NCBI GenBank assembly: GCA_018402735.1
Contig: JAGYIF010000001.1
Span: 62,001 to 126,000 of the forward strand
Reading direction: 5' to 3'
DNA from: Pelagibacteraceae bacterium
GTDB lineage: Bacteria > Pseudomonadota > Alphaproteobacteria > Pelagibacterales > Pelagibacteraceae
DNA: 64,000 bases
Every line of letters begins with the position of its first letter. Position 1 is the first letter of the stretch. A program made the position numbers and the translations under genes. Below the pieces are notes generated by a model, which ran no database searches, was not told where the DNA came from, and worked only from the letters and a program-made list of their open reading frames with translations. This document shows positions 1-64,000 of the stretch, piece after piece.

Positions 1-151
1 CACAAACTGTAACCAAACCCTTATCTTTTATGATTTTTTTTGTTTCAGCAAAAATACTAGAGTTGTTAATTTTAACTCGAATCCAAGCAGGCTTTTTTTT
101 GATAGGATTAAATTCTTTATTAACTTTTTCTGGGTGTCTTAATTTTTCCAT
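1..151 (-). CDS. lipA: Lipoyl synthase, N-terminal fragment (gene runs off the left edge)
   Basis: Only the first 50 codons are in the window. They begin with an ATG at 149-151 and read MEKLRHPEKVNKEF, followed by KKPAWIRVK and ending GLVTVC. This matches the N-terminal region of LipA, ending at the first Cys of the family's auxiliary-cluster motif. LipA is a radical-SAM enzyme that inserts two sulfurs into protein-bound octanoyl groups to make the lipoyl cofactor of 2-oxoacid dehydrogenases. The radical-SAM CxxxCxxC motif would lie outside the window, so completeness cannot be judged. It follows the ftsB-like gene after a 1-nt gap, so the two are probably co-transcribed. Confidence 0.8.
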   Translation of the reverse strand, partial: MEKLRHPEKVNKEFNPIKKKPAWIRVKINNSSIFAETKKIIKDKGLVTVC

Positions 152-152
152 T

Positions 153-455
153 TTATTTTAATAAAAATAACTTTTCATTTTTTTTACCAATAACAAAAAA
201 ATTTCTATAGAGCTCATCTAGAAAGTCTAAATTTAAGTTAGGCTTTATAAGCATAGCATTTTTCAATTTTAAACTTTCTAATTGATTAATAATATACTTT
301 TCTTCTTCAATTTTTTTAATAAGAAGGTCATTTTTTTTTATATAAGAAAAATAACCACGATTACCATCTAATAAATTAATCAATATATATAAAAAGATGA
401 ACAAATTAATGAGTAAAAATTTATGAAGTTTAAAGTATGAAATAAAACTTTTCAT
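153..455 (-). CDS. ftsB: FtsB/DivIC-like septum formation initiator protein
   Basis: This 100-residue protein has a short basic N-terminus, one membrane segment at about residues 11-30, then a GNRGYFSY motif and a predicted coiled coil (about 35-65), ending in a small conserved tail. That layout fits the septum formation initiator family (FtsB/DivIC), bitopic proteins that bridge FtsQ and FtsL in the divisome with the coiled coil in the periplasm. Sequence identity is low, as is usual for the family, so the call rests on topology, the GxRG-type motif after the membrane segment, and position: alphaproteobacteria commonly carry this gene right after eno. It overlaps the eno stop by 4 nt. Confidence 0.7.
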   Translation of the reverse strand: MKSFISYFKLHKFLLINLFIFLYILINLLDGNRGYFSYIKKNDLLIKKIEEEKYIINQLESLKLKNAMLIKPNLNLDFLDELYRNFFVIGKKNEKLFLLK

Positions 456-1711
456 TTAATTTTTGCCATAGTTATATTGCTTCCATTTAAATCCTCTATC
501 CTAAGAAGTCTATTATATTTAGATACTCTCTCTGATCTGGCTAATGATCCGGTTTTAATTTGATTAGAATTTGTAGCAACTGCAAGATCTGCTATAAATG
601 TATCCTCAGTATCTCCCGATCTATGAGATATGATTGTATTAAATGAGTTTTTTTGGGCTAACTCGATAGTATCAAGAGTTTCGGATACAGAGCCAATTTG
701 ATTTACCTTAATCAAAATAGCGTTTGCGGAATTATTTTCAATACCTTTTTTAAGTCTAATAGAATTTGTAACAAACAAATCGTCACCAACAATTTGTACA
801 TTACTACCTATTTTTTTTGTTAATTTTTTCCAAGCAATCCAGTCATCTTCAAATATAGGGTCTTCAATTGATTTGATTGGATATTTTGATGTAAGTTGTT
901 CGTAGTAAGATATCATACCATCTGGATCTATTTTTGTATTATTTTCAATAACATAAGACTGACCATTATAAATTTCATTAGCAGCAACATCTAAACATAA
1001 ATTAAAATCTTTACCTGGAATGAAACCAGAATTAATAATTGATTGCATAATATAATCTAGCGCTTGTTGATCGCTATTCAAAGAAGGTGCAAACCCACCC
1101 TCATCACCTACATTTGTGCTTAAATTTTTTTTGGTTAGTAATTTTTTAAGATTTTGTATTACTAAAAAAGACATTTGCATACACTCTGAAAAACTTTTAG
1201 CTCCATCAGGCCTGATCATAAACTCCTGAATCTGCAAAGAGTTATTGGCGTGAGCCCCGCCATTTATAATGTTTAACATCGGGTATGGTAGAGTATGCAT
1301 TTTTGTTTTACTTAAATATTCATATATTTGAACTTTATTAAATGCGGACGCAGCTTTGCAGTTAGCTATTGATACAGCTAAAATTGCATTTGCTCCCAAA
1401 TTTGATTTATTAGTGGTTCCATCAAGATCAATCATAATATTATCAATATTTTTTTGATCTAAGGCTGAATTATTTATTAATGCAGGAAAAATTTTATTAT
1501 TAATATTTTCTACTGCTTGAAAAACACTTTTATTTAAATATTTTTTATTTTTGTCTCTTAATTCATGAGCTTCATACGTTCCTGTGGATGCTCCTGAAGG
1601 AACAATGGCAGATCCAAAACTTCCGTCATCCAAAATTACTTCTGCTTCAACTGTAGGGAATCCTCTACTGTCAAAAACTTGTCTACTTTTAATATTTTTA
1701 ATTTTAGCCAC
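452..1711 (-). CDS. eno: Enolase (phosphopyruvate hydratase)
   Basis: This 419-residue protein interconverts 2-phosphoglycerate and phosphoenolpyruvate in cytosolic glycolysis/gluconeogenesis; it also belongs to the RNA degradosome in some bacteria. Visible family landmarks are the flexible loop SGASTGTYEAHELRD near residues 39-53, GGAHANNSLQIQEF, the catalytic-Glu region NVGDEGGFAP, the metal-ligand SIEDP and GDDLFVTN segments, the catalytic Lys in ILIKVNQIG, and SHRSGDTED near the C-terminus. Length is near the usual 420-430. It is the first gene of a block with kdsA; the kdsA start lies 15 nt from its stop-side neighbour. In many bacteria eno follows pyrG, and here kdsA sits between them. 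Confidence 0.97.
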   Translation of the reverse strand: MAKIKNIKSRQVFDSRGFPTVEAEVILDDGSFGSAIVPSGASTGTYEAHELRDKNKKYLNKSVFQAVENINNKIFPALINNSALDQKNIDNIMIDLDGTTNKSNLGANAILAVSIANCKAASAFNKVQIYEYLSKTKMHTLPYPMLNIINGGAHANNSLQIQEFMIRPDGAKSFSECMQMSFLVIQNLKKLLTKKNLSTNVGDEGGFAPSLNSDQQALDYIMQSIINSGFIPGKDFNLCLDVAANEIYNGQSYVIENNTKIDPDGMISYYEQLTSKYPIKSIEDPIFEDDWIAWKKLTKKIGSNVQIVGDDLFVTNSIRLKKGIENNSANAILIKVNQIGSVSETLDTIELAQKNSFNTIISHRSGDTEDTFIADLAVATNSNQIKTGSLARSERVSKYNRLLRIEDLNGSNITMAKIK

Positions 1712-1726
1712 TATTAAAATTTAATT

Positions 1727-2551
1727 TTATTTTTTAATAATTGAGTCAATTTTTTTTAAATTCTGCAATAAAGTTTCTAGTTTATTAATGTTTAACATAT
1801 TAGCTCCATCAGAAGGAGCATTGTCTGGGTTGTCATGTGTTTCAATAAAAATTGCAGCTACTCCTACAGCTACAGCCGCTTTTGATAAAGGATCAATAAA
1901 TTCTCTTTGTCCACCGCTTGCATTTCCTTTACCACCTGGCTGTTGAACAGAATGTGTGGCATCAAAAATTACTGGGTATCCTAGTTCTTTAAGAACAGGA
2001 ATAGATCTAAAATCCGAGACAAGAGTATTATATCCAAAACAAACACCCCTTTCGGTAATTAAAATATTTTTATTACCATTTTCTTCAATTTTGCTGACAA
2101 CGTTTTTCATATCCCATGGAGCGAGAAATTGTCCTTTCTTAATATTAATAATTTTTCCAGTCTTTGCTGCAGCAATTAAAAGATCTGTTTGTCTGCATAA
2201 AAATGCTGGTATCTGAAGAATATCGACATGACGAGATACAATTGAGCACTGCTCTGCTGTGTGAACATCTGTCAAAATTGGAACATTAAATTTTTTTTTA
2301 ATCAAATCAAAAATAACCATTGATTTTTCAAGACCTAATCCTCTTTCTGCTTTAATGCTTGTTCTGTTAGCTTTGTCAAAAGAGGTTTTGTAAATAAAAT
2401 TAATTTTCAATTTTTTAGTAATCCTTTGAATCTTTTCAACCATGGCAAAAGTGTGGTTCTTGCTCTCTAGCTGACATGGCCCTGCTATTAGAGAAAATGG
2501 TAAATTATTTGCTATCTTAATATTTGAAATTTTAATTACTTTTTGTTTCAT
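1727..2551 (-). CDS. kdsA: 3-deoxy-8-phosphooctulonate synthase
   Basis: This 274-residue enzyme condenses phosphoenolpyruvate with arabinose 5-phosphate to make Kdo-8-phosphate, the first committed step to the Kdo sugar of LPS inner core. Landmarks are [12 protein letters not shown] near the N-terminus, the active-site [11 protein letters not shown] segment, [20 protein letters not shown], and [11 protein letters not shown] followed by GQREF. The CQLES and metal-region residues are intact. It overlaps pyrG by 4 nt (ATGA-type coupling) and lies 15 nt before eno. With lpxA/B/D/I at 14-18 kb it shows that the organism makes an LPS-type outer membrane. Confidence 0.96.
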
Positions 2552-4164
2552 TTATATTTTTTAGCTGCAGCTATGAACGATGAGAATAAGGGATGCGGTG
2601 CTAAAGGTCTAGATTTAAATTCAGGATGAAACTGAACTCCAATAAACCAGGGATGATTTTTATACTCCACAGCTTCAGGTAATTTATTATCTGGAGACAC
2701 TCCAGAAAAAATCATTTTTTTTTCTTCAAATTTTTCTAAAAAGTTAATATTAACCTCGTATCTATGCCTGTGTCTTTCGTGAATTATTTTTGAATTATAA
2801 ATTTTTTTTATAAGAGAATTTTCTTTAAGTTTCGCTGGATAAAGACCTAATCTCATAGTCCCTCCAAGATTTTTATCCGTTCCTTTGTGCACCCTACCAT
2901 CTTTTTCCCACTCATTAATAAGTCCCACCACTGGAACACCATTTTTAGAAATTTCGCTTGAGCTTGCGTTTTTAATTTTAAGAATATTTCGTGCAAATTC
3001 TATCACGGCCATTTGCATACCAAAACAAATTCCCAAAAAAGGTATTTTATTAACACGAGCGTAGCGAATAGCTGCAATTTTTCCTTCCGTTCCTCTTCTT
3101 CCAAAACCACCTGGTATTAAAACTCCATGTACCCCTAATAGTTTTTTCTTAATCTCAGAAGCTTTTAAGTTATCAGATTCAATTCTAATAATTTTTATCT
3201 TTAAATTATTTTTAATACCACCATGAGTTAAGGCCTCATCTAAAGATTTGTAAGCATCTTTGAGATTTACATATTTACCAATAATTGCAATATTCACAGA
3301 TTGTTTAGAACCCAAAACTGTTCTCGTAATCTTTTTCCATGGTATTAAATTTGGCTTCTTTTTTGATTTTATTTTAAAATGGTTAAGCACTTGCTGATCA
3401 AGTTTTTCATTACTAAAACTTATCGGAGCCTCGTAGATTGTTTTAACGTCTATAGTCTCTATGACATTGTCAATTGCTACATTGCAGAATAAAGATATTT
3501 TTTTTCGATGTTCAGAAGGTATTGGTTGTTCACATCTACAGATAATTATGTTTGGTTGAATACCTAAAGCTCTAAGTTCCTTCACAGAATGTTGAGTTGG
3601 CTTTGTTTTAATCTCATCAGAAGCTTTCATGTATGGAACTAATGTTAAATGAATAAATAAAGCATTTTTTATTCCAATATCTATTGAAAATTGTCTAATA
3701 GCTTCCAAAAAAGGTAGACTCTCAATATCACCAACGGTTCCGCCTATTTCGCATATTACAAAGTCTTCATTAGTAATATCCTTTTTAATAAAATCTTTAA
3801 TTTGATTTGTAACATGAGGAATTACTTGAACAGTTTTACCAAGATAAAGACCTTCTCGTTCTTTTTTTAAAATATCACTGTAAATTTTTCCAGTAGTAAC
3901 ATTGTCAGATTTTTTTGCAGATATGCCACTAAATCTTTCGTAGTGACCAAGATCCAAATCTGTTTCTGCGCCATCATCAGTAACGAAAACTTCGCCATGT
4001 TGAAATGGACTCATTGTTCCTGGGTCTACATTTAGATATGGATCTAATTTTCTAAGACGAACCTTAAAACCTCTAGATTGAAGAAGATAGGCCAATGAAG
4101 CTGAAGAAAGACCTTTTCCTAAAGAAGAAACCACGCCCCCAGTAACGAATATATAACGAGCCAT
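2548..4164 (-). CDS. pyrG: CTP synthase
   Basis: This 538-residue enzyme aminates UTP to CTP using glutamine. The N-terminal synthetase domain starts with [15 protein letters not shown] (P-loop-like) and contains [15 protein letters not shown]. The C-terminal class I glutamine amidotransferase domain has the oxyanion region [10 protein letters not shown], the nucleophile in FLGICFGMQ, and the His/Glu pair in [12 protein letters not shown]. Length matches the family. It is followed by kdsA and preceded by secG with a 43-nt gap. This pathway also needs UMP kinase, whose gene pyrH is missing from its usual place next to tsf in this window. Confidence 0.98.
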
Positions 4165-4207
4165 GGAAGAATGTTATAAGATATTTTATTAAGATATAAA
4201 AGCTTAA

Positions 4208-4510
4208 TTACTTAGCTGTAGGTATTTGTGGTGAACTGTTCTTTTTTTCCAATTGTTCAATTTTATCAATGATTGAACCAGAAGGTTTTTCTTTTTTATG
4301 GATTATAGTCAGCGATATACTCGTGATAATAAAAAAAATAGCCATAACAGATGTAAACTTAGTTAAAAAATCTCCTGCTGAACGTGAAGACATAAGACTG
4401 TCATTTCCTGCGCCAATACCAAGCGCACCACCTTCTGATCTTTGTAACAAGACTGATCCAATAAGCAAAATCGCTATAACAATATGAATAATTAGAATTA
4501 TATTTTCCAT
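4208..4510 (-). CDS. secG: Preprotein translocase subunit SecG
   Basis: This 100-residue membrane protein is the small non-essential subunit of the SecYEG channel. It has two hydrophobic segments (about residues 3-20 and 48-68) separated by the family loop VLLQRSEGGALGIG and the SecG-type DFLTKFT segment. The charged, lysine-rich C-terminal tail is cytoplasmic or disordered. It lies 7 nt after tpiA in the same direction, the standard tpiA-secG-pyrG order of Proteobacteria. Confidence 0.93.
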   Translation of the reverse strand: MENIILIIHIVIAILLIGSVLLQRSEGGALGIGAGNDSLMSSRSAGDFLTKFTSVMAIFFIITSISLTIIHKKEKPSGSIIDKIEQLEKKNSSPQIPTAK

Positions 4511-4517
4511 TAATTAG

Positions 4518-5276
4518 CTAATTATAATAATTGACTATAATTTCAATAAAATTCTTAGCTTTGAGAGATGCTCCTCCAACTAAATAACCAGAACAGTGAT
4601 AAATTAATCTTAAATCTTTAATATTAGAGTGATTAACAGAGCCACCATATAAAATTTTAGGATTTCTTATTTTATATTTTTTTTTTAAAAAAATATTTAA
4701 AAAATTAAAAATTTTATTCAAATATGCTTGATCAGCAACAACCCCTGTACCAATTGACCAAATTGGCTCATAAGCAACTATTACATTAGAAAGATTTTGA
4801 TGCATTGAAAGGGATTTAGTAATTTGCATTTTTAAAATAGCTAATGATTTATTGTTTTTTTTTTGTTTAAACGTTTCTCCAATACATAAAATAATCTTTA
4901 GATTGCTATTAAGAGATGTATTTATTTTTTTTTTAATTTCAGAAAAACTTTCTCCCTTAAACCTTCGCTCAGAATGTCCAATTATTACATACTCTGCACC
5001 ACACTTTTGAAGTAATTTAGGACTGAGGGAACCTGTCTTGGCACCATAGTCAATATTGGTGCTAGATACATTTTGAGCACCAAACTTTATTGAGCTAGAT
5101 AGCTTTTTTTTACTAAAATAGGTTAGTAAAGGTATTGGAGGACAGTAGATTACTATTTTTAAAAATTTATTAAATTTTTTTTTTAAAAAGTCCGCTACTT
5201 TATTAATTTCTTTTAAATCAGATGGAGTGCCATTCATTTTCCAGTTTGCTACAAACAATGTACTTTTCGAAGACAT
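4518..5276 (-). CDS. tpiA: Triosephosphate isomerase
   Basis: This 252-residue TIM-barrel enzyme interconverts dihydroxyacetone phosphate and glyceraldehyde 3-phosphate. The catalytic residues are visible: Lys13 in NWKMNG, the electrophilic His in VIIGHSERR, and the base Glu in VAYEPIWSIGTG; the phosphate-binding ends ILYGGSVN and LVGGASL are intact. It is the first gene of the tpiA-secG-pyrG-kdsA-eno run. Only 45 nt separate its start from the divergent PpiD-like gene, so the two promoters must nearly overlap. Confidence 0.97.
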   Translation of the reverse strand: MSSKSTLFVANWKMNGTPSDLKEINKVADFLKKKFNKFLKIVIYCPPIPLLTYFSKKKLSSSIKFGAQNVSSTNIDYGAKTGSLSPKLLQKCGAEYVIIGHSERRFKGESFSEIKKKINTSLNSNLKIILCIGETFKQKKNNKSLAILKMQITKSLSMHQNLSNVIVAYEPIWSIGTGVVADQAYLNKIFNFLNIFLKKKYKIRNPKILYGGSVNHSNIKDLRLIYHCSGYLVGGASLKAKNFIEIIVNYYN

Positions 5277-5321
5277 AATGGTTTTTTTAATCTATTAATC
5301 TTTATTTTTAAACTAATAATT

Positions 5322-6755
5322 ATGAGAAAGACACTACTAGCTTTATCTAAAAATCTTTTAATTAAAGGACTAATTATTTTAATTATTGGAGTTTTTGCTT
5401 TGTGGGGAATTGGAGACCTTTTTAGCTCAGGAAAAACTAATGTAGTTGCTGAGGTCTCTGGAAAAAATATTTATACTCAGGAATTTGCAGACCAACTCAA
5501 GAGAGAAATGCAAATGCAAAATATTTTAAATGGAAAAGAAGTTATTGCAAATAATTTACATTTTAAAATATTAAATAAATTAGTAGCTGATAAAATTATA
5601 GAAATTTATGCCGAAGATGAAAAAATAATTATTAATGATAAAACATTAGCTAGTTATCTAAAAGAAATACCAGAATTTAAAGATGAAAATGAGTTTTCTA
5701 GGACTAAGTATGAAAAATATCTTTTACAAAACAGTTCTACTACCTCAGAATTTGAAAAAAACTTTAGAAATAATCTTTTAAGAAAATTAATAATAGATAG
5801 CCAAGCCTCTAGTACCTTATCAACAAATTACCATCAGAAATTAATAAAAGAATATTTTACTAAACAAGCTAAAATAAAATATATAAATTTAAATGAATTA
5901 TATAGTATTGAAGTCCCCTCGGACTCTGAAATTCAAGAGTACTATAAAAAAAATCCTCTATATTCTGATCAGTACAGGAGCATCAAGTACTCACTTTTAA
6001 AACCAAATAATAATGAAAAAGAAAACATTGACCAATTTTTTAAAAAAATTTCGTTAATAGAGAATGACGTATTGTCTAATAAAAATTATAATGAAATAGT
6101 AGATAAATATTCTCTTATTTCAAAAAAAAGTGGATTATTTAATAAAGAAGGATTTGAAAAAAATTTAGATAAAAAAATATTCTTAGACAAGAAGATTATT
6201 GAAAAAGCATTTTCTTTAGGAGATGTTGTTAGTTCTGATTTAATCGAGATACAAAATTCTTACTACTTAATATCCGTCGATATTATCGAAGATACAAAAC
6301 TAATGCAATTGGACGTGAAAACAAAAAAAATAATTTCTAATAAAATTAGAGACCTCGAGCTTTTAAATAAGATAAGTGAATTAAAAAAAAATATTCAAGA
6401 TAAAAAAGTATTTGACGAACTAGAGATCAAAAATAAAAATTTAATAAAAGATTTATTTTTAAAATCTAGGTTAGAAAAATCTACAATTTTTAATGAGACA
6501 AATATTCAAAATATCTTTGATCTAAATGAGAATGATTTGGCCATAGTAGAGGATAAAAATAATTATATTATTAAAGTAATGAGTATTAGCTATGATAATA
6601 AAAAAATTGATAACAATACAGCTAAACTGTACGAGAGATATGTCTCTAATAATTTTAAAGATCAAATCATGATGTCTTTTGACAAGTTTTTAAATAGCAA
6701 ATATGAAATCAAAATTAATCAAAAAGTACTAGATCGAATAATAAACTCTCTTTAA
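5322..6755 (+). CDS. ppiD: PpiD/SurA-like periplasmic folding chaperone, membrane-anchored
   Basis: This 477-residue protein has a short cytoplasmic N-terminus, one membrane anchor (about residues 13-32, LLIKGLIILIIGVFALWGIGDLF), and a long periplasmic region starting with AEVSGKNIYTQEFADQL, the SurA/PpiD N-terminal chaperone signature. A region at about 240-330 (GLFNKEGFEKNL, AFSLGDVVSSDLI, YYLISV) resembles a degenerate parvulin domain; no convincing catalytic set can be read, so isomerase activity is doubtful. It is shorter than E. coli PpiD (about 620). In alphaproteobacteria a PpiD-type gene often precedes trpE. Its stop shares one base with the trpE start (TAATG), implying translational coupling. 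Confidence 0.8.
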   Translation: MRKTLLALSKNLLIKGLIILIIGVFALWGIGDLFSSGKTNVVAEVSGKNIYTQEFADQLKREMQMQNILNGKEVIANNLHFKILNKLVADKIIEIYAEDEKIIINDKTLASYLKEIPEFKDENEFSRTKYEKYLLQNSSTTSEFEKNFRNNLLRKLIIDSQASSTLSTNYHQKLIKEYFTKQAKIKYINLNELYSIEVPSDSEIQEYYKKNPLYSDQYRSIKYSLLKPNNNEKENIDQFFKKISLIENDVLSNKNYNEIVDKYSLISKKSGLFNKEGFEKNLDKKIFLDKKIIEKAFSLGDVVSSDLIEIQNSYYLISVDIIEDTKLMQLDVKTKKIISNKIRDLELLNKISELKKNIQDKKVFDELEIKNKNLIKDLFLKSRLEKSTIFNETNIQNIFDLNENDLAIVEDKNNYIIKVMSISYDNKKIDNNTAKLYERYVSNNFKDQIMMSFDKFLNSKYEIKINQKVLDRIINSL

Positions 6756-8200
6756 TGATACGCTTCAACAGCTATAAAAATTTTAAAGATATAAGGAATA
6801 AAAATAAAGTTTCAATTATCTATGCTGTTGAAAATAATTCAAAAACAACAAAGATAGAAAATTTAATTGATATAATTTTAGCAAAAAAAAATAGCTTTGT
6901 TTTCGAGTCTGTTGAAAAAGCTATCCATCGTGGCAGATACACAATTTTTGGTTATGATTCTGACAAAACCTACGAGATTAAAAATAATCAAATTTTTGTT
7001 AATAATAAAAGAATAGCTAACAAAGATCCTTATCTGTATTTAAAAAAATTGGTAAAATCATTTAATTATACTTTACCAAAAAATTTACCTTCAATGTCTC
7101 TTATGCTAATTGGCTATTTTGGTTATGATATTATTAGATTTGTTGAAAAAATTCCTAATAGAACAAAAAATGATCTAAAAATTCCAGACGTTAGGTTGCA
7201 AAGACCTAGAAAAATTATTATCCACGACAACTTAAAAAAAAAACTTTTTTACATTACTTGTAATTATAGTTCAAAAAAAAATTCTAAAAATTTTTATAAT
7301 AAATGCAAAATAGATTTAAATATATTAATTACCGAATCTAATACTAAGCCAAAAAAAACTATTAATAAAATAAAAAAAATAAATGTAAAAATTAAAAGCA
7401 ATACTTCTAAGAAGGCTTTTTTGAATAATGTTAAAATAGCTAAAAAATATATAAAACTTGGTGATATTTTTCAGGTAGTTTTAAGTCAAAGATTTGAAGC
7501 AAAACTCCAAAAAAATCCTATAGATATTTATAAAAAAATCAGAAAAACAAACCCTTCTCCTTTTTTATATTTTATTAATTATAATGACTTTCAAATTATT
7601 GGAAGTAGTCCTGAAATATTAGTGCGTGTCAAAGACTCAAAAATTACTATCAGGCCTATCGCGGGTACAAGACCAAGAGGAAAAACTATTGAAGAAGATA
7701 ATAAATTAAAAAAAGATCTACTCTCAGATCCTAAGGAATTAGCTGAACACTTGATGTTACTTGATTTAGGAAGAAATGATGTTGGAAAATTTTCAGAAAC
7801 TGGAAGTGTTAAAGTTGATAGTCAATTTTCTGTAGAAAAATATTCTCATGTCATGCATATTGTGTCTAATGTTACTGGACAATACAAAAAAGGCACATCT
7901 TTGATAGATGCTTTGTTATCTGGATTTCCAGCAGGAACTGTTTCGGGAGCTCCAAAAATTAGAGCTATGGAAATTATCGACGAATTAGAGAAAACTAGAA
8001 GAAAATTATATGCAGGTGGCATTGGTTATTTTTCTCCTAATAATACTATGGATACTTGTATTGCTCTTCGTACAGCTCTGATCAAAGATAAAAAGGTGTA
8101 TATTCAATCCGGGGCTGGAATTGTTGCCGATAGTGATCCTGAAAAAGAATATCAAGAAACTGTAAATAAGGCTAAAGCTCTTATTGAGGCTATAAGATAA
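6755..8200 (+). CDS. trpE: Anthranilate synthase component I
   Basis: This 481-residue enzyme converts chorismate and ammonia (supplied by TrpG) to anthranilate, the first step of tryptophan synthesis. The N-terminal region has FVFESVEKA, corresponding to the LLES-type tryptophan-feedback motif. The C-terminal chorismate-binding domain has GDIFQVVLSQRF, IIGSSPEILVRV, RPIAGTRPRG, the LLDLGRNDVG segment, AGTVSGAPKIRAMEII and GAGIVADSDPEKE. All expected catalytic blocks are present. There is no leader peptide or attenuator space, because the start overlaps the ppiD stop. The trpG start overlaps its stop by one base. Confidence 0.97.
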   Translation: MIRFNSYKNFKDIRNKNKVSIIYAVENNSKTTKIENLIDIILAKKNSFVFESVEKAIHRGRYTIFGYDSDKTYEIKNNQIFVNNKRIANKDPYLYLKKLVKSFNYTLPKNLPSMSLMLIGYFGYDIIRFVEKIPNRTKNDLKIPDVRLQRPRKIIIHDNLKKKLFYITCNYSSKKNSKNFYNKCKIDLNILITESNTKPKKTINKIKKINVKIKSNTSKKAFLNNVKIAKKYIKLGDIFQVVLSQRFEAKLQKNPIDIYKKIRKTNPSPFLYFINYNDFQIIGSSPEILVRVKDSKITIRPIAGTRPRGKTIEEDNKLKKDLLSDPKELAEHLMLLDLGRNDVGKFSETGSVKVDSQFSVEKYSHVMHIVSNVTGQYKKGTSLIDALLSGFPAGTVSGAPKIRAMEIIDELEKTRRKLYAGGIGYFSPNNTMDTCIALRTALIKDKKVYIQSGAGIVADSDPEKEYQETVNKAKALIEAIR

Positions 8201-8766
8201 TGACAAGTGTTTGCTTAATAGATAATTACGACAGTTTCACCTACAATGTGTTTCATTATTTTTCTGAACTTGGTTGCAAAGTAACTGTTGTACGTAATGA
8301 TAAATTTAAAATCAGATACTTAAATAAATTTGATAAGATAGCAATATCTCCAGGACCAGGCAATCCCGATCAAGCAGGTCTGTGTTTAGAAGTTGTGAAT
8401 CAATATCTAAATATAAAACCAATTTTTGGCATTTGTTTAGGACATCAAATAATTGCGCAGGCTCTTGGTGGAAAAATAATTAAAGCAAATAAATTAATGC
8501 ACGGTAAAACGAGCAATATTAAAGTTCTAAATAACTTCAAAATTTTTAGAAATTTTCCATCTCATATTATAGGCACAAGATACCATAGCTTAATTGTAGA
8601 TCCGAATAATATTCCGAAAGATTTAGAAGTGACGGCTGTAACGAATGACAATATAATTATGGGCTTATCTCATAAAAAATATGATGTACATGGAATACAG
8701 TTTCATCCTGAAAGTATAAAAACTAATTTAGGAAAAAAAATTATTAATAATTTTTTAAAAGGTTAA
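8200..8766 (+). CDS. trpG: Anthranilate synthase component II (glutamine amidotransferase)
   Basis: This 188-residue class I glutamine amidotransferase supplies ammonia to TrpE. It shows IDNYDSFTYN at the N-terminus, the oxyanion loop ISPGPGNPDQAG, the nucleophile Cys in FGICLGHQIIAQALGG, RYHSL, and the His-Glu dyad in GIQFHPESI. It could in principle also serve para-aminobenzoate synthase, as in organisms with one shared subunit; the position between trpE and trpD makes tryptophan the main role. Confidence 0.96.
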   Translation: MTSVCLIDNYDSFTYNVFHYFSELGCKVTVVRNDKFKIRYLNKFDKIAISPGPGNPDQAGLCLEVVNQYLNIKPIFGICLGHQIIAQALGGKIIKANKLMHGKTSNIKVLNNFKIFRNFPSHIIGTRYHSLIVDPNNIPKDLEVTAVTNDNIIMGLSHKKYDVHGIQFHPESIKTNLGKKIINNFLKG

Positions 8767-8768
8767 AA

Positions 8769-9767
8769 ATGGATATTCAAGGGATTTTAAATCAAATATC
8801 TAATAAAAAAAATTTAAATATCGAACAAACTCAATTTTTATTCAGAAAAATTATGAGCGGAAATCTTGATGATAATACTATTTCTTCAATTTTAATTTCA
8901 TTGTCAGACAAGGGTGAAACAGCAGATGAAATAACAGGCGGAGCAAGTGTGATGAAGGAAAAGTCATTAAAAGTAGACTTGAATGTTGATGCTATAGATA
9001 TGTGTGGCACGGGTGGTGACGGAAAGCACAGCCTCAATATTTCTACAGCAGCGTCTATAGTTTTGTCCAGCATGGGTATAAAAGTTGCTAAACATGGAAA
9101 TAAAGGATTGTCATCAAAGTGTGGTTCTGCTGACGTACTTGAAGAACTTGGAATAGATATAATGAAAAATCCTGAACAAGTTAAAAGAGATATAGAGAGT
9201 AAAAATTTTGGGTTTATGTTTGCTCCGATCTATCATCAAGCTATGAAAAATGTAGCTAATGTTAGAAAACAAATTAAAAAACAAACAATTTTTAATTTAT
9301 TAGGCCCATTATGCAATCCTGCCTCTGTACATTATCAATGCGTGGGAATTTTTTCAGAAAAACTTTTAAATACATATGCAGAAAGTCTAATTAAACTAGG
9401 AGCGAAAAAGGCCTGGGTTTTTCATAGTCGTGATGGTCTTGATGAAATATCCATTTTCGACAAAACAGATGTGCTGGAAATTAATCAATCAAATATTAAG
9501 AAAATATTAATTGACCCAAGAGATTTTATTAATCACAACTATCATTTAACCGATATTATTGGAGGCGATGCTAAATTTAATGCTCTTAAAATTACAAATT
9601 TATGCAAGGGAGAAAATAATGCTTTTTTAGAAATTGTATCACTAAATTGCGCAGCTGCATTATTAGTTATGGAAATTGAAATTGATTTACCAAATGCATA
9701 TAAAAAAGTTAGATCTCACATTTTGTCAGGGCTTGTGCAAAAACAATTAGAAACTTTAAGAATATGA
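8769..9767 (+). CDS. trpD: Anthranilate phosphoribosyltransferase
   Basis: This 332-residue enzyme transfers phosphoribose from PRPP to anthranilate. The diagnostic glycine-rich PRPP motif is present as DMCGTGGDGKHSLNIST, followed by VAKHGNKGLSSKCGSADVLEELG and the FAPIYHQAMKNVANVRKQ segment that binds anthranilate and metal; FNLLGPLCNPA is also intact. A ribosome binding site (AAAAGG) lies about 6 nt before the ATG. It follows trpG after 2 nt and overlaps trpC by 4 nt. Confidence 0.97.
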   Translation: MDIQGILNQISNKKNLNIEQTQFLFRKIMSGNLDDNTISSILISLSDKGETADEITGGASVMKEKSLKVDLNVDAIDMCGTGGDGKHSLNISTAASIVLSSMGIKVAKHGNKGLSSKCGSADVLEELGIDIMKNPEQVKRDIESKNFGFMFAPIYHQAMKNVANVRKQIKKQTIFNLLGPLCNPASVHYQCVGIFSEKLLNTYAESLIKLGAKKAWVFHSRDGLDEISIFDKTDVLEINQSNIKKILIDPRDFINHNYHLTDIIGGDAKFNALKITNLCKGENNAFLEIVSLNCAAALLVMEIEIDLPNAYKKVRSHILSGLVQKQLETLRI

Positions 9768-10549
9768 ATATTTTAGAAGAAATAATAAAAAAAAAAATTA
9801 AAGAAATTGATCTTGACAAAAAAATAACACCACTAAATGATATTAAGAAATTAATAACTAAAAAAAATTTTAATTTTAAAAAACAACTTGATAAATTTTC
9901 CTTGCAAAAAAAGATTGCTATAATAGCTGAGGTAAAAAAAGCTAGCCCCTCGAAAGGTGTCTTTTTAGAAAAATTTAATCATCTTCAAATAGCTAAAGAG
10001 TACATAAGGGCTGGTGCAGCATGTCTCTCAATATTGACTGAAAAAAATTACTTTCTTGGAAACAAACAATACTTAAAAGACATAAAATCTAAAACTAGTT
10101 TACCAATTCTTTGTAAAGATTTTTTTATTGACCCTTATCAAGTTTACGAAGCAGCGTCGTTAGGTGCTGATTGCATACTAATATTACTCAAATCAACAGA
10201 CGACAAATTGACAAAATCTCTTTACGAAGCTTCTTTAGAATGCGGAATGGATTCAATTATTGAGGTGCATAATGAAAATGAAATGCAAATTGCATTAAAA
10301 TACAAAGATGCCATAATAGGCATTAATAACCGAAATTTAGAAACTTTTGAAACAGATATAAACACAACAGTAAATATATTTAATAAATTTGATTTGAAAA
10401 ATAGAACCATAATTTGCGAAAGTGGAATTAATACAAAAACTGATATTAATTTTATAATGGAAAAAACAGGAATTTCTAATTTTCTGATTGGAGAATCACT
10501 TATAAAATCAGATTCAATATTCAACAAATTAGTCGAATTAAACTCTTAA
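9764..10549 (+). CDS. trpC: Indole-3-glycerol phosphate synthase
   Basis: This 261-residue TIM-barrel enzyme closes the indole ring from carboxyphenylamino-deoxyribulose phosphate. Family landmarks are IAEVKKASPSKGVF near residue 53, AACLSILTEKNYFLG, the catalytic Lys in PILCKDFFIDPYQV, ADCILILL, IIEVHNENE, GINNRNLETF and CESGI. It is not fused to TrpF. It ends the ppiD-trpEGDC run; trpF, trpB and trpA are not in this window, so the pathway is split as in many alphaproteobacteria. An 81-nt gap containing the lexA control region follows. Confidence 0.97.
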   Translation: MNILEEIIKKKIKEIDLDKKITPLNDIKKLITKKNFNFKKQLDKFSLQKKIAIIAEVKKASPSKGVFLEKFNHLQIAKEYIRAGAACLSILTEKNYFLGNKQYLKDIKSKTSLPILCKDFFIDPYQVYEAASLGADCILILLKSTDDKLTKSLYEASLECGMDSIIEVHNENEMQIALKYKDAIIGINNRNLETFETDINTTVNIFNKFDLKNRTIICESGINTKTDINFIMEKTGISNFLIGESLIKSDSIFNKLVELNS

Positions 10550-10561
10550 AAATCCATATTT

Positions 10562-10579
10562 TGCTTAATAAATTAAGCA
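10562..10579. repeat. Inverted repeat TGCTTAAT-AA-ATTAAGCA upstream of lexA
   Basis: Two perfect 8-bp arms separated by 2 nt lie 12 nt after the trpC stop and 15 nt before the SOS box. The arms are A/T-rich and no T-run follows the second arm on the plus strand, so this is not a typical intrinsic terminator. It could be an operator, a weak mRNA 3' hairpin or chance in an AT-rich genome. Confidence 0.4.
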
Positions 10580-10608
10580 TTGAAAAAAATAAAGAACACT
10601 TGTAGAAC
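10580..10608 (+). promoter_or_regulatory. Predicted lexA promoter overlapping the SOS box
   Basis: TTGAAA at 10580-10585 and TAGAAC at 10603-10608 are separated by 17 nt and could act as -35 and -10 elements (the -10 match is weak). The SOS box at 10594-10608 covers the spacer and -10, so bound LexA would block polymerase. A TTG in this segment is in frame with lexA, but reading it as the start would put the promoter and operator inside the gene. Confidence 0.45.
10594..10608. promoter_or_regulatory. SOS box (LexA operator), GAAC-N7-GAAC
   Basis: GAAC ACTTGTA GAAC is exactly the reverse complement of the direct-repeat operator GTTC-N7-GTTC established for LexA of alphaproteobacteria. It lies 22 nt before the preferred lexA ATG at 10631, where an autoregulatory operator is expected. 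This supports both the lexA assignment and alphaproteobacterial origin. Confidence 0.8.
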
Positions 10609-10630
10609 GTTAATGTACAGGTTTTGTTCT

Positions 10631-11305
10631 ATGCTAACTAAAAAACAAAAAAATTTACTAATTTATATCAACGAAAAGTTGAAAAAAGATGGTGTTTCAC
10701 CATCATATGATGAAATGAGAATATCATTAAATTTAAAGTCAAAATCAGGAATACACAGACTAATATCCGCTTTGGAGGAAAGAGGGTTTATAAAAAGACT
10801 AGCTCACAAAGCTAGAGCACTAGAGGTGTTAAAACTGCCAGAAAATGCTAGTGCAAAAGACTTATTTAACAATTTTACACCAAGTCTTATAAGAGGTGGC
10901 CTAGATAATTCCAAAAAAACAAAAAAAAACTATATATCGTTGCTCGGAAAAATAGCTGCGGGTCTTCCAATTGAGGCAATTGAAGAGCACGCAGAGGACA
11001 TACCATGTCCACCAGGTACTAAAAATCCTGAAGATTACTATGCTTTAAGAGTTGAAGGAGACTCGATGATAGATGCTGGGATCAATGATGGAGACACAGT
11101 GATTATAAAAAAAACAAATATTGCAGAAAATGGAAAAATAGTAGTTGCCTTAATAGATAATCATGAGGCAACACTTAAAAGATATAGGAAAAAATCAAAC
11201 GCTATTGCATTAGAAAGTGCAAACCCAGCTTATGAAACAAGAATTTTTGGACCAGACAGAATAAAAATTCAAGGTGTTTTAACTTCTCTTTATAGAAACT
11301 TTTAG
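10631..11305 (+). CDS. lexA: LexA repressor of the SOS response
   Basis: Taken from the ATG at 10631 this is 224 residues. It starts MLTKKQKNLL, the usual LexA N-terminus, and keeps the SOS box outside the gene; an in-frame TTG at 10580 would add 17 unlikely residues. The winged-helix DNA-binding domain covers about 1-65 (SPSYDEMRISLNLKSKSGIHR, ALEERGFI). The S24 self-cleavage domain has the scissile Ala110-Gly111 in KIAAGLP, nucleophile Ser145 in EGDSMIDAG and Lys183 in EATLKRY. RecA filaments trigger autocleavage and derepress repair genes. The domain linker at about 70-100 is long, as in other alphaproteobacterial LexA proteins. gltX follows after 23 nt. Confidence 0.93.
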   Translation: MLTKKQKNLLIYINEKLKKDGVSPSYDEMRISLNLKSKSGIHRLISALEERGFIKRLAHKARALEVLKLPENASAKDLFNNFTPSLIRGGLDNSKKTKKNYISLLGKIAAGLPIEAIEEHAEDIPCPPGTKNPEDYYALRVEGDSMIDAGINDGDTVIIKKTNIAENGKIVVALIDNHEATLKRYRKKSNAIALESANPAYETRIFGPDRIKIQGVLTSLYRNF

Positions 11306-11328
11306 TCAGTTAGTGTAAACACTGCTGA

Positions 11329-12705
11329 ATGAATAACAGCATAATCGTTAGATTCGCTCCCTCTCCTACTGGACCTTTACACATAGGTGGTGCCAGAACT
11401 GCTTTATTTAATTGGTTATTTGCGAAAAAAAATAACGGTCTTTGTTTATTAAGAATTGAAGACACAGATAAAGAAAGATCAAAAAAAGAATATGAAAATC
11501 AAATAATTGAAACTCTTAATTGGCTTGAAATAAATCCCGACAAGGAACCATTTAAGCAAAGTTTAAATATTAACAAACATGTTGAAGTAGCAAACAAACT
11601 GATCAGCAATGGCAATGCATACAAGTGTTTCTGCACACATGAAGAACTAGAAAAAGAAAAAGAACTATGTAGAAAAAAAAATCTTCCCTATGTCTATAGC
11701 CGAAAATGTAGAGATAAAGAAGAAAGTTCAGGAATATTTGTAGTAAGATTCAAGTCTAAAGCGACAGGAATATCGCAGCTCGACGATCTTGTTCAGGGCA
11801 AGATTCAAATATTAAATTCTACCATCGAAGACTTTGTAATATTAAGAGGAGATGCTACGCCAACATATCAGCTGTCTGCTTCTGTAGATGATCATCTTAT
11901 GAATATAACTCACGTCATTAGAGGTGATGATCATAAAATAAATACATTTAAACAAGTTCAAATATTTGAAGCCATGGGATGGCACATTCCAAAATATGCA
12001 CACATTCCCTTAATACATTCGAGAGAAGGAAAAAAACTATCAAAAAGAGATGGAACTGCAACGGTTGAAGATTATCAAAAAATAGGAATTTTATCTGAAA
12101 GTTTAAGAAATTATCTACTAAGACTAGGATGGTCTTATAAAGATAAAGAAATTTTTTCACTGGAAGAAAGTATTCAATTATTTAATTTGGAAGGTATTGG
12201 AAAATCTCCGTCTAAACTTGATATCGATAGAATTTTGTCATTAAACGAAACATACATCAAAAATTTTAATGAACTAAAATTATTTTCATATTTCACAAAA
12301 TATATAAATGATTTTAAAAATAAAATTGATGAAGATTCATTGAATAAAATTAAGATTAATTTTGGTGTATTTAAAAATAAAGCAAAAACCCTTGAAGACA
12401 TTTATAATAACTGCAAATTTGTGTTTGATTATAAAAAAATCGATATTGAAAATTTAATTAATAAAGATGAAAAAAATTTAATGTCTTTATTTGCGGAAAA
12501 AATATCGCAAATCCAATATAATGAGCATGATAAAATAAAACAAGTAATTGAAGTTATTATTGATGAAAAAAAAATTAAGTATAAAGATTTTGGTCAACCT
12601 CTTAGATTAATTTTAACAGGAACAAAATTTGCTCCATCAATAAACGAAATCATAGTCTGTCTTGGTATTGTGGAGACAAAAAAAAGACTCTCTTTATATT
12701 TTTAA
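11329..12705 (+). CDS. gltX: Glutamyl-tRNA synthetase
   Basis: This 458-residue class I synthetase charges tRNA with glutamate. The HIGH-type signature is in FAPSPTGPLHIGGARTALFNWLFA near residues 9-30, LRIEDTDKERS follows, and the KMSKS-type motif is KKLSKRDGTATVEDY near residue 240. The anticodon-binding C-terminal domain is present, ending in FGQPLRLILTGTKFAPSI. Bacteria that lack GlnRS use this type of enzyme non-discriminatingly to make Glu-tRNA(Gln) for GatCAB; whether that applies here cannot be read from this gene. It is followed by gltA after 42 nt, the common alphaproteobacterial order. Confidence 0.96.
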   Translation: MNNSIIVRFAPSPTGPLHIGGARTALFNWLFAKKNNGLCLLRIEDTDKERSKKEYENQIIETLNWLEINPDKEPFKQSLNINKHVEVANKLISNGNAYKCFCTHEELEKEKELCRKKNLPYVYSRKCRDKEESSGIFVVRFKSKATGISQLDDLVQGKIQILNSTIEDFVILRGDATPTYQLSASVDDHLMNITHVIRGDDHKINTFKQVQIFEAMGWHIPKYAHIPLIHSREGKKLSKRDGTATVEDYQKIGILSESLRNYLLRLGWSYKDKEIFSLEESIQLFNLEGIGKSPSKLDIDRILSLNETYIKNFNELKLFSYFTKYINDFKNKIDEDSLNKIKINFGVFKNKAKTLEDIYNNCKFVFDYKKIDIENLINKDEKNLMSLFAEKISQIQYNEHDKIKQVIEVIIDEKKIKYKDFGQPLRLILTGTKFAPSINEIIVCLGIVETKKRLSLYF

Positions 12706-12747
12706 AAAATAGACTTTTTTAGACAAAACTGATAAAAAATCTTTTTT

Positions 12748-14037
12748 ATGACAAAAAAAAGTACAATCGAAATTAATGGAAAAAAATTTGATTTTCCGAT
12801 TCTAGAAGGAACTACAGGACCTGATGTAATTGATATTTCAAAACTTTATGCATCAACTGGTAATTTTACCATAGATCCTGGTTTCACATCTACTGCTAGC
12901 TGTCAATCATCAATTACTTACATCGATGGTGATAAGGGAGAGTGTTATTACAGAGGTTATCCTATGGATGAGCTGGCTGAAAAAAGCTCTTACTTAGAAA
13001 TTGCTTACTTACTCTGGAATGGATCGCTACCAACAAAAGCAGAATGGACAGAGTATGCTGATGCCATTAAAAATCATACAATGGTTCATGAGCAAATGAA
13101 AAATTTTTTTAACGGCTTTAGAAGAGGATCGCATCCAATGGCTATATTAACATCAGTAGTTGCTGCGCTTTCTGCTTTTTATCCAGATTCAATAGATGTT
13201 AATGATTTGGAACAAAGACAGATATCAGCAAGAAGAATGATAGCTAAAGTTCCTACTCTTGCAGCAATGGCATACAAATATTCTATAGGTCAACCTTTTA
13301 TTTATCCGGACAACTCCCTTGATTATAGCGAAAATTTTATGCAAATGACATTCGGCGTACCTGCAGAAAAGTACAAAGTTAATAAAGTATTTTCAAAAGC
13401 CTTAGATAAAATATTTATATTGCACGCTGATCATGAACAAAATGCATCCACTTCTACTGTGCGTTTAGCTGCATCATCAGGCGTAAACCCATTTGCCTCT
13501 ATATCTACCGGTTTTACATCTTTATGGGGGCCATTGCACGGGGGGGCGAATGAGGCTGCTCTTAATATGTTAAAAGAAATTGGAGACGTTAAAAAAATTC
13601 CAGAATACATAAAAAAAGCCAAAGATAAAAGTGATCCATTTAAGTTAATGGGATTTGGACATAGAGTTTACAAAAATTACGATCCTAGAGCTAAAGTGAT
13701 GCAAAAAACTTGTCACGAAGTATTAGAAGATCTTGGAAGGAAAGATGATAAAATTATGCAAGTAGCATTAGAATTAGAAAAAATTGCACTTCAAGATGAG
13801 TATTTTATAGAAAAGAAATTATACCCCAATATTGATTTTTACTCAGGCATAACTCTGAATGCCATGGGTTTCCCATCTACGATGTTTACACCATTATTCG
13901 CTGTTGCAAGAACAGCAGGCTGGATTGCTCATTGGAAAGAAATGTATCTTGATCCGCAAAACAAAATAGGCAGACCAAGACAGCTTTATATAGGAGAAAA
14001 ACCTAGAAAATTCATTGAGCTAAAGAACAGAAATTAA
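12748..14037 (+). CDS. gltA: Citrate synthase (type II)
   Basis: This 429-residue hexameric-type enzyme condenses oxaloacetate and acetyl-CoA to start the TCA cycle. Landmarks are an N-terminal beta region with [34 protein letters not shown], the catalytic His in [28 protein letters not shown], and [13 protein letters not shown] with the catalytic Asp supplied later by [10 protein letters not shown]. Length and the N-terminal domain mark the Gram-negative type II enzyme. The 42-nt upstream gap is A/T-rich with no clear ribosome binding site. Its stop overlaps lpxB by 4 nt, convergently. Confidence 0.97.
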
Positions 14038-15146
14038 GCGTATTTTTTTAAAATATTAGCAATTAATTTACTGGTATTTTTTCTTGTAATTAATTTAATA
14101 ATTTTTCGATAATTATTTACATTAGACAATCTAATATTTTTATTACTCAAAAATTCAGAAACTTTGACGAATATATTATCAGCATTACAGTTACTTTGAA
14201 TAAACTCAGGTATAATTTCCTTGTTAGCTATAATATTAATAATATTACCAAAGTTAACTTTAACAAATGGTTTAATTAAAAAATAATTTAACCATGAAGT
14301 TTTATAAACCGTAATTAAGGGACAGCTATTTTTACAAATATCAAGAGAAACCGTTCCTGATTTTGCGACAGATAATATTGAATTTTTAATATAAAAATTT
14401 TTCATATCCTCATTCGTGCTCATCAATATTGAATTTTTTTTATAAAAGTAATCATAAACTATTTTTTTATGATTTGAGTTTATAGGAAAATGATACAAAA
14501 AATTTTCACCATACTTATAATTAATTTTATTAATTAATTTCATAAATAAAGGCATAAACGTTTTAATTTCTGAAACTCTACTACCAGGACAAAAAGTTAT
14601 AATTTGCTTATTTTTTTCTAAAAAATATTTTTTATAAAATATTTTTTTTTCAAAAAAGGGATGTCCTACAAATGTGTTTTTAATCTTCCATTTATCAAAA
14701 ATTGTTACCTCAAATGGGAATAATAACAGCATGTGATCTATAAACTTCTTAAATATAGCGGCTCTATTTTCTCTCCATGCCCAAATTGTTGGTGCAACAA
14801 AATGAATTATTTTAATATCTGGTAGAACCTCTTTAATTTTTTTTTCTACTCTAAAAGAAAAATCTGGGGCATCTATAGAAAAAATAATATGAGGTCTAAA
14901 TTTTTTTATAAAATTAACTGTATAATTAATGTTATTTATTAAACTAAAAATTTTTTTAGCAACATCAACAAATCCCATTACTGAAATCTCAGAAGAATTA
15001 AATAGTAAACTAATTTTTTTTTGCTTTAAATAAACGGAACCGATTGCTTTTATATCGTATTTTTTACGATCAAAATAATCAACTACATGAGAGGCAAGCT
15101 TATCACCGGAAGCTTCTCCAGTTATAATAAATATCTTTTTTTTCAA
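14034..15146 (-). CDS. lpxB: Lipid-A-disaccharide synthase
   Basis: This 370-residue GT19 glycosyltransferase joins UDP-2,3-diacylglucosamine and lipid X to form the lipid A disaccharide at the inner membrane. The N-terminus has [15 protein letters not shown]; further motifs are [49 protein letters not shown] and FVGHPFFE, then [10 protein letters not shown] and the donor-binding [10 protein letters not shown] and VYKTSWLNY. All family blocks are recognisable though the protein is Lys/Ile/Asn-rich like its neighbours. It overlaps lpxI by 4 nt and gltA (convergent) by 4 nt. Confidence 0.95.
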
Positions 15147-15949
15147 TTTACAACTTTAATAATAAAATTATTTTTTTTTATTAATTCAATTGATTTTTCT
15201 TGATCTAAAAATATATTAGCATTTTTTTTAAGCGCTATGCCTCGCAGTCCGACATCTATACATTTTTTTATAGTACTGTGGCCAATAGTGGGCAGATCAA
15301 TTCTAAGATCCTGAATTTTTTTGGGAAATTTTATTAAAAAACCAGATTTTTTATTTTTATTAATTTTTTTTAAAACATTTACAGACTTTGACAACATTTC
15401 ATCTGTGCCTTCCGCAGCTTCTATCCCAACTACAAATCCATTATTTACAATTATTGACTGACCAACGTCAAACTTGTTATTAATGTGATTAAGTATAGCT
15501 ATTCCTTTGTTTATATCCTCAAAATCTTGTTTGGATTCTTTGTTAAACAACATGAAATTTTCTGCTTTTAACTCTGGTACATACTTTAAACAAGAAACAA
15601 CTCTTATATTGTTGTTTTTCAATATTTTTATAACAAAATCTAAAGCATGAGAATCTCCTTTTTTCAAACTTCTTATAATGTTTGGTAACATTTTAATTAA
15701 TTTAAAATCAATTTTGATATCTTGAATTCTAGGTCTCGTTACTTTTCCAGCCATAATAACTTCTTTACAATTATTATCTTTTAAAATCTTAAGAATTTTG
15801 GAAAATTGTGTGATATTTAAATTATAAAAATTTTTTTTCAATATTCTTATCTTCCCTAAGTTGATGACTAAAAATTTAATTTTGTTGTCAGACAAATTAT
15901 TGATTAAAACTTTTGACAAACTTCCTTCACCAGATATAATGCCTATCAT
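15143..15949 (-). CDS. lpxI: UDP-2,3-diacylglucosamine pyrophosphatase LpxI
   Basis: LpxI (formerly DUF1009) hydrolyses UDP-2,3-diacylglucosamine to lipid X in alphaproteobacteria, replacing LpxH. I take the start at 15949 (268 residues, MIGIISGEGSLSKVLI) because it gives an ATGA overlap with the lpxA stop and matches the family N-terminus; an upstream ATG at 15967 would add only six residues. Motifs include VIMAGKVTRPRIQDIK, KGDSHALDFVIKIL, GFVVGIEAAEGTDEML, KFPKKIQDLRIDLPTIGHSTI and the Asp-rich catalytic region. It lies between lpxA and lpxB, which confirms its pathway. Confidence 0.93.
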   Translation of the reverse strand: MIGIISGEGSLSKVLINNLSDNKIKFLVINLGKIRILKKNFYNLNITQFSKILKILKDNNCKEVIMAGKVTRPRIQDIKIDFKLIKMLPNIIRSLKKGDSHALDFVIKILKNNNIRVVSCLKYVPELKAENFMLFNKESKQDFEDINKGIAILNHINNKFDVGQSIIVNNGFVVGIEAAEGTDEMLSKSVNVLKKINKNKKSGFLIKFPKKIQDLRIDLPTIGHSTIKKCIDVGLRGIALKKNANIFLDQEKSIELIKKNNFIIKVVN

Positions 15950-16713
15950 TGATTTAAGGGGGTACAAATCTGTTTATTTACATTTTTTTGTAAAAATAAA
16001 TGTAGTTCTTGAATTAAACTATTATTAGATTTTTTGGTATGCTCAATTTGATTTCTATCCTTAAAATAAATTTCTACTACTTCTTTATAATCTGTAATAG
16101 TTAAGTTATCATAACCTTTTCTTTTTAAACCTATTAAATTGAGGTTTTCATAATAACATCTATTTCCTGTTGCAAGCGTGTAAGGTAGAATGGATTTATT
16201 TACACCAGTCATACCTCCTACCATTGCTCCTTTCCCAATCGAGCAAAATTGTTGTACTGCAGAATTTCCGCCTATTATAACTTCGTTATCTATATGACAA
16301 TGTCCAGCTATTGGAACGTTATTAGCAATGATAACTGAATCTCCAATTATACAATCATGAGCGATATGTGATGAAATCATAAGCAGGGAGTTGTTTCCCA
16401 ACTTAGTAATTCCTCCACCAGCCGCTGTACCTGGGTTTATTGTTACATATTCTCTAATTTTATTATTGTTTCCAATAACGATACTACTTTTTTCCCCATT
16501 ATACTTTAAATCCTGGGGATCAGTTCCAATGCATGCAAATGGAAAAAATGAATTATTAGAACCAATAATTGTATTTCCGGAAATAACTACGTGACTATAA
16601 ATAATGCAATTATCTCCTATAACAACATCTGGACCTATATCGCAGTAATTACCGATCGTAACATTGTTACCTATTTTTGCTTTAGGGTGTATATTGCTAT
16701 TTTTACTTATCAT
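15946..16713 (-). CDS. lpxA: Acyl-[ACP]-UDP-N-acetylglucosamine O-acyltransferase
   Basis: LpxA starts lipid A synthesis by placing a 3-hydroxyacyl chain on UDP-GlcNAc. I choose the ATG at 16713 (255 residues, MISKNSNIHPKAKIG), which matches the family start; the ATG at 16746 would add 11 residues inside fabZ. The left-handed beta-helix hexapeptide repeats (IGNNVTIGNYCDIG, VIGDNCIIYSHVVI) fill residues 8-190, with the catalytic His in ISSHIAHDCIIG and the GxGGMTG turn. The C-terminal helical domain includes NLIGLKRKGY. It overlaps fabZ by 11 nt and lpxI by 4 nt. Confidence 0.96.
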   Translation of the reverse strand: MISKNSNIHPKAKIGNNVTIGNYCDIGPDVVIGDNCIIYSHVVISGNTIIGSNNSFFPFACIGTDPQDLKYNGEKSSIVIGNNNKIREYVTINPGTAAGGGITKLGNNSLLMISSHIAHDCIIGDSVIIANNVPIAGHCHIDNEVIIGGNSAVQQFCSIGKGAMVGGMTGVNKSILPYTLATGNRCYYENLNLIGLKRKGYDNLTITDYKEVVEIYFKDRNQIEHTKKSNNSLIQELHLFLQKNVNKQICTPLNQ

Positions 16714-17158
16714 TTCTATCTGCGATGGTTGCCATCCATTGAGCATCCGCCATTACTTTATTGCCGACCAAAGCAACTCCAGAATATTTCCATATTCTTC
16801 CTTTTATTTTTTCAACTTTGACGTTCAACAACAACTCACAAGGAGGAACTATTGGGTTTCTAAATCTTGCTTTATCTATAGTCATTAAAAAAACTAACTT
16901 ATCTTCAATTTCTTTAGGATCAAGACTATGAGCGGATAAAGCAGCTGCAGTTTGACCGAAAGCCTCTACAATTAAAACACCAGGGAAAACTGGTTGGCCT
17001 GGATAATGGCCGTCAAAATAAAATTTACTGGAAACAACGTTAATATGACCAGTTGCAGAATTTTTGTCCAAAATATTTGAAATTTTTTCAATTAACAACA
17101 TAGGCTCTCTATGTGGCAAAAGATTTTTGATTTGTTCTAAGTTTAATTCAGTTTTCAT
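16703..17158 (-). CDS. fabZ: 3-hydroxyacyl-[ACP] dehydratase FabZ
   Basis: This 151-residue hot-dog-fold enzyme dehydrates 3-hydroxyacyl-ACP in fatty acid elongation and competes with LpxA for the same 3-hydroxyacyl-ACP pool. The signature LLPHREPMLLIEKI is at residues 14-27; the catalytic His is in FDGHYPGQPVFPGVLIVEAFGQ, with the Glu in VEA. It sits in the standard lpxD-fabZ-lpxA order, starting directly after the lpxD stop and overlapping lpxA by 11 nt. Confidence 0.97.
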   Translation of the reverse strand: MKTELNLEQIKNLLPHREPMLLIEKISNILDKNSATGHINVVSSKFYFDGHYPGQPVFPGVLIVEAFGQTAAALSAHSLDPKEIEDKLVFLMTIDKARFRNPIVPPCELLLNVKVEKIKGRIWKYSGVALVGNKVMADAQWMATIADRNDK

Positions 17159-18130
17159 TTACGAATTTTCCTTCACGAATTGTCGTAAAGGTTTTGCTGG
17201 ATAGCCCATTACTGTCTCGTTATCTTTAATATCTTTAACCACACCACTCTTTCCTCCAATTTTTACATTATTTCCAATTTTTAAATGACCAGAAATTCCT
17301 GCCTGTCCCCCAATAACAACATTATCGCCAATACTTGTACTACCAGCAACTCCTGTTTGTGCTGCAAAAATGCATTTTTTTCCGATAGTTACATTGTGAG
17401 CTATATGTACAAAATTATCTAAAAAAGTTTTTTCTCCAATAATCGTATTTTTTACTGAACCACGATCAATAATACTGTTTGCGCCTATTTCACAATCTTT
17501 GCCTATGATAACTTTTCCTACATGAGGAATTCTTAAACATTTGTCATTTATAAACTTAAAACCAAAACCTTTTTTACCAATTATTACACCATCGCATATA
17601 TGAACATTATTAGAGATGTCAGCATGTTCTATAACAACATTTGAGCCTATAACTACATCACTACCAATGTTACAATTTTTTTTTATAGTAACATTATTCC
17701 CAATAAAAACATATTTTCCAATTTTAACATTATTTTCAACATAAAAATTTTTGCCAAATTTTAAACTTGGGTATTTTTTAACAATTTGAGTTTCAGTTAA
17801 ATTCGTATAAGAAATTTTAGAAAAATAAGATTCAGGAAAAAAAATATTTGTAACTTTTATAAAATCAAGCTCTGGGTGTTGCGATTTTAAAACAATTATA
17901 TTTTTAGGAACGTATTTTTTAAATTTATTGGCAACAAAAATTGCAGCAGCTTTAGATTTTTTTAATTTATCCAAATATTTGATATTAGAAAAAAAAGTAA
18001 TTTGGCTATTTTTTGCTTTTGATAAATCACTTATGCCATTGATAAAAATTTTATTAAATTTTGAACTTTTTATCTTAAAATTTATTAATTTAAGTATATC
18101 ACTTAAACTTAAAATATCTTTTTTTTTCAT
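17159..18130 (-). CDS. lpxD: UDP-3-O-(3-hydroxyacyl)glucosamine N-acyltransferase
   Basis: This 323-residue enzyme adds the second acyl chain in lipid A synthesis. The N-terminal uridine-binding domain (about 1-105) includes SQITFFSNIKYLDKLKKSKAAAIFV; the left-handed beta-helix follows, with hexapeptide repeats such as IGKYVFIGNNVTIKKNCNIG, then GFGFKFINDKCLRIPHVGKVIIG, the catalytic His in NFVHIAHNVTIG, and GQAGISGHLKIG. The C-terminal helix is short. It lies 17 nt downstream of bamA and abuts fabZ. Confidence 0.96.
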   Translation of the reverse strand: MKKKDILSLSDILKLINFKIKSSKFNKIFINGISDLSKAKNSQITFFSNIKYLDKLKKSKAAAIFVANKFKKYVPKNIIVLKSQHPELDFIKVTNIFFPESYFSKISYTNLTETQIVKKYPSLKFGKNFYVENNVKIGKYVFIGNNVTIKKNCNIGSDVVIGSNVVIEHADISNNVHICDGVIIGKKGFGFKFINDKCLRIPHVGKVIIGKDCEIGANSIIDRGSVKNTIIGEKTFLDNFVHIAHNVTIGKKCIFAAQTGVAGSTSIGDNVVIGGQAGISGHLKIGNNVKIGGKSGVVKDIKDNETVMGYPAKPLRQFVKENS

Positions 18131-18147
18131 ATAGAAAATGAGAAAAA

Positions 18148-20403
18148 CTAAAAAGTTCCACCTAACTGAAAACTAAATGTCTCAACTTCATCTTTGGAAT
18201 CTTTAGAGATAGCCTCAGCTAAAGTAAAGGATATTGGTCCAACTGGTGATACCCAAGAAACACCAATTCCAATCGATGATCGTATTTTACTAGAGTCTTC
18301 AGGACCGTCAAAATCAACTCCCCATACATTCGCAACATCTAAAAATAAACTACTATTTGTATTCCACTTGTCTGGCAAGCCATTAGGAAATGATGTAGAA
18401 AAATTTGTAGAATATGAATAATTCCCACCAATATATTCATTATCTACCATCGGGCCTACCGACCTGTGTTTAAAACCTCGTAGTTCGCTATTGGATAAAA
18501 AGATACGATCACTTAACATTATATCTTTACTATTTATAGAGTTTATAGATTTAACCCTATATTTAATTGTTCCAATAAATTCTTGTGAAAATTCATTATA
18601 AAAACTACCAGAAATATTATTTGACAAATAAGGGATGTCTGAACCAAAGTAAGCTAAAGACTGGCCAAAACCAAAAGTATAACCATTTTTTGTTTGAAAT
18701 TTTCTATCTCTTTGATCATTATTCACATTATAAAAGACTTTATTAGTTAAATAACTACCATCTCTACTTTTGATTAAATTTGATGCACTCGTATCTGTAT
18801 CGATACTATCAAAACTAATTCCAAGTCCTGTTTCTAAACTAATGTTTTGAAATATTTCGTATGATAAAGAAAGATTGTCTCCTATGCTTTTGCTTTTGTA
18901 AGCAGCGTTATCGTAGTAAGTGCTAGTAACAAAAATTCTATTATTTAATGTATTTCCTGTTTCATTAAAATCTGGATTAGAAAAACCCAAACTACCAATA
19001 ACTCTTTCCGTACCAAAAGTTACGTTGGCATTCGTATCAATTCCTTTGCCTAAAAAATTTTTTTCTCTTAATGAGAAACTAATTGAAGCATCTGAATTGC
19101 TGACACCAGCACCAGCACTAATTTCTCCAGTTGCGTTTTCTTCTACTTTAACTGTTAAATTAGAATTTTGAGAATTTTTCAAATCCTCTTTAAAAATACT
19201 AACATTTTTAAAAAACCCTAAGGATTTTAATTTATCCTTAGATTTTTCTATGTTTAAATTACTAACCACATCACCTTCAGCAAAAAATAAATTATTCCTG
19301 ATAACAGATTCTTCTGTAATATCATTACCTGAGACTACAATGTTGCCTACAAATTGTTTGTTTAGGATTTCTTTAATTTCAAAAGAAACATCTATATTAT
19401 TTGGAGTTTCTTTTCTAAGGGAATACTGAACTTCTGAATCTATGTTATTTTTATATAAATAATCAGTGATTTTATTTCTTAAATTACTTAGATCAATTAA
19501 TCTATAATCATTACCGTTCAATGAACTTACAATTTTTTTTATAAATTTCAAATCACTATCATTTAATGATGGAGATTCATTCAAAACCACAACTTCATTA
19601 AATTTATATAATTGACCAGCGTTAATTACAAAAACTAAATTTGCAGAATTGTTATTTACAATTTCAATAGAGCCGCTAGGAATTTGGACATCATAATATC
19701 CATGGTTTAGATAAAAGTTTTTGAGCAGAGAAATGTCGAGATCAACTCTTTCATTTGACGGAGTATTTGTGCTTGAAAAAAAAGAAAACCAACTGTCTTG
19801 GGTCGATGTTATGACATCTTTTAACCTTGAAGAGCTAAATTTTTTATCTCCTATAAAAAAAATATTTTTAATAGTAAATTTTTTATTCAAATCAATGTTA
19901 AAAAATATATTTACCCTGTCATTATTAACTTGTTTAACTTCATAAGAAATACTGTTTTTAAAATAGCCCAAACTTGCCAAGAAAGAGTTAATTTTTTTAG
20001 TGTTAGTATTTAAAGAACTTTCAGAAAAAACTGTATTTTCTTTTAACGTAATTATTTTAAAAATTTGCTCTTCTACATTTTTGTTATCTTTGAGACCCTC
20101 GATAAAAACATAATCAATTATTGGATTTTCTTTTAATTTAATTATTAATTCATTTAGATTGAGTTCAAGACTTACAGTGGAAAAAAAACCAGTACTTAGA
20201 ATTTTTTGTTGATACAAATTAAGCTGATTAGTATCAATTTCTATATTATTACTAAGTCCTAATGTATTTAAAATAGTTTCTTTGCTAATAATTTTATTAC
20301 CTATAATTTTTATACTTGGATTTTTTAATATTTCAGAATAGGCAGTATTAAAATTTGCAAATCCAAAAAAAAAGCAAACTAAAAAAATTCTACTTAACAT
20401 CAT
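18148..20403 (-). CDS. bamA: Outer membrane protein assembly factor BamA
   Basis: This 751-residue BamA inserts beta-barrel proteins into the outer membrane. A signal peptide covers about residues 1-23 (hydrophobic core FLVCFFFGFA). Five POTRA domains follow to about residue 400 (IKIIGNKIISKETIL, IKNIFFIGDKKFSSSRLKDVI, GNIVVSGNDITEESVIRNNLFF), then a 16-strand Bac_surface_Ag barrel. The protein ends in an aromatic Phe, the expected beta-signal, and SELRGFKHRSVGP is the loop 6 RGF motif. Met2 is an equally possible start. It overlaps dxr by 14 nt; rseP, which commonly lies between these two genes, is absent. Confidence 0.95.
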   Translation of the reverse strand: MMLSRIFLVCFFFGFANFNTAYSEILKNPSIKIIGNKIISKETILNTLGLSNNIEIDTNQLNLYQQKILSTGFFSTVSLELNLNELIIKLKENPIIDYVFIEGLKDNKNVEEQIFKIITLKENTVFSESSLNTNTKKINSFLASLGYFKNSISYEVKQVNNDRVNIFFNIDLNKKFTIKNIFFIGDKKFSSSRLKDVITSTQDSWFSFFSSTNTPSNERVDLDISLLKNFYLNHGYYDVQIPSGSIEIVNNNSANLVFVINAGQLYKFNEVVVLNESPSLNDSDLKFIKKIVSSLNGNDYRLIDLSNLRNKITDYLYKNNIDSEVQYSLRKETPNNIDVSFEIKEILNKQFVGNIVVSGNDITEESVIRNNLFFAEGDVVSNLNIEKSKDKLKSLGFFKNVSIFKEDLKNSQNSNLTVKVEENATGEISAGAGVSNSDASISFSLREKNFLGKGIDTNANVTFGTERVIGSLGFSNPDFNETGNTLNNRIFVTSTYYDNAAYKSKSIGDNLSLSYEIFQNISLETGLGISFDSIDTDTSASNLIKSRDGSYLTNKVFYNVNNDQRDRKFQTKNGYTFGFGQSLAYFGSDIPYLSNNISGSFYNEFSQEFIGTIKYRVKSINSINSKDIMLSDRIFLSNSELRGFKHRSVGPMVDNEYIGGNYSYSTNFSTSFPNGLPDKWNTNSSLFLDVANVWGVDFDGPEDSSKIRSSIGIGVSWVSPVGPISFTLAEAISKDSKDEVETFSFQLGGTF

Positions 20404-21562
20404 AATTTTCTATAAAACTTTTTGCAAAATGAATACATTTATTAATATCAGACAATGATCGTATTTTTTTTTTTGCATGAAAAATAATAATTTTATTAAA
20501 CATTATTTTATTCAAATTTTTGACTATTTGATAGAAAAAAATACGATTCTTGATAAATTGACTTACTAAAAAATCATTAATTACATTAAATATAATCCAA
20601 GCAGAATGGCCATAGTTTAAAATCTTATAACCATTTTTTAAAATTTTAAATTCAGAAAGAGTTTTTTCATCAAATGTCAAAATTATATCTTTATTAGATT
20701 TGAAATAATTATCTTTTTGACTAAAAAACTTATTATCAAATAATGAATTTCTAATTGGAATTTTCATCGAAGTATCGTGCATTATAATTTTAACCAGACC
20801 ATTTTTTAAAATGACGGCTGAATGAACTAGTGATTCCTTATGAATTTTAATTTTGATTTTATCCATAGGAATTTTAAATAAAATATGAGCCTCAACTAAT
20901 TCAAATAACTTATTCACCATGGTAGCTGAATCCACGGATATTTTTTTTCCCATTTTCCATTTCGGATGTCTAGTAACAATTTTTACGGAAGATTTATTAT
21001 AGAAATTTTTATTTTTACCAAGAAAAGGGCCTCCAGAAGCAGTTAGATAAACAGTATCAATTTCTTTTGGGTTAATTGCAGCAATAGTTCTTTCTATGCA
21101 ATAATGTTCTGAATCAATTGATATTATTTTGCAATGATATTTTTTTGATTCGTTCATAAGTATATTACCGCCACAAACGATGCTTTCCTTGTTTGCTATG
21201 AGCAATTCTTTTGAAAATTTTATAAATAAAAAAGAGTACTTCAAACCTTCTAAGGATGGAGCTGCTAATACTGTTTTATCAAATGATAATTTGAGCTTTT
21301 TCAATTCCTCAAAATTATTAATAAATATAATTTTTTTTTTGTATTTAATTTTCCTTACAAACTCATAAGTTTGAAGATTGTTAATAAATACATATTTTGG
21401 TAAGAAAAACTTTAATTGCTCAATGATTAGTTTGGTATTAGAATTACACACGAGTAAATCTATTTTGAAATAATGATGATTTTCTTTTATTATTTCCAGC
21501 GTATTTTTTCCTACGCTGCCAGTAGATCCAATGACTGCTATTTTTAATTTTTTAGTAGACAT
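20390..21562 (-). CDS. dxr: 1-deoxy-D-xylulose 5-phosphate reductoisomerase
   Basis: This 390-residue enzyme makes 2-C-methyl-D-erythritol 4-phosphate, the committed step of the MEP isoprenoid pathway feeding UppS. The NADPH-binding motif GSTGSVGKNTLEII is at residues 11-24. Further blocks are ANKESIVCGG, the metal-binding IDSEHYCIERTI (usually DSEHNAIFQ), TASGGPFLGK, HPKWKMGKKISVDSATMVNKLFELVEAH and the HKESLVHSAVI loop. The C-terminal helical domain looks divergent and lysine-rich. It overlaps cdsA by 11 nt and bamA by 14 nt. Confidence 0.94.
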   Translation of the reverse strand: MSTKKLKIAVIGSTGSVGKNTLEIIKENHHYFKIDLLVCNSNTKLIIEQLKFFLPKYVFINNLQTYEFVRKIKYKKKIIFINNFEELKKLKLSFDKTVLAAPSLEGLKYSFLFIKFSKELLIANKESIVCGGNILMNESKKYHCKIISIDSEHYCIERTIAAINPKEIDTVYLTASGGPFLGKNKNFYNKSSVKIVTRHPKWKMGKKISVDSATMVNKLFELVEAHILFKIPMDKIKIKIHKESLVHSAVILKNGLVKIIMHDTSMKIPIRNSLFDNKFFSQKDNYFKSNKDIILTFDEKTLSEFKILKNGYKILNYGHSAWIIFNVINDFLVSQFIKNRIFFYQIVKNLNKIMFNKIIIFHAKKKIRSLSDINKCIHFAKSFIENYDVK

Positions 21563-22202
21563 TTGTTATCCTTAACAAGTAAGCAATTATAATTACGAAA
21601 ATCAAACCGTCTGTGCGATCTAAAAGCCCTCCGTGGCCCGGGAAGATATTAGAATAATCTTTAATATTATTCTTTCTTTTTATAAAGGAAAAGAAAAGGT
21701 CGCCAATTACACTAAATATTGTCATTGATAATTGTAGAATAAAAAATTTAAAATTAAAAATAACTGAATTTTTTAAGCAATAATACAAGACCAAAAAAGC
21801 AAACTGTCCTAAGATTATTGATCCAAAAAAACCAGCTATTGTTTTATTTGGGCTCCATTTGCTCAATTTCGGGCCTTTTATAAGACGTCCAAACAAAAAA
21901 CCACCTATGTCAGATAGCCATACTACAGACATTACCCATAATAAATAATAAAAATCTGAGTCTGAATTTCCCCTGAGTTTATATAAAGAAAATAAAAACA
22001 ATATTATCAAGGTTGATAATATAAAAAAATAAACAATATTTTTTTTTAATAAAAAATTTATCTCATATATAGATATAAGAAAAATAGATAATATTAAAAA
22101 ATAAAATGATATATCATTTGCATAAAGTAAAAATAAAAAAAAAGGCAATAAAATTGATGCTGTAATAAATCTCAAAAACAAATTAGACATTAACAGCTCC
22201 AA
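21552..22202 (-). CDS. cdsA: Phosphatidate cytidylyltransferase
   Basis: This integral membrane enzyme makes CDP-diacylglycerol from phosphatidate and CTP for all phospholipids. The 216 residues hold about six or seven hydrophobic segments. The family signature is in the C-terminal part: LSDIGGFLFGRLIKGPKLS, SPNKTIAGFFGS and FPGHGGLLDRTDGLIF. It is shorter than the usual 260-285, mostly because the N-terminal membrane region is reduced. It overlaps uppS by 20 nt and dxr by 11 nt; the two starts at MELLMSNL differ by four residues, and a start at Met5 would shorten the uppS overlap. Confidence 0.92.
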   Translation of the reverse strand: MELLMSNLFLRFITASILLPFFLFLLYANDISFYFLILSIFLISIYEINFLLKKNIVYFFILSTLIILFLFSLYKLRGNSDSDFYYLLWVMSVVWLSDIGGFLFGRLIKGPKLSKWSPNKTIAGFFGSIILGQFAFLVLYYCLKNSVIFNFKFFILQLSMTIFSVIGDLFFSFIKRKNNIKDYSNIFPGHGGLLDRTDGLIFVIIIAYLLRITNVY

Positions 22203-22872
22203 AATTTCTTTTTATAGAAATGTATTTTTTTATGATTTTATTTAAATCATTTGCATTAAAATCAGGCCATAATTTTTTTATGAAAAAAATTTCAGTATAA
22301 GCAATTTGCCATAATAGAAAGTCACTTAATCTACTGTAACCACCAGATCTTATTAAAATGTCTGGATCCGGCACATTTTTCGTATATAAATTATTTTTTA
22401 TTGTGTCTAATGTTAAATTAGTAATTTTTTTATTTTTAATAATTTTTTTAAAACTATTCAAAATTTCACCTTTTGAACTATAATTAAAAGCTAAATTAAC
22501 TGTTATATTTAAGTTTTTTGATGTTTTTTTTTCAACATTTTTAATATTTAAATACAATTTTTTTTCTAATTTTTTTTTCTCACCAATAAAATTAATTTTT
22601 ATTTTATTTTTTGTTAAATAATTTAACTCTTTTTTTAAAAAATTATCTAACATAGTAAATAGATAAGAGACTTCTTTTCTTGATCTTTTCCAATTATCTA
22701 GTGAAAAAACAAATAACGTTAAGAATTTAATGTTGCGTCCTTGGCAAAATTTTATTATTGGCTTTATATTTCTTATGCCTTCTTTGTGGCCAAATGTTCT
22801 TGGTTTTTTTCTTTTTAAAGCCCAACGACCATTGCCATCCATAATAATGGCCACATGGCTTAGATTGTTCAT
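22183..22872 (-). CDS. uppS: Isoprenyl transferase (undecaprenyl diphosphate synthase)
   Basis: This 229-residue cis-prenyltransferase builds the undecaprenyl diphosphate carrier for peptidoglycan and surface polysaccharides. The catalytic Asp is in HVAIIMDGNGRWALKR at residues 6-21; FGHKEGIRN, LTLFVFSLDNWKRS, the RSGGYSRLSDFLLWQIAYTEIFF block and the metal-binding C-terminal region FNANDLNKII follow. Family blocks are complete. It overlaps frr by 4 nt. Confidence 0.96.
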   Translation of the reverse strand: MNNLSHVAIIMDGNGRWALKRKKPRTFGHKEGIRNIKPIIKFCQGRNIKFLTLFVFSLDNWKRSRKEVSYLFTMLDNFLKKELNYLTKNKIKINFIGEKKKLEKKLYLNIKNVEKKTSKNLNITVNLAFNYSSKGEILNSFKKIIKNKKITNLTLDTIKNNLYTKNVPDPDILIRSGGYSRLSDFLLWQIAYTEIFFIKKLWPDFNANDLNKIIKKYISIKRNFGAVNV

Positions 22873-23429
22873 ACTTTTAAAATTTCTTGTTCTTTGTCAG
22901 CAATTTTTTTATCAATTTCAATAATAAATTTATCTGTAATTTTTTGCAATTCATCTGATAGTTTTTTATTTTCATCTTCAGTGATATTTTTATCTTTTAA
23001 AAAACTTTTAAGAGCATCCATTCCATCTCTTCTAATATTTCTTATAGATATTTTTATTTTTTCAGATTGATTTTTAACAATTTTGATAAGTTCCTTTCTT
23101 CTTTCTTCAGATAATTTTGGAACTGGGACTCTAATAATTTGCCCCTCTACTGCTGGGTTAACATTTAAATCCGATTCTCGAATAGCTTTTTCAACAAATT
23201 TGACGTTATTTGCATCCCAGACTTGAACTGTTAACATTTGAGATTCTGGTGTTGAAATATTTGCTAATTGATTTAGTGGCATTTTTTGGCCATAAACTTC
23301 TGCTCTTATGAGATCAAGCATGGACACGTGTGCGCGGCCTGTTCTTATTGATGATAAATCTTGAACAAGGCTTTGCAAAGTAGATTTCATTTTTTGCTCA
23401 AAAGCAATTAGCTTTGAATTAGTATTCAT
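22869..23429 (-). CDS. frr: Ribosome recycling factor
   Basis: This 186-residue protein splits post-termination ribosomes with EF-G. The three-helix bundle and the hinge domain are recognisable from LVQDLSSIRTGRAHVSMLDLIRAEVYG, PLNQLANISTPESQMLTVQVWD, IRVPVPKLSEERRKELIKIVK and the NIRRDGMDALK segment. Length is the family norm. It starts 9 nt after the tsf stop, where pyrH would normally intervene. Confidence 0.97.
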   Translation of the reverse strand: MNTNSKLIAFEQKMKSTLQSLVQDLSSIRTGRAHVSMLDLIRAEVYGQKMPLNQLANISTPESQMLTVQVWDANNVKFVEKAIRESDLNVNPAVEGQIIRVPVPKLSEERRKELIKIVKNQSEKIKISIRNIRRDGMDALKSFLKDKNITEDENKKLSDELQKITDKFIIEIDKKIADKEQEILKV

Positions 23430-23438
23430 AAAAAAATT

Positions 23439-24341
23439 TTACTTTGTTAAATTTTTTACTTCTTCAGCAAAATCAGACTTTTTGTTTTCAATACCCTCAC
23501 CTACTTTATATCTAACAAATTGTTTAATAACAAAAGTAGCTTTATTTTCATCTTCAAAATTTTTTATTGCCATATTAACTGATAATTCTGGATTCATAAC
23601 CCATTTTTGACCAAGTAATGTATTGTCTTTTATAATTTTAGAAAGTTTTCCTAAGATAATTTTATCAATCATTTCAATTTTTTTTCCTTCATTTAATAAC
23701 TGATCCTTAATTATATTTTTTTCATTTTCTAAAAAAGATTGACTGATACCTGTTTCGTCTAACGAAAGTGGAGATGATGCAGCTATGTGCATACATATTA
23801 GATTTGCAAAAAACTTTGCATTTTCGTGTTTTGACTCGTAGGCCAATAAAACACCCAACTTTCCAGAACAATCTGTTTGTTTATTGTGAATATAACTAAC
23901 TATATCACATCCAAGATCAATATTTTCAAACCTTCTTATTTGAATATTTTCGCCTATTTTTGCAATTAGATTAATTAATGCAGATGAAACAGTTTCGTTT
24001 TCATTGAATTTTTTTTCTTTTAAATCGATCATGTCTTTTGAAGTAGCACATAAAGATGAAATTTTTTCACAGAAAGAATTAAATTCTGGATTTTTGGCTA
24101 CGAAATCTGTCTCTGAATTTACTTCAACAATTGATGATTTTGATCCTGAATTAAATATAGTTATTAAACCTTCAGAAGCACCTCGATCAGATTTTTTTGC
24201 AGCTTTTGCAATACCTTTTTTTCTTAAATATTCTATTGCTAAATCTATATCTTCGCTATTTTCTGATAAAGCAATTTTACAATCTTGCATTCCGGCACCG
24301 GTAATGTCTCTTAACTCTTTAACTTTTTCAAAAATACTCAT
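23439..24341 (-). CDS. tsf: Translation elongation factor Ts
   Basis: This 300-residue factor regenerates EF-Tu-GTP. The N-terminal UBA-like domain reads VKELRDITGAGMQDCKIAL, and the nucleotide-exchange core includes EGLITIFNSGSKSSIVEVNSETDFVAKN, which contains the conserved TDFVAKN that contacts EF-Tu. The C-terminal domain ends VRYKVGEGIENKKSDFAEEV, also typical. It follows rpsB after 8 nt and is expected to share control by the rpsB leader. Confidence 0.97.
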   Translation of the reverse strand: MSIFEKVKELRDITGAGMQDCKIALSENSEDIDLAIEYLRKKGIAKAAKKSDRGASEGLITIFNSGSKSSIVEVNSETDFVAKNPEFNSFCEKISSLCATSKDMIDLKEKKFNENETVSSALINLIAKIGENIQIRRFENIDLGCDIVSYIHNKQTDCSGKLGVLLAYESKHENAKFFANLICMHIAASSPLSLDETGISQSFLENEKNIIKDQLLNEGKKIEMIDKIILGKLSKIIKDNTLLGQKWVMNPELSVNMAIKNFEDENKATFVIKQFVRYKVGEGIENKKSDFAEEVKNLTK

Positions 24342-24349
24342 AGAAAAAA

Positions 24350-25141
24350 TTAATTGATAGTTTTTTCTTTTGTGTCAGAAGCTTCTTTTTCTTCTGCAAA
24401 TGGAATAGTTTCAGAAATTTCAGAGACTTCTTCTTTTTCATCTTTGTCGTTGTTCATTTTAGATTGTGCATCTAAAATAGTTTTTTGAACCAAATCGCAA
24501 TATAAGCTGATAGATCTTCTGGCATCATCATTTCCTGGTATTGGAAAGTTAATATTTTCAGGATTTGAATTGCTATCTACTATTGCTACAATAGGAATTC
24601 CTAGTTTTTTACCCTCAAGAACAGCTAAAGATTCTATATTTGTATCTATTACAAAAATCATATCTGGTAGTTTTTTCATATTACTTATCCCACCTAAAGA
24701 CCTTTCGAGTTTGTCTTTTTCCATGCTCATCTTAATGAGTTCTTTTTTTGTAAAACCAGTATCTTCTAGTTTGAGATCTTCTTCTATTTTTTTTAATCTT
24801 TTAATAGACTGATTAATGGTGTTCCAATTAGTTAACATACCTCCTAACCATCTATGATTGACATAAAAATTATTTGTTTCTTTTGCAACATTCGCAACAA
24901 GCTCAGATGCTTGTTTTTTTGTTGATACAAAAAGTATTTTACCTCTATTGGATGCGCATTTGTGTATTTCTAATAATGCTCTATTTAAGAGTTCTAATGT
25001 TTGAGATAGATCAATTATGTGTACTGAGTTTTTTTCACCAAAAATGAAAGGTTTCATTTTAGGGTTCCATCTAAAAGTTTTGTGTCCTAAGTGTACTCCA
25101 GCTTCTAATAGATCTTTAATTGTAACGCTTGGTAAGTTCAT
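24350..25141 (-). CDS. rpsB: 30S ribosomal protein S2
   Basis: This 263-residue S2 shows the family landmarks: TIKDLLEAGVHLGHKTFRWNPKMKPFIFG, HIIDLSQTLELLNRAL, ILFVSTKKQASELVA, YVNHRWLGGMLTNWNTI, LPDMIFVIDTNIESLAVLEGKKLGIPIVAIVDSNSNPENINFPIPGNDDA. The last 40 residues are an acidic, Lys/Glu-rich tail. S2 joins the small subunit late and in many bacteria represses its own rpsB-tsf mRNA. The gene is preceded by a promoter and a compact structured leader (25142-25219), which fits that control. Confidence 0.98.
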   Translation of the reverse strand: MNLPSVTIKDLLEAGVHLGHKTFRWNPKMKPFIFGEKNSVHIIDLSQTLELLNRALLEIHKCASNRGKILFVSTKKQASELVANVAKETNNFYVNHRWLGGMLTNWNTINQSIKRLKKIEEDLKLEDTGFTKKELIKMSMEKDKLERSLGGISNMKKLPDMIFVIDTNIESLAVLEGKKLGIPIVAIVDSNSNPENINFPIPGNDDARRSISLYCDLVQKTILDAQSKMNNDKDEKEEVSEISETIPFAEEKEASDTKEKTIN

Positions 25142-25149
25142 AATTTATT

Positions 25150-25219
25150 TCCGGTTAATCCACCGAAGAAACTACCTTTTCAGGACCGGGGGCTTACGCC
25201 ATTTTCTTCGTGCGAAATT
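25150..25219 (-). ncRNA. Structured rpsB mRNA leader (S2-type autoregulatory element) with pseudoknot
   Basis: Read on the minus strand, an 8-bp helix pairs 25203-25210 (CGAAGAAA) with 25164-25171 (TTTCTTCG). Inside it are a GGC-GUAA-GCC hairpin (25200-25191) and a CCU-GAAA-AGG hairpin (25184-25175), both with GNRA tetraloops. Between these, CCGGU (25189-25185) can pair with ACCGG (25155-25151) outside the main helix, giving a pseudoknot whose 3' strand ends about 9 nt before the rpsB ATG, over the ribosome-loading site. The segment is a clear G+C island in AT-rich DNA. Candidate leaders before S2 genes were described in 'Ca. Pelagibacter ubique'; the match to that motif and the regulatory role are my inference. 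Confidence 0.75.
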
Positions 25220-25225
25220 TTAAGT

Positions 25226-25253
25226 CTTATAAAAGAATGAGAATTTAAATCAA
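25226..25253 (-). promoter_or_regulatory. Predicted rpsB-tsf promoter
   Basis: On the minus strand TTGATT (25253-25248) and TATAAG (25231-25226) form -35 and -10 elements with a 16-nt spacer. They lie entirely between the dnaE stop and the leader and would start transcription near 25219, giving a leader of about 78 nt. This is the clearest sigma-70-type promoter I see in the window. Confidence 0.65.
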
Positions 25254-25258
25254 GAGTA

Positions 25259-28200
25259 TTAATTGATAATTTTTGTCAAAAAACCATGATTCTCAAGAGT
25301 TTTAAGCGATTCTGAGTTTAAATTTTTTTCGTTTTTGAATTTAAAAATAAAATTTCTGCCGTTTTGTATATAGCTAAGAGAAACTGAAGTTTTTCCTTCT
25401 TTAATAATCTCTTTTTTAAGAATTTCTAGATTATCACTGTCTTTAATTTGTATGTTAAGCTTGTGAATATTTTTTTCTTTTATATCATCGATTAAGAAAA
25501 TTCTAGAGACGTTAGTTCTTTCAATACCTGTTTTCAACATTTCTCTTTTAACACTAATTAAAAAAGATTTTCCTGGCAATAATTTTTCTCTATTTGAAAT
25601 TAAAACTTCGGAAAATATAAAAAATTCAAACATCCTACTCAAATCACTAAATTTAACTATAGCAAAAGGCATTCCTTTTGCTGTTTTCTTTTCTTGAATA
25701 GCCATTACAGTTCCTGACAACATGCATTCAGTCATTCCTACATTTTCGACAAAATTTTGGTAATTAATTACATTATAACTTTCCAATACTTGTTTGTAAT
25801 TTTTTAATGGATGATCACTAACGAAAAAACCAATTGACTCAAACTCTCTTTTAATTTTTTCTTGCTCATTCCATGCTGGATAATCTTCAAAATTTATTAA
25901 AAATTCTTGATTTGTTTGGCTATCAAATAAATTTATTTGATTTACTTCAGAATTTTCGTCGTAATTCTTTGATTGTTTTATCAATTCAGGAACATTATTA
26001 TAAATTTTACTTCTGTTATTGTCTAAGCAATCAAAAGCACCTGCTTTAATTAGTCCCTCGAGCTGTAGTTTGTTTACATCTTTACTATGAACTCTTTTAA
26101 CAAAATCTTCTATTGATTTAAATCTTCCATTTTCTTCTCTTTCTTTAATAACATTAGATATTGCCTCGTATCCAACCGCTTTGATGGCTGATAAAGCGTA
26201 ATAAATGGTATTATTTTTTGGAATAAAGTCTGCGTAACAATTATTAATACATGGATTGTGTATTTTAATAGAAAGTCTTTTAAGCTCTTCGTAAAATTGA
26301 TTTAGTTTATCTGTATTAGACATATCCATACTCATAGATGCAGAAAAAAAACTTAGATGGAAATGTGTTTTTAAATACGCAGTTTGATAGGCTATTAAAG
26401 CGTATGCTGCAGCATGACTTTTGTTAAAACCATATTGAGCAAATTTTTCAACTAATTGAAATATGTATATTGCTTGATCTCTTGGTATATTATTACTGAC
26501 AGCTCCTTCTATAAAATCTTTTTTTTGTCTATCCATTTCTGCTGATTTTTTTTTGCCCATTGCTTTTCTTAAAATGTCGGCTTTGCCAGCAGAAAAACCA
26601 GACAAAGCTTGAGCAATTTGCATAACCTGTTCTTGATAAATGATCACCCCATAAGTTTCATTTAAAATACCTTCTATTTTTGGGTGTAAATAATCAGGTT
26701 TTTCAACTCCGTGTTTTCTATTGTTGTATGTAGAAATATTTTGCATCGGTCCTGGTCGGTACAAAGCAACTAATGCAATAATATCTTCGAATTTATTTGG
26801 CTTCATTTGCTTAAGAACATCTCTCATACCTGAGCTCTCAAGTTGAAAAATTCCCATTGTTTCGCCAGAACTAAGTAGTTCAAATGTTTTTGAATCATCT
26901 AATGGAATTTTCTCAATATCTAATAGTGTCCCCTCTTCTTTGATTAGCTTAATAGTTTTTTTAATGACAGTTAGTGTTTTTAATCCTAAAAAATCAAATT
27001 TAACTAACCCAGCCTCTTCAGCCCATTTCATATCAAATTGAGTTACAGGTATCGGAATTGTTGAATCATGGTCTTTGTATAGAGGGATAATTTCAGTTAA
27101 ATCTTTATCTCCAATAACAATTCCAGCCGCGTGGGTTGCAATATTTCTATACAAACCCTCTAATTTTAAAGCTAATTTCACTAGTTTATCTATCGCTGGA
27201 TCTTCCTTTTGAGCCTCCTGAATTCTTGGCTCAATTGCAACAGATTCTGCTAGGGACAGAGGGCGCGATGGATCAAAAGGTATCATTTTTGAAAGCTGAT
27301 CAACTCTCCCGTAAGGTAAACCTATTACTCTTCCAATATCACGCAAAGCCATGCGGGCTTGGAGTTTGCCGAATGTTATGATTTGAGCAACTTTGTTTTT
27401 GTATTTATCTTTAACGTAATTAATAACTTTATCTCTATCCTCTTGACAAAAATCTATATCAAAATCTGGCATTGAAATTCTATCTGGATTCAAAAATCTT
27501 TCAAAAATTAAACCGAATTTTATTGGATCCAAATCAGTTATAGACAAACACCATGCAACTAAAGATCCCGCACCTGAGCCTCGACCTGGTCCAACGGGGA
27601 TATTGTTAGTTTTTGCCCATTTTATATAATCAGAAACTATAAGGAAATATCCGGAAAATTTCATTTTAGATATCATCTCAACCTCGTAATTTAGTCTTTC
27701 CTCGTATTTGTTTGTGAGTAGTTTTTTTTCGTTTTGATCTTCGATATTTATTAAAATAAAATCTTTAAGTTTTTTTTCTAGGCCAATCTTAGCTTGTAAT
27801 TTTAATTCATCATTTACATTAGAGGATTCAGTATTGAAATTTGGGAGCATAGGCTTATTTGTAAGAGGCCTATAACTACATCTATAAGCAATATTTCTAT
27901 TGTTTTCTAATGCTTCAGGCAAATCTGTAAAAAGTTCTCTCATTTCAATATCGTTTTTTAAATAATGCTGGTCTGAATAACGTAGTCGCTTAGTATCACT
28001 TACATATGTTTTTTGACCAACGCATATATATGCATCATGAGCTTCATGCATATCTTGGTTTAAATAATAAACCTCATGCGTTGCTAGTAATGGAATGTTT
28101 AATTTCGTACTAAGATTTAAGAGTCTTGCTTCAAGTTCAGGTTCATGAGCCTCACCATGTCTTTGAATCTCAATATAGGCGTTATTTTTATAACTCATTA

Positions 28201-28684
28201 TAATTTTGTTAATTAAAAACTCACACTCTGAAATATTGCTATTCAAAATTAAAGATGAAATCAAAGAATGTGAGCCTCCTAATAAAACAATTAGGCCGTC
28301 AGAATGATTTATCAATTCTTCAATTGCACAATGAGGTTCATGATTTTTTTCTATAGACAAGTAGGAATTGGAAGAAAGCTTGAGCAAATTTTTGTAACCA
28401 GTGATATTTTTAGCTATAAGAGAAATTTTTCCAATTTTTTCAAGGTTATTATGAGAAAAAGAAAAATTAATTTGTGTACCTATAATAGGCTGAGTACCGA
28501 CTTTAGAAATTTCCTCAGAAAATTCTAACACACCACACATATTAAATGAGTCAGATATACCTACGCTATTAATGTTGTATGATTTGCAGTAAGTAGATAA
28601 ATCTGCAATTTTTAATGCACCTTCGCATATGGAATACTGTGTATGAATTTTTAAATGATTAAATTGAAATTTATTTAAAGACAT
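25259..28684 (-). CDS. dnaE: DNA polymerase III alpha subunit
   Basis: This 1141-residue protein is the replicative polymerase catalytic subunit. It starts with a PHP domain (LKIHTQYSICEGALKIADL; the first His of the HxH metal motif is Lys, as in many DnaE proteins that rely on separate proofreading). The polymerase core has GPGRGSGAGSLVAWCL, the catalytic aspartates in MPDFDIDFCQEDR, and FGKLQARMALRDIGRV; TYGVIIYQEQVMQIAQALSGFS and GFNKSHAAAYALIAYQTAYLKTHF are family blocks. Helix-hairpin-helix, OB-fold and C-terminal domains follow. It lies 2 nt after lolD and ends 5 nt before the rpsB promoter. Confidence 0.97.
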   Translation of the reverse strand: MSLNKFQFNHLKIHTQYSICEGALKIADLSTYCKSYNINSVGISDSFNMCGVLEFSEEISKVGTQPIIGTQINFSFSHNNLEKIGKISLIAKNITGYKNLLKLSSNSYLSIEKNHEPHCAIEELINHSDGLIVLLGGSHSLISSLILNSNISECEFLINKIIMSYKNNAYIEIQRHGEAHEPELEARLLNLSTKLNIPLLATHEVYYLNQDMHEAHDAYICVGQKTYVSDTKRLRYSDQHYLKNDIEMRELFTDLPEALENNRNIAYRCSYRPLTNKPMLPNFNTESSNVNDELKLQAKIGLEKKLKDFILINIEDQNEKKLLTNKYEERLNYEVEMISKMKFSGYFLIVSDYIKWAKTNNIPVGPGRGSGAGSLVAWCLSITDLDPIKFGLIFERFLNPDRISMPDFDIDFCQEDRDKVINYVKDKYKNKVAQIITFGKLQARMALRDIGRVIGLPYGRVDQLSKMIPFDPSRPLSLAESVAIEPRIQEAQKEDPAIDKLVKLALKLEGLYRNIATHAAGIVIGDKDLTEIIPLYKDHDSTIPIPVTQFDMKWAEEAGLVKFDFLGLKTLTVIKKTIKLIKEEGTLLDIEKIPLDDSKTFELLSSGETMGIFQLESSGMRDVLKQMKPNKFEDIIALVALYRPGPMQNISTYNNRKHGVEKPDYLHPKIEGILNETYGVIIYQEQVMQIAQALSGFSAGKADILRKAMGKKKSAEMDRQKKDFIEGAVSNNIPRDQAIYIFQLVEKFAQYGFNKSHAAAYALIAYQTAYLKTHFHLSFFSASMSMDMSNTDKLNQFYEELKRLSIKIHNPCINNCYADFIPKNNTIYYALSAIKAVGYEAISNVIKEREENGRFKSIEDFVKRVHSKDVNKLQLEGLIKAGAFDCLDNNRSKIYNNVPELIKQSKNYDENSEVNQINLFDSQTNQEFLINFEDYPAWNEQEKIKREFESIGFFVSDHPLKNYKQVLESYNVINYQNFVENVGMTECMLSGTVMAIQEKKTAKGMPFAIVKFSDLSRMFEFFIFSEVLISNREKLLPGKSFLISVKREMLKTGIERTNVSRIFLIDDIKEKNIHKLNIQIKDSDNLEILKKEIIKEGKTSVSLSYIQNGRNFIFKFKNEKNLNSESLKTLENHGFLTKIIN

Positions 28685-28686
28685 TA

Positions 28687-29370
28687 CTATTCAACATTAA
28701 CATTAACATTACCATTGGATAAAGTTAATCTTAAATCTGTCTTATCAGCTAATACTCTATTGTGAGTTGCAATCAATATTAGTCTGTTGTTTTTTTTTAA
28801 CTTCATTAGAAAATTTAAAATCAAATCAGAATTTTTTTGATCCAGGTTACCTGTCGGCTCATCTGCAAATATTAATAATGGATCATTGATGACTGCTCGT
28901 GCAATTGCAACTCTTTGCTGCTCACCTCCAGACAATTGATATGGGTAATGATTAATTCTTTTTTTTAATCCAAAATCTTTTAAGATGTTTGCTGCTAAAC
29001 GATAAGCATTTTTGGTGTCATTAGTTTTACAAATATTGGCTATAGCAACATTTTCTAAAGCACTTAAATCTGAAATTAAATTGTTATTCTGATAAACAAT
29101 TGAAATAGAATTTCTTCTATAAATTGTTCGTTGATCATCATTAATTTGGCTTATATTTTGATTATTAAACAAAATTGTGCCGGAGTCTGGTTTATCCAGT
29201 AAAGATAACAAATGGAGCAAAGTACTCTTTCCTGAACCAGAAGGGCCAAGCAGCGAAACTATTTGATTGTCGGCTAAAGTTAAATTCATATTACATAATA
29301 TTCTGATTTCTTCTCCATTATCAAAATAGGATTTACTCAAATTAGAAATTTCTAAAAAATTTTTAATCAT
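28687..29370 (-). CDS. lolD: Lipoprotein-releasing ABC transporter ATPase LolD
   Basis: This 227-residue ATPase powers release of outer-membrane lipoproteins from the inner membrane. Walker [10 protein letters not shown] is at residues 42-50; the Q-loop VYQNNNLI, signature [14 protein letters not shown], Walker [14 protein letters not shown] and the switch His in IATHNR are all present. It overlaps the permease gene by 8 nt. The last codons are encoded by three near-perfect copies of a 6-nt unit, giving a VNVNVE tail. Confidence 0.94.
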
Positions 29371-30598
29371 ATTTTAAGGATCGAATTGGATCTATTTTGG
29401 AAGCTTTAAGCGATGGAATAATCGAAGATAGAAAGGTAATTAGCAAGGCGATACCAGATATGAGTAATATTGTAGGCATATGTATTTCACTTGGCATTTT
29501 ACTTAAAAAATAAATCTCTGCTGGGAATATTTCTATTTGCATAATTGTACTTAAAAAAATTCTTATACTTTCTATATTATAAGAAAATACAATTCCTAAA
29601 ATTACACCAAACATTGTTCCTGCAGCTCCAATGGCAGAACCTGTAATAAAAAATATTTTGATAATTCCGAATCTTGTAAATCCAATTGTTTTCAAAATTG
29701 CGATTTCTTTAGTTTTGTTTTTTACAAGAATAGTCAAACCTGAAATAATATTAAATGCTGCAACAATAATGATTAATGTCAAAATAATAAACATAACATT
29801 TCTCTCAACTAGCAAGGCATCATAAAAAGTTTTGTTATTATCAATCCAAGAAAATGATTTAATATTATTTTTTTGCAAAACTTCTTTAACAAAATTAGAT
29901 TGGGATGGATCTTTTAATCGTATTTCAATATTTTTATTATTATTTTGGTTTAATAAAAAGTCATTTGAAGTATTAATATCTAATAAGATATAATTATTGT
30001 CGAATTCGTAAATTCCCGTTTTAAAAATCGAGCCAATTTTAAAAGTATATTGCTGAGGAACGTTACCAAAAGGAGTGCTCTCTTTAACTGTAGATAAAAC
30101 TGTTATTGGGTCGCCAACCCAAACACCTAAGCTTTCTGATAGATTTGATCCTATGGAAATATAATTATTTCCGAAATTTTTAATTGATCCATCTATAATG
30201 TTTTGATTTATTAAAGTATCAGATAAAAAACTTTCCTTCTTCAAGGCTCTTATCATTGATCCTTTATTTATATCCTTGCTAATAACTAAAGCTTGAATTG
30301 AATAAGATAGATTAATATTGGAGTATTCTACTTTTTTTTCTTTAAAGATATTTTGAATATTGATCTTATTTTTCTCAAAATCATTAAATTGATAAACTAA
30401 TATATGTGGTTGAAATAACAAAAGCTTGCTTATCAAATCAGTTCTAAATCCGTTCATGACGGACATTACAATAATAAGAGTGGCAACACCAAGTCCAATC
30501 CCGAGAAATGAAAAAATAGAAATAATTTTTAGAATACCCTCTTTTTTTTTAGGTTTAAGGTATCTTTTAATAATTAGTAATTCAGCTGCAGTAATCAA
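29363..30598 (-). CDS. lolC: Lipoprotein-releasing ABC transporter permease, LolC/LolE family
   Basis: This 411-residue permease has a first membrane helix near residues 23-50 ([23 protein letters not shown], a LolC/E signature), a large periplasmic MacB-like domain (about 50-265), and three C-terminal helices with [25 protein letters not shown] and [17 protein letters not shown]. Only one permease gene is present next to lolD, so a LolC/LolE homodimer (LolF-like) is likely. It is 3-4 nt overlapped with proS upstream. Confidence 0.93.
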
Positions 30599-31920
30599 TT
30601 GAAATAAATTTCTTTTAACTTTTTAATGATAAAATCTAATGAAACAATTTGCTTGTCAAAGCCGACTTCTTTAAATTCATACTCATCTACTTTTTGTTTG
30701 GAACCAATGATAATCTGATAGGGTATTCCTATAAGATCAAAATTTTTAAATTTACTAGCTGGGCTTTCGTCTGTATCATCTAATAAAACGTCAAAATAAT
30801 TTTCTTTTAACTTTTCGTAAACGTTTTGCGATTTAATTTTAGTTTCATTTTCACTTTTTTTTCCCAAATCAATGATCGCAACATGAAACGGAGTGACTGT
30901 TGTTGGCCATTTCATAACATTATTATTGTAATTGACCTCAATAATTGCGCCTACTAATCTAGAAACACCAATACCATAAGAACCCATTTCTACTGTAATA
31001 TTTTGACCTGATGATGAATTCACTAGAGCTCTCATTGACTTTGAATACTTATCTCCAAAGTAAAAAATATGCCCCACTTCTATACCTCTAGTAATCAATT
31101 GATCTTCTTTTTTTACAGACTTATCAAATTCTGATTGATCAAATTTTTCATCTGTAGCAGAATAAATTTCAGTAAAAGCTTTAACCATGTTATTTAAGTT
31201 ATCTTCATCGTTTGAAAAATTTTCAATTTTGAGATCTAATATTTTTTTACTGGTATAAATTTGACTTTCGCCAGTATCTGCTAAAATAATAAATTCATGG
31301 GAAAGATCTCCGCCAATTGGACCTGTGTCTGCGGCTAGTGGTATTGCTTTTAATCCCAATCTTTCGAATGTTTTTAGATAAGCGTAAAACATTTTGTTAT
31401 ACGATAATCTTGCTCCTTCTTTTGTTTCATCAAATGAATAACTATCTTTCATTAAAAATTCTCTGCAACGCATAATTCCAAATCTAGGTCTAATCTCATC
31501 CCTAAATTTCCACTGAATATGATAAAGTATTAAAGGTAGGGACTTGTAAGATTTAACATTATCTCTAAAAATTTGCGTAACTAACTCTTCATTAGTTGGT
31601 CCATAAAGAAGCTCTCTATCTTGTCTATCTTTTATTCTTAGCATTTCTAAACCGTATCCATCGTAACGACCACTTTCTTTCCATAAGTCAGCAGATTGGA
31701 TGGTTGGCATCAACATCTCTTGAGCACCCGCTCTATCTTGTTCTTCCCGGATAATAATTTCTATTTTCTTTAGAACTTTAAATCCTAAAGGCAGCCAGGA
31801 ATAAATACCTGAAGCAGATTGTCTAATCATCCCCGCTCTGAGCATTAGCTGATGGGACTTTATTTTAGCATCAGAAGGAATATCTTTTAATATAGGTAAA
31901 AAAAACTTAGATAATTTCAT
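30595..31920 (-). CDS. proS: Prolyl-tRNA synthetase, short form
   Basis: This 441-residue class II synthetase charges tRNA with proline. Motif 1 is in [32 protein letters not shown]; motif 2 in [31 protein letters not shown]; motif 3 in [18 protein letters not shown]; the anticodon-binding domain follows ([10 protein letters not shown]). It lacks the large editing insertion of the E. coli enzyme, which is the established compact alphaproteobacterial/mitochondrial type. It overlaps the lol permease by 4 nt and the DUF1467 gene by one base. Confidence 0.96.
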
Positions 31921-32174
31921 TATTGCGAAAAAAATTCTCTTAAATTTAATATTTCAAAGTACGTCAAAAGGTTAATAATCGCAAATATTATTAATGAAGC
32001 TACAGTTGTTTTAAAGAATTTGCTCAATATGCGGGGCTGAGCTGGAGCTCCAGGATCAGTGCCGAGCGAAATTTTTTTATTCTCAGCTTGCGAAACAATA
32101 TTTAGTGGCAATACAATAAACAAAACAATCATCCAGATGATGATAAATATTACTATTTGACCTCCTAGAGACAT
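31920..32174 (-). CDS. DUF1467 family small membrane protein
   Basis: This 84-residue protein has two hydrophobic segments (about residues 5-28 and 58-76) flanking a polar loop with [22 protein letters not shown], the conserved DPGAPxxPR-type motif of DUF1467. The family is found mainly in alphaproteobacteria and commonly sits between rnj and proS, as here; its function is not known. It lies one base after the rnj stop and shares one base with proS, so it is surely co-translated with both. Confidence 0.85.
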
Positions 32175-32175
32175 T

Positions 32176-33846
32176 CTACAATCTTATCAATACAATATTG
32201 GTATAAGGTCTTTTTTTTACTCTAGTATAGATAACTTTTTTTAAATTTGATTTTAAGGAATCAATTAAGTTTTTTTCATCTTTTTTATTATTTAAAGAAT
32301 AACTTTTAGCTGTATTAATTATTTCATCTTCAAGATCATATAAAATTTCATCTAATTCTTCATCGTCAGCAGGTATTCCTCTCAAATTTATTATTGGATT
32401 TCTATCTAGGTTTCCTTTTTTAGATACAAGCAAAGTGATGTCCATCAATCCGTTATTTGCAATATTTTTTCTATCATTTAAAAACCTTGATTCTTCGTCT
32501 ATCAATCTGTTTCCATCTACTAATAATTTACCGGTATGGACTTTATCTATAATTTCTGGTTCTCCAGGATAAACTCTAATAATATCTCCATTTTCAATCA
32601 ATGCTGGCTGAGGAACTCCTAAAGATTTAGCAAACTCAAAATGTTCCTTCATATGTCTATGTTCTCCATGAACTGGAATTGATATTTGAGGCTTTATCCA
32701 ATTATACATATCTTTCATTTCTTCCCTACCTGGATGTCCAGATACATGAATAAAAGCGTTATCTTCGGATATAACGTTAATTTGTCTTTTAACTAACTTA
32801 TTATGAATTTTAAATAATTTTTTTTCGTTTCCAGGAATAATTCTAGAAGAAAAAATAACAGTATCGTCAGCATCAAGCATAACATCTGGATGCTCTTCAT
32901 TAACTATTCTATTCATTGCACCCATAGGCTCGCCCTGACTTCCTGTGCAAAGATACACAATCTTATTTTTTGGTATTTTTTTAGCGTCCCTAGGGTCTAA
33001 TGGTGGTTTTAAATTTTGCAAATAACCACATTCTCTTGCAGTATTATAAATACGATGCATCGATCTTCCTACTAAAGAGAGATGTCTACCAACTTTTTCG
33101 GCACATTTAAATACGGTTTCCATACGTGCAGCATTCGACGCAAATGTTGTCACAACAATTCTATTTTTAATATTTTCCATAATAGTCATCAAACTATCTC
33201 TAACATCTTTTTCTGATCCAGATCGTCCCTCTGTAAATATATTGGTAGAGTCGCATACCATAGCTAGAACTCCTTCTTTACCAATAGCTTTCAATTTGAC
33301 CTCATCCATTTTTTTCCCCATCAAAGGATCGTTATCGCACTTCCAATCTCCTGTGTGTAAAATAGTACCTACAGGAGTTTTTATGCAAAGAGCATTTGGC
33401 TCAAGTATAGAATGTGTAAGTGTGACATAATTAATATCAAATGGGCCTATTTTTACATTTCCATCAAGCTGAATAATTTTTAACTTTCCATCAATTTGTA
33501 TTTTTTTTTCTCTACATTTTTCTTTGATTAAAATTGCAGTAAATGGAGTTGCGTAAATCGGACATTCAAGCATCGGCCACAAATGAGCTATCGCTCCTAT
33601 ATGATCTTCATGAGCATGTGTTAATAAGATGCCTAATAAATTTTCTTTTCTTTGCACAATAAAATCAGGATCAGCAACCATTAAATCAACTCCAGGCACT
33701 GAATCGTCTGTAAACCCAACTCCAATATCAATCATGATCCACTTATGATTATCTTTTTGTCCATAGCCATAAAGATTCATATTCATGCCTATCTCACCGG
33801 AACCACCTAATGGGCAAAAAACTAATTCATTAATTTCATTCTTCAT
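32176..33846 (-). CDS. rnj: Ribonuclease J
   Basis: This 556-residue metallo-beta-lactamase/beta-CASP ribonuclease degrades and matures RNA with 5'-exonuclease and possible endonuclease activity. The metal-binding signature is LTHAHEDHIGAIAHL; LHTGDWK and GSEKDVRDSLM follow, beta-CASP motifs include VVTTFASNAARMETV and LCTGSQGEPMGAM, and the C-terminal IHVSGHPGREEMKDM and PVHGEHRHMKEH are present. Presence of RNase J fits an alphaproteobacterium. It overlaps coaX by 4 nt. Confidence 0.96.
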   Translation of the reverse strand: MKNEINELVFCPLGGSGEIGMNMNLYGYGQKDNHKWIMIDIGVGFTDDSVPGVDLMVADPDFIVQRKENLLGILLTHAHEDHIGAIAHLWPMLECPIYATPFTAILIKEKCREKKIQIDGKLKIIQLDGNVKIGPFDINYVTLTHSILEPNALCIKTPVGTILHTGDWKCDNDPLMGKKMDEVKLKAIGKEGVLAMVCDSTNIFTEGRSGSEKDVRDSLMTIMENIKNRIVVTTFASNAARMETVFKCAEKVGRHLSLVGRSMHRIYNTARECGYLQNLKPPLDPRDAKKIPKNKIVYLCTGSQGEPMGAMNRIVNEEHPDVMLDADDTVIFSSRIIPGNEKKLFKIHNKLVKRQINVISEDNAFIHVSGHPGREEMKDMYNWIKPQISIPVHGEHRHMKEHFEFAKSLGVPQPALIENGDIIRVYPGEPEIIDKVHTGKLLVDGNRLIDEESRFLNDRKNIANNGLMDITLLVSKKGNLDRNPIINLRGIPADDEELDEILYDLEDEIINTAKSYSLNNKKDEKNLIDSLKSNLKKVIYTRVKKRPYTNIVLIRL

Positions 33847-34601
33847 ATTTTAAATAATTTTTTATTAAAATTTATTATCCCAACCACACCCCAAAGCGTA
33901 AGGTTGCTTGCAACGGTCGACTTGTATTTTAAGGAATTGGAAAAAATATAGGACAAACCACCAGTTAAAATAATCTTATATTTTTTTTTAGTAGAAGATA
34001 TAATTTTTTCCAATATACCATTAATCATTGAAACATAGCCCCAGTAAATGCCGGAGTTAATGGCTGAGATTGTATCTTTGCCAATAATTTTTGTTGTTTT
34101 TTTAAGCTTAACTAGAGGGAGTAGAGCTGTTAAAGAATTCAAAGTAGACAGGGAAAGTCTAACGCCCGGTGTAATCAGCCCACCCTCATAAGTTTTTTTT
34201 TTGGTCAAAATATCAAAAGTCGTAGCGGTACCAAAATCTACAACTATACAATTTGTATTGTAAAAATTATGGGCAGCGATAACATTTGAAATTCTATCTG
34301 AACCAACTTGCTTGGGTTTGTTTATATTTATTTTTATTGGATTACTCAGCTTTTTATCAAGAAGCTCTAGACATTTAATTTTCTTTTTGGAAAATATTTT
34401 TTTTATTTTAAAGAAAACTTTAGGTACCACAGAGGTTAAAACGATGCATTGTATTTTCTTATTGTAGGCAAGTTTTAAAAATTGCTTATTTTTTTCTATC
34501 GAATAAGAATCTGCAGTAATTAAATTTTTAATTTTATTTTTTTTACTATCGTATAAAGCAAATTTTGATTGGGTATTTCCAATATCTCCTATTAAGAACA
34601 T
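33843..34601 (-). CDS. coaX: Type III pantothenate kinase
   Basis: This 252-residue CoaX phosphorylates pantothenate, the first step of coenzyme A synthesis. The ASKHA-fold phosphate-1 motif is LIGDIGNTQSKFALYD at the N-terminus; KQVGSDRISNVIAAHNF, VVDFGTATTFDILT (phosphate-2) and EGGLITPGVRLSLSTL with GINSGIYWGYV-like blocks follow, and ILTGGLS is the adenosine motif. Type III kinases are monovalent-cation dependent and not CoA-inhibited. It overlaps birA by 10 nt; birA-coaX-rnj is a common alphaproteobacterial order. Confidence 0.94.
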   Translation of the reverse strand: MFLIGDIGNTQSKFALYDSKKNKIKNLITADSYSIEKNKQFLKLAYNKKIQCIVLTSVVPKVFFKIKKIFSKKKIKCLELLDKKLSNPIKININKPKQVGSDRISNVIAAHNFYNTNCIVVDFGTATTFDILTKKKTYEGGLITPGVRLSLSTLNSLTALLPLVKLKKTTKIIGKDTISAINSGIYWGYVSMINGILEKIISSTKKKYKIILTGGLSYIFSNSLKYKSTVASNLTLWGVVGIINFNKKLFKI

Positions 34602-35116
34602 TTATAACTGCTTTCCATTTCTTTTAATAAAATTTTAGAAAATTCTAATATACCAACTTTTATTTTTAATTCTTTATACAGATTTGTGGTTTTGTGACTG
34701 GTTATTTTTGGATGCTTTGTCATATTTATGCCTATACCAATGATAACGTACAGTTTCTTGTTAAACACAAAACTTTCTATAAGTATTCCTGATACTTTTT
34801 TGTGATTAATCAAAATATCATTTGGCTCTTTTATTTTAAAAATATTTTTTTTTAAAATTTTTTTTAAACACTTTAAAATAACATTCAAAGAATAATATTG
34901 CATATTATTAATTTCATCATAATTTTTGACTGGAAAAAACAAAGAACCCATAAAATTTCCTTTTATTGAATTCCATTTTTTTCCAAACCTACCTCTTCCA
35001 ACATGCTGACTATCTGCAACAACTAATCCAGAAATTACATTAAAATTTTCTACTAAATTCTTAGCTTCGTCATTAGTGTTATTAACAATATCGTAATAAT
35101 AAATTGAACCTAGCAT
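34592..35116 (-). CDS. birA: Biotin--[acetyl-CoA-carboxylase] ligase, short form
   Basis: This 174-residue protein covers only the catalytic core of biotin ligase. It has DSQHVGRGRFGKKWNS (the biotinyl-AMP loop GRGRxGxxW), FMGSLFFPV, KEPNDILINHKKVSGILIE and IIGIGINMTKHP. There is no N-terminal helix-turn-helix, so it cannot be a BirA-type repressor, and the C-terminal SH3-like cap is mostly missing. The usual KWPND motif reads KEPND, a Trp-to-Glu change. It lies 6 nt after nuoN in the same direction. Confidence 0.9.
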   Translation of the reverse strand: MLGSIYYYDIVNNTNDEAKNLVENFNVISGLVVADSQHVGRGRFGKKWNSIKGNFMGSLFFPVKNYDEINNMQYYSLNVILKCLKKILKKNIFKIKEPNDILINHKKVSGILIESFVFNKKLYVIIGIGINMTKHPKITSHKTTNLYKELKIKVGILEFSKILLKEMESSYKCS

Positions 35117-35122
35117 TGATAA

Positions 35123-36541
35123 TTACTGAACTGCTTTAGAGGCAATATTAACAAAGTAATTTAAGATAGATGGGTTAAGGAAATAAAATAAAATCAATAG
35201 AGTTGAAAAAGTTAAAGAAACTTTAATACCATTACTTGTAATAGAATCAAACTTTTCCTGTTCTGGATCAAAATATATAATTTTAATTATTCTAAGATAA
35301 TAAAAAGCAGAAATAACAGTAGTTACCAATCCAATAACTGCTAGAGCGATAAGATCTGCTTTTATAACAGCCATAAAAATGTAAAATTTTGCAAAAAATC
35401 CTGCTAACGGTGGAATTCCAGCCAGAGAGAATAAAAACACTGTGAAAGAGAGGGCAATGACTGGATGGTTTTTTGATAAACCAGACAAATCTCTTATATT
35501 TTCAACATAGATATTTTTTCTTTTCATAATTAGAATGCATGCAAAGCTGCCTATTTTCATCACAACATAAAGAAATATATAAAGAATTGATGCAGATACT
35601 CCCTCGTTTATTCCAGTAGCTAAACCAGCCAATCCATAACCCATATGGCTAATACTACTATAAGCCATAAGCCTTTTAATATTAGTTTGACCTATTGCTG
35701 CGACAGCTCCCAAAATCATTGAGGCCACAGACATAAAAATAAGAATTATTTGCCACTCCACAAAAACATTATCAAAAGCTACATATAAAATTCTAATGAT
35801 CGCACCAAATCCTGCAACTTTTGGAGCTAATGCAAAAAAAGCGGTTACAGATGTTGGAGCTCCCTCATATACATCTGGGGTCCACATGTGAAATGGAACT
35901 GCTGAAATTTTGAAAGCTAAACCAATAAGAATAAATACTAAGCCAAATATTAATCCTAAATTTTGTGAGTCGAAATTTTCGGCAATAATATAATAGTTTG
36001 TTGATCCAGTAAAACCATAAATTAAAGAACAGCCATAAAGCAGAAGTCCAGATGATAAAGCACCTAACACGAAATATTTAACACCAGCCTCTGTTGATTT
36101 AACTGAATCTCTATTTAAAGAAGCTAAAACATAAAGAGATAAAGATTGCAATTCAATACCTAAATATAGTCCAATTAGATTATTGGAACTAATCATTACG
36201 AACATTCCCAAAATAGCAGACATAATTAAAATAGGGTATTCAAACTGATCTATTTTATTATCTTTGATATATTGATTTGTAAAAAACAAAGCGAAAGCAC
36301 TTGATCCCAAAATTAATATTTTCAAAAAAGAAGATAGTTCATCAATTATGTAATTGTTGCTAAAAAGTTTAACAGACACATTGTCATTAATATAAACCAT
36401 GGGTATCGCGATGAGTAAAGAAAAGGCGGTAAATTTAGTAATTAAATTAAAACTATTTTTCTTAAAAACCCCAATTATCAACAACACCATTAAAGAAATT
36501 CCAATAAAAAGCTCGGGATAAATTAAATTAAGATTATTCAT
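35123..36541 (-). CDS. nuoN: NADH-quinone oxidoreductase subunit N
   Basis: This 472-residue antiporter-like membrane subunit of complex I has about 13-14 hydrophobic segments. The proton-channel motifs are visible: IGLYLGIELQSLSLYVLASLNRDSVKSTEAGVKYFVLGALSSG, FHMWTPDVYEGAPTSVTAFFALAPKVAG with the channel Lys, QTNIKRLMAYSSISHMGYGLAG, and SLAGIPPLAGFFAKFYIF. It is the last nuo gene, 2 nt after nuoM. Confidence 0.97.
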   Translation of the reverse strand: MNNLNLIYPELFIGISLMVLLIIGVFKKNSFNLITKFTAFSLLIAIPMVYINDNVSVKLFSNNYIIDELSSFLKILILGSSAFALFFTNQYIKDNKIDQFEYPILIMSAILGMFVMISSNNLIGLYLGIELQSLSLYVLASLNRDSVKSTEAGVKYFVLGALSSGLLLYGCSLIYGFTGSTNYYIIAENFDSQNLGLIFGLVFILIGLAFKISAVPFHMWTPDVYEGAPTSVTAFFALAPKVAGFGAIIRILYVAFDNVFVEWQIILIFMSVASMILGAVAAIGQTNIKRLMAYSSISHMGYGLAGLATGINEGVSASILYIFLYVVMKIGSFACILIMKRKNIYVENIRDLSGLSKNHPVIALSFTVFLFSLAGIPPLAGFFAKFYIFMAVIKADLIALAVIGLVTTVISAFYYLRIIKIIYFDPEQEKFDSITSNGIKVSLTFSTLLILFYFLNPSILNYFVNIASKAVQ

Positions 36542-36543
36542 TT

Positions 36544-38049
36544 TTATTTAATATTCGTTTGATTTAATAATGAAATTTTTGCGTTGTAAATCGTAACAAC
36601 ATTTTCAACACTAGTTGATATGGTGTCCAAAATTATGTTTGGAAAAATACCAAGAACAATTATTAAAATTAACAAAGGTAATAAAGCCGTAACTTCAAAT
36701 TTATTTATGTCTTTTAGACTTTTTACGTTGTCATTAGTTACTTCGCCAAAAACAACTCTTCTATACAACCATAAGCTATAACAAGCTGACAGCACTACTC
36801 CTGTGGCAGCTAAAAGTGATACTAAATAATTTACCTTAAAAACACCAATTAAAACTAAAAACTCTCCGACAAAACCGCTAGTACCAGGCAAGCCTAAACT
36901 AGCTAATATAAAAACCATAAAAAATATTGAGTATTTAGGCATTGTATTTACGACTCCACCGTAATCTGCAATTTCTCTAGTGTGCATTCGGTCATAAATA
37001 ACTCCGACACTTAAAAATAATGCAGCTGAAATTATTCCATGACTAATCATTTGAAATATACTTCCCTCAATACCTTGAGAATTGAATGCAAATATTCCGA
37101 TAGTGACAAAACCCATATGCGCGACTGATGAGTACGCAATTAATTTCTTCATGTCTTTTTGCATCAGAGCAACTAATGAAGTGTAAATAATACCAATAAT
37201 ACTTAATGTAAAAATCAATGGAGCAAAATAATGTGAAGCTACTGGAAAAAATCCTATAGAAAATCTAATAAAACCGTATCCAGCCATTTTAAGTAAAATT
37301 GCAGCTAGAATAACTGAACCTGTGGTTGGAGCTTCAACATGAGCATCTGGTAACCAAGTGTGTACTGGCCACATTGGTGTTTTAACTGCAAACGAAGTAA
37401 AAAAGCCAAGCCATAGCCAATATTGATATTTAGTATCTATATCAAATTTTAATAACTCTTGAATATCTGTAGTTCCTGCTTTTAAATATATAAAAATAAT
37501 AGCTATAAGCATGAATACAGAGCCAAACAACGTGTATAAAAAAAATTTAAATGCCGAATATACTCTTCTTATACCTCCCCAAATACCAATAATTAAAAAC
37601 ATAGGAATCAAACCTGCTTCAAAAAATAAATAAAAAATAAAAATATCAAGAGAACAAAAAACACCAAGCATCATGGTTTCCATTAATAATAGGGCAATAA
37701 AAAAATCTTTTTGTCTAAATTTGATACTATTGGAAGTGGCAATAATACAAATTGGAGTAATAAAAGAAGTTAAAACAACAAACAAAATACTAATACCATC
37801 AACACCAACTTTGTATTTAATAACATCTCCTATCCATGGTTGTTCTTCAACAAATTGAAATTCGGCTGAACTAGGATCAAAATTATTCCATAAAAGTAAT
37901 GATAAAATAAAAACTAACGAAGAAGTTAGTAAAGAAACGTTAAAACAAATTTGATTAACTTTTTTTTCATCTCCTTTTGTTAACAGAATAAAAAAAGCTC
38001 CAATCAAAGGAAGGAATGTAACAATTGTTAAAATTGGTAAGTCCATCAC
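36544..38049 (-). CDS. nuoM: NADH-quinone oxidoreductase subunit M
   Basis: This 501-residue proton-pumping subunit shows the NuoM blocks GVDGISILFVVLTSF, FFEAGLIPMFLIIGIWGG (with the conserved Glu), FAVKTPMWPVHTWLPDAHVEAPTTGSVILAAILLKMAGYG, QKDMKKLIAYSSVAHMGFV and LGLPGTSGFVGEFLVLIG. It has about 14 hydrophobic segments. One residue gap to nuoL and 2 nt to nuoN place it in one operon. Confidence 0.97.
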   Translation of the reverse strand: MMDLPILTIVTFLPLIGAFFILLTKGDEKKVNQICFNVSLLTSSLVFILSLLLWNNFDPSSAEFQFVEEQPWIGDVIKYKVGVDGISILFVVLTSFITPICIIATSNSIKFRQKDFFIALLLMETMMLGVFCSLDIFIFYLFFEAGLIPMFLIIGIWGGIRRVYSAFKFFLYTLFGSVFMLIAIIFIYLKAGTTDIQELLKFDIDTKYQYWLWLGFFTSFAVKTPMWPVHTWLPDAHVEAPTTGSVILAAILLKMAGYGFIRFSIGFFPVASHYFAPLIFTLSIIGIIYTSLVALMQKDMKKLIAYSSVAHMGFVTIGIFAFNSQGIEGSIFQMISHGIISAALFLSVGVIYDRMHTREIADYGGVVNTMPKYSIFFMVFILASLGLPGTSGFVGEFLVLIGVFKVNYLVSLLAATGVVLSACYSLWLYRRVVFGEVTNDNVKSLKDINKFEVTALLPLLILIIVLGIFPNIILDTISTSVENVVTIYNAKISLLNQTNIK

Positions 38050-39960
38050 TTAAAAAATCATAAAGTAAGTTAATAAAAGAGATAGTCCAATTAAAATAGC
38101 AAAGGCGTAATGATATAAAAACCCAGTTTGAAACTGTACCGCTTTATCAGAGACCATTTTTACAATTTTTGTCAGGCCATCAGGACCAAAACCATCTATT
38201 ATCACTCCATCACCAGTCTTCCAAAAGAATTGTCCTATTTTTTTTGCTGTTCTTACAAATAAAAAATCATACAAATCATCAAAATACCATTTATTAACTA
38301 AAAAATTGTACAGAGGTTGATTGACAGAAATAAATTGATCCAAATATTTTTTATCTTTAACAAAAAATAGATAGGCAAGAGGTATTGCGGAAATAACTAA
38401 TATTGGTGTTAATAATACAAACCACAAGGGAGGATGATGCAAAACAAATTCTTTTACAAAGAAGATTGAATTATTCCAAAATTGAACAAAATGAATTCCA
38501 ATAAAATATTCTTTAAAAAAATAACCAGAAAAAATCGCACCAAAGGATAATAAAATAAGTGGCATTATCATTACCAATGGTGAGTCATGAACTTTTGAAA
38601 TATCGGTATTTTTATTGTTAAAATTTCCGTGAAACGTTAAAAAAATTAATCTCCATGAATATAAAGAAGTCATAAAAGCTGTAATAACCCCTATTGTAAC
38701 AGCGTAACCTGCAAATACATTTTGAGATCCATAAGCAGCCTCAATGATGGCATCTTTAGAAAAGAAGCCAGCAAGCATTGGAAATCCAGTGAGCGCCAGA
38801 GTACCGATTATCATTAAACAATAAGTGTAAGGAATTTTTTTCCACACCCCTCCCATGTTCCTCATATCCTGTTCTTCGTGAAATGCATGAATTACCGAAC
38901 CGGCTCCAAGAAATAATAATGCCTTAAAAAAAGCATGAGTGAATAAGTGAAAAATGGCTATATGATAGGCGCCCAGTCCAACTGCAATAAACATATAGCC
39001 TAGTTGACTGCATGTTGAATAAGCAATAACTCTTTTAATGTCATTTTGAACGAGACCTACAGTTGCAGCAAAGAAAGCTGTGCTGGCGCCAACAATCACG
39101 ATCATATTTAGCGCAAACTGCGAATATTCAAATATAGGAGAACATCTAACTACTAAGAAAACTCCAGCCGTAACCATAGTGGCAGCATGAATTAAAGCAG
39201 AAACAGGCGTTGGACCTTCCATGGCATCTGGCAGCCATGTATGTAAAAATATTTGTGCAGATTTTCCCATAGCTCCTATAAATAAAAAAATACAAATAAA
39301 ATTAATCAGTGGCGCTTCCAATCCAAAAATAATTATATTTTTTTCATTAATAGTTGATATGTTTGTGAATACGTCAATGAAATTGATGACTCCAAGATAT
39401 TTAAAAATTAAAAAAATACCTATAACTAAGCCAAAATCACCCACTCTATTGACGACAAAAGCTTTTATTGCAGCAGCATTTGCAGATTTTTTTTTGTACC
39501 AAAATCCAATCAAAAGGTAAGATACCAAACCAACTCCTTCCCATCCAAAAAATAATTGCAAAAAGTTGTCTGCTGTAACCAACATTAACATCATAAAAGT
39601 AAATAATGATAAATAGGACATGAAACGAGGTTTGTCCGGGTCGTGACTCATATAGCCAATAGAGTAAATATGAACCAATGCCGATACTGAGGTAACAACA
39701 ACTAGCATTACAGAAGTTAAAGTATCGATGTATATAGACCAATTAATCTGCAGGTTTCCAGAAGAAATCCAACTTATTATTTTGTAATTATAAATTTTAG
39801 AATGAAGCGCAACATCTGAAAAAATGTAAATAGATAAAAATGCAGATATAACTACACAAACACAAGTTATGATTTGAGATAATTTGTCTCCCAAACTTCT
39901 TCCAAAGAAACCAACAACGAAAGAAGCAATTAAAGGTAAAAAAACTAGCAAATAAGCCAT
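38050..39960 (-). CDS. nuoL: NADH-quinone oxidoreductase subunit L
   Basis: This 636-residue subunit is the distal proton-pumping arm protein, with the long amphipathic lateral helix at the C-terminus. It carries WSIYIDTLTSVMLVVVTSVSALVHIYSIGYMSHDP, FFGWEGVGLVSYLLIGFWY, GKSAQIFLHTWLPDAMEGPTPVSALIHAATMVTAGVFLVVR, QNDIKRVIAYSTCSQLGYMF and LTGFPMLAGFFSKDAIIE. Length is normal for alphaproteobacteria. Confidence 0.97.
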   Translation of the reverse strand: MAYLLVFLPLIASFVVGFFGRSLGDKLSQIITCVCVVISAFLSIYIFSDVALHSKIYNYKIISWISSGNLQINWSIYIDTLTSVMLVVVTSVSALVHIYSIGYMSHDPDKPRFMSYLSLFTFMMLMLVTADNFLQLFFGWEGVGLVSYLLIGFWYKKKSANAAAIKAFVVNRVGDFGLVIGIFLIFKYLGVINFIDVFTNISTINEKNIIIFGLEAPLINFICIFLFIGAMGKSAQIFLHTWLPDAMEGPTPVSALIHAATMVTAGVFLVVRCSPIFEYSQFALNMIVIVGASTAFFAATVGLVQNDIKRVIAYSTCSQLGYMFIAVGLGAYHIAIFHLFTHAFFKALLFLGAGSVIHAFHEEQDMRNMGGVWKKIPYTYCLMIIGTLALTGFPMLAGFFSKDAIIEAAYGSQNVFAGYAVTIGVITAFMTSLYSWRLIFLTFHGNFNNKNTDISKVHDSPLVMIMPLILLSFGAIFSGYFFKEYFIGIHFVQFWNNSIFFVKEFVLHHPPLWFVLLTPILVISAIPLAYLFFVKDKKYLDQFISVNQPLYNFLVNKWYFDDLYDFLFVRTAKKIGQFFWKTGDGVIIDGFGPDGLTKIVKMVSDKAVQFQTGFLYHYAFAILIGLSLLLTYFMIF

Positions 39961-39963
39961 TAT

Positions 39964-40275
39964 TTAACCTTTAAGTGAATTAATATCATCTACGTGTATA
40001 CTTCCTTTGTTTCTAAAAAAAACGACTAATATTGCAAGACCAATTGCAGCCTCTGCAGCAGCAACGGTCAATACAAACATCGTGAAAATTTGGCCAACTA
40101 CATCATTTAAATATACCGAAAATGAAACAAGATTAATATTTACAGATATCAAAATTAATTCAACAGACATTAAAATTACAATAACGTTTTTTCTATTTAA
40201 AAAAATTCCAAAAACTCCTATGCTGAAGATAATTACAGAAAGAAAAAGATAATGGGTTAAACCTATTTCAATCAT
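39964..40275 (-). CDS. nuoK: NADH-quinone oxidoreductase subunit K
   Basis: This 103-residue subunit has three membrane helices. The two buried glutamates that matter for proton transfer are visible in [17 protein letters not shown] and [22 protein letters not shown]. It overlaps nuoJ by 8 nt and is followed by nuoL after 3 nt. Confidence 0.96.
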
Positions 40276-40885
40276 TTATTTTAACTCCTTTTGAGCTAAT
40301 AACTTTAATTAGTTCAACTGCGTCTTCCCGTTCTCTTGAAACTTGTTTTGTAATATCTTGTCTTCGCAAAGAATTTTTTCTTCTAAATGTTAAAACAATT
40401 GCTCCAATCATAGCTACTAACAAAATAAAACCTGCTAATTGAAAGAAAAAAAAATAATCAGTATAAATAAGTAAACCAATACTTTCTGTATTGCTAGCTG
40501 TCGTAGTAGTCATAGGATTCTTTACGACAAAATCTGGTTTATATTTCCATGAAACAGCCATCATGCCAAGTTCTACGAGTATAACTAGGCCTACTAATAA
40601 TCCGAATGGCATATAATCTAAAGAACCAGATTTTAATTCCGCAAAATCAATATTAATCATCATCACTACAAATAAAAACAGTACAGCTACCGCACCGACA
40701 TAAACAATTAAAGTAATCATCCCCAAAAATTCAGCTCCAAGCATAATAAAAAGACAAGAAACGCTAACAAAATCTAAAATCAAAAGAAAAACTGCGTGAA
40801 CTGTATTTTTAGTTGAGATAACCATTATAGAAGAGGTTATTGTAACGAAGGCAAAAAAGTAAAATATTATTGCGTGGGCTAACAT
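40268..40885 (-). CDS. nuoJ: NADH-quinone oxidoreductase subunit J
   Basis: This 205-residue subunit has five membrane helices, with [48 protein letters not shown], the family signature including the pi-bulge helix 3, near residues 29-76. The C-terminus is a charged tail after [15 protein letters not shown]. It shares one base with nuoI and overlaps nuoK by 8 nt. Confidence 0.96.
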
Positions 40886-41370
40886 TACCGATATGATTTA
40901 TCTGTTTTGATATTGTAAGCGATTTCTTTTTCCCAGCGATCACCGTTATCTAAAAGTTTTTCTTTATTGTAATAAAGCTCTTCTCTTGTTTCTGTGGAGA
41001 ATTCAAAATTGGGACCTTGAACAATTGCATCTACAGGGCAAGCCTCTTGACATAAACCACAGTAAATGCACTTAACCATGTCAATGTCATACCTAGTTGC
41101 TTTTCTAGATCCATCTTCTTTAGGTTCAGCGTCAATAGAAATTGCTTGAGCAGGGCAAATAGCTTCACATAATTTGCACGCTATACATCTTTCTTCACCA
41201 TTTGCATATCTACGTAAAGCATGTTCACCTCTAAACCTTGGACTCAACGCCCCTTTTTCAAACGGATAATTTATAGTGGCTTTGGGTTTGAACATGTATT
41301 TAATTGCTAAAAACAACCCAATAACAAACTCACTTAAAAAAACTGTTTTTAAAATTCTATTAAATTTCAT
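40885..41370 (-). CDS. nuoI: NADH-quinone oxidoreductase subunit I (2x[4Fe-4S])
   Basis: This 161-residue peripheral-arm subunit carries clusters N6a and N6b. Two ferredoxin motifs are intact: [16 protein letters not shown] and [16 protein letters not shown]. The N-terminus has an amphipathic membrane-associated segment and [16 protein letters not shown], also diagnostic. It overlaps nuoH by 4 nt. Confidence 0.97.
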
Positions 41371-42374
41371 GATTGGTTTGGTAATAAGTTAAAATAAAAT
41401 AAAAAACTTGCTGTCAAAACAACCCAGAATAGCGAAACGGGTAAAAATACTTTCCAACCTAATCTCATTAATTGATCGTATCTATATCTTGGCACAATGG
41501 CTTTAATTAATGCAAAAACAATAAATAGTAGTAGTATTTTAAAAATTAACCACAACGGTGAAGGAATTAAATTTAATGGTGCAATATCTAATAGCGGCAA
41601 CCAACCACCTAAAAACAAAATAGATCCAAGAGCACACATCAATAATATGTTAGCATATTCCCCCAGCCAAAAAAGTGCGTACATCATTCCTGAATATTCT
41701 GTTTGGTAACCAGATACAAGTTCAGCTTCTGCTTCGGGTAAGTCAAATGGTGGCCTATTTGTTTCTGCTAAAGCAGAAATAAAAAAAATAACAAACATTG
41801 GAAATAATGGGATTGCAAACCAGATATTTTTTTGAGCTAAGACAATATCAACTAAATTTAAAGATCCTACGCAGAGTAAAACGGTTACAATAATTAATCC
41901 AATCGATACTTCATAAGAAACCATTTGAGCAGCTGATCTTAACGCTCCTAAAAAGGGATATTTAGAGTTGGAAGCCCAGCCTGCCATGATAATACCGTAA
42001 ACTCCCAAAGATGAAACAGCGAATATATATAAAATTCCTACATTAATATTTGTAACATATAAATTATCTCCGAAGGGAATGACTGCCCATGCCAGTAAGG
42101 CTAAAGACATGGTGACTACCGGAGCAAGTATAAAAATAATCTTATTCGATCCTGCAGGTATTATGATTTCTTTAAATATATATTTTAAAGCATCTGCAGC
42201 AGTTTGTAATAAACCAAACGGACCAACTACATTAGGTCCTTTTCTTAGCTGAACTAGTCCCCAAACTCTTCTATCTACCCAAACAATTAATGCTACAGCT
42301 ATTAATACGGGGACTATCAGCGCTAATATTTTAAGACTATCAAAAAAAATAATATATAAATATTCACTAATCAT
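41367..42374 (-). CDS. nuoH: NADH-quinone oxidoreductase subunit H
   Basis: This 335-residue subunit forms the quinone site at the arm junction, with eight membrane helices. Diagnostic blocks are [96 protein letters not shown] and [20 protein letters not shown]. The acidic loop residues near the quinone channel are conserved. Confidence 0.97.
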
Positions 42375-42376
42375 TA

Positions 42377-44389
42377 TTAATTTTCCGTTCCTGTTTTTTT
42401 AAATGATTGTCTAGCTATTTTGCATTCAAGCATTGTTTTTGATGATTTTGCTATTTCGTTAGAGTGATAATAATCAATCGGTAAATAATTAACTTTTGAA
42501 TCGATAACTTCTACATTTTCAGTACCAAGAGTATTTACGTCTATTGATGGTAGTTGGTCGACTCTTTTTAATGCAGGATTGAATTCAAACATTTTATATC
42601 TTAATTGTTCAATTGTATTGAATTTTAATGGTTTGTTAAGAGCGTCAGATAGAGCTCTTAAAATTTTCCAATCTTCTTTTGCATTTCCTGGAGGGAACGA
42701 AGCTTTAAATGCTGATTGAACCCTACCTTCCAAATTTACATACAATCCATTTTTCTCTGTATAAGCAGCTCCTGGCAGAATAACATCTGCAATTTTTGCA
42801 TTTTTACTACCATGAGTTCCTTGGTAAATAACAAATTTATTTTTGGTATCAATGTTAATTTCATCAGCTCCTATTAAATAAAGGATTTCATTTTTCAATA
42901 CTTCTTCCGTATTAGTGTAAGCTTGGAGCATAATAGCTCCCACGGAAGATGCTGATTGATGCAATATATTTAAACCATTTAATGAATTGTATTTTTTTAA
43001 GATAGATTTTGAAGTTTCTAAAACAAAACGTCCTTGCTTAGCATTTAAAACACTTTCACCAATAATAATTATTGGTTTTTTAGAAGTTTTAATTTTTTCA
43101 GAAAAAATAGAGTTATTATTTTCTATATCTTTCAAAACTTTTAAATTATCTCCAAGAGATATAATTTTGTAGGTTTGTTCGCCAGGATCACCGATTGTGA
43201 AAATTTCTGTTTTCTTATTAATAAAATTTTTTCTAATACGTGAATTGATTATAGTTGCTTCTAAACGAGGATTTGCACCCACTAGTAGTATTAAATCAGA
43301 CTCATCAATGCCAGCAATACTAGTATTAAACAAATTATTACAAAGATGGGAGGAGTCTATATAAAAATCTTTTTGCCTAAAATCTATTGAAGCAGATCCT
43401 GAAATCTTAATTAGAAAATCTTTCAAAGCAAAAATAGTTTCAAGGTCAACCATGCCACCAACTAAGCCACCAATATTGGCTGTTTTAGAAACTTCTTCAC
43501 TAATTTTTAAGAAAGCCTCATCCCAAGAACATTCAATTAGTTTTCCATTCTTTCTAATATAAGGATGATCAATTCTATTAGTTAGCAATCCATCGCAAGC
43601 ATATCGTGTTTTATCAGATATCCATTCTTCATTAATATCTTCATTAACTCTTGGTAAAATTCTTTTTACTTCCCAACCTTTTGTATCGACTCTTATATTT
43701 GAACCAACTGCGTCCATAACGTCGATTGTTTCTGTTTTTGTTAATTCCCAAGGTCTAGCTTCAAAAGCGTAAGGTTTTGAGGTTAGAGCTCCAACGGGGC
43801 AAAGATCTATTACGTTAGCTGATAATTCGCTGTCTAAAGTTTTCTCTAAATATGTTGTTATTTCCATATTTTCACCTCGATTTATAGAGCCTAATTCAGG
43901 AACACCTGCCACTTCTTCTGCAAAACGAATGCATCTAGTGCAGTGTATGCACCTATTCATTTGTGTTTTAATAAGTGGTCCCATGTATTTTTCTTTTACT
44001 GATCTTTTATTTAATTCGTATCTTGAAGTACCGCCTCCATACTTCACAGACTGATCTTGGAGGTCACATTCTCCGCCTTGATCACATATCGGACAATCTA
44101 AAGGATGGTTGATAAGCAAAAACTCCATGACTCCTTCTCTTGCTTTTTTTACCATTTCTGTGTTTGTATAAATTACCTGACCTTCTGCAACTGGCATTGC
44201 ACAAGAAGCAACTGGCTTTGGTGATTTTTCCATCTCAACTAGACACATTCTGCAATTGCCAGCGATGGACAATCTTTCATGGTAACAAAATCTAGGAATT
44301 TCTTTACCAGCTATTTCACAGGCCTGCAAAACGCTAGTACCATTTTCTACTTCAATCTCTATTCCATCTACTTTAACTTTTGGCATCAA
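42377..44389 (-). CDS. nuoG: NADH-quinone oxidoreductase subunit G
   Basis: This 670-residue subunit has an N-terminal 2Fe-2S ferredoxin domain ([29 protein letters not shown]), a His-Cys-type cluster site ([20 protein letters not shown]), and a 4Fe-4S pair site ([30 protein letters not shown]). The rest is a molybdopterin-oxidoreductase-like domain, which in complex I is not catalytic. It overlaps nuoF by 4 nt and precedes nuoH by 2 nt. Confidence 0.97.
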
Positions 44390-45678
44390 ATTACATTTTC
44401 TCTTTGGTAATATTTGTCCGGATCACACTTATCTTCCATTTCTTTTCTAAAATGTCTTAATAAACCCTGCACTGGCCATGAGGATCCTTCACCAAAGGCA
44501 CAAATTGTATGACCTTCGATCTGTTTGGTCACGTCCATGAGCATATCTATTTCAGCTATGTCGGCTTCTCCTCTACCGATACGTTCTAACATTCTCCACA
44601 TCCAGCCGGATCCTTCTCTACAAGGAGTGCATTGTCCACAACTCTCATGTTTATAAAATCTTGCAATTCTTGCTATGCATTTGACAATATCTTGGGACTT
44701 ATCAATAACAACTATCCCTGCCGTCCCCAATCCACTTTTTGCTTCAATTAATGAATCAAAATCCATAAGAATAGTTTCGCAAGTGCTTTTAGGAAGTAAC
44801 GGCATGGAAGATCCTCCTGGAATTACTGCTTGCAAATTTTCCCAACCTCCTACAACACCGCCAGCATGCTTTTCAATTAAATATTTAAGTGGAACGCTCA
44901 TTTCCTCTTCAACATTGCATGGATTGTTTACATTTCCAGAAATACAAAATATTTTAGTTCCTCTATTTTTTGGTTTTCCAAAAGAAGCAAACCACTCAGA
45001 TCCTTTTCTTAAAATAGTAGGCACAACAGCGATAGTTTCAACATTATTTACAATTGTAGGACAACCATAAAGACCAATTAATGCTGGAAATGGTGGCTTT
45101 AATCTGGGCTGTCCTTTATTGCCCTCAAGACTTTCTAGTAAAGCAGTTTCTTCTCCACAAATGTAGGCACCAGCACCAAAATGAATATACATATCAAGAT
45201 CCCAACCAGAGCCAGCAGCGTTTTTTCCTAAATAACCATTTTCATATGCTTGATTAATTGCTTGTTGCAAAACTTTTCCTTCATTTACATATTCACCACG
45301 AATATAAATGTAACAAACGTGGGCACTTACAGCATATGATGCGATAAGACTTCCCTCTATTAGTTTTTGCGGCTCATATCTAATAATATCTCTATCTTTG
45401 CAAGTTCCAGGCTCAGATTCGTCGGCGTTAATAATCAAATAATGAGGTCTTCCCTCTTTTGGTTCTTTTGGAGCAAATGACCATTTAACACCAGTTGGAA
45501 ATCCCGCCCCTCCTCTACCTCGCAATTCAGATTTTTTTATTTCATTAATAATCCAATCTTTACCCTTAGAAATAATTGTTTTTGTTCCATCCCAGTCTCC
45601 ACGTCTAATGGCAGATGCAAGATCAAAACTATCGTCTCCATATAAATTTTTAAAAATTCTATCTTTATCTTGCAACAT
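44386..45678 (-). CDS. nuoF: NADH-quinone oxidoreductase subunit F
   Basis: This 430-residue subunit binds NADH and FMN and carries cluster N3. The NADH-binding [17 protein letters not shown] is at residues 54-70; FMN-binding [16 protein letters not shown] and [19 protein letters not shown] follow, and the cluster motif [15 protein letters not shown] plus the fourth Cys in [10 protein letters not shown] are present. It lies directly after nuoE. Confidence 0.98.
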
Positions 45679-46278
45679 CTAATTTTTTAACAAAGTTAAT
45701 CGTTGTTTAATTGGTTCAGATCCTTTTCTCCCCTTTTGTGATCCAAATTTTGGCAAACTATCATCTTTGAAACTCTTAAAAATTTTTTCAGCAGAATCTG
45801 CATCCAAATCTTCGTAGTAATCTTCATTGATTTGAATCATTGGCGCATTTACACAGGCACCTAAGCATTCTACCTCTATCCAAGAGCTTTTCTCATCATT
45901 GCTTAAATGACTTTCTCTTTCTGATATATATTTTTTGCACATTTCAATAATTTTCCCTGAACCTCTTATTGCGCAAGGAGTTGTTGTACAAACCTGAACA
46001 AAATATTTTCCAACCGGTGCCAATTTATACATTGTGTAAAATGTAGCTACTTCATAAACCTTGATATAAGGAACGTCCAATTGATCTGCTATATATTGAA
46101 TAGCAACCAAAGGTATCCATCCTTCATTTTGTTTTTGTGCTAAATACAGCAACGGCATTACTGCACTTTTTTTTCTCGTTTCAGGATATTTGCACAAAAT
46201 CTCTTTCATTTTTTTTATATTTTCTGAGGAAAAAATAAAAGTTTTGGGTTGATTTTTAGCTACGTGTTTACCACTCAT
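45679..46278 (-). CDS. nuoE: NADH-quinone oxidoreductase subunit E
   Basis: This 199-residue thioredoxin-like subunit carries the N1a 2Fe-2S cluster. The four Cys ligands are in [13 protein letters not shown] and [14 protein letters not shown]; the N-terminal helical domain has [31 protein letters not shown]. The C-terminal 40 residues are a basic, low-complexity tail. It overlaps nuoD by 4 nt. Confidence 0.97.
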
Positions 46279-47450
46279 CGATCAACCTCTCCAAAAACAA
46301 TATCCATTGACCCCAAAATAGCTGGGACGTCCGCTAGCATATGTCCTTTAATCATATAATTCATTGCTTGTAAGTGGGTAAAACCAGGTGCTTTAATTTT
46401 ACAACGGTAAGGTTTGTTTGAACCATCCGCAACCAAATATACTCCAAACTCTCCCTTTGGAGCCTCGACAGCTGAATACACTTCTCCTTTTGTTACGTGA
46501 TAACCTTCAGTATATAATTTAAAATGATTAATTAATGCCTCCATACTCGTCTTCATATCTTTTCGTTTTGGAGGCCCTATTTTTGTATCTAGTGTCATTA
46601 CTGGTCCTTTTGGAATTTTTTTTAAAGCCTGAATCATAATCAAAATGCTTTCTCTCATCTCTTCAATTCTACAAAGATATCTATCGTAACAATCTCCATT
46701 TTTACCTACCGGAATTTTAAAATTAAATTCTTCGTAACATTCGTAAGGGTTAGACTTTCGCAAATCCCACGGCACCCCAGATCCTCTTAGCATCACTCCT
46801 GAAAAACCATGATCAAGGGCTTCTTGTTTTGAGATAATGCCAATATCAACATTTCTTTGCTTAAATATTCTATTATCAGTTAGTAAAGTTTCCAAATCAT
46901 CTATAACTTTTGGAAAATCTTCACAGAATTTATAAATATCTTCTGGCAATCCTGCTGGCAAATCAATATGTACACCTCCTGGTCTGAAATAATTAGCATG
47001 CAATCTTGATCCTGAAACTCTTTCGTAAAACACCATTAACTTTTCACGCTCTTCAAATCCCCAAAGGGCCGGTGTTAAAGCGCCGACATCTAAGGCTTGA
47101 GTAGTGATGTTTAATATATGACTCAAAATTCTTCCGATTTCGCAAAAAATTACCCTGATGTATTGAGCTCGCAAAGGAACTTCAATGGATAATAATTTTT
47201 CAACCGCCAAAGCAAATGCATGCTCCTGATTCATTGGTGCTACATAATCCAACCGGTCAAAATAAGGTATTGCCTGAGTGTATGTTTTGTGTTCAATTAA
47301 TTTTTCAGTACCACGATGCAAAAGCCCAATATGTGGATCAGCTCTTTCAACCATCTCTCCATCGAGTTCTAAAATTAATCTTAAAACACCATGAGCAGCA
47401 GGGTGCTGAGGTCCGAAATTTAAATTCATTGTTTTTTTTTGTTTACTCAT
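46275..47450 (-). CDS. nuoD: NADH-quinone oxidoreductase subunit D
   Basis: This 49-kDa-type subunit lines the quinone pocket. I choose the ATG at 47450 (391 residues, [21 protein letters not shown]), one nt after the nuoC stop and matching the family; an ATG at 47522 would overlap nuoC by 71 nt. Landmarks are [51 protein letters not shown], the [16 protein letters not shown] block, [16 protein letters not shown] and the C-terminal [12 protein letters not shown]. Confidence 0.97.
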
Positions 47451-47451
47451 T

Positions 47452-48057
47452 TTAGCTTTCGTTAGCCTTGTCTTGTGCTTTTTTGATATACTCAGATCCT
47501 TTCCAAGGACTTTCGAAATCAAAATCTCTATAGTCTTGGGCTAATTTTACAGGTTCATAAATAACTTTTTGATATTCTGCGCTATATCTAACCTCTTTAT
47601 AGCCAGTTAATGGAAAATCTTTTCTTAATGGATAACCCTCAAATTCGTAGTCAGTAAGAATTCTTCTTAAATCAGGATGATCCGCAAACTTAATACCGAA
47701 CATATCAAAAACCTCTCTTTCTTGCCAGTTAGCAGAAGGAAAAATATTAGTTAATGTTGGAACAATTTCATGTTCATCGATGTTTGTTTTTAATGAAATT
47801 CTGAAATTGTTTTCGTGACTCAAAAATAAATAAACAACCTCAAACCTTTTTTCTTTTTGGGGATAATCAATACCAAGAATATCTATAAGTTGTCTAAATT
47901 TAAAATTACTATCTACTTTTAAAACATTAATATTTAAAATGAGATTATCTATACTAGAACATAAAATTAAATTATCATGTATTAATTCAATTTTATCTAT
48001 TTTTAATTCTCTATTATTTTCAATTAGAGATTTTAAGTTATTATAATTAGTGGACAT
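47452..48057 (-). CDS. nuoC: NADH-quinone oxidoreductase subunit C
   Basis: This 201-residue 30-kDa-type subunit is recognised by its C-terminal signature [43 protein letters not shown], with the N-terminal alpha/beta domain being more variable. It is separate from nuoD, unlike the fused enterobacterial gene. It shares one base with the nuoB stop. Confidence 0.96.
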
Positions 48058-48605
48058 TATCTTTGAAGACTTCCTTCTCTTCTAATTTTTTTTTGAAGCT
48101 GTAATATACCATACAATAAAGCTTCGGCTGATGGTGGACAACCAGGTACATAAATGTCTACTGGCACTATTCGATCACAGCCTCTAACCACTGAATAAGA
48201 ATAATGATAATAGCCACCACCGTTTGCACAGCTTCCCATTGAAATTACATATCGAGGCTCTGGCATTTGGTCATAAACTTTTCTTAAAGCTGGAGCCATT
48301 TTATTGGTCAATGTACCTGCAACAATCATAACGTCTGATTGTCTAGGTGAGGCCCTTGGGGCGGCACCAAAACGTTCAAGATCATATCTTGGCATTGAAG
48401 TTTGCATCATTTCAACAGCACAACATGCAAGACCAAAAGTCATCCAGTGCAAAGAACCTGTTCTTGCCCAATTTATTAAGCGATCACTTGCTATAGTTAC
48501 AAAACCTTTTTCTGTAAATTCTTCAGCAACCTCTCTAAATTCTTGAGGAATTTTTGTTAATTTATCGCTAGCAACTACTCCCAATCTAAAGCTCCTTTTT
48601 TCCAT
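48057..48605 (-). CDS. nuoB: NADH-quinone oxidoreductase subunit B
   Basis: This subunit carries cluster N2, the last Fe-S centre before quinone. The ligands are the tandem Cys in [11 protein letters not shown], the Cys in [16 protein letters not shown] and the Cys in [19 protein letters not shown]. From the ATG at 48605 it has 182 residues and overlaps nuoA by 31 nt. A strong ribosome binding site (AAAAGGAG, 48599-48592) lies 7 nt before an in-frame TTG at 48584, which would give 175 residues starting MGVVASDK and a 10-nt overlap; that shorter form may be the real one. Confidence 0.96.
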
Positions 48606-48943
48606 TCATAAATAAATCCAACTGTTAATATAGTTAAAAACATCATCATGCTCCAAAAGCCTAGCGCTCCAATTTTTCCAAGCGATACTGCCCAGGGAAA
48701 TAAAAAAGCCACTTCTAAATCAAAAATAATAAAAAGAATTGCTACAAGATAAAATCTAACGTCAAATTTCATTCTAGAGTCTGAAAATGCCTCAAAGCCA
48801 CATTCATATGCCGATAATTTTTCGGAATCAGGGTTGCTTGGGGAGAATAAAAAATTAACAAAGATAAATCCAAAACCAAGAGCTACAGAGATAAATAAAA
48901 AAATTAAAATTGTAGCGTAATCTCTTAAAAATTCAATTTCCAT
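48575..48943 (-). CDS. nuoA: NADH-quinone oxidoreductase subunit A
   Basis: This 122-residue subunit has three membrane helices and the diagnostic [44 protein letters not shown] segment in the first loop and helix 2, including the Cys that marks the active/deactive loop region. It is the first gene of the 14-gene cluster. An 83-nt gap to gpsA upstream could hold the operon promoter, though no box stands out (TTGATA near 49018 has only a weak -10 partner). Confidence 0.96.
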
Positions 48944-49026
48944 AGAGCAAGTCTATACACCTAAATTGTTGCCTGATACATGGGCCATTTAGTAACTACT
49001 CACACAAAATATCAAGAAAAACTTAA

Positions 49027-50046
49027 TTAATTTATAAATTTTTTCCAATCAATCACTAATTTTTTGTTTTTAGTAATGACCTTTAACAAAAGGGCTGCTA
49101 GAGGAAGTTTTTTTTGTCCCACGATTCTTAATAATTCCGACCCTACATCAAGCATTAACTCAGCCCCCTCAATTGTAATCCCTTTCATCTGTGAGGAAAT
49201 TATTTTTTTATAAAGATATCCTTGTCCAAGAAACGATCCCATTTTACTATTTCTACCTCCTAAAGCACTGACATAAAGATCTCCTGCTCCTGCTGGACCC
49301 ATAACGGTTGAAGCTAAACCATTGTATTTTTTTATAATTATAAGCATTTCCCGAAGAGATTGTTCAAATAAAGCAGAAGCTGCATTAAAATGGTATTTAT
49401 TTTTTTCAATTGCACTTAAATAACTATTAGATTGGCCAACAGCTGCTCCGATTATGGTAGCATAAATATTTTTAGTAGCAGCGCAAATTTCTGCTCCTTT
49501 AATATCAGAGGTTATATCGGGATGATAATAATCATTTTCTAAAATTTTTTTAACAAATTTGGCATTTTCAATTTTTGAACTTGCTAATACAGTTCTTGTA
49601 TGTGTTTTTTTAATAAGTTCTTTAGCAAGACATGGACCAGCAGCTGATACAATATTTTTAAAATTAGTATTAAGTAAAAAATAATCACTAATCGTAATGA
49701 CTTTATTTTTTTCTTTATGCAAACCTTTTGTTAAAATTAAGATAGTGCAAGTTTTTTTTAATTTTCGAAGCTGCTCTGCAGCCCAGGAAATACCATTAGA
49801 ATTTACACCAATAATTATTAATGAGTGCTTTGGAATATCATTAATATTTAGTTGTTCAAAAAATGAAATATTTTTAGAGAAGAATAATTCAGAGTAGTAT
49901 TTTTTTTTATAAGGTCTTTGTAATAACCTGATTTTTTTTAAATCATATGGTGTTCCAATTACAGATACTTTTTTTTTATTATGATCTAGCAGCGATATAT
50001 AAGATGAACTAGCAACACCAAAGCCAAGTACTAAAATATTGTTCAT
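49027..50046 (-). CDS. gpsA: Glycerol-3-phosphate dehydrogenase (NAD(P)+), divergent
   Basis: GpsA reduces dihydroxyacetone phosphate to sn-glycerol 3-phosphate for phospholipid synthesis. Recognisable blocks are an N-terminal Rossmann segment (ILVLGFGVASSSYISLL), SLIIIGVNSNGISWAAEQL, ILTKGLHKEK, AGPCLAKELIKKTHT, EICAATKNIYATIIGAAVG with the catalytic Lys, and VMGPAGAGDLYVSALGGRNSKMGSFLGQG. The nucleotide motif reads GFGVAS rather than GxGxxG, and the protein is unusually divergent and Lys-rich, so substrate or cofactor preference may differ. It lies between tRNA-Thr (78 nt) and nuoA (83 nt). Confidence 0.8.
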   Translation of the reverse strand: MNNILVLGFGVASSSYISLLDHNKKKVSVIGTPYDLKKIRLLQRPYKKKYYSELFFSKNISFFEQLNINDIPKHSLIIIGVNSNGISWAAEQLRKLKKTCTILILTKGLHKEKNKVITISDYFLLNTNFKNIVSAAGPCLAKELIKKTHTRTVLASSKIENAKFVKKILENDYYHPDITSDIKGAEICAATKNIYATIIGAAVGQSNSYLSAIEKNKYHFNAASALFEQSLREMLIIIKKYNGLASTVMGPAGAGDLYVSALGGRNSKMGSFLGQGYLYKKIISSQMKGITIEGAELMLDVGSELLRIVGQKKLPLAALLLKVITKNKKLVIDWKKFIN

Positions 50047-50124
50047 AATCGAAATTTCCTAAGGGATTTATATATCCGATTGTAAAAAAAATTAAAATTT
50101 TAAAGTTAATTTAACATTTAAAAA

Positions 50125-50200
50125 TGGTGCCCCCTGCCTGATTCGAACAGGCCACCTACTGATTACAAATCAGTTGCTCTACCAAATGAGCTAAGGGGGC
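50125..50200 (-). tRNA. tRNA-Thr(UGU), CCA encoded
   Basis: On the minus strand the 76-nt cloverleaf starts GCCCCCT and ends AGGGGGC-A-CCA, giving a perfect 7-bp acceptor stem. The D-arm has AGCTCATTTGGTAGAGC, the anticodon stem-loop CTGATTTGTAATCAG (anticodon TGT), the variable loop TAGGT-type, and the T-arm CCTGTTCGAATCAGG with the GTTCGAATC loop. The 3' CCA is in the DNA. TGT reads ACA and, with wobble, other threonine codons. Confidence 0.96.
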
Positions 50201-50444
50201 AGTTGACCTGAGTTTCTACATAATTAATGTAATGAAAACAATATAAAAGGGGTCCTTGAATTATTGATAGCTTTTACTTTTCAATTTGAATTAAAAAAAC
50301 ATCTACATATCAATATAGAAAGTTTAATAATCAATTTGTAAAAATTAAAAAATAAGAAGGTATTTTCTATTAATTTGCTAAAAAAAATTAGTTAAAATAA
50401 AGTAAAATTATATTTATACCAAAAAACTGATATAAAAGGTTTAT
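50201..50444. other. 244-nt divergent intergenic region
   Basis: This is the longest protein-free stretch besides the tRNA itself. It must contain the promoter of tRNA-Thr (minus) and that of the 50445 operon (plus). The sequence is nearly all A/T with one short G+C patch (AGGGGTCCTT near 50249-50258). I see no hairpin, tRNA-like or riboswitch-like structure and cannot place promoters with confidence. Confidence 0.4.
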
Positions 50445-50813
50445 ATGAGTCAAAAATACAACGTGGATGATATTTTAAAAGCAGTTGATAGTATAAATCC
50501 TAAAAGACTTAGTGAAAAAAAATTTGCGAAAGAAGAAATTTTAGATGCAGTAAATCAAATAAATACTCAAAATAATGAAGCGAAAATAATAAAAACAGAT
50601 TTTAATAAAACTTCTAACGGCATTACTATTAACGAAGTAAAACCAAAAGATGCTTTAAAAAATAAAAAACCAACTCAATATTTTACAAAACCTCTTTTAC
50701 TTACAAATATTATCAAATACGAATCTACTAACACTAAAGTTTTATTTTTAAAAAAATTATACAATTCAAATTTAAAAATTATCACAATGAAAGCACCTAT
50801 GGTTAATAAATGA
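50445..50813 (+). CDS. Uncharacterised 122-residue protein with a duplicated N-terminal helix motif
   Basis: I do not recognise this protein. Two similar segments, YNVDDILKAVDSIN (residues 5-18) and FAKEEILDAVNQIN (27-40), share the pattern aromatic-x-x-acidic-acidic-I-L-x-A-V-x-x-I-N and look like paired amphipathic helices. The remainder is Lys/Asn/Thr-rich without membrane segments or Cys. It is followed by a zinc-ribbon membrane protein whose ATG overlaps its stop (ATGA), so the two are translationally coupled. Codon and base use match the neighbours. It reads as a real gene because of coupling, the repeat and a 122-codon frame in plausible context. A short N-terminal acidic-I-L helix recalls the partner-binding helix of PopZ-like proteins, but that is a weak resemblance. 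Confidence 0.65.
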   Translation: MSQKYNVDDILKAVDSINPKRLSEKKFAKEEILDAVNQINTQNNEAKIIKTDFNKTSNGITINEVKPKDALKNKKPTQYFTKPLLLTNIIKYESTNTKVLFLKKLYNSNLKIITMKAPMVNK

Positions 50814-51148
50814 TAATAAATTGTAGATGTGGTAAGTATCAATTCGATGTAAAAAAATCTGATATTGGAACTTCTGGTAGAGAAGTGCAATGTGGAATTT
50901 GTAATGAAAAATGGGTTCATGGTGGTTCTGTTTCAAGCTCAAATGTAAAAAAAATAACCAACTTAACTCAAAAATACAGGACACCATTAACTCACAAAAT
51001 AATAATTTTTTTTATTTACGTTACTGCCATAATTGGTTTTTTAGATCTAATTAAATACAAACTAATAACTGCTGCTCCGATATTTCAAGATTACTACATA
51101 GCGAAAGAAAAAATTATCTTGGAAATTATAGCCATCCTACAACAATAA
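50810..51148 (+). CDS. MJ0042-type zinc-ribbon protein with one membrane segment
   Basis: The N-terminus (MIINCRCGKYQFDV, then GREVQCGICNEKWVH) has Cys5, Cys7, Cys28 and Cys31 in the MJ0042/zinc_ribbon_5 arrangement, except that the first knuckle is CxC rather than CxxC. A basic linker leads to one hydrophobic helix at about residues 63-81, and a short C-terminal region follows. Such proteins in alphaproteobacteria are cytoplasmic zinc knuckles tethered to the inner membrane, often next to ftsE/ftsX; function is unknown. It overlaps the preceding unknown gene by 4 nt and precedes an Fe-S scaffold gene by 6 nt. Confidence 0.8.
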   Translation: MIINCRCGKYQFDVKKSDIGTSGREVQCGICNEKWVHGGSVSSSNVKKITNLTQKYRTPLTHKIIIFFIYVTAIIGFLDLIKYKLITAAPIFQDYYIAKEKIILEIIAILQQ

Positions 51149-51154
51149 TCCTTT

Positions 51155-51559
51155 ATGGAACAAATTATTAAAATTGCTGCTCAAAATAATTTTTATGGCC
51201 TCAAAGGTAGATCGAAATTTAAGAATGTTTTAAAAAATAAAAACTGTGGTGATGAAATTAAAATTGAATTTGACCTAGAAAAAAAAAAGATTATTAATTT
51301 TAGATACGAAGGTGAGGCTTGCATTTATTGTCTTGCCTCGGCATCTTTACTTTCAAAAAATTTAAACAAACTTAATTTAGAAAATTTACACAAATTGCAA
51401 AAACAAATTTATGATTTTTTTAGTAATAATAAAAGAAATCAAACATTAGCTATTTTTGATTTCAAACAATTATTAAAAAAAGAAAATGTTTCAAGAAAAG
51501 ACTGTATAGGATTGCCAATAAATGCTATTCTAAATACGGAAGGTATAGATGATTGTTGA
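51155..51559 (+). CDS. NifU/IscU-type iron-sulfur cluster scaffold-like protein
   Basis: This 134-residue protein keeps the three-Cys geometry of U-type scaffolds: Cys31 in NCGDEIKIEF, Cys56 in EGEACIYCLASASLL, and Cys117 in RKDCIGLPI; Cys59 is an extra CxxC partner. The N-terminal LYKSIILDH-type helix of true SufU is replaced by an unrelated segment, so it is a divergent paralogue of SufU at 54472. It overlaps sufE by 11 nt, so the two are likely made together and SufE may deliver sulfur to it or to SufBCD. Confidence 0.75.
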   Translation: MEQIIKIAAQNNFYGLKGRSKFKNVLKNKNCGDEIKIEFDLEKKKIINFRYEGEACIYCLASASLLSKNLNKLNLENLHKLQKQIYDFFSNNKRNQTLAIFDFKQLLKKENVSRKDCIGLPINAILNTEGIDDC

Positions 51560-51965
51560 TAAAATTATAAATAAGGGAAAAGAAATTTCTATACTAGAAG
51601 GAACAGATCGTTTGCAGTACTTAATAGATCTAGCTTCTAACATTAACTCACTCGAACAAAAATATAAAATTGAAGAAAATAAAATTATAGGGTGTGCTTC
51701 TAATTTGTGGGTTATTGGAAATAAACAAAACGATAATAGCATGGTTTATCATTTCGATGCGGATTCCTTTATTACAAAAGGTACTGCAAAACTTGTCGTA
51801 GATCTTTTAAATAATGAACAGGCTGAAGAAATATCTAAACTATCAAGAAATGATTTTAAGGGCCTTGGTATTTTGGAACTACTTACCGCTCAGAGGCAAA
51901 GTGGTCTTTCCAACTTAATTGACACTCTAGTCGCTATTGCAAAAAAAAGCATTAGACAATCTTAA
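51549..51965 (+). CDS. sufE: Cysteine desulfuration protein SufE
   Basis: This 138-residue protein accepts persulfide sulfur from SufS and passes it to the SufB scaffold. The acceptor Cys is Cys49 in NKIIGCASNLWVIGN, and the family blocks GTDRLQYLIDLAS, FDADSFITKGTAKLVVDLLN and GLGILELLTAQRQSGLSNL are clear. It lies about 3 kb from the suf operon, on the other strand, in an operon with a second U-type scaffold. Its 3' end overlaps zapE convergently by 14 nt. Confidence 0.93.
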   Translation: MIVDKIINKGKEISILEGTDRLQYLIDLASNINSLEQKYKIEENKIIGCASNLWVIGNKQNDNSMVYHFDADSFITKGTAKLVVDLLNNEQAEEISKLSRNDFKGLGILELLTAQRQSGLSNLIDTLVAIAKKSIRQS

Positions 51966-53025
51966 CTTCGGGAGATGTTAGCTCATACAGTCGGCTTAAT
52001 GTTCTTTTAAATACCTGTGATAATTTTGTAGAGCTTCCAAAATTATCCAATGATACCTCGCAAGTCACCATCATGGGAATTTTTTTTTCATAAATAATAT
52101 CAATTAAAGTAATAAATCTTTGCTGCTCATTAACATTTTCATCATTAAAATTAGGAATATTATCAATAACAATTAGTGAACACTGTTTCACAATAGACAA
52201 ATAATCTTCTGCCCAAAGATTTTCTGCGCATAGTTCTTTAAAATCAAATCTGGCAATACTTTGATAATATTTATTTATGAAAAAATTACGTCCTTTAACG
52301 GTAATAGTTTTAATAGACAATTCCTTACCTTTGGTAATTTCTCTGAATAATTGATTTATTTGAAATGCTATTTTTTCATTATTTGGATAAAAAAAACGTT
52401 CTAAAGTTTTAATTCCAGACTTTCTATAATCTTCATTAATTATCAATTCATGCTCAACGCAATAATCTTCAATTATTTTGATAAATGGCAAAAATTGTTC
52501 TCGTTGTAAGCCGTCTTTATACAGATCTTGAATTCTAGTATTTGAGCTAAATATTACTTTAATATTATTATTAAATATTGTTTTAAATAATTTTCCTAAA
52601 ATCATAGCATCTACAATATTTGTAACTTGAAATTCATCAAAATAAATTAGCTCTATTCTTTGTTTTATGTTTTTAACAAACAAGTCTAATAAATTTTCAC
52701 TTTTATTATTGTTTTTGTTTTTATGTAGAAAATCATGAACACTAATCATAAATTCATTAAAGTGCGTTCGCTGCTTAGGTATATCCAAATAATCATAAAA
52801 AAAATTTAAGATCATAGTTTTTCCCACTCCAACATCTCCCTGCAAATAGAAGCCAAACTTCTTATATTGTTTTTTAAAAATTCTTACTAAAAAAGAACTT
52901 TTTCTGAAGTTATTTTCGTAAAATTGAACAAGTTTTTCTATTACTACTATTTGTTCATGATCTTTTTTTAACTTGAACTTAGAACAGTGATCTAAAAAGG
53001 ATTCTTTTAAATATTTTATGTACAT
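51952..53025 (-). CDS. zapE: Cell division AFG1/ZapE-type ATPase
   Basis: This 357-residue AAA-like ATPase has Walker A GDVGVGKT at residues 63-70 and Walker B with LIYFDEFQVTNIVDAMILGKLF, a ZapE signature. FSSNTRIQDLYKDGLQREQFLPFI and VIDNIPNFNDENVNEQQRFITLIDIIYEKKIPMMVTCEV, with the terminal SRLYELTS, complete the family match. ZapE regulates Z-ring stability in E. coli, and the mitochondrial orthologue AFG1/LACE1 acts in protein turnover; many alphaproteobacteria carry one next to TCA genes. Only 36 nt separate it from the divergent nadK. Confidence 0.93.
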   Translation of the reverse strand: MYIKYLKESFLDHCSKFKLKKDHEQIVVIEKLVQFYENNFRKSSFLVRIFKKQYKKFGFYLQGDVGVGKTMILNFFYDYLDIPKQRTHFNEFMISVHDFLHKNKNNNKSENLLDLFVKNIKQRIELIYFDEFQVTNIVDAMILGKLFKTIFNNNIKVIFSSNTRIQDLYKDGLQREQFLPFIKIIEDYCVEHELIINEDYRKSGIKTLERFFYPNNEKIAFQINQLFREITKGKELSIKTITVKGRNFFINKYYQSIARFDFKELCAENLWAEDYLSIVKQCSLIVIDNIPNFNDENVNEQQRFITLIDIIYEKKIPMMVTCEVSLDNFGSSTKLSQVFKRTLSRLYELTSPEVKIV

Positions 53026-53061
53026 TTTTTTTGTTAATTTTATGCTAATATTTGTATTGTT
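53026..53061. promoter_or_regulatory. 36-nt divergent zapE/nadK spacer
   Basis: This spacer must serve two divergent genes. On the minus strand TAAAAT (53042-53037) is a good -10 candidate for zapE; on the plus strand TAATAT (53046-53051) could be a nadK -10, with the -35 falling inside zapE. The two promoters would overlap almost completely, and nadK would have nearly no leader. Exact boxes are uncertain in such AT-rich DNA. Confidence 0.3.
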
Positions 53062-53829
53062 ATGAATAATTTAAAAATTTGCTTAATAGCAGACAATACA
53101 AATAAAGCTGTTTTAGCAAAAAAACAAATATTAAAATTATATAGAAACTATCCAATAAGTAAGTGTAGCTCCATTGTTATTATCGGTGGTGATGGATTTA
53201 TGCTTCAATCTTTAAAAAAATATTATAAATATAACAAACCTTTCTACGGAATGAACAAGGGAAATCATGGATTTTTATTAAATCCATTTTCAACAGGTAG
53301 CTTAGAAAAGAATATCCAAAAAAGTAACAAGATTACTTTACATCCTCTTGAAATGACTGTGCACGTTAAGGGAAGAGTTGTTAAAAAAAAAATAGCTATT
53401 AATGAAATTTCTATTTTCAGGCAAAGCAAGCAAGCTTCTAAATTGGAAATAAAAGTAGACAACAAAACTAGGATTAAAGAATTGACTGGAGATGGTGCAT
53501 TAGTTGCAACACCTGCAGGAAGTACTGCTTACAACTTATCTGTACGCGGGCCCATCCTCAATCTTGATAGTCATCATTTAGCTATTACTCCTATTAGTCC
53601 ATTTCGTCCTAGAGGATGGAGGGGTGCTATAGTTTCGAACAAATCAAAAATTACTATTAAAAATTTAGATCCAAAAAAAAGACCTGTTAGCGCAGTAGCT
53701 GATAATACGGAAATTAGAAATGCAATAGTTATTAAAATTTCAGTTAACCAGAAGATAGGTTTTAAATTATTATATAATAAAAAATTTGGTCTTCAGGAAA
53801 GAAATCTTGCTGAGCAATTTAAATTTTAA
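53062..53829 (+). CDS. nadK: NAD kinase
   Basis: This 255-residue enzyme phosphorylates NAD to NADP. The GGDG phosphate motif is at residues 42-45 (VIIGGDGFML), followed by GMNKGNHGFLLNP, NEISIFRQSK, the second motif GDGALVATPAGSTAYNLSVRGPIL and TPISPFRPRGWRGA. All core motifs are intact. Length matches the short alphaproteobacterial form. Its 3' end overlaps the A-type carrier gene convergently by 11 nt. Confidence 0.96.
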   Translation: MNNLKICLIADNTNKAVLAKKQILKLYRNYPISKCSSIVIIGGDGFMLQSLKKYYKYNKPFYGMNKGNHGFLLNPFSTGSLEKNIQKSNKITLHPLEMTVHVKGRVVKKKIAINEISIFRQSKQASKLEIKVDNKTRIKELTGDGALVATPAGSTAYNLSVRGPILNLDSHHLAITPISPFRPRGWRGAIVSNKSKITIKNLDPKKRPVSAVADNTEIRNAIVIKISVNQKIGFKLLYNKKFGLQERNLAEQFKF

Positions 53830-54157
53830 AAGACTCTCCGCAACCGCATCGTTCTGTCTCATTTGGATTATTAAACACAAAAGAAGATGAAAATTTATCT
53901 TTTTTAAAATCCATACTTGTTCCAAGCAAATACATAACGGCTGCTGGATCTATATATACTTTAACACCTTTTTCTTCGATAACTTCGTCACCAACACTGC
54001 TTTCTTTTACATAGTTCATTTCGTAAGACATGCCTGCACAACCTCCTGTTACAACACTTACCCTTACACCATGAACTTTATTATCTTTTGCTGATGCAAT
54101 GATATCCTTAATTCTTTCAGCAGCATTGTCTGTAATAGTAATTAATTTTGTATTCAT
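53819..54157 (-). CDS. sufA: A-type iron-sulfur carrier (SufA/ErpA/IscA family)
   Basis: This 112-residue HesB-family protein has the three ligand cysteines: one in TGGCAGMSYEM near residue 40 and two in the C-terminal RCGCGESF. The ITDNAAERIKDII start and YIDPAAVMYLLGTSMDF are also typical. A-type proteins deliver clusters from SufBCD to apo-enzymes such as complex I and LipA. It closes the suf operon, 3 nt after sufT; it could equally be named erpA by function. Confidence 0.92.
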   Translation of the reverse strand: MNTKLITITDNAAERIKDIIASAKDNKVHGVRVSVVTGGCAGMSYEMNYVKESSVGDEVIEEKGVKVYIDPAAVMYLLGTSMDFKKDKFSSSFVFNNPNETERCGCGESFKI

Positions 54158-54160
54158 AAA

Positions 54161-54472
54161 CTATAAATTTAACTGTAGCTTTGCAGCCTCGGACATTTTC
54201 GTCTTATCCCAGGTTGGCTCCCAAACAACCTTTACCTCGACCTCTTCTATTTCTGGAATCGATTCAACAGATCTTCTTACTTCCATGGGTAGAGATTCTG
54301 CCACTGGGCAATGCGGACTAGTCAAAGTCATGTCCATTGAAACTTTTTTTCCCTCTATACGAACATCATAAATTAAGCCTAACTCATAAATATCAACAGG
54401 AATTTCTGGATCATAAACAGACTTAAGCTTCTCTATAATTTTATCCATTAATTCAGAATGATTAGGGTTCAT
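54161..54472 (-). CDS. sufT: SufT/MIP18-family Fe-S assembly protein (DUF59)
   Basis: This 103-residue protein has the DUF59 fold signatures VYDPEIPVDIYELGLIYDV and DMTLTSPHCPVAESLPMEVRR, with the conserved Cys in SPHCP. SufT proteins help mature Fe-S enzymes under high demand; in many operons they follow sufS/sufU, as here. Its start shares one base with the sufU stop. Confidence 0.92.
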   Translation of the reverse strand: MNPNHSELMDKIIEKLKSVYDPEIPVDIYELGLIYDVRIEGKKVSMDMTLTSPHCPVAESLPMEVRRSVESIPEIEEVEVKVVWEPTWDKTKMSEAAKLQLNL

Positions 54473-54939
54473 TAGTTTAATTTATCTATAATAATTTTTT
54501 TATTTTTATTTTCTAATTCAGACTCTATAGCAATCCATGGTAATGTAGCACATTTTATGCGCATAGGAAATTCCCCTATTGACGTAAACGAATTTAATTT
54601 AGTTTTATTATCTTGATTTAAAATGATCGGAAAAGCTTCGTTTTTATTAATTATAACATTGATAAAATATTTACTTATAGCAATGACTTCCTTTTTAGAT
54701 TTATTTTTTAAGACTTCTGTCATTATGGAACTTGAAGCAATACAAATAGCACAACCTTCTCCTTCAAAACTAATCTGATCTATTAAATTATCAATTAGAT
54801 TAAAAAAAATATGAACTTTGTCGCCGCATAATGGATTGAAGCCTGCTGTTTCATGATTAAAAGTTTGCAAACGAGACCTATTTCTTGGGCTAGTTCCATG
54901 ATCAAGAATTATGCTCTTGTACAATTCACTTATATTCAT
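54472..54939 (-). CDS. sufU: SufU-type scaffold / sulfurtransferase
   Basis: This 155-residue U-type protein has the N-terminal LYKSIILDHGTSPRNRS, then Cys38 in NPLCGDKVHIFF, Cys63 (and Cys66) in EGEGCAICIASSSIMTE and Cys130 in RIKCATLPW. That set matches the family; SufU is either a zinc-dependent sulfurtransferase partner of SufS or a scaffold. The organism also carries SufE (51549), so two SufS partners coexist. It is directly downstream of sufS (gap 0). Confidence 0.93.
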   Translation of the reverse strand: MNISELYKSIILDHGTSPRNRSRLQTFNHETAGFNPLCGDKVHIFFNLIDNLIDQISFEGEGCAICIASSSIMTEVLKNKSKKEVIAISKYFINVIINKNEAFPIILNQDNKTKLNSFTSIGEFPMRIKCATLPWIAIESELENKNKKIIIDKLN

Positions 54940-56157
54940 TTATTTCTTGAATATTTTCTGACATTTTTTAATTCCATCACAGAGAGCATCAATATCACTT
55001 TCATTATTATAAACACCAAAAGATACTCTTACAGAAGAATTTATTTTAAGTACTTCGTGCAGCACTTGACAACAATGATGTCCACCACGGACTGCGATGC
55101 CTTCCTGGTCTAATATAGTTGAAACATCATGAGAATGAATATTATCGATATTAAACGAGAATACACCTCCTTGATTTTTAGGTTTGGCAATAATTCTAAC
55201 TGAATTATTACTCCTTAGTTTTTCCAAAGCCATTTGCGTTAACTTTTTTTCATGTTCAATTATATTTTTTTTACCTACTTTATTAATAAAATTAATAGAT
55301 TCATTTAAAGCAACAACCTCAGCTGTTGGCATTGTACCAGCCTCCATTTTCCAAACACCTCTTGCATATGCAATATCTTTTTTTGTAACATAATCTATCA
55401 TCCCGCCGCCACCCATAAACGGGCCAAAAGCCTCAAGCCACTTATATTTAATCGCCAATAATCCTACTCCGGTTGGACCGTACATTTTGTGACCAGAAAA
55501 TGCGTAAAAATCACAGTCTAGTTTTTTTATATCTGTATCTAAATGAGCAGCGCCCTGAGTTCCATCTACACAAACAGGAATGTTATTTTTTTTTGCAATT
55601 TCTATTATTTTCTCCAAAGGTGTAATAGCTCCAGTGACATTGGACATGTGAGTAATGCTTATTATTTTAGTTTTATTAGATATTAACTCTTCTAATTCAT
55701 CGACTTTTAAATTTCCATCCTCGTCTATTGGTAAAAATTTTATAATAGCACCTTTTCTTTTTCGTAGAAAATGCCAAGGAACATAATTAGCATGATGCTC
55801 TGTTTCAGTTAAAATAATCTCATCGTTTTTTTCAATAAATTTTTCACCAAAACAACTTGCAACTAGATTTAATGATTCAGTTGCATTTTTAGTAAAAATA
55901 ATTTCAAAATCTGAACTTGCACCTATAAAATTTTTTAAATTAGATCTTGTTTTTTCGTATTGTTCTGAAGCGTTAACAGCTAAAGTATAGATTCCTCTTC
56001 CTACATTAGCAAATTCATTGCTATAAAAAAAACTAACCGCATCAATTACACTTTGAGGCTTCTGTGAAGAATTAGCACTATCTAAATATACTAGTTCTTT
56101 ACCATTAATTTTATTTTTAAATATAGGAAATTCTTCCTTAATATTTTTAATCATCAT
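54940..56157 (-). CDS. sufS: Cysteine desulfurase SufS
   Basis: This 405-residue group II PLP enzyme removes sulfur from cysteine. Landmarks are YLDSANSSQKPQSVIDAV, FTKNATESLNLVA, the PLP-stabilising His in TETEHHANYVPW, VDGTQGAAHLDTD, the Schiff-base Lys in FYAFSGHKMYGPTGVG, and the acceptor Cys near the C-terminus in VRGGHHCCQVLHE, which also shows a tandem Cys. The GxHHCxQ loop is typical of SufS. It overlaps sufD by 11 nt. Confidence 0.96.
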   Translation of the reverse strand: MMIKNIKEEFPIFKNKINGKELVYLDSANSSQKPQSVIDAVSFFYSNEFANVGRGIYTLAVNASEQYEKTRSNLKNFIGASSDFEIIFTKNATESLNLVASCFGEKFIEKNDEIILTETEHHANYVPWHFLRKRKGAIIKFLPIDEDGNLKVDELEELISNKTKIISITHMSNVTGAITPLEKIIEIAKKNNIPVCVDGTQGAAHLDTDIKKLDCDFYAFSGHKMYGPTGVGLLAIKYKWLEAFGPFMGGGGMIDYVTKKDIAYARGVWKMEAGTMPTAEVVALNESINFINKVGKKNIIEHEKKLTQMALEKLRSNNSVRIIAKPKNQGGVFSFNIDNIHSHDVSTILDQEGIAVRGGHHCCQVLHEVLKINSSVRVSFGVYNNESDIDALCDGIKKCQKIFKK

Positions 56158-57397
56158 TGTAATTATGACTTAATTTCTTAAAAAAAATATTTTTAAATTT
56201 ATCTTCCGTAATTTTCTCTATTACTTCTCCTAAAAAACCGTTAATCATCATCATTTTAGCGTCTTCTTTACTAATACCTCTTGATCTTAGATAAAATATA
56301 GACTCTTCATCGACGCTTCCGGAAGATGAGCCATGTGAACATTTAACATCATCAGCATAAATTTCAAGTTCTGGTTTTGCAAAAAATTTAACGTTATCAG
56401 ATAACAGTAAAGCTTTAGATAATTGATATCCGTCTGTTTTTTGAGCTTTTGAGTCTACAAATATTTTACCTTGAAATATTGCATTTGCAGAATCATACAA
56501 TGCTGATTTAACAAACTGACTACTTCTAGTGTGTTCTTCATTATGATTAATTTGTAATTTAATCTCGTGGTCACAATTATTACTAAGCAATTGAATGGCA
56601 TTAACATCTGCAAAACAATTTTTTCCATTTAAATTAATAATACTTTCATCTCTGCAAGAATTGATATTTTCTGAAAATGTAAAATACTCTAGTTCAGAAT
56701 TTTCATCTAAATTAGCTTTAACAAAGTTAAAAATAGTAGAATGCTTATTGTTGCAGTTTAAATCGTATTTTTTTAACTTAGACCCTTTTGCTAAAAAAAT
56801 TTCAGTATTTGATGTAATTAAGTACTCTATGCTAGAATCGTAAATAGTTTTTTCATATACAACCACATTTGATTTTTCATTTAATAATATAAAATTTTTT
56901 GAACTACAAAAATTTGATAAGAAATTTTTGGAGTAATAATTGTAAATTACGATAGGTTTAGTCAAACTAATATTGCTACTAACTTCTATTAAATAACCCT
57001 GGTCTGCAAAAGCATTATTTAAATTTAAAATTGGATTTTCTCCAGCTTTTTTGACTGATTTGAGAAATGAATTATTTTTTTTTATAACAAGACCCGCATC
57101 ATTACTATCTGTCAGTATCAAAACTCCATCAGCAAAAATAATAGAATAATGCTCAAAATTTTCCATAAGTGCATTTGGCAATATATTAGCCCCTGATTTT
57201 TTGTAATTAAGTTGTGAAAATTTTTTTAAATCTTGAACTAATGGAGAATATTTCCAATTTTCATCCCTAGATACGGGAAAACCTTTGCTAATAAAATTTG
57301 CAAAGGATTTTTTTCTAAATTCAAGATCGTTAACATCCGTTTTAAAAGTAGTTATAAACTTTTCAAAATTTATTTTAATTTCGTTATAATTTTCCAT
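56147..57397 (-). CDS. sufD: SufD, Fe-S assembly scaffold subunit
   Basis: This 416-residue protein shares the SufB/SufD beta-helix. The N-terminal half is divergent; the C-terminal signature DGYQLSKALLLSDNVKFFAKPELEIYADDVKCSHGSSSGSVDEESIFYLRSRGISKEDAKMMMINGFLGEV is clear, including the conserved Asp-Val-Lys-Cys-Ser-His-Gly. SufD pairs with SufB on the SufC dimer. It lies directly after sufC and overlaps sufS. Confidence 0.95.
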   Translation of the reverse strand: MENYNEIKINFEKFITTFKTDVNDLEFRKKSFANFISKGFPVSRDENWKYSPLVQDLKKFSQLNYKKSGANILPNALMENFEHYSIIFADGVLILTDSNDAGLVIKKNNSFLKSVKKAGENPILNLNNAFADQGYLIEVSSNISLTKPIVIYNYYSKNFLSNFCSSKNFILLNEKSNVVVYEKTIYDSSIEYLITSNTEIFLAKGSKLKKYDLNCNNKHSTIFNFVKANLDENSELEYFTFSENINSCRDESIINLNGKNCFADVNAIQLLSNNCDHEIKLQINHNEEHTRSSQFVKSALYDSANAIFQGKIFVDSKAQKTDGYQLSKALLLSDNVKFFAKPELEIYADDVKCSHGSSSGSVDEESIFYLRSRGISKEDAKMMMINGFLGEVIEKITEDKFKNIFFKKLSHNYNDD

Positions 57398-58135
57398 TTA
57401 GTTAATAAATTGACCATAACCTTGATCCTCAAGATCTAACGCCAACTTCCAATCTCCTGTTTTTACTATTTTTCCTTCCGACAACACATGTACAAAATCA
57501 GGCTTGATATAGTTCAAAAGTCTTTGATAATGCGTTATAATCAAAAAAGACCTTTCAGGATCACGAAGGCTATTCACTCCATTAGAAACTATTTTTAAAG
57601 CATCAATATCAAGTCCAGAATCTGTTTCATCCATCACAACAAAGCTGGGCTCTAACAAAGACATTTGTAAAATTTCATTTCTTTTTTTCTCACCCCCAGA
57701 AAAACCTACGTTTAACGGTCTTAATAACATTTCTTCTCCGATATTTAGTTCTTTTGCTTTCTCTTTAATAATTTTCAAAAAATCAATAGCATTAAGTTCC
57801 ACTTTGCCATTTGCTTTTCTCACTGAATTTAGTGATGTTCTTAAAAAGTTGTTAGTAAAAACTCCAGGAATTTCAATCGGATATTGAAAAGCCAAAAAAA
57901 TTCCTTCTCTAGCTCTTTCTTCAGCATTGAGCTCGAGGAGATTTTTTTTATTAAACTGAATTTCTCCTGATACATTGTACCCTTCTTTTCCTGACAAAAC
58001 ATAAGAAAGTGTGCTTTTTCCAGATCCATTTGGACCCATTATCGCATGCACTTCTCCTTTTCCAATTTTTAAATTTAAGCCCTTCAAAATCTCTTTATCG
58101 TCGACACTCGCTCTTAAATTTTTAATATCGATCAC
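57398..58135 (-). CDS. sufC: SufC, Fe-S assembly ATPase
   Basis: This 245-residue ABC-type ATPase has Walker [10 protein letters not shown] at residues 34-42, the Q-loop [13 protein letters not shown], the SufC-specific signature [14 protein letters not shown], Walker [15 protein letters not shown] and the switch His in IITHYQRLL. It drives SufBCD conformational change for cluster assembly. It shares one base with the sufB stop and ends one base before sufD begins. Confidence 0.97.
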
Positions 58136-59586
58136 TATCCAACACTACCCTCTAAACTTATCCCAACTAATTTTTGCGCTTCTACAGCAAATTCCATAGG
58201 TAGTTGTTGCAAGACTTCTTTGCAAAAACCATTAACAATTAAACTTACGGATTCCTCTTGATTTAAACCTCTTTGTCTACAATAAAATAATTGATCATCA
58301 CTGATTTTTGATGTTGTTGCTTCATGCTCAATTTCTGATGTTGAGTTTTTATTTTCTATATAAGGAATAGTATGGGCTCCACACTTATTACCAACAAGTA
58401 ATGAATCGCATTGAGTATAATTCTTTGCGCCTGTTGCTTTCGGATGAATACTAACTAGTCCTCTATAAGTATTGTCAGCATGACCAGCTGATATTCCTTT
58501 TGAAATAATTTTACTTCTAGTATTTTTCCCTAAATGAATCATTTTTGTTCCAGTATCTGCTTTTTGATAATTATTTGTAATCGCAACAGAATAAAATTCT
58601 CCTTGGGAGTTATCACCTTGTAAAATGCAACTTGGATATTTCCATGTAATGGCCGAACCTGTTTCAACTTGTGTCCATGAAATTTTTGAATTTTTTCCTC
58701 TGCAAGCACCTCGTTTAGTTACAAAGTTGTAAATACCTCCATTTCCTTCTTTGTCACCTGGATACCAATTTTGTACAGTTGAGTATTTAATTTCAGCATC
58801 GTCTAATGCCACAAGCTCAACATTGGCGGCATGCAATTGATTTTCATCTCTCATTGGTGCAGTGCAGCCTTCTAAATAACTAACGTAGCTACCCTTATCT
58901 GCAATAATTAATGTTCTTTCAAATTGACCTGTATTAGAAGCATTTATTCTAAAGTAAGTTGAAAGTTCCATAGGACATCTAACTCCTGGAGGGATATAAA
59001 CAAATGAGCCATCCGTAAATACAGCAGAATTTAAAGTTGCAAAAAAATGATCCGACATTGGAATTACTGAGCCTAAATATTTTTGAACAAGCTCAGGATG
59101 TTCTCTTGTCGCTTCGGATATTGAACAAAAAATTACACCAATTTCATTTAATTTATCTTTAAATGTGGTTGCGACGGAAACAGAATCAAACACAGCATCC
59201 ACCGCAATACCTGCTAATTTTTTTTGTTCTAAAAGTGGTATACCTAATTTTTCATAAGTTTTTCTAATTTCTGGATCTATGTCATCTAAAGATTTTGGCT
59301 GATCTGTTAAACTCTTAGGCGCTGAATAATAATAAAGATCTTGATAATTTATTTTTGGATATTTTGGTTTTTGCCAATCAGGCTCTTTCATAGACTGCAA
59401 CCTATCAAATGCTTTTAATCTCCAGTTTAGCATCCACTGAGGCTCTTTTTTTTGTTTCGAAATAAAATGAACCACTTCCTTCGACAATCCCTTAGGAACA
59501 TCTATAGTTTCAATATCAGTAACAAATCCGTGTGCGTAATCGGAGCCCTGTTTGTAATTTTTTATAAACTCCTGTCCATTACTCAT
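58135..59586 (-). CDS. sufB: SufB, Fe-S cluster scaffold
   Basis: This 483-residue scaffold is the cluster-building core of SufBCD. The N-terminal part includes [15 protein letters not shown] and [61 protein letters not shown] and [55 protein letters not shown] are diagnostic, with the acceptor cysteines in [14 protein letters not shown]. It is the first gene of sufBCDSUT-A; no iscR/rirA gene precedes it. Confidence 0.97.
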
Positions 59587-59657
59587 AAAATTGTCTTATT
59601 TTCTAAACTAAAGAGGTAAGTGTTAACATTCAAGGTGATATTTTATACCTTAATAAT

Positions 59658-59686
59658 AGTTTACTTATGTTATAAGCATTTTTCAA
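59658..59686 (-). promoter_or_regulatory. Predicted sufB promoter with an internal dyad
   Basis: On the minus strand TTGAAA (59686-59681) and TAAACT (59663-59658) lie 17 nt apart. The spacer contains the perfect dyad CTTAT-GTT-ATAAG (59664-59676), which fills the positions next to the -10. A repressor bound there would block polymerase, as expected for an iron- or cluster-sensing regulator. It does not match the published IscR type 1, RirA or Irr consensus sites, so the regulator is unknown. Confidence 0.4.
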
Positions 59687-59705
59687 ATTTATTCAATTAC
59701 ATCTA

Positions 59706-60362
59706 ATGAGATACAACAACGCAGAAATTTTTATAAATGGTCCAGATGGCAAGCTGGAGGCAAAATATATTCAAAGCAAAAAGGACAATGCTCCCATTGC
59801 ATTAATTTTGCATCCACATCCAGAATACGGTGGAACAATGAATAATCGAGTTACCTATAATGCATTTCATGCATTTTTACAGAATGAGTTTTCTGTGTGT
59901 AGATTTAATTTTAGAGGAGTGGGTAAGAGTGAGGGAAAATTTGATAATGGTCTTGGAGAATTATCTGATGCCGCTGCAGCTTTAGATTTTATTCAAAGAA
60001 GTAACCCAAATTCGAATGAAAGCTGGGTTGTTGGTTTTTCTTTTGGTGCGTTGATATGCATGCAATTATTAATGCGCAGACCTGAGATTTTTAGATTTGT
60101 GTCTATCTCACCACAGCCTAACATATTTGATTTTAATTTTCTTGCACCCTGCCCAACTTCGGGACTTGTTATACATGGTAATCAAGATCAACTAGTTACG
60201 GACGAAGCACTTAAGAGTTTAAAAGCCAAGCTAACCAATCAAAAAAAGATTGCAGTAGATTTTTCTGAAATCAAGGGTGCTGATCATTTTTTTCTTAATA
60301 AAGACAAAGAATTTATAAAAGTATTGGATACTTATATAAAAAAAGAATCTAGGTTTTTTTAA
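59706..60362 (+). CDS. Alpha/beta hydrolase of the COG2945 type
   Basis: This 218-residue protein has the hydrolase landmarks LILHPHPEYGGTMNNRV, FNFRGVGKSEGKFDNG, the nucleophile Ser112 in VVGFSFGAL, an Asp in VIHGNQDQLV and a His in KGADHFF. The HPHPxxGGTM motif marks a family of small cytosolic hydrolases common in proteobacteria; the substrate is unknown. It is divergent from sufB (119 nt) and its 3' end overlaps anmK by 4 nt. Confidence 0.85.
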   Translation: MRYNNAEIFINGPDGKLEAKYIQSKKDNAPIALILHPHPEYGGTMNNRVTYNAFHAFLQNEFSVCRFNFRGVGKSEGKFDNGLGELSDAAAALDFIQRSNPNSNESWVVGFSFGALICMQLLMRRPEIFRFVSISPQPNIFDFNFLAPCPTSGLVIHGNQDQLVTDEALKSLKAKLTNQKKIAVDFSEIKGADHFFLNKDKEFIKVLDTYIKKESRFF

Positions 60363-61453
60363 TATTTACAAATTTCACCACCAGAAACATTCTTTTTAAC
60401 TCCTGTAGTTTGTTTAAAAGTGATTGGCAACTTAAGTAATGATCTTACAGCAATATAGGCAAGGGCTTGTGATTCTAAAAAATCACCATTAATTTTTTTT
60501 TCATCCAAAATCGCTATATTAGCAATAATATTATTTTGTATTGTTTTCATAATAAACAAATTTTTTCTACCTCCTCCTCCAAAATAAATATTATTTATAT
60601 TTTTGTATTGATTAATTACATTTGCAATTAAAATACCTGTTAAATAAGAAAGTGTTGCTGCTCCATTTTCTAAGGACATTCCTCTAAGTTCAGAAATATT
60701 AAAATCAGAAGTGTCGTAAGATATATTTTTTTTTACATAATAATCATGTCTATCCATAAAATTATTTATAAAATTAGAATCTACCTTTCCTTTTTCTGAT
60801 ATTTTTCCATTTTCATCAAAATGTTTTCCTGTATTTAAAAAAATCCATTGATCTAATAAGCAGTTACCAGGACCAATATCAGACGCATATATTTTATTTT
60901 TACTAATAAATGTAAAATTTGAAATACCTCCAATATTTATAAACATGCAAGGTTTTTTATTATTAAGTTTATTTGCTAAGTACTTATGGTAAATTGGTAT
61001 TAACGGTGCACCCTGACCTCCAAAGTCTAAATCCTTTTGTCTAAAATTAAAAATAACATTTGTTTTTAGTAGACTCGCTAATAGTTCTGGATTTCCTAAC
61101 TGAAGTGTTTGTTTCATTTCTGGTTTATGCAAAACTGTAACTCCATGAAAACCAATTATGTCTATTTTTTTTTTATATTTTTCTATAATTTTTTTTGCAG
61201 AACGTGCGTGAATTAAAGTAATAATTCTACTTAATTCAAGAAATGATTTTGATTTTGATATATTAGTAACATTTTTGTTTAATAAGCTATTTTTAAAATT
61301 CTTTATATTTAATTTTGTTTGCTTATCATAAGGGTAATAGAGATCTTTTTTTAATATCACACGGTCTTTTCCATCAGTTTCTATAATGGAAATATCTACG
61401 CCATCAAATGATGTACCACTCATCATTCCTAAACTTGAATAAATTTGACTCAT
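60359..61453 (-). CDS. anmK: Anhydro-N-acetylmuramic acid kinase
   Basis: This 364-residue ASKHA kinase converts anhydroMurNAc to MurNAc-6-phosphate in cell-wall recycling. The N-terminal ATP-binding motif GMMSGTSFDGVDISII, IGFHGVTVLHKP, the FRQKDLDFGGQGAPLIPIYHKYL block with catalytic Asp, NIGGISNFTFI, ASDIGPGNCLLDQW, IYFGGGGRKNLFI and ESQALAYIAVRSL are all recognisable. The anmK-tyrS divergent arrangement is common in alphaproteobacteria. Confidence 0.95.
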   Translation of the reverse strand: MSQIYSSLGMMSGTSFDGVDISIIETDGKDRVILKKDLYYPYDKQTKLNIKNFKNSLLNKNVTNISKSKSFLELSRIITLIHARSAKKIIEKYKKKIDIIGFHGVTVLHKPEMKQTLQLGNPELLASLLKTNVIFNFRQKDLDFGGQGAPLIPIYHKYLANKLNNKKPCMFINIGGISNFTFISKNKIYASDIGPGNCLLDQWIFLNTGKHFDENGKISEKGKVDSNFINNFMDRHDYYVKKNISYDTSDFNISELRGMSLENGAATLSYLTGILIANVINQYKNINNIYFGGGGRKNLFIMKTIQNNIIANIAILDEKKINGDFLESQALAYIAVRSLLKLPITFKQTTGVKKNVSGGEICKY

Positions 61454-61482
61454 AAATAATATTTTAAAATAGTTTAATATTG

Positions 61483-61488
61483 TATAAT
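61483..61488 (+). promoter_or_regulatory. Predicted tyrS -10 element
   Basis: A perfect TATAAT lies 24 nt before the tyrS ATG, inside the 59-nt anmK/tyrS spacer. The region 16-18 nt upstream is A/T-rich without a clear -35 box. In DNA this AT-rich a single hexamer can occur by chance. Confidence 0.4.
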
Positions 61489-61512
61489 AATCTAATAATT
61501 ACAGTCTTATAA

Positions 61513-62751
61513 ATGAATAAAAACCTATTAACAGAATTTAAAAATCGTGGTTTCTTTTTTCAATGCACAAATGAAAAATACTTAGAAAAATTATTAGATA
61601 ATAAAAAAATATCTTTCTACATTGGTTTTGATTGTACTGCTTCAAGCTTACATGTCGGTAGCTTAATACAAATAATGTGTCTTCGTTTATTTCAAAAATA
61701 TGGACACACTCCTATCGTATTGCTTGGTGGTGGCACAACCATAGTTGGTGACCCCTCCGGTAAAGAAGAATCAAGAAAAATACTCTCAGAAAAAGAAATT
61801 CAAAAAAATATAAAGAAAATTAAAAATGTTTTTGCAAAATTTTTAAACTCAAAAGTAAAAAATAAACCTGTTTATGTTGATAACAAAAATTGGTTATCCA
61901 AATTAAATTATATTAATTTTTTAAGAGATTTTGGAAAATATTTTACAATTAATAAAATGTTAACTTTTGATAGTGTGAAACTTAGATTGGATCGTGAACA
62001 ATCATTAAGTTTTTTAGAATTTAATTATATGATTCTACAAGCATACGATTACCTAGAATTGTTTAAAAAAAATAGATGTTTATTACAAATTGGTGGCTCT
62101 GACCAATGGGGAAATATTATAAATGGAGTTGAACTAGTTAAAAAGGAGGCGCAAGAAGAAGTGGTTGGACTAACCACGCCACTGATAACAACGTCTCAAG
62201 GCACAAAAATGGGCAAGACAGAAAAAGGTGCAGTTTGGTTAGATGAAGAATTATTAAGCAGTTATGATTATTGGCAATTTTGGAGAAATACTGATGATCG
62301 TGATGTAATTAAATATTTATATTTATTTACAGAACTCACTACTGACAACATTAAACAATATGAAAATTATTCAGGCTCAAAATTAAATGAGTTGAAAATA
62401 TTACTAGCTAATGAAGCAACAAAATTACTTCATGGTAAGAAGGCAGCAAAAAAAGCAGAACTTACCTCTAAATCTACCTTTGAGTCTCGTTCCACTGGGG
62501 ATGAGTTACCAAGTAAAAAAATTAAAAAAAGTGATATTGAAAAAGGAATTTTGTTTAAAAATTTGTTACTGAATATAGAATTTGCATCTTCTGGTGGGGA
62601 TTTTAAAAGAAATCTATCTAACAAAGCTTATCGTATTAACAACGTTATAGAAACCAACGATACTAAGCTACTTACATTAACAGACGCCATTGATAAACAA
62701 ATCAAAATATCTTTTGGTAAAAAAAAACATTTTGTAATTAAAGTTATTTAG
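61513..62751 (+). CDS. tyrS: Tyrosyl-tRNA synthetase
   Basis: This 412-residue class I synthetase has the HIGH-like SSLHVGSLIQIMCLRLFQKYG block, the FIGFDCTASSLHVG start, LLGGGTTIVGDPSGKEESR, YMILQAYDYLELFK, QIGGSDQWGNIINGVEL and the KMSKS-type GTKMGKTEKGAVWLD, in which the motif reads KMGKT. A C-terminal S4 domain follows (NLLLNIEFASSGGDFKRNLSNKAYRINN). It overlaps the AsmA-like gene convergently by 8 nt. Confidence 0.96.
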   Translation: MNKNLLTEFKNRGFFFQCTNEKYLEKLLDNKKISFYIGFDCTASSLHVGSLIQIMCLRLFQKYGHTPIVLLGGGTTIVGDPSGKEESRKILSEKEIQKNIKKIKNVFAKFLNSKVKNKPVYVDNKNWLSKLNYINFLRDFGKYFTINKMLTFDSVKLRLDREQSLSFLEFNYMILQAYDYLELFKKNRCLLQIGGSDQWGNIINGVELVKKEAQEEVVGLTTPLITTSQGTKMGKTEKGAVWLDEELLSSYDYWQFWRNTDDRDVIKYLYLFTELTTDNIKQYENYSGSKLNELKILLANEATKLLHGKKAAKKAELTSKSTFESRSTGDELPSKKIKKSDIEKGILFKNLLLNIEFASSGGDFKRNLSNKAYRINNVIETNDTKLLTLTDAIDKQIKISFGKKKHFVIKVI

Positions 62752-64000
62752 AACTACTTCTAAATAAATCAAAAAAGCGCTGAATGAATCTTGGTGTTAG
62801 GGTTCGAATGGGGTTAACTGTTGTTTCCAAAGAATTTGGTTGTCCTTTAATTTTAAAACTGGCTCCAAATATTCCATCTCCTTGTTTACCAGTAAATATC
62901 TTACCAACAACTGGAACCTGTCTAATAATGTCATTAACTAAGTAAGCTGGAACTAAATTTCCATCTAAACTTACAAAGCCATCAGGATTTATTTTTCCTT
63001 CCAAAGTATAGCCAAGAGAATCTCCGGTACCGTAAGCATCTATAATTGTAAGAGTTTTATTTTTAATTTCGTATTCCAGGTACGACTTGTCAAAAAAAAC
63101 TCCTTTACCCGTAAGTGTATCAATTATTCCTGTAAAAGAGGTTAGTGAAAGTAAATTTGCAAGAATAGGCATTTCTTTCACATAATAATTGCTTAATGTA
63201 ATTTTAGTGTTTGTTTTATCAACTGCCAGATCCTCCTCAGATATATAATTTAATTTACCGTTACCAAATCCTTTTGCAAAATTAAGTCCAGATAAAAAAG
63301 GGACTGATCTATCGGATACAAAAGTAGTTACAATATTATTTTTTTTATTTTTATTTATCGTTATAGAAGCTGTTTCTGTATTTGAAAATGAGCCAAATCC
63401 ATTTAAACTTTCATATTCACCATTTTTTAAATTTGCAGAAAGAACCAGTTCATTAATTACATCTTTACCAATATAAACTTTTTTAATTTTAGCAGTTAGT
63501 TTAGAGTTAAAATTTGAAGAAACTGTATTAGAGTCATCACTAAAATCTGTTAAGGATTGAATAAACTTAGTTAAATCTAAAGAATCTCCAACTATAGAAA
63601 CATTATCCTTATTTTTGTTAATAGAGACTGAGTTTTTTGGTGTTTCTATATTTATTGATTTAAAATTTTCAATTTCATTATTTTTATTTAAAATTAAATT
63701 AACTAAATTTATCTTTGAGTCTTTTGCCACATAAGACAGCTGACTAAAGATATTTATATTTTCAGATTTTTTATCTAGTGTAAAATCTAAACTTGCTTTT
63801 GATTTGGGCTCTTTTTTATAATTAATGTCATCGAATTTAACTAGGGCATTATCTAAATTCAACTTAGCATTAATAATATTTCGACCTTGTTTGTTGTTTG
63901 AGCTAATATTGAAATCAATCTGTCCATTAATTACTTCATTTTTTAAAAAAGTATTAAAATCTACAGTGTCAATTGAGCCTGAAAAGTTACTTTGGTAAAG
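62744..64000 (-). CDS. AsmA-like C-terminal domain protein (start lies beyond the right edge)
   Basis: The reading frame is open to the last base of the window, so the gene is truncated at its N-terminal end; a TTG at 63862 is only an internal codon. The C-terminal 90 residues (LEGKINPDGFVSLDGNLVPAYLVNDII, QVPVVGKIFTGKQGDGIFGASFKIKG) match the AsmA-like C-terminal region of large periplasmic/envelope-bridging proteins (AsmA/YhdP-type), which are linked to phospholipid movement to the outer membrane. The repeated beta-strand pattern upstream fits the repeating-groove fold of this superfamily. Its position beside tyrS is frequent in alphaproteobacteria. Confidence 0.8.
   Translation of the reverse strand, partial: LYQSNFSGSIDTVDFNTFLKNEVINGQIDFNISSNNKQGRNIINAKLNLDNALVKFDDINYKKEPKSKASLDFTLDKKSENINIFSQLSYVAKDSKINLVNLILNKNNEIENFKSINIETPKNSVSINKNKDNVSIVGDSLDLTKFIQSLTDFSDDSNTVSSNFNSKLTAKIKKVYIGKDVINELVLSANLKNGEYESLNGFGSFSNTETASITINKNKKNNIVTTFVSDRSVPFLSGLNFAKGFGNGKLNYISEEDLAVDKTNTKITLSNYYVKEMPILANLLSLTSFTGIIDTLTGKGVFFDKSYLEYEIKNKTLTIIDAYGTGDSLGYTLEGKINPDGFVSLDGNLVPAYLVNDIIRQVPVVGKIFTGKQGDGIFGASFKIKGQPNSLETTVNPIRTLTPRFIQRFFDLFRSSSK

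Follow-up and report, generated by a model that had tools for sequence, protein, structure and literature searches.

The gene pair and its surroundings

At the locus considered here, two small genes overlap on the forward strand of the window, by which is meant the whole 64,000-nucleotide stretch of Pelagibacteraceae (SAR11) DNA that was analysed. The upstream gene, orf122 (50445-50813, +), was recognised from its open reading frame, its orthologues and its profile matches; it encodes a 122-aa protein with twin helices and PopZ-like motifs and without an oligomerisation domain. The downstream gene (50810-51148, +) begins inside it, at an ATGA stop/start overlap read from the sequence (50810-50813, +), and encodes a 112-aa protein with one transmembrane (TM) segment and an MJ0042 zinc ribbon, here termed ZitP-like on the strength of TIGR02098 and of an alignment with ZitP. 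An earlier note on this DNA had described two ILxAVxxIN helices in the first protein, ATGA coupling of the two genes, and an MJ0042 zinc ribbon with a CxC first knuckle. All three stand: the ribbon scores 26.7 bits against TIGR02098 (cut-off 20.9), with its cysteines arranged as C5-R-C7 and C28-x-x-C31.

Helix copy 1 of orf122, NVDDILKAVDSINP, occupies residues 6-19 (50460-50501, +) and copy 2, AKEEILDAVNQINT, residues 28-41 (50526-50567, +); the repeated segments themselves are ILKAVDSIN (residues 10-18) and ILDAVNQIN (residues 32-40). Both copies are assigned from repetition in the alignment, from AlphaFold2 and from the motif model described below, under which copy 1 is PopZ helix-1-like. 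AlphaFold2 places helices at residues 7-17, 29-45 and 98-106, in a chain that is mostly of low confidence (mean pLDDT 56.5, pTM 0.19). In the single orf122 sequence the repetition is marginal, its score being reached by 59 of 1000 shuffles over 14 columns and by 115 of 1000 over nine; across six aligned congeneric sequences chance does not account for it, none of 2000 column permutations reaching its score at 9, 12 or 14 columns.

Further along the chain lies an LxL motif, KPLLLTNII (residues 82-90; 50688-50714, +), the counterpart of DVLELTxxV in PopZ and a predicted docking site for the zinc ribbon. Residues L84, L85, L86, I89 and I90 are invariant in the six congeneric sequences, and the positions of L84 and L86 are invariant across 11 partner proteins. 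A possible second copy, KVLFLKKLY (residues 98-106; 50736-50762, +), is conserved in congeners and is weak as a repeat of the first (score 0.3, nine columns tested). The protein as a whole is lysine-rich, with a net charge of +11 and 5 prolines.

In the zinc-ribbon protein, the alignment assigns the ribbon to residues 1-38 (50810-50923, +), with C5, C7, R24, Q27, C28, C31 and W35. A single TM segment is predicted at residues 63-82 (50996-51055, +), where the Kyte-Doolittle mean over 19 residues is 2.3 (best non-overlapping window, 0.91).

Orf122 has no match over cut-off in Pfam or NCBIfam, all its matches falling far below, and the same holds for ten of its relatives; the sub-threshold matches, among them DUF3310 and ZoocinA_TRD, include ones that look like chance. 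A further run of family models gave only two results over cut-off: a lipoyl domain fused to one relative (L200, see below) and the IscU-like protein of the window. The earlier note had reckoned with two outcomes that did not occur, a clear match to a known family and an absence of orthologues: no family model recognises the small protein, and orthologues are present both in congeners and in other genomes of the family.

On the 5' side of orf122, on the opposite strand, are a tRNA-Thr gene and a gpsA-like gene. On its 3' side the same run continues into genes for an IscU/SufU-like scaffold (51155-51559, +; NifU_N 30.6 bits, cut-off 22, and TIGR01994 44 bits, under its cut-off of 92.5) and for SufE (51549-51965, +; PF02657 91 bits). 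Both were correctly placed downstream by the earlier note, which treated them as one run with the pair. The association is an unstable one, however: of the loci inspected, only those of genera g1 and g10 have IscU-like and SufE genes after the pair, those of g10 with an opposite-strand small zinc-ribbon ORF in between. Because they trail the pair in these two genera only, they are taken as neighbours, outside the module. Besides the divergent U-type Fe-S scaffold gene that comes after the zinc ribbon, a second one, identified by eye, occurs in the window at 54472-54939 (-), within a suf run.

Distribution and coupling in SAR11

Orthologues of orf122 are found in all five congeners searched, and matches in at least four loci of the GTDB contig collection, where the nearest named relatives among the matches listed are the Pelagibacteraceae MAGs CP.31, CP.55, CP.15 and CP.1. 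The orthologue overlaps the zinc-ribbon gene by four bases in four of the five congeners. In the single-contig congener G005 (L118, 2806-3160, -) the zinc-ribbon frame is broken shortly past the first knuckle while the orf122 gene upstream is intact; the break may be a sequencing error.

For wider searches, a profile (A2) was built from an alignment of 11 small proteins adjoining zinc-ribbon genes in genera g1, g3, g6, g8 and g11. Of the 197 Pelagibacteraceae genomes, 102 have a match at E ≤ 1, with 10 of 14 genera represented, and 88 at E ≤ 1e-3 (counted from the printed table); 11 of the 197 supplied the rows of the profile, and sequences were read for part of the remainder. Outside the family there was no match at E ≤ 1e-3 in 140 class genomes. 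At E ≤ 0.1, a set of 142 class genomes gave the window's own genome and one weak match (0.0056, within a 670-aa frame), and 2 of 24 genomes of the sister family matched at E ≤ 1, both near 0.05.

The relatives that were read measure 53-155 aa, except for one fused form, and consist of a helix, a variable linker and at least one C-terminal LxL-type motif (EILVLDQMI, DILILNRII, DVLILNRLV and KPLLLTNII among them). Two helix copies occur in g1, and again in partners from g6 (L065, L203); more than one LxL-type motif is present in g6, g8 and g10. The fused form (L200, 3642-4202, +; genome G032, genus g7) carries a helix and two LxL motifs following a lipoyl/biotinyl domain (PF00364, 53.7 bits), whose lipoyl-lysine position, judged by eye against the usual motif, appears changed.

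The gene for the helix protein adjoins a zinc-ribbon gene in loci of six genera. In the 17 pairs measured (g1, g3, g6, g8, g10 and g11) the small gene lies directly upstream, with a four-base overlap in 11 (ATGA in 10, GTGA in one) and a gap of 26-30 bp in six. The small gene is about 2 kb from the zinc-ribbon gene, on the same strand, in three g2 loci. Coupling is not universal: the g5 stretches that were read hold the small gene, flanked by genes taken for pyruvate kinase and gap, but no zinc-ribbon gene. Conversely, zinc-ribbon genes are found without a small neighbour, in the stretch read, in g4, g7, the sister family and some g8 loci, as is the second zinc-ribbon gene of the window's own genome.

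Two further features of these loci may be recorded. The g5 helix proteins (L193, L194, L195, L196, L197 and L206) are only 53-57 aa long and end in an IPxNTLKLIEQAEK-type tail, which is partly common to g2 partners and the g7 fusion protein. In g8 and g10 there is a second, tiny zinc-ribbon protein of 69-76 aa (L110, 1648-1857, +; L201, 3667-3891, +; L202, 3339-3569, +), whose gene lies tail to tail with the partner-coupled zinc-ribbon gene and overlaps it, and in which no TM segment was seen by eye.

The zinc-ribbon protein compared with ZitP

Among known proteins, the ZitP proteins of Caulobacter (CC_2215) and Rickettsia offer the closest parallel considered here: an N-terminal MJ0042-type ribbon with C5, C28, C31, R24 and W35, followed by one TM segment. 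In an alignment of 15 rows, 13 of them hand-chosen SAR11 proteins (the frame-broken G005 gene being excluded) and two the Caulobacter and Rickettsia ZitP, residues M1, C5, R24, V26, C28, C31 and W35 are invariant in all 15. These positions have a functional history in Caulobacter, where, according to PMC5182065, PopZ binding depends on the cysteines, on W35 and on the R24/R27 pair, residues 1-43 are enough for polar localisation, and pilus biogenesis is said to require ZitP; an affinity of 700 nM in vitro is also reported there.

The differences are equally definite. The first knuckle is CxC in the SAR11 protein and CxxC in ZitP. The window protein has Q27 where Caulobacter ZitP has R27, a residue of the basic patch; PMC5182065 describes Q27 as natural in the Rhodobacter sphaeroides orthologue and as weakening polar localisation with Caulobacter PopZ. 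After the TM segment the SAR11 protein has some 30 residues in place of DUF3426: searches for that domain found none, Pfam matches up to E 10 being confined to the ribbon. The domain is, on the account in the same paper (PMC5182065), dispensable for polar localisation in Caulobacter. The SAR11 gene also differs in overlapping its partner gene. MJ0042-type matches over cut-off occur outside Alphaproteobacteria as well, as in a Methanocaldococcus control. By most determinants, compared at the level of sequence, the zinc-ribbon protein is ZitP-like.

The small partner compared with PopZ

Caulobacter PopZ has TMEEILASIRRIIS near its N-terminus and EVLELTDPI at residues 52-60. The small SAR11 proteins carry two short elements in the same order, a segment that resembles the client-binding helix (EEILASIRRI) and then a motif of DVLELTxxV type (a definition made here and not a published criterion), which in SAR11 takes forms such as KPLLLTNII and DILILNRII. 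To put a number on this likeness, motif matrices were made from SAR11 partners only (21 helix segments and 19 LxL segments, the windows being picked by eye with PopZ in mind) and scored on 375 ORFs from 50 alphaproteobacterial loci, of which 42 ORFs are PopZ by PF10691. Ranks 1-19 were all PopZ; 33 of the 42 fell within the top 42, and the AUC was 0.962 for the summed score, 0.937 for the helix alone and 0.887 for the LxL motif alone. Against 300 permuted controls (150 free and 150 hydrophobicity-preserving column permutations) the summed AUC was reached by none, the best control placing 29 of 42; the helix-alone AUC was reached by five and the motif-alone AUC by one.

The reverse test is moderate, a PopZ-derived matrix ranking orf122 fourth among 118 ORFs of the window by summed score, with an unrelated ORF first. 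Nor is PopZ picked up by the full-length partner profile among 142 class genomes at E ≤ 0.1. Given that profile result, the matrix rank and the choice of windows by eye, what is claimed is therefore a likeness of motifs and of their order, not proven descent. The PopZ of genome G149, itself below the Pfam cut-off, carries EVFILNRMIKKDG and is, by its sequence, an intermediate between PopZ and the SAR11 partners.

In detail, the position of E12 is acidic in 18 of the 21 SAR11 helix segments and the hydrophobic I/L/V positions are kept, whereas the equivalent of R19 is basic in only one of the 21. Caulobacter PopZ has an acidic, proline-rich linker (net charge -20, 23 prolines) to which orf122 has no counterpart. 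The SAR11 partner has its helix doubled and its LxL motif sometimes repeated, and it lacks the C-terminal DUF2497 oligomerisation domain. Finally, orf122 adjoins a zinc-ribbon gene and not valS, the neighbour in the popZ-valS synteny described in PMC6414705.

PF10691 (DUF2497) exceeds its cut-off in 113 of 142 genomes of the class but in none of the order's 61, and does not match orf122. A composite profile of the PopZ C-terminus gave a best value of 0.134 in the window's own genome, and below E 0.01 among 61 relatives it found three long proteins of g10 and g4 (themselves in the profile) and one protein of G015. The G015 match (1.3e-4) was rejected as a PopZ C-terminus, since it lies within a 684-aa gyrase-B-like frame and is a chance hit; with profiles this short, E-values near 1e-4 can therefore arise by chance.

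The long proteins deserve separate mention. They are coiled-coil proteins of 480-547 aa with LxL repeats and a PopZ-like C-terminus, found in g10 (two genomes) and g4 (one genome) (L108, 754-2241, -; L109, 847-2289, -; L116, 2715-4358, -). Like orf122 they adjoin a zinc-ribbon gene, and those of g10 have a SIKEILKEAKEKL helix; the LxL repeats are of LLLNxEV type in g10 and of IINLTEEV type in g4. Unlike orf122 they end in a (D/N)W(I/L)xxNxxxI(D/E)EI-type segment that aligns with the end of PopZ. Named by reading the sequences, their neighbours are another zinc-ribbon gene and genes for a STAS protein, for a prepilin or prepilin peptidase and for a TPR protein; together these look like a type IV pilus cluster.

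Orf122 is PopZ-like in short motifs and their order, may be so in function, and is outside PopZ as that family is defined. One could suppose that the pair is a lineage-specific membrane couple with some other job (zinc or Fe-S homeostasis, for example, together with the IscU-like protein and SufE), its resemblance to PopZ being a convergence of short amphipathic motifs. The Fe-S neighbours in g1 and g10, the want of any HMM-level link to PopZ and the occurrence of MJ0042-type matches beyond Alphaproteobacteria all speak for this. It has to accommodate, however, the adjacency of partner and zinc ribbon in g3, g6, g8 and g11 at inspected loci free of IscU-like and SufE neighbours, as well as the coincidence of two motifs in PopZ order with the binding residues of ZitP; we consider it unlikely.

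Linker motif and ZitP-like genes

If the LxL motif is what the zinc ribbon recognises, then PopZ itself should keep such a motif where a ZitP-like gene exists. The PopZ linker is described in PMC9512792 as having little sequence conservation; we observe that PopZ linkers often carry a conserved motif of DVLELTxxV type, and that its presence tracks ZitP-like genes. The 116 genomes in which PF10691 matched at E ≤ 0.001 were all included (PopZ loci L078-L107, L136-L147, L208-L222 and L224-L282), a zinc-ribbon gene being counted where TIGR02098 matched at E ≤ 0.001. The motif is present in 69 of 94 genomes with a zinc-ribbon gene versus 7 of 22 without (Fisher p=4e-4); for a completeness of 90% or more the figures are 63 of 86 versus 2 of 14 (p=4.2e-5), and five of the seven exceptions, with motif and without zinc-ribbon gene, are less than 85% complete.

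Several qualifications belong with these numbers. One confounder is that PopZ proteins from genomes lacking a zinc-ribbon gene show greater overall divergence (median 49 versus 82 bits in near-complete genomes); in the range of 40-80 bits, among genomes at least 90% complete, the motif is found in 21 of 29 versus 1 of 9 (p=0.0018). The statistics ignore phylogeny, in test genomes that span nearly 140 families. When nearest neighbours were paired, five of eight pairs were discordant in the expected direction and none against it (p=0.031), a check covering eight of the 14 zinc-ribbon-negative near-complete genomes in which the C-terminal region was recovered (96 of 116 overall). With the SAR11-derived matrix the trend is the same but weaker (AUC 0.71; p=0.0009 for all genomes, 0.006 for near-complete ones). 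Earlier runs on 61 loci, biased to high-scoring PopZ, gave 29 of 39 versus 7 of 22 and 30 of 39 versus 6 of 22; the motif expression differed between versions, the first residue being freed and M permitted at the second place, and several rows counted as lacking the motif hold near variants such as DELELTELV. The score of helix 1 has no significant association with the presence of a zinc-ribbon gene (AUC 0.49 and 0.62).

Since the linker motif tracks ZitP-like genes, it is predicted to be the docking site of the zinc ribbon. The site on PopZ that ZitP occupies is disputed between two papers. One reports that ZitP still binds PopZ from which residues 1-26 have been removed, and puts the site at residues flanking DUF2497, which need not mean 52-60 (PMC5182065); the other states that binding requires helix 1 only (PMC10127582). 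Our co-occurrence result agrees with the former finding and conflicts with the latter statement.

In a different arrangement of the SAR11 pair, the zinc ribbon would be bound through the twin helices and not through LxL, two helices docking two ribbons and so dimerising or clustering the membrane protein, with LxL serving some other role. The helix-1-only statement favours this arrangement, as do the constancy of the helix, which exceeds that of any other part of the partners, and its retention in the g5 proteins, where the C-terminal motif is divergent. It is hard to square with binding in the absence of residues 1-26, or with zinc-ribbon genes that track the linker motif and not helix 1; there is perhaps a small chance that it is correct.

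A probable reduced ZitP/PopZ-type module

The reading that we prefer, and think on balance probable, is that the pair represents a reduced cell-pole or polarity module of ZitP/PopZ type. The zinc-ribbon protein, with its TM segment, would be the anchor in the inner membrane, and its ribbon would bind the LxL motif of the small protein through W35 and R24. The twin PopZ-helix-1-like helices would then face the cytoplasm and recruit clients, for example the ParAB segregation machinery, at what would be a polar site; a ParB gene is present in the window's own genome. Where PopZ multiplies its helices by self-assembly through its C-terminal domain, the SAR11 partner would put two of them on one chain. 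Clustering in SAR11 would rely on the membrane-anchored zinc-ribbon protein, with several LxL motifs sometimes on one chain. We read the doubling of the helix and the repetition of LxL as valency gained without a self-assembly domain, a compensation that we infer for the pair along with binding and localisation.

The earlier note had come part of the way, in proposing that the twin helix docks a partner and that the zinc ribbon holds it at the membrane. That proposal is a good fit to the resemblance of the helices to the client-binding helix 1 of PopZ, and to the retention in the ribbon of two of the residues with which ZitP binds PopZ; it missed the C-terminal LxL motif and the link to PopZ and ZitP. 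That the small orf122 protein does no more than regulate or chaperone the zinc-ribbon protein, as a stoichiometric subunit made by coupled translation and without a role in polarity, would suit the four-base overlap in 11 of 17 pairs, but is very improbable given g5 homologues whose stretches, as far as read, contain no zinc-ribbon gene.

In the 15 class genomes whose popZ and zitP were seen, by eye, to share a contig, the nearest distance between the two is about 92 kb; the adjacency in SAR11 therefore looks unusual. A broader proposal, which we offer tentatively and would not call probable, joins two statements: that PopZ across Alphaproteobacteria may have, in a linker regarded as little conserved, a second recognition element (DVLELTxxV; residues 52-60 in Caulobacter) that docks the zinc ribbon of ZitP, and that SAR11 may have lost the assembly domain and kept helix 1 and the docking motif in proteins of 53-155 residues, often encoded together with the zinc ribbon, as a polar hub that would cluster through its membrane partner and its doubled motifs and not by self-assembly.

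Implications

In the ocean, few cells are more abundant than SAR11 bacteria. Among papers found on PopZ and Pelagibacter, PopZ and SAR11, and SAR11 and cell polarity, titles and the openings of abstracts describe no polarity system for them, nor is the PopZ linker motif apparent as a docking site in the corresponding portions of work on the motif letters or on linear motifs of PopZ. The predicted docking motif offers work on Caulobacter a nine-residue target for the disputed question of where ZitP binds PopZ. As for the organisms themselves, on the evidence of the gene pair these streamlined cells may have retained a pared-down form of a known cell-polarity system; such a minimal hub, if that is what it is, would show which part of the PopZ/ZitP system is indispensable.
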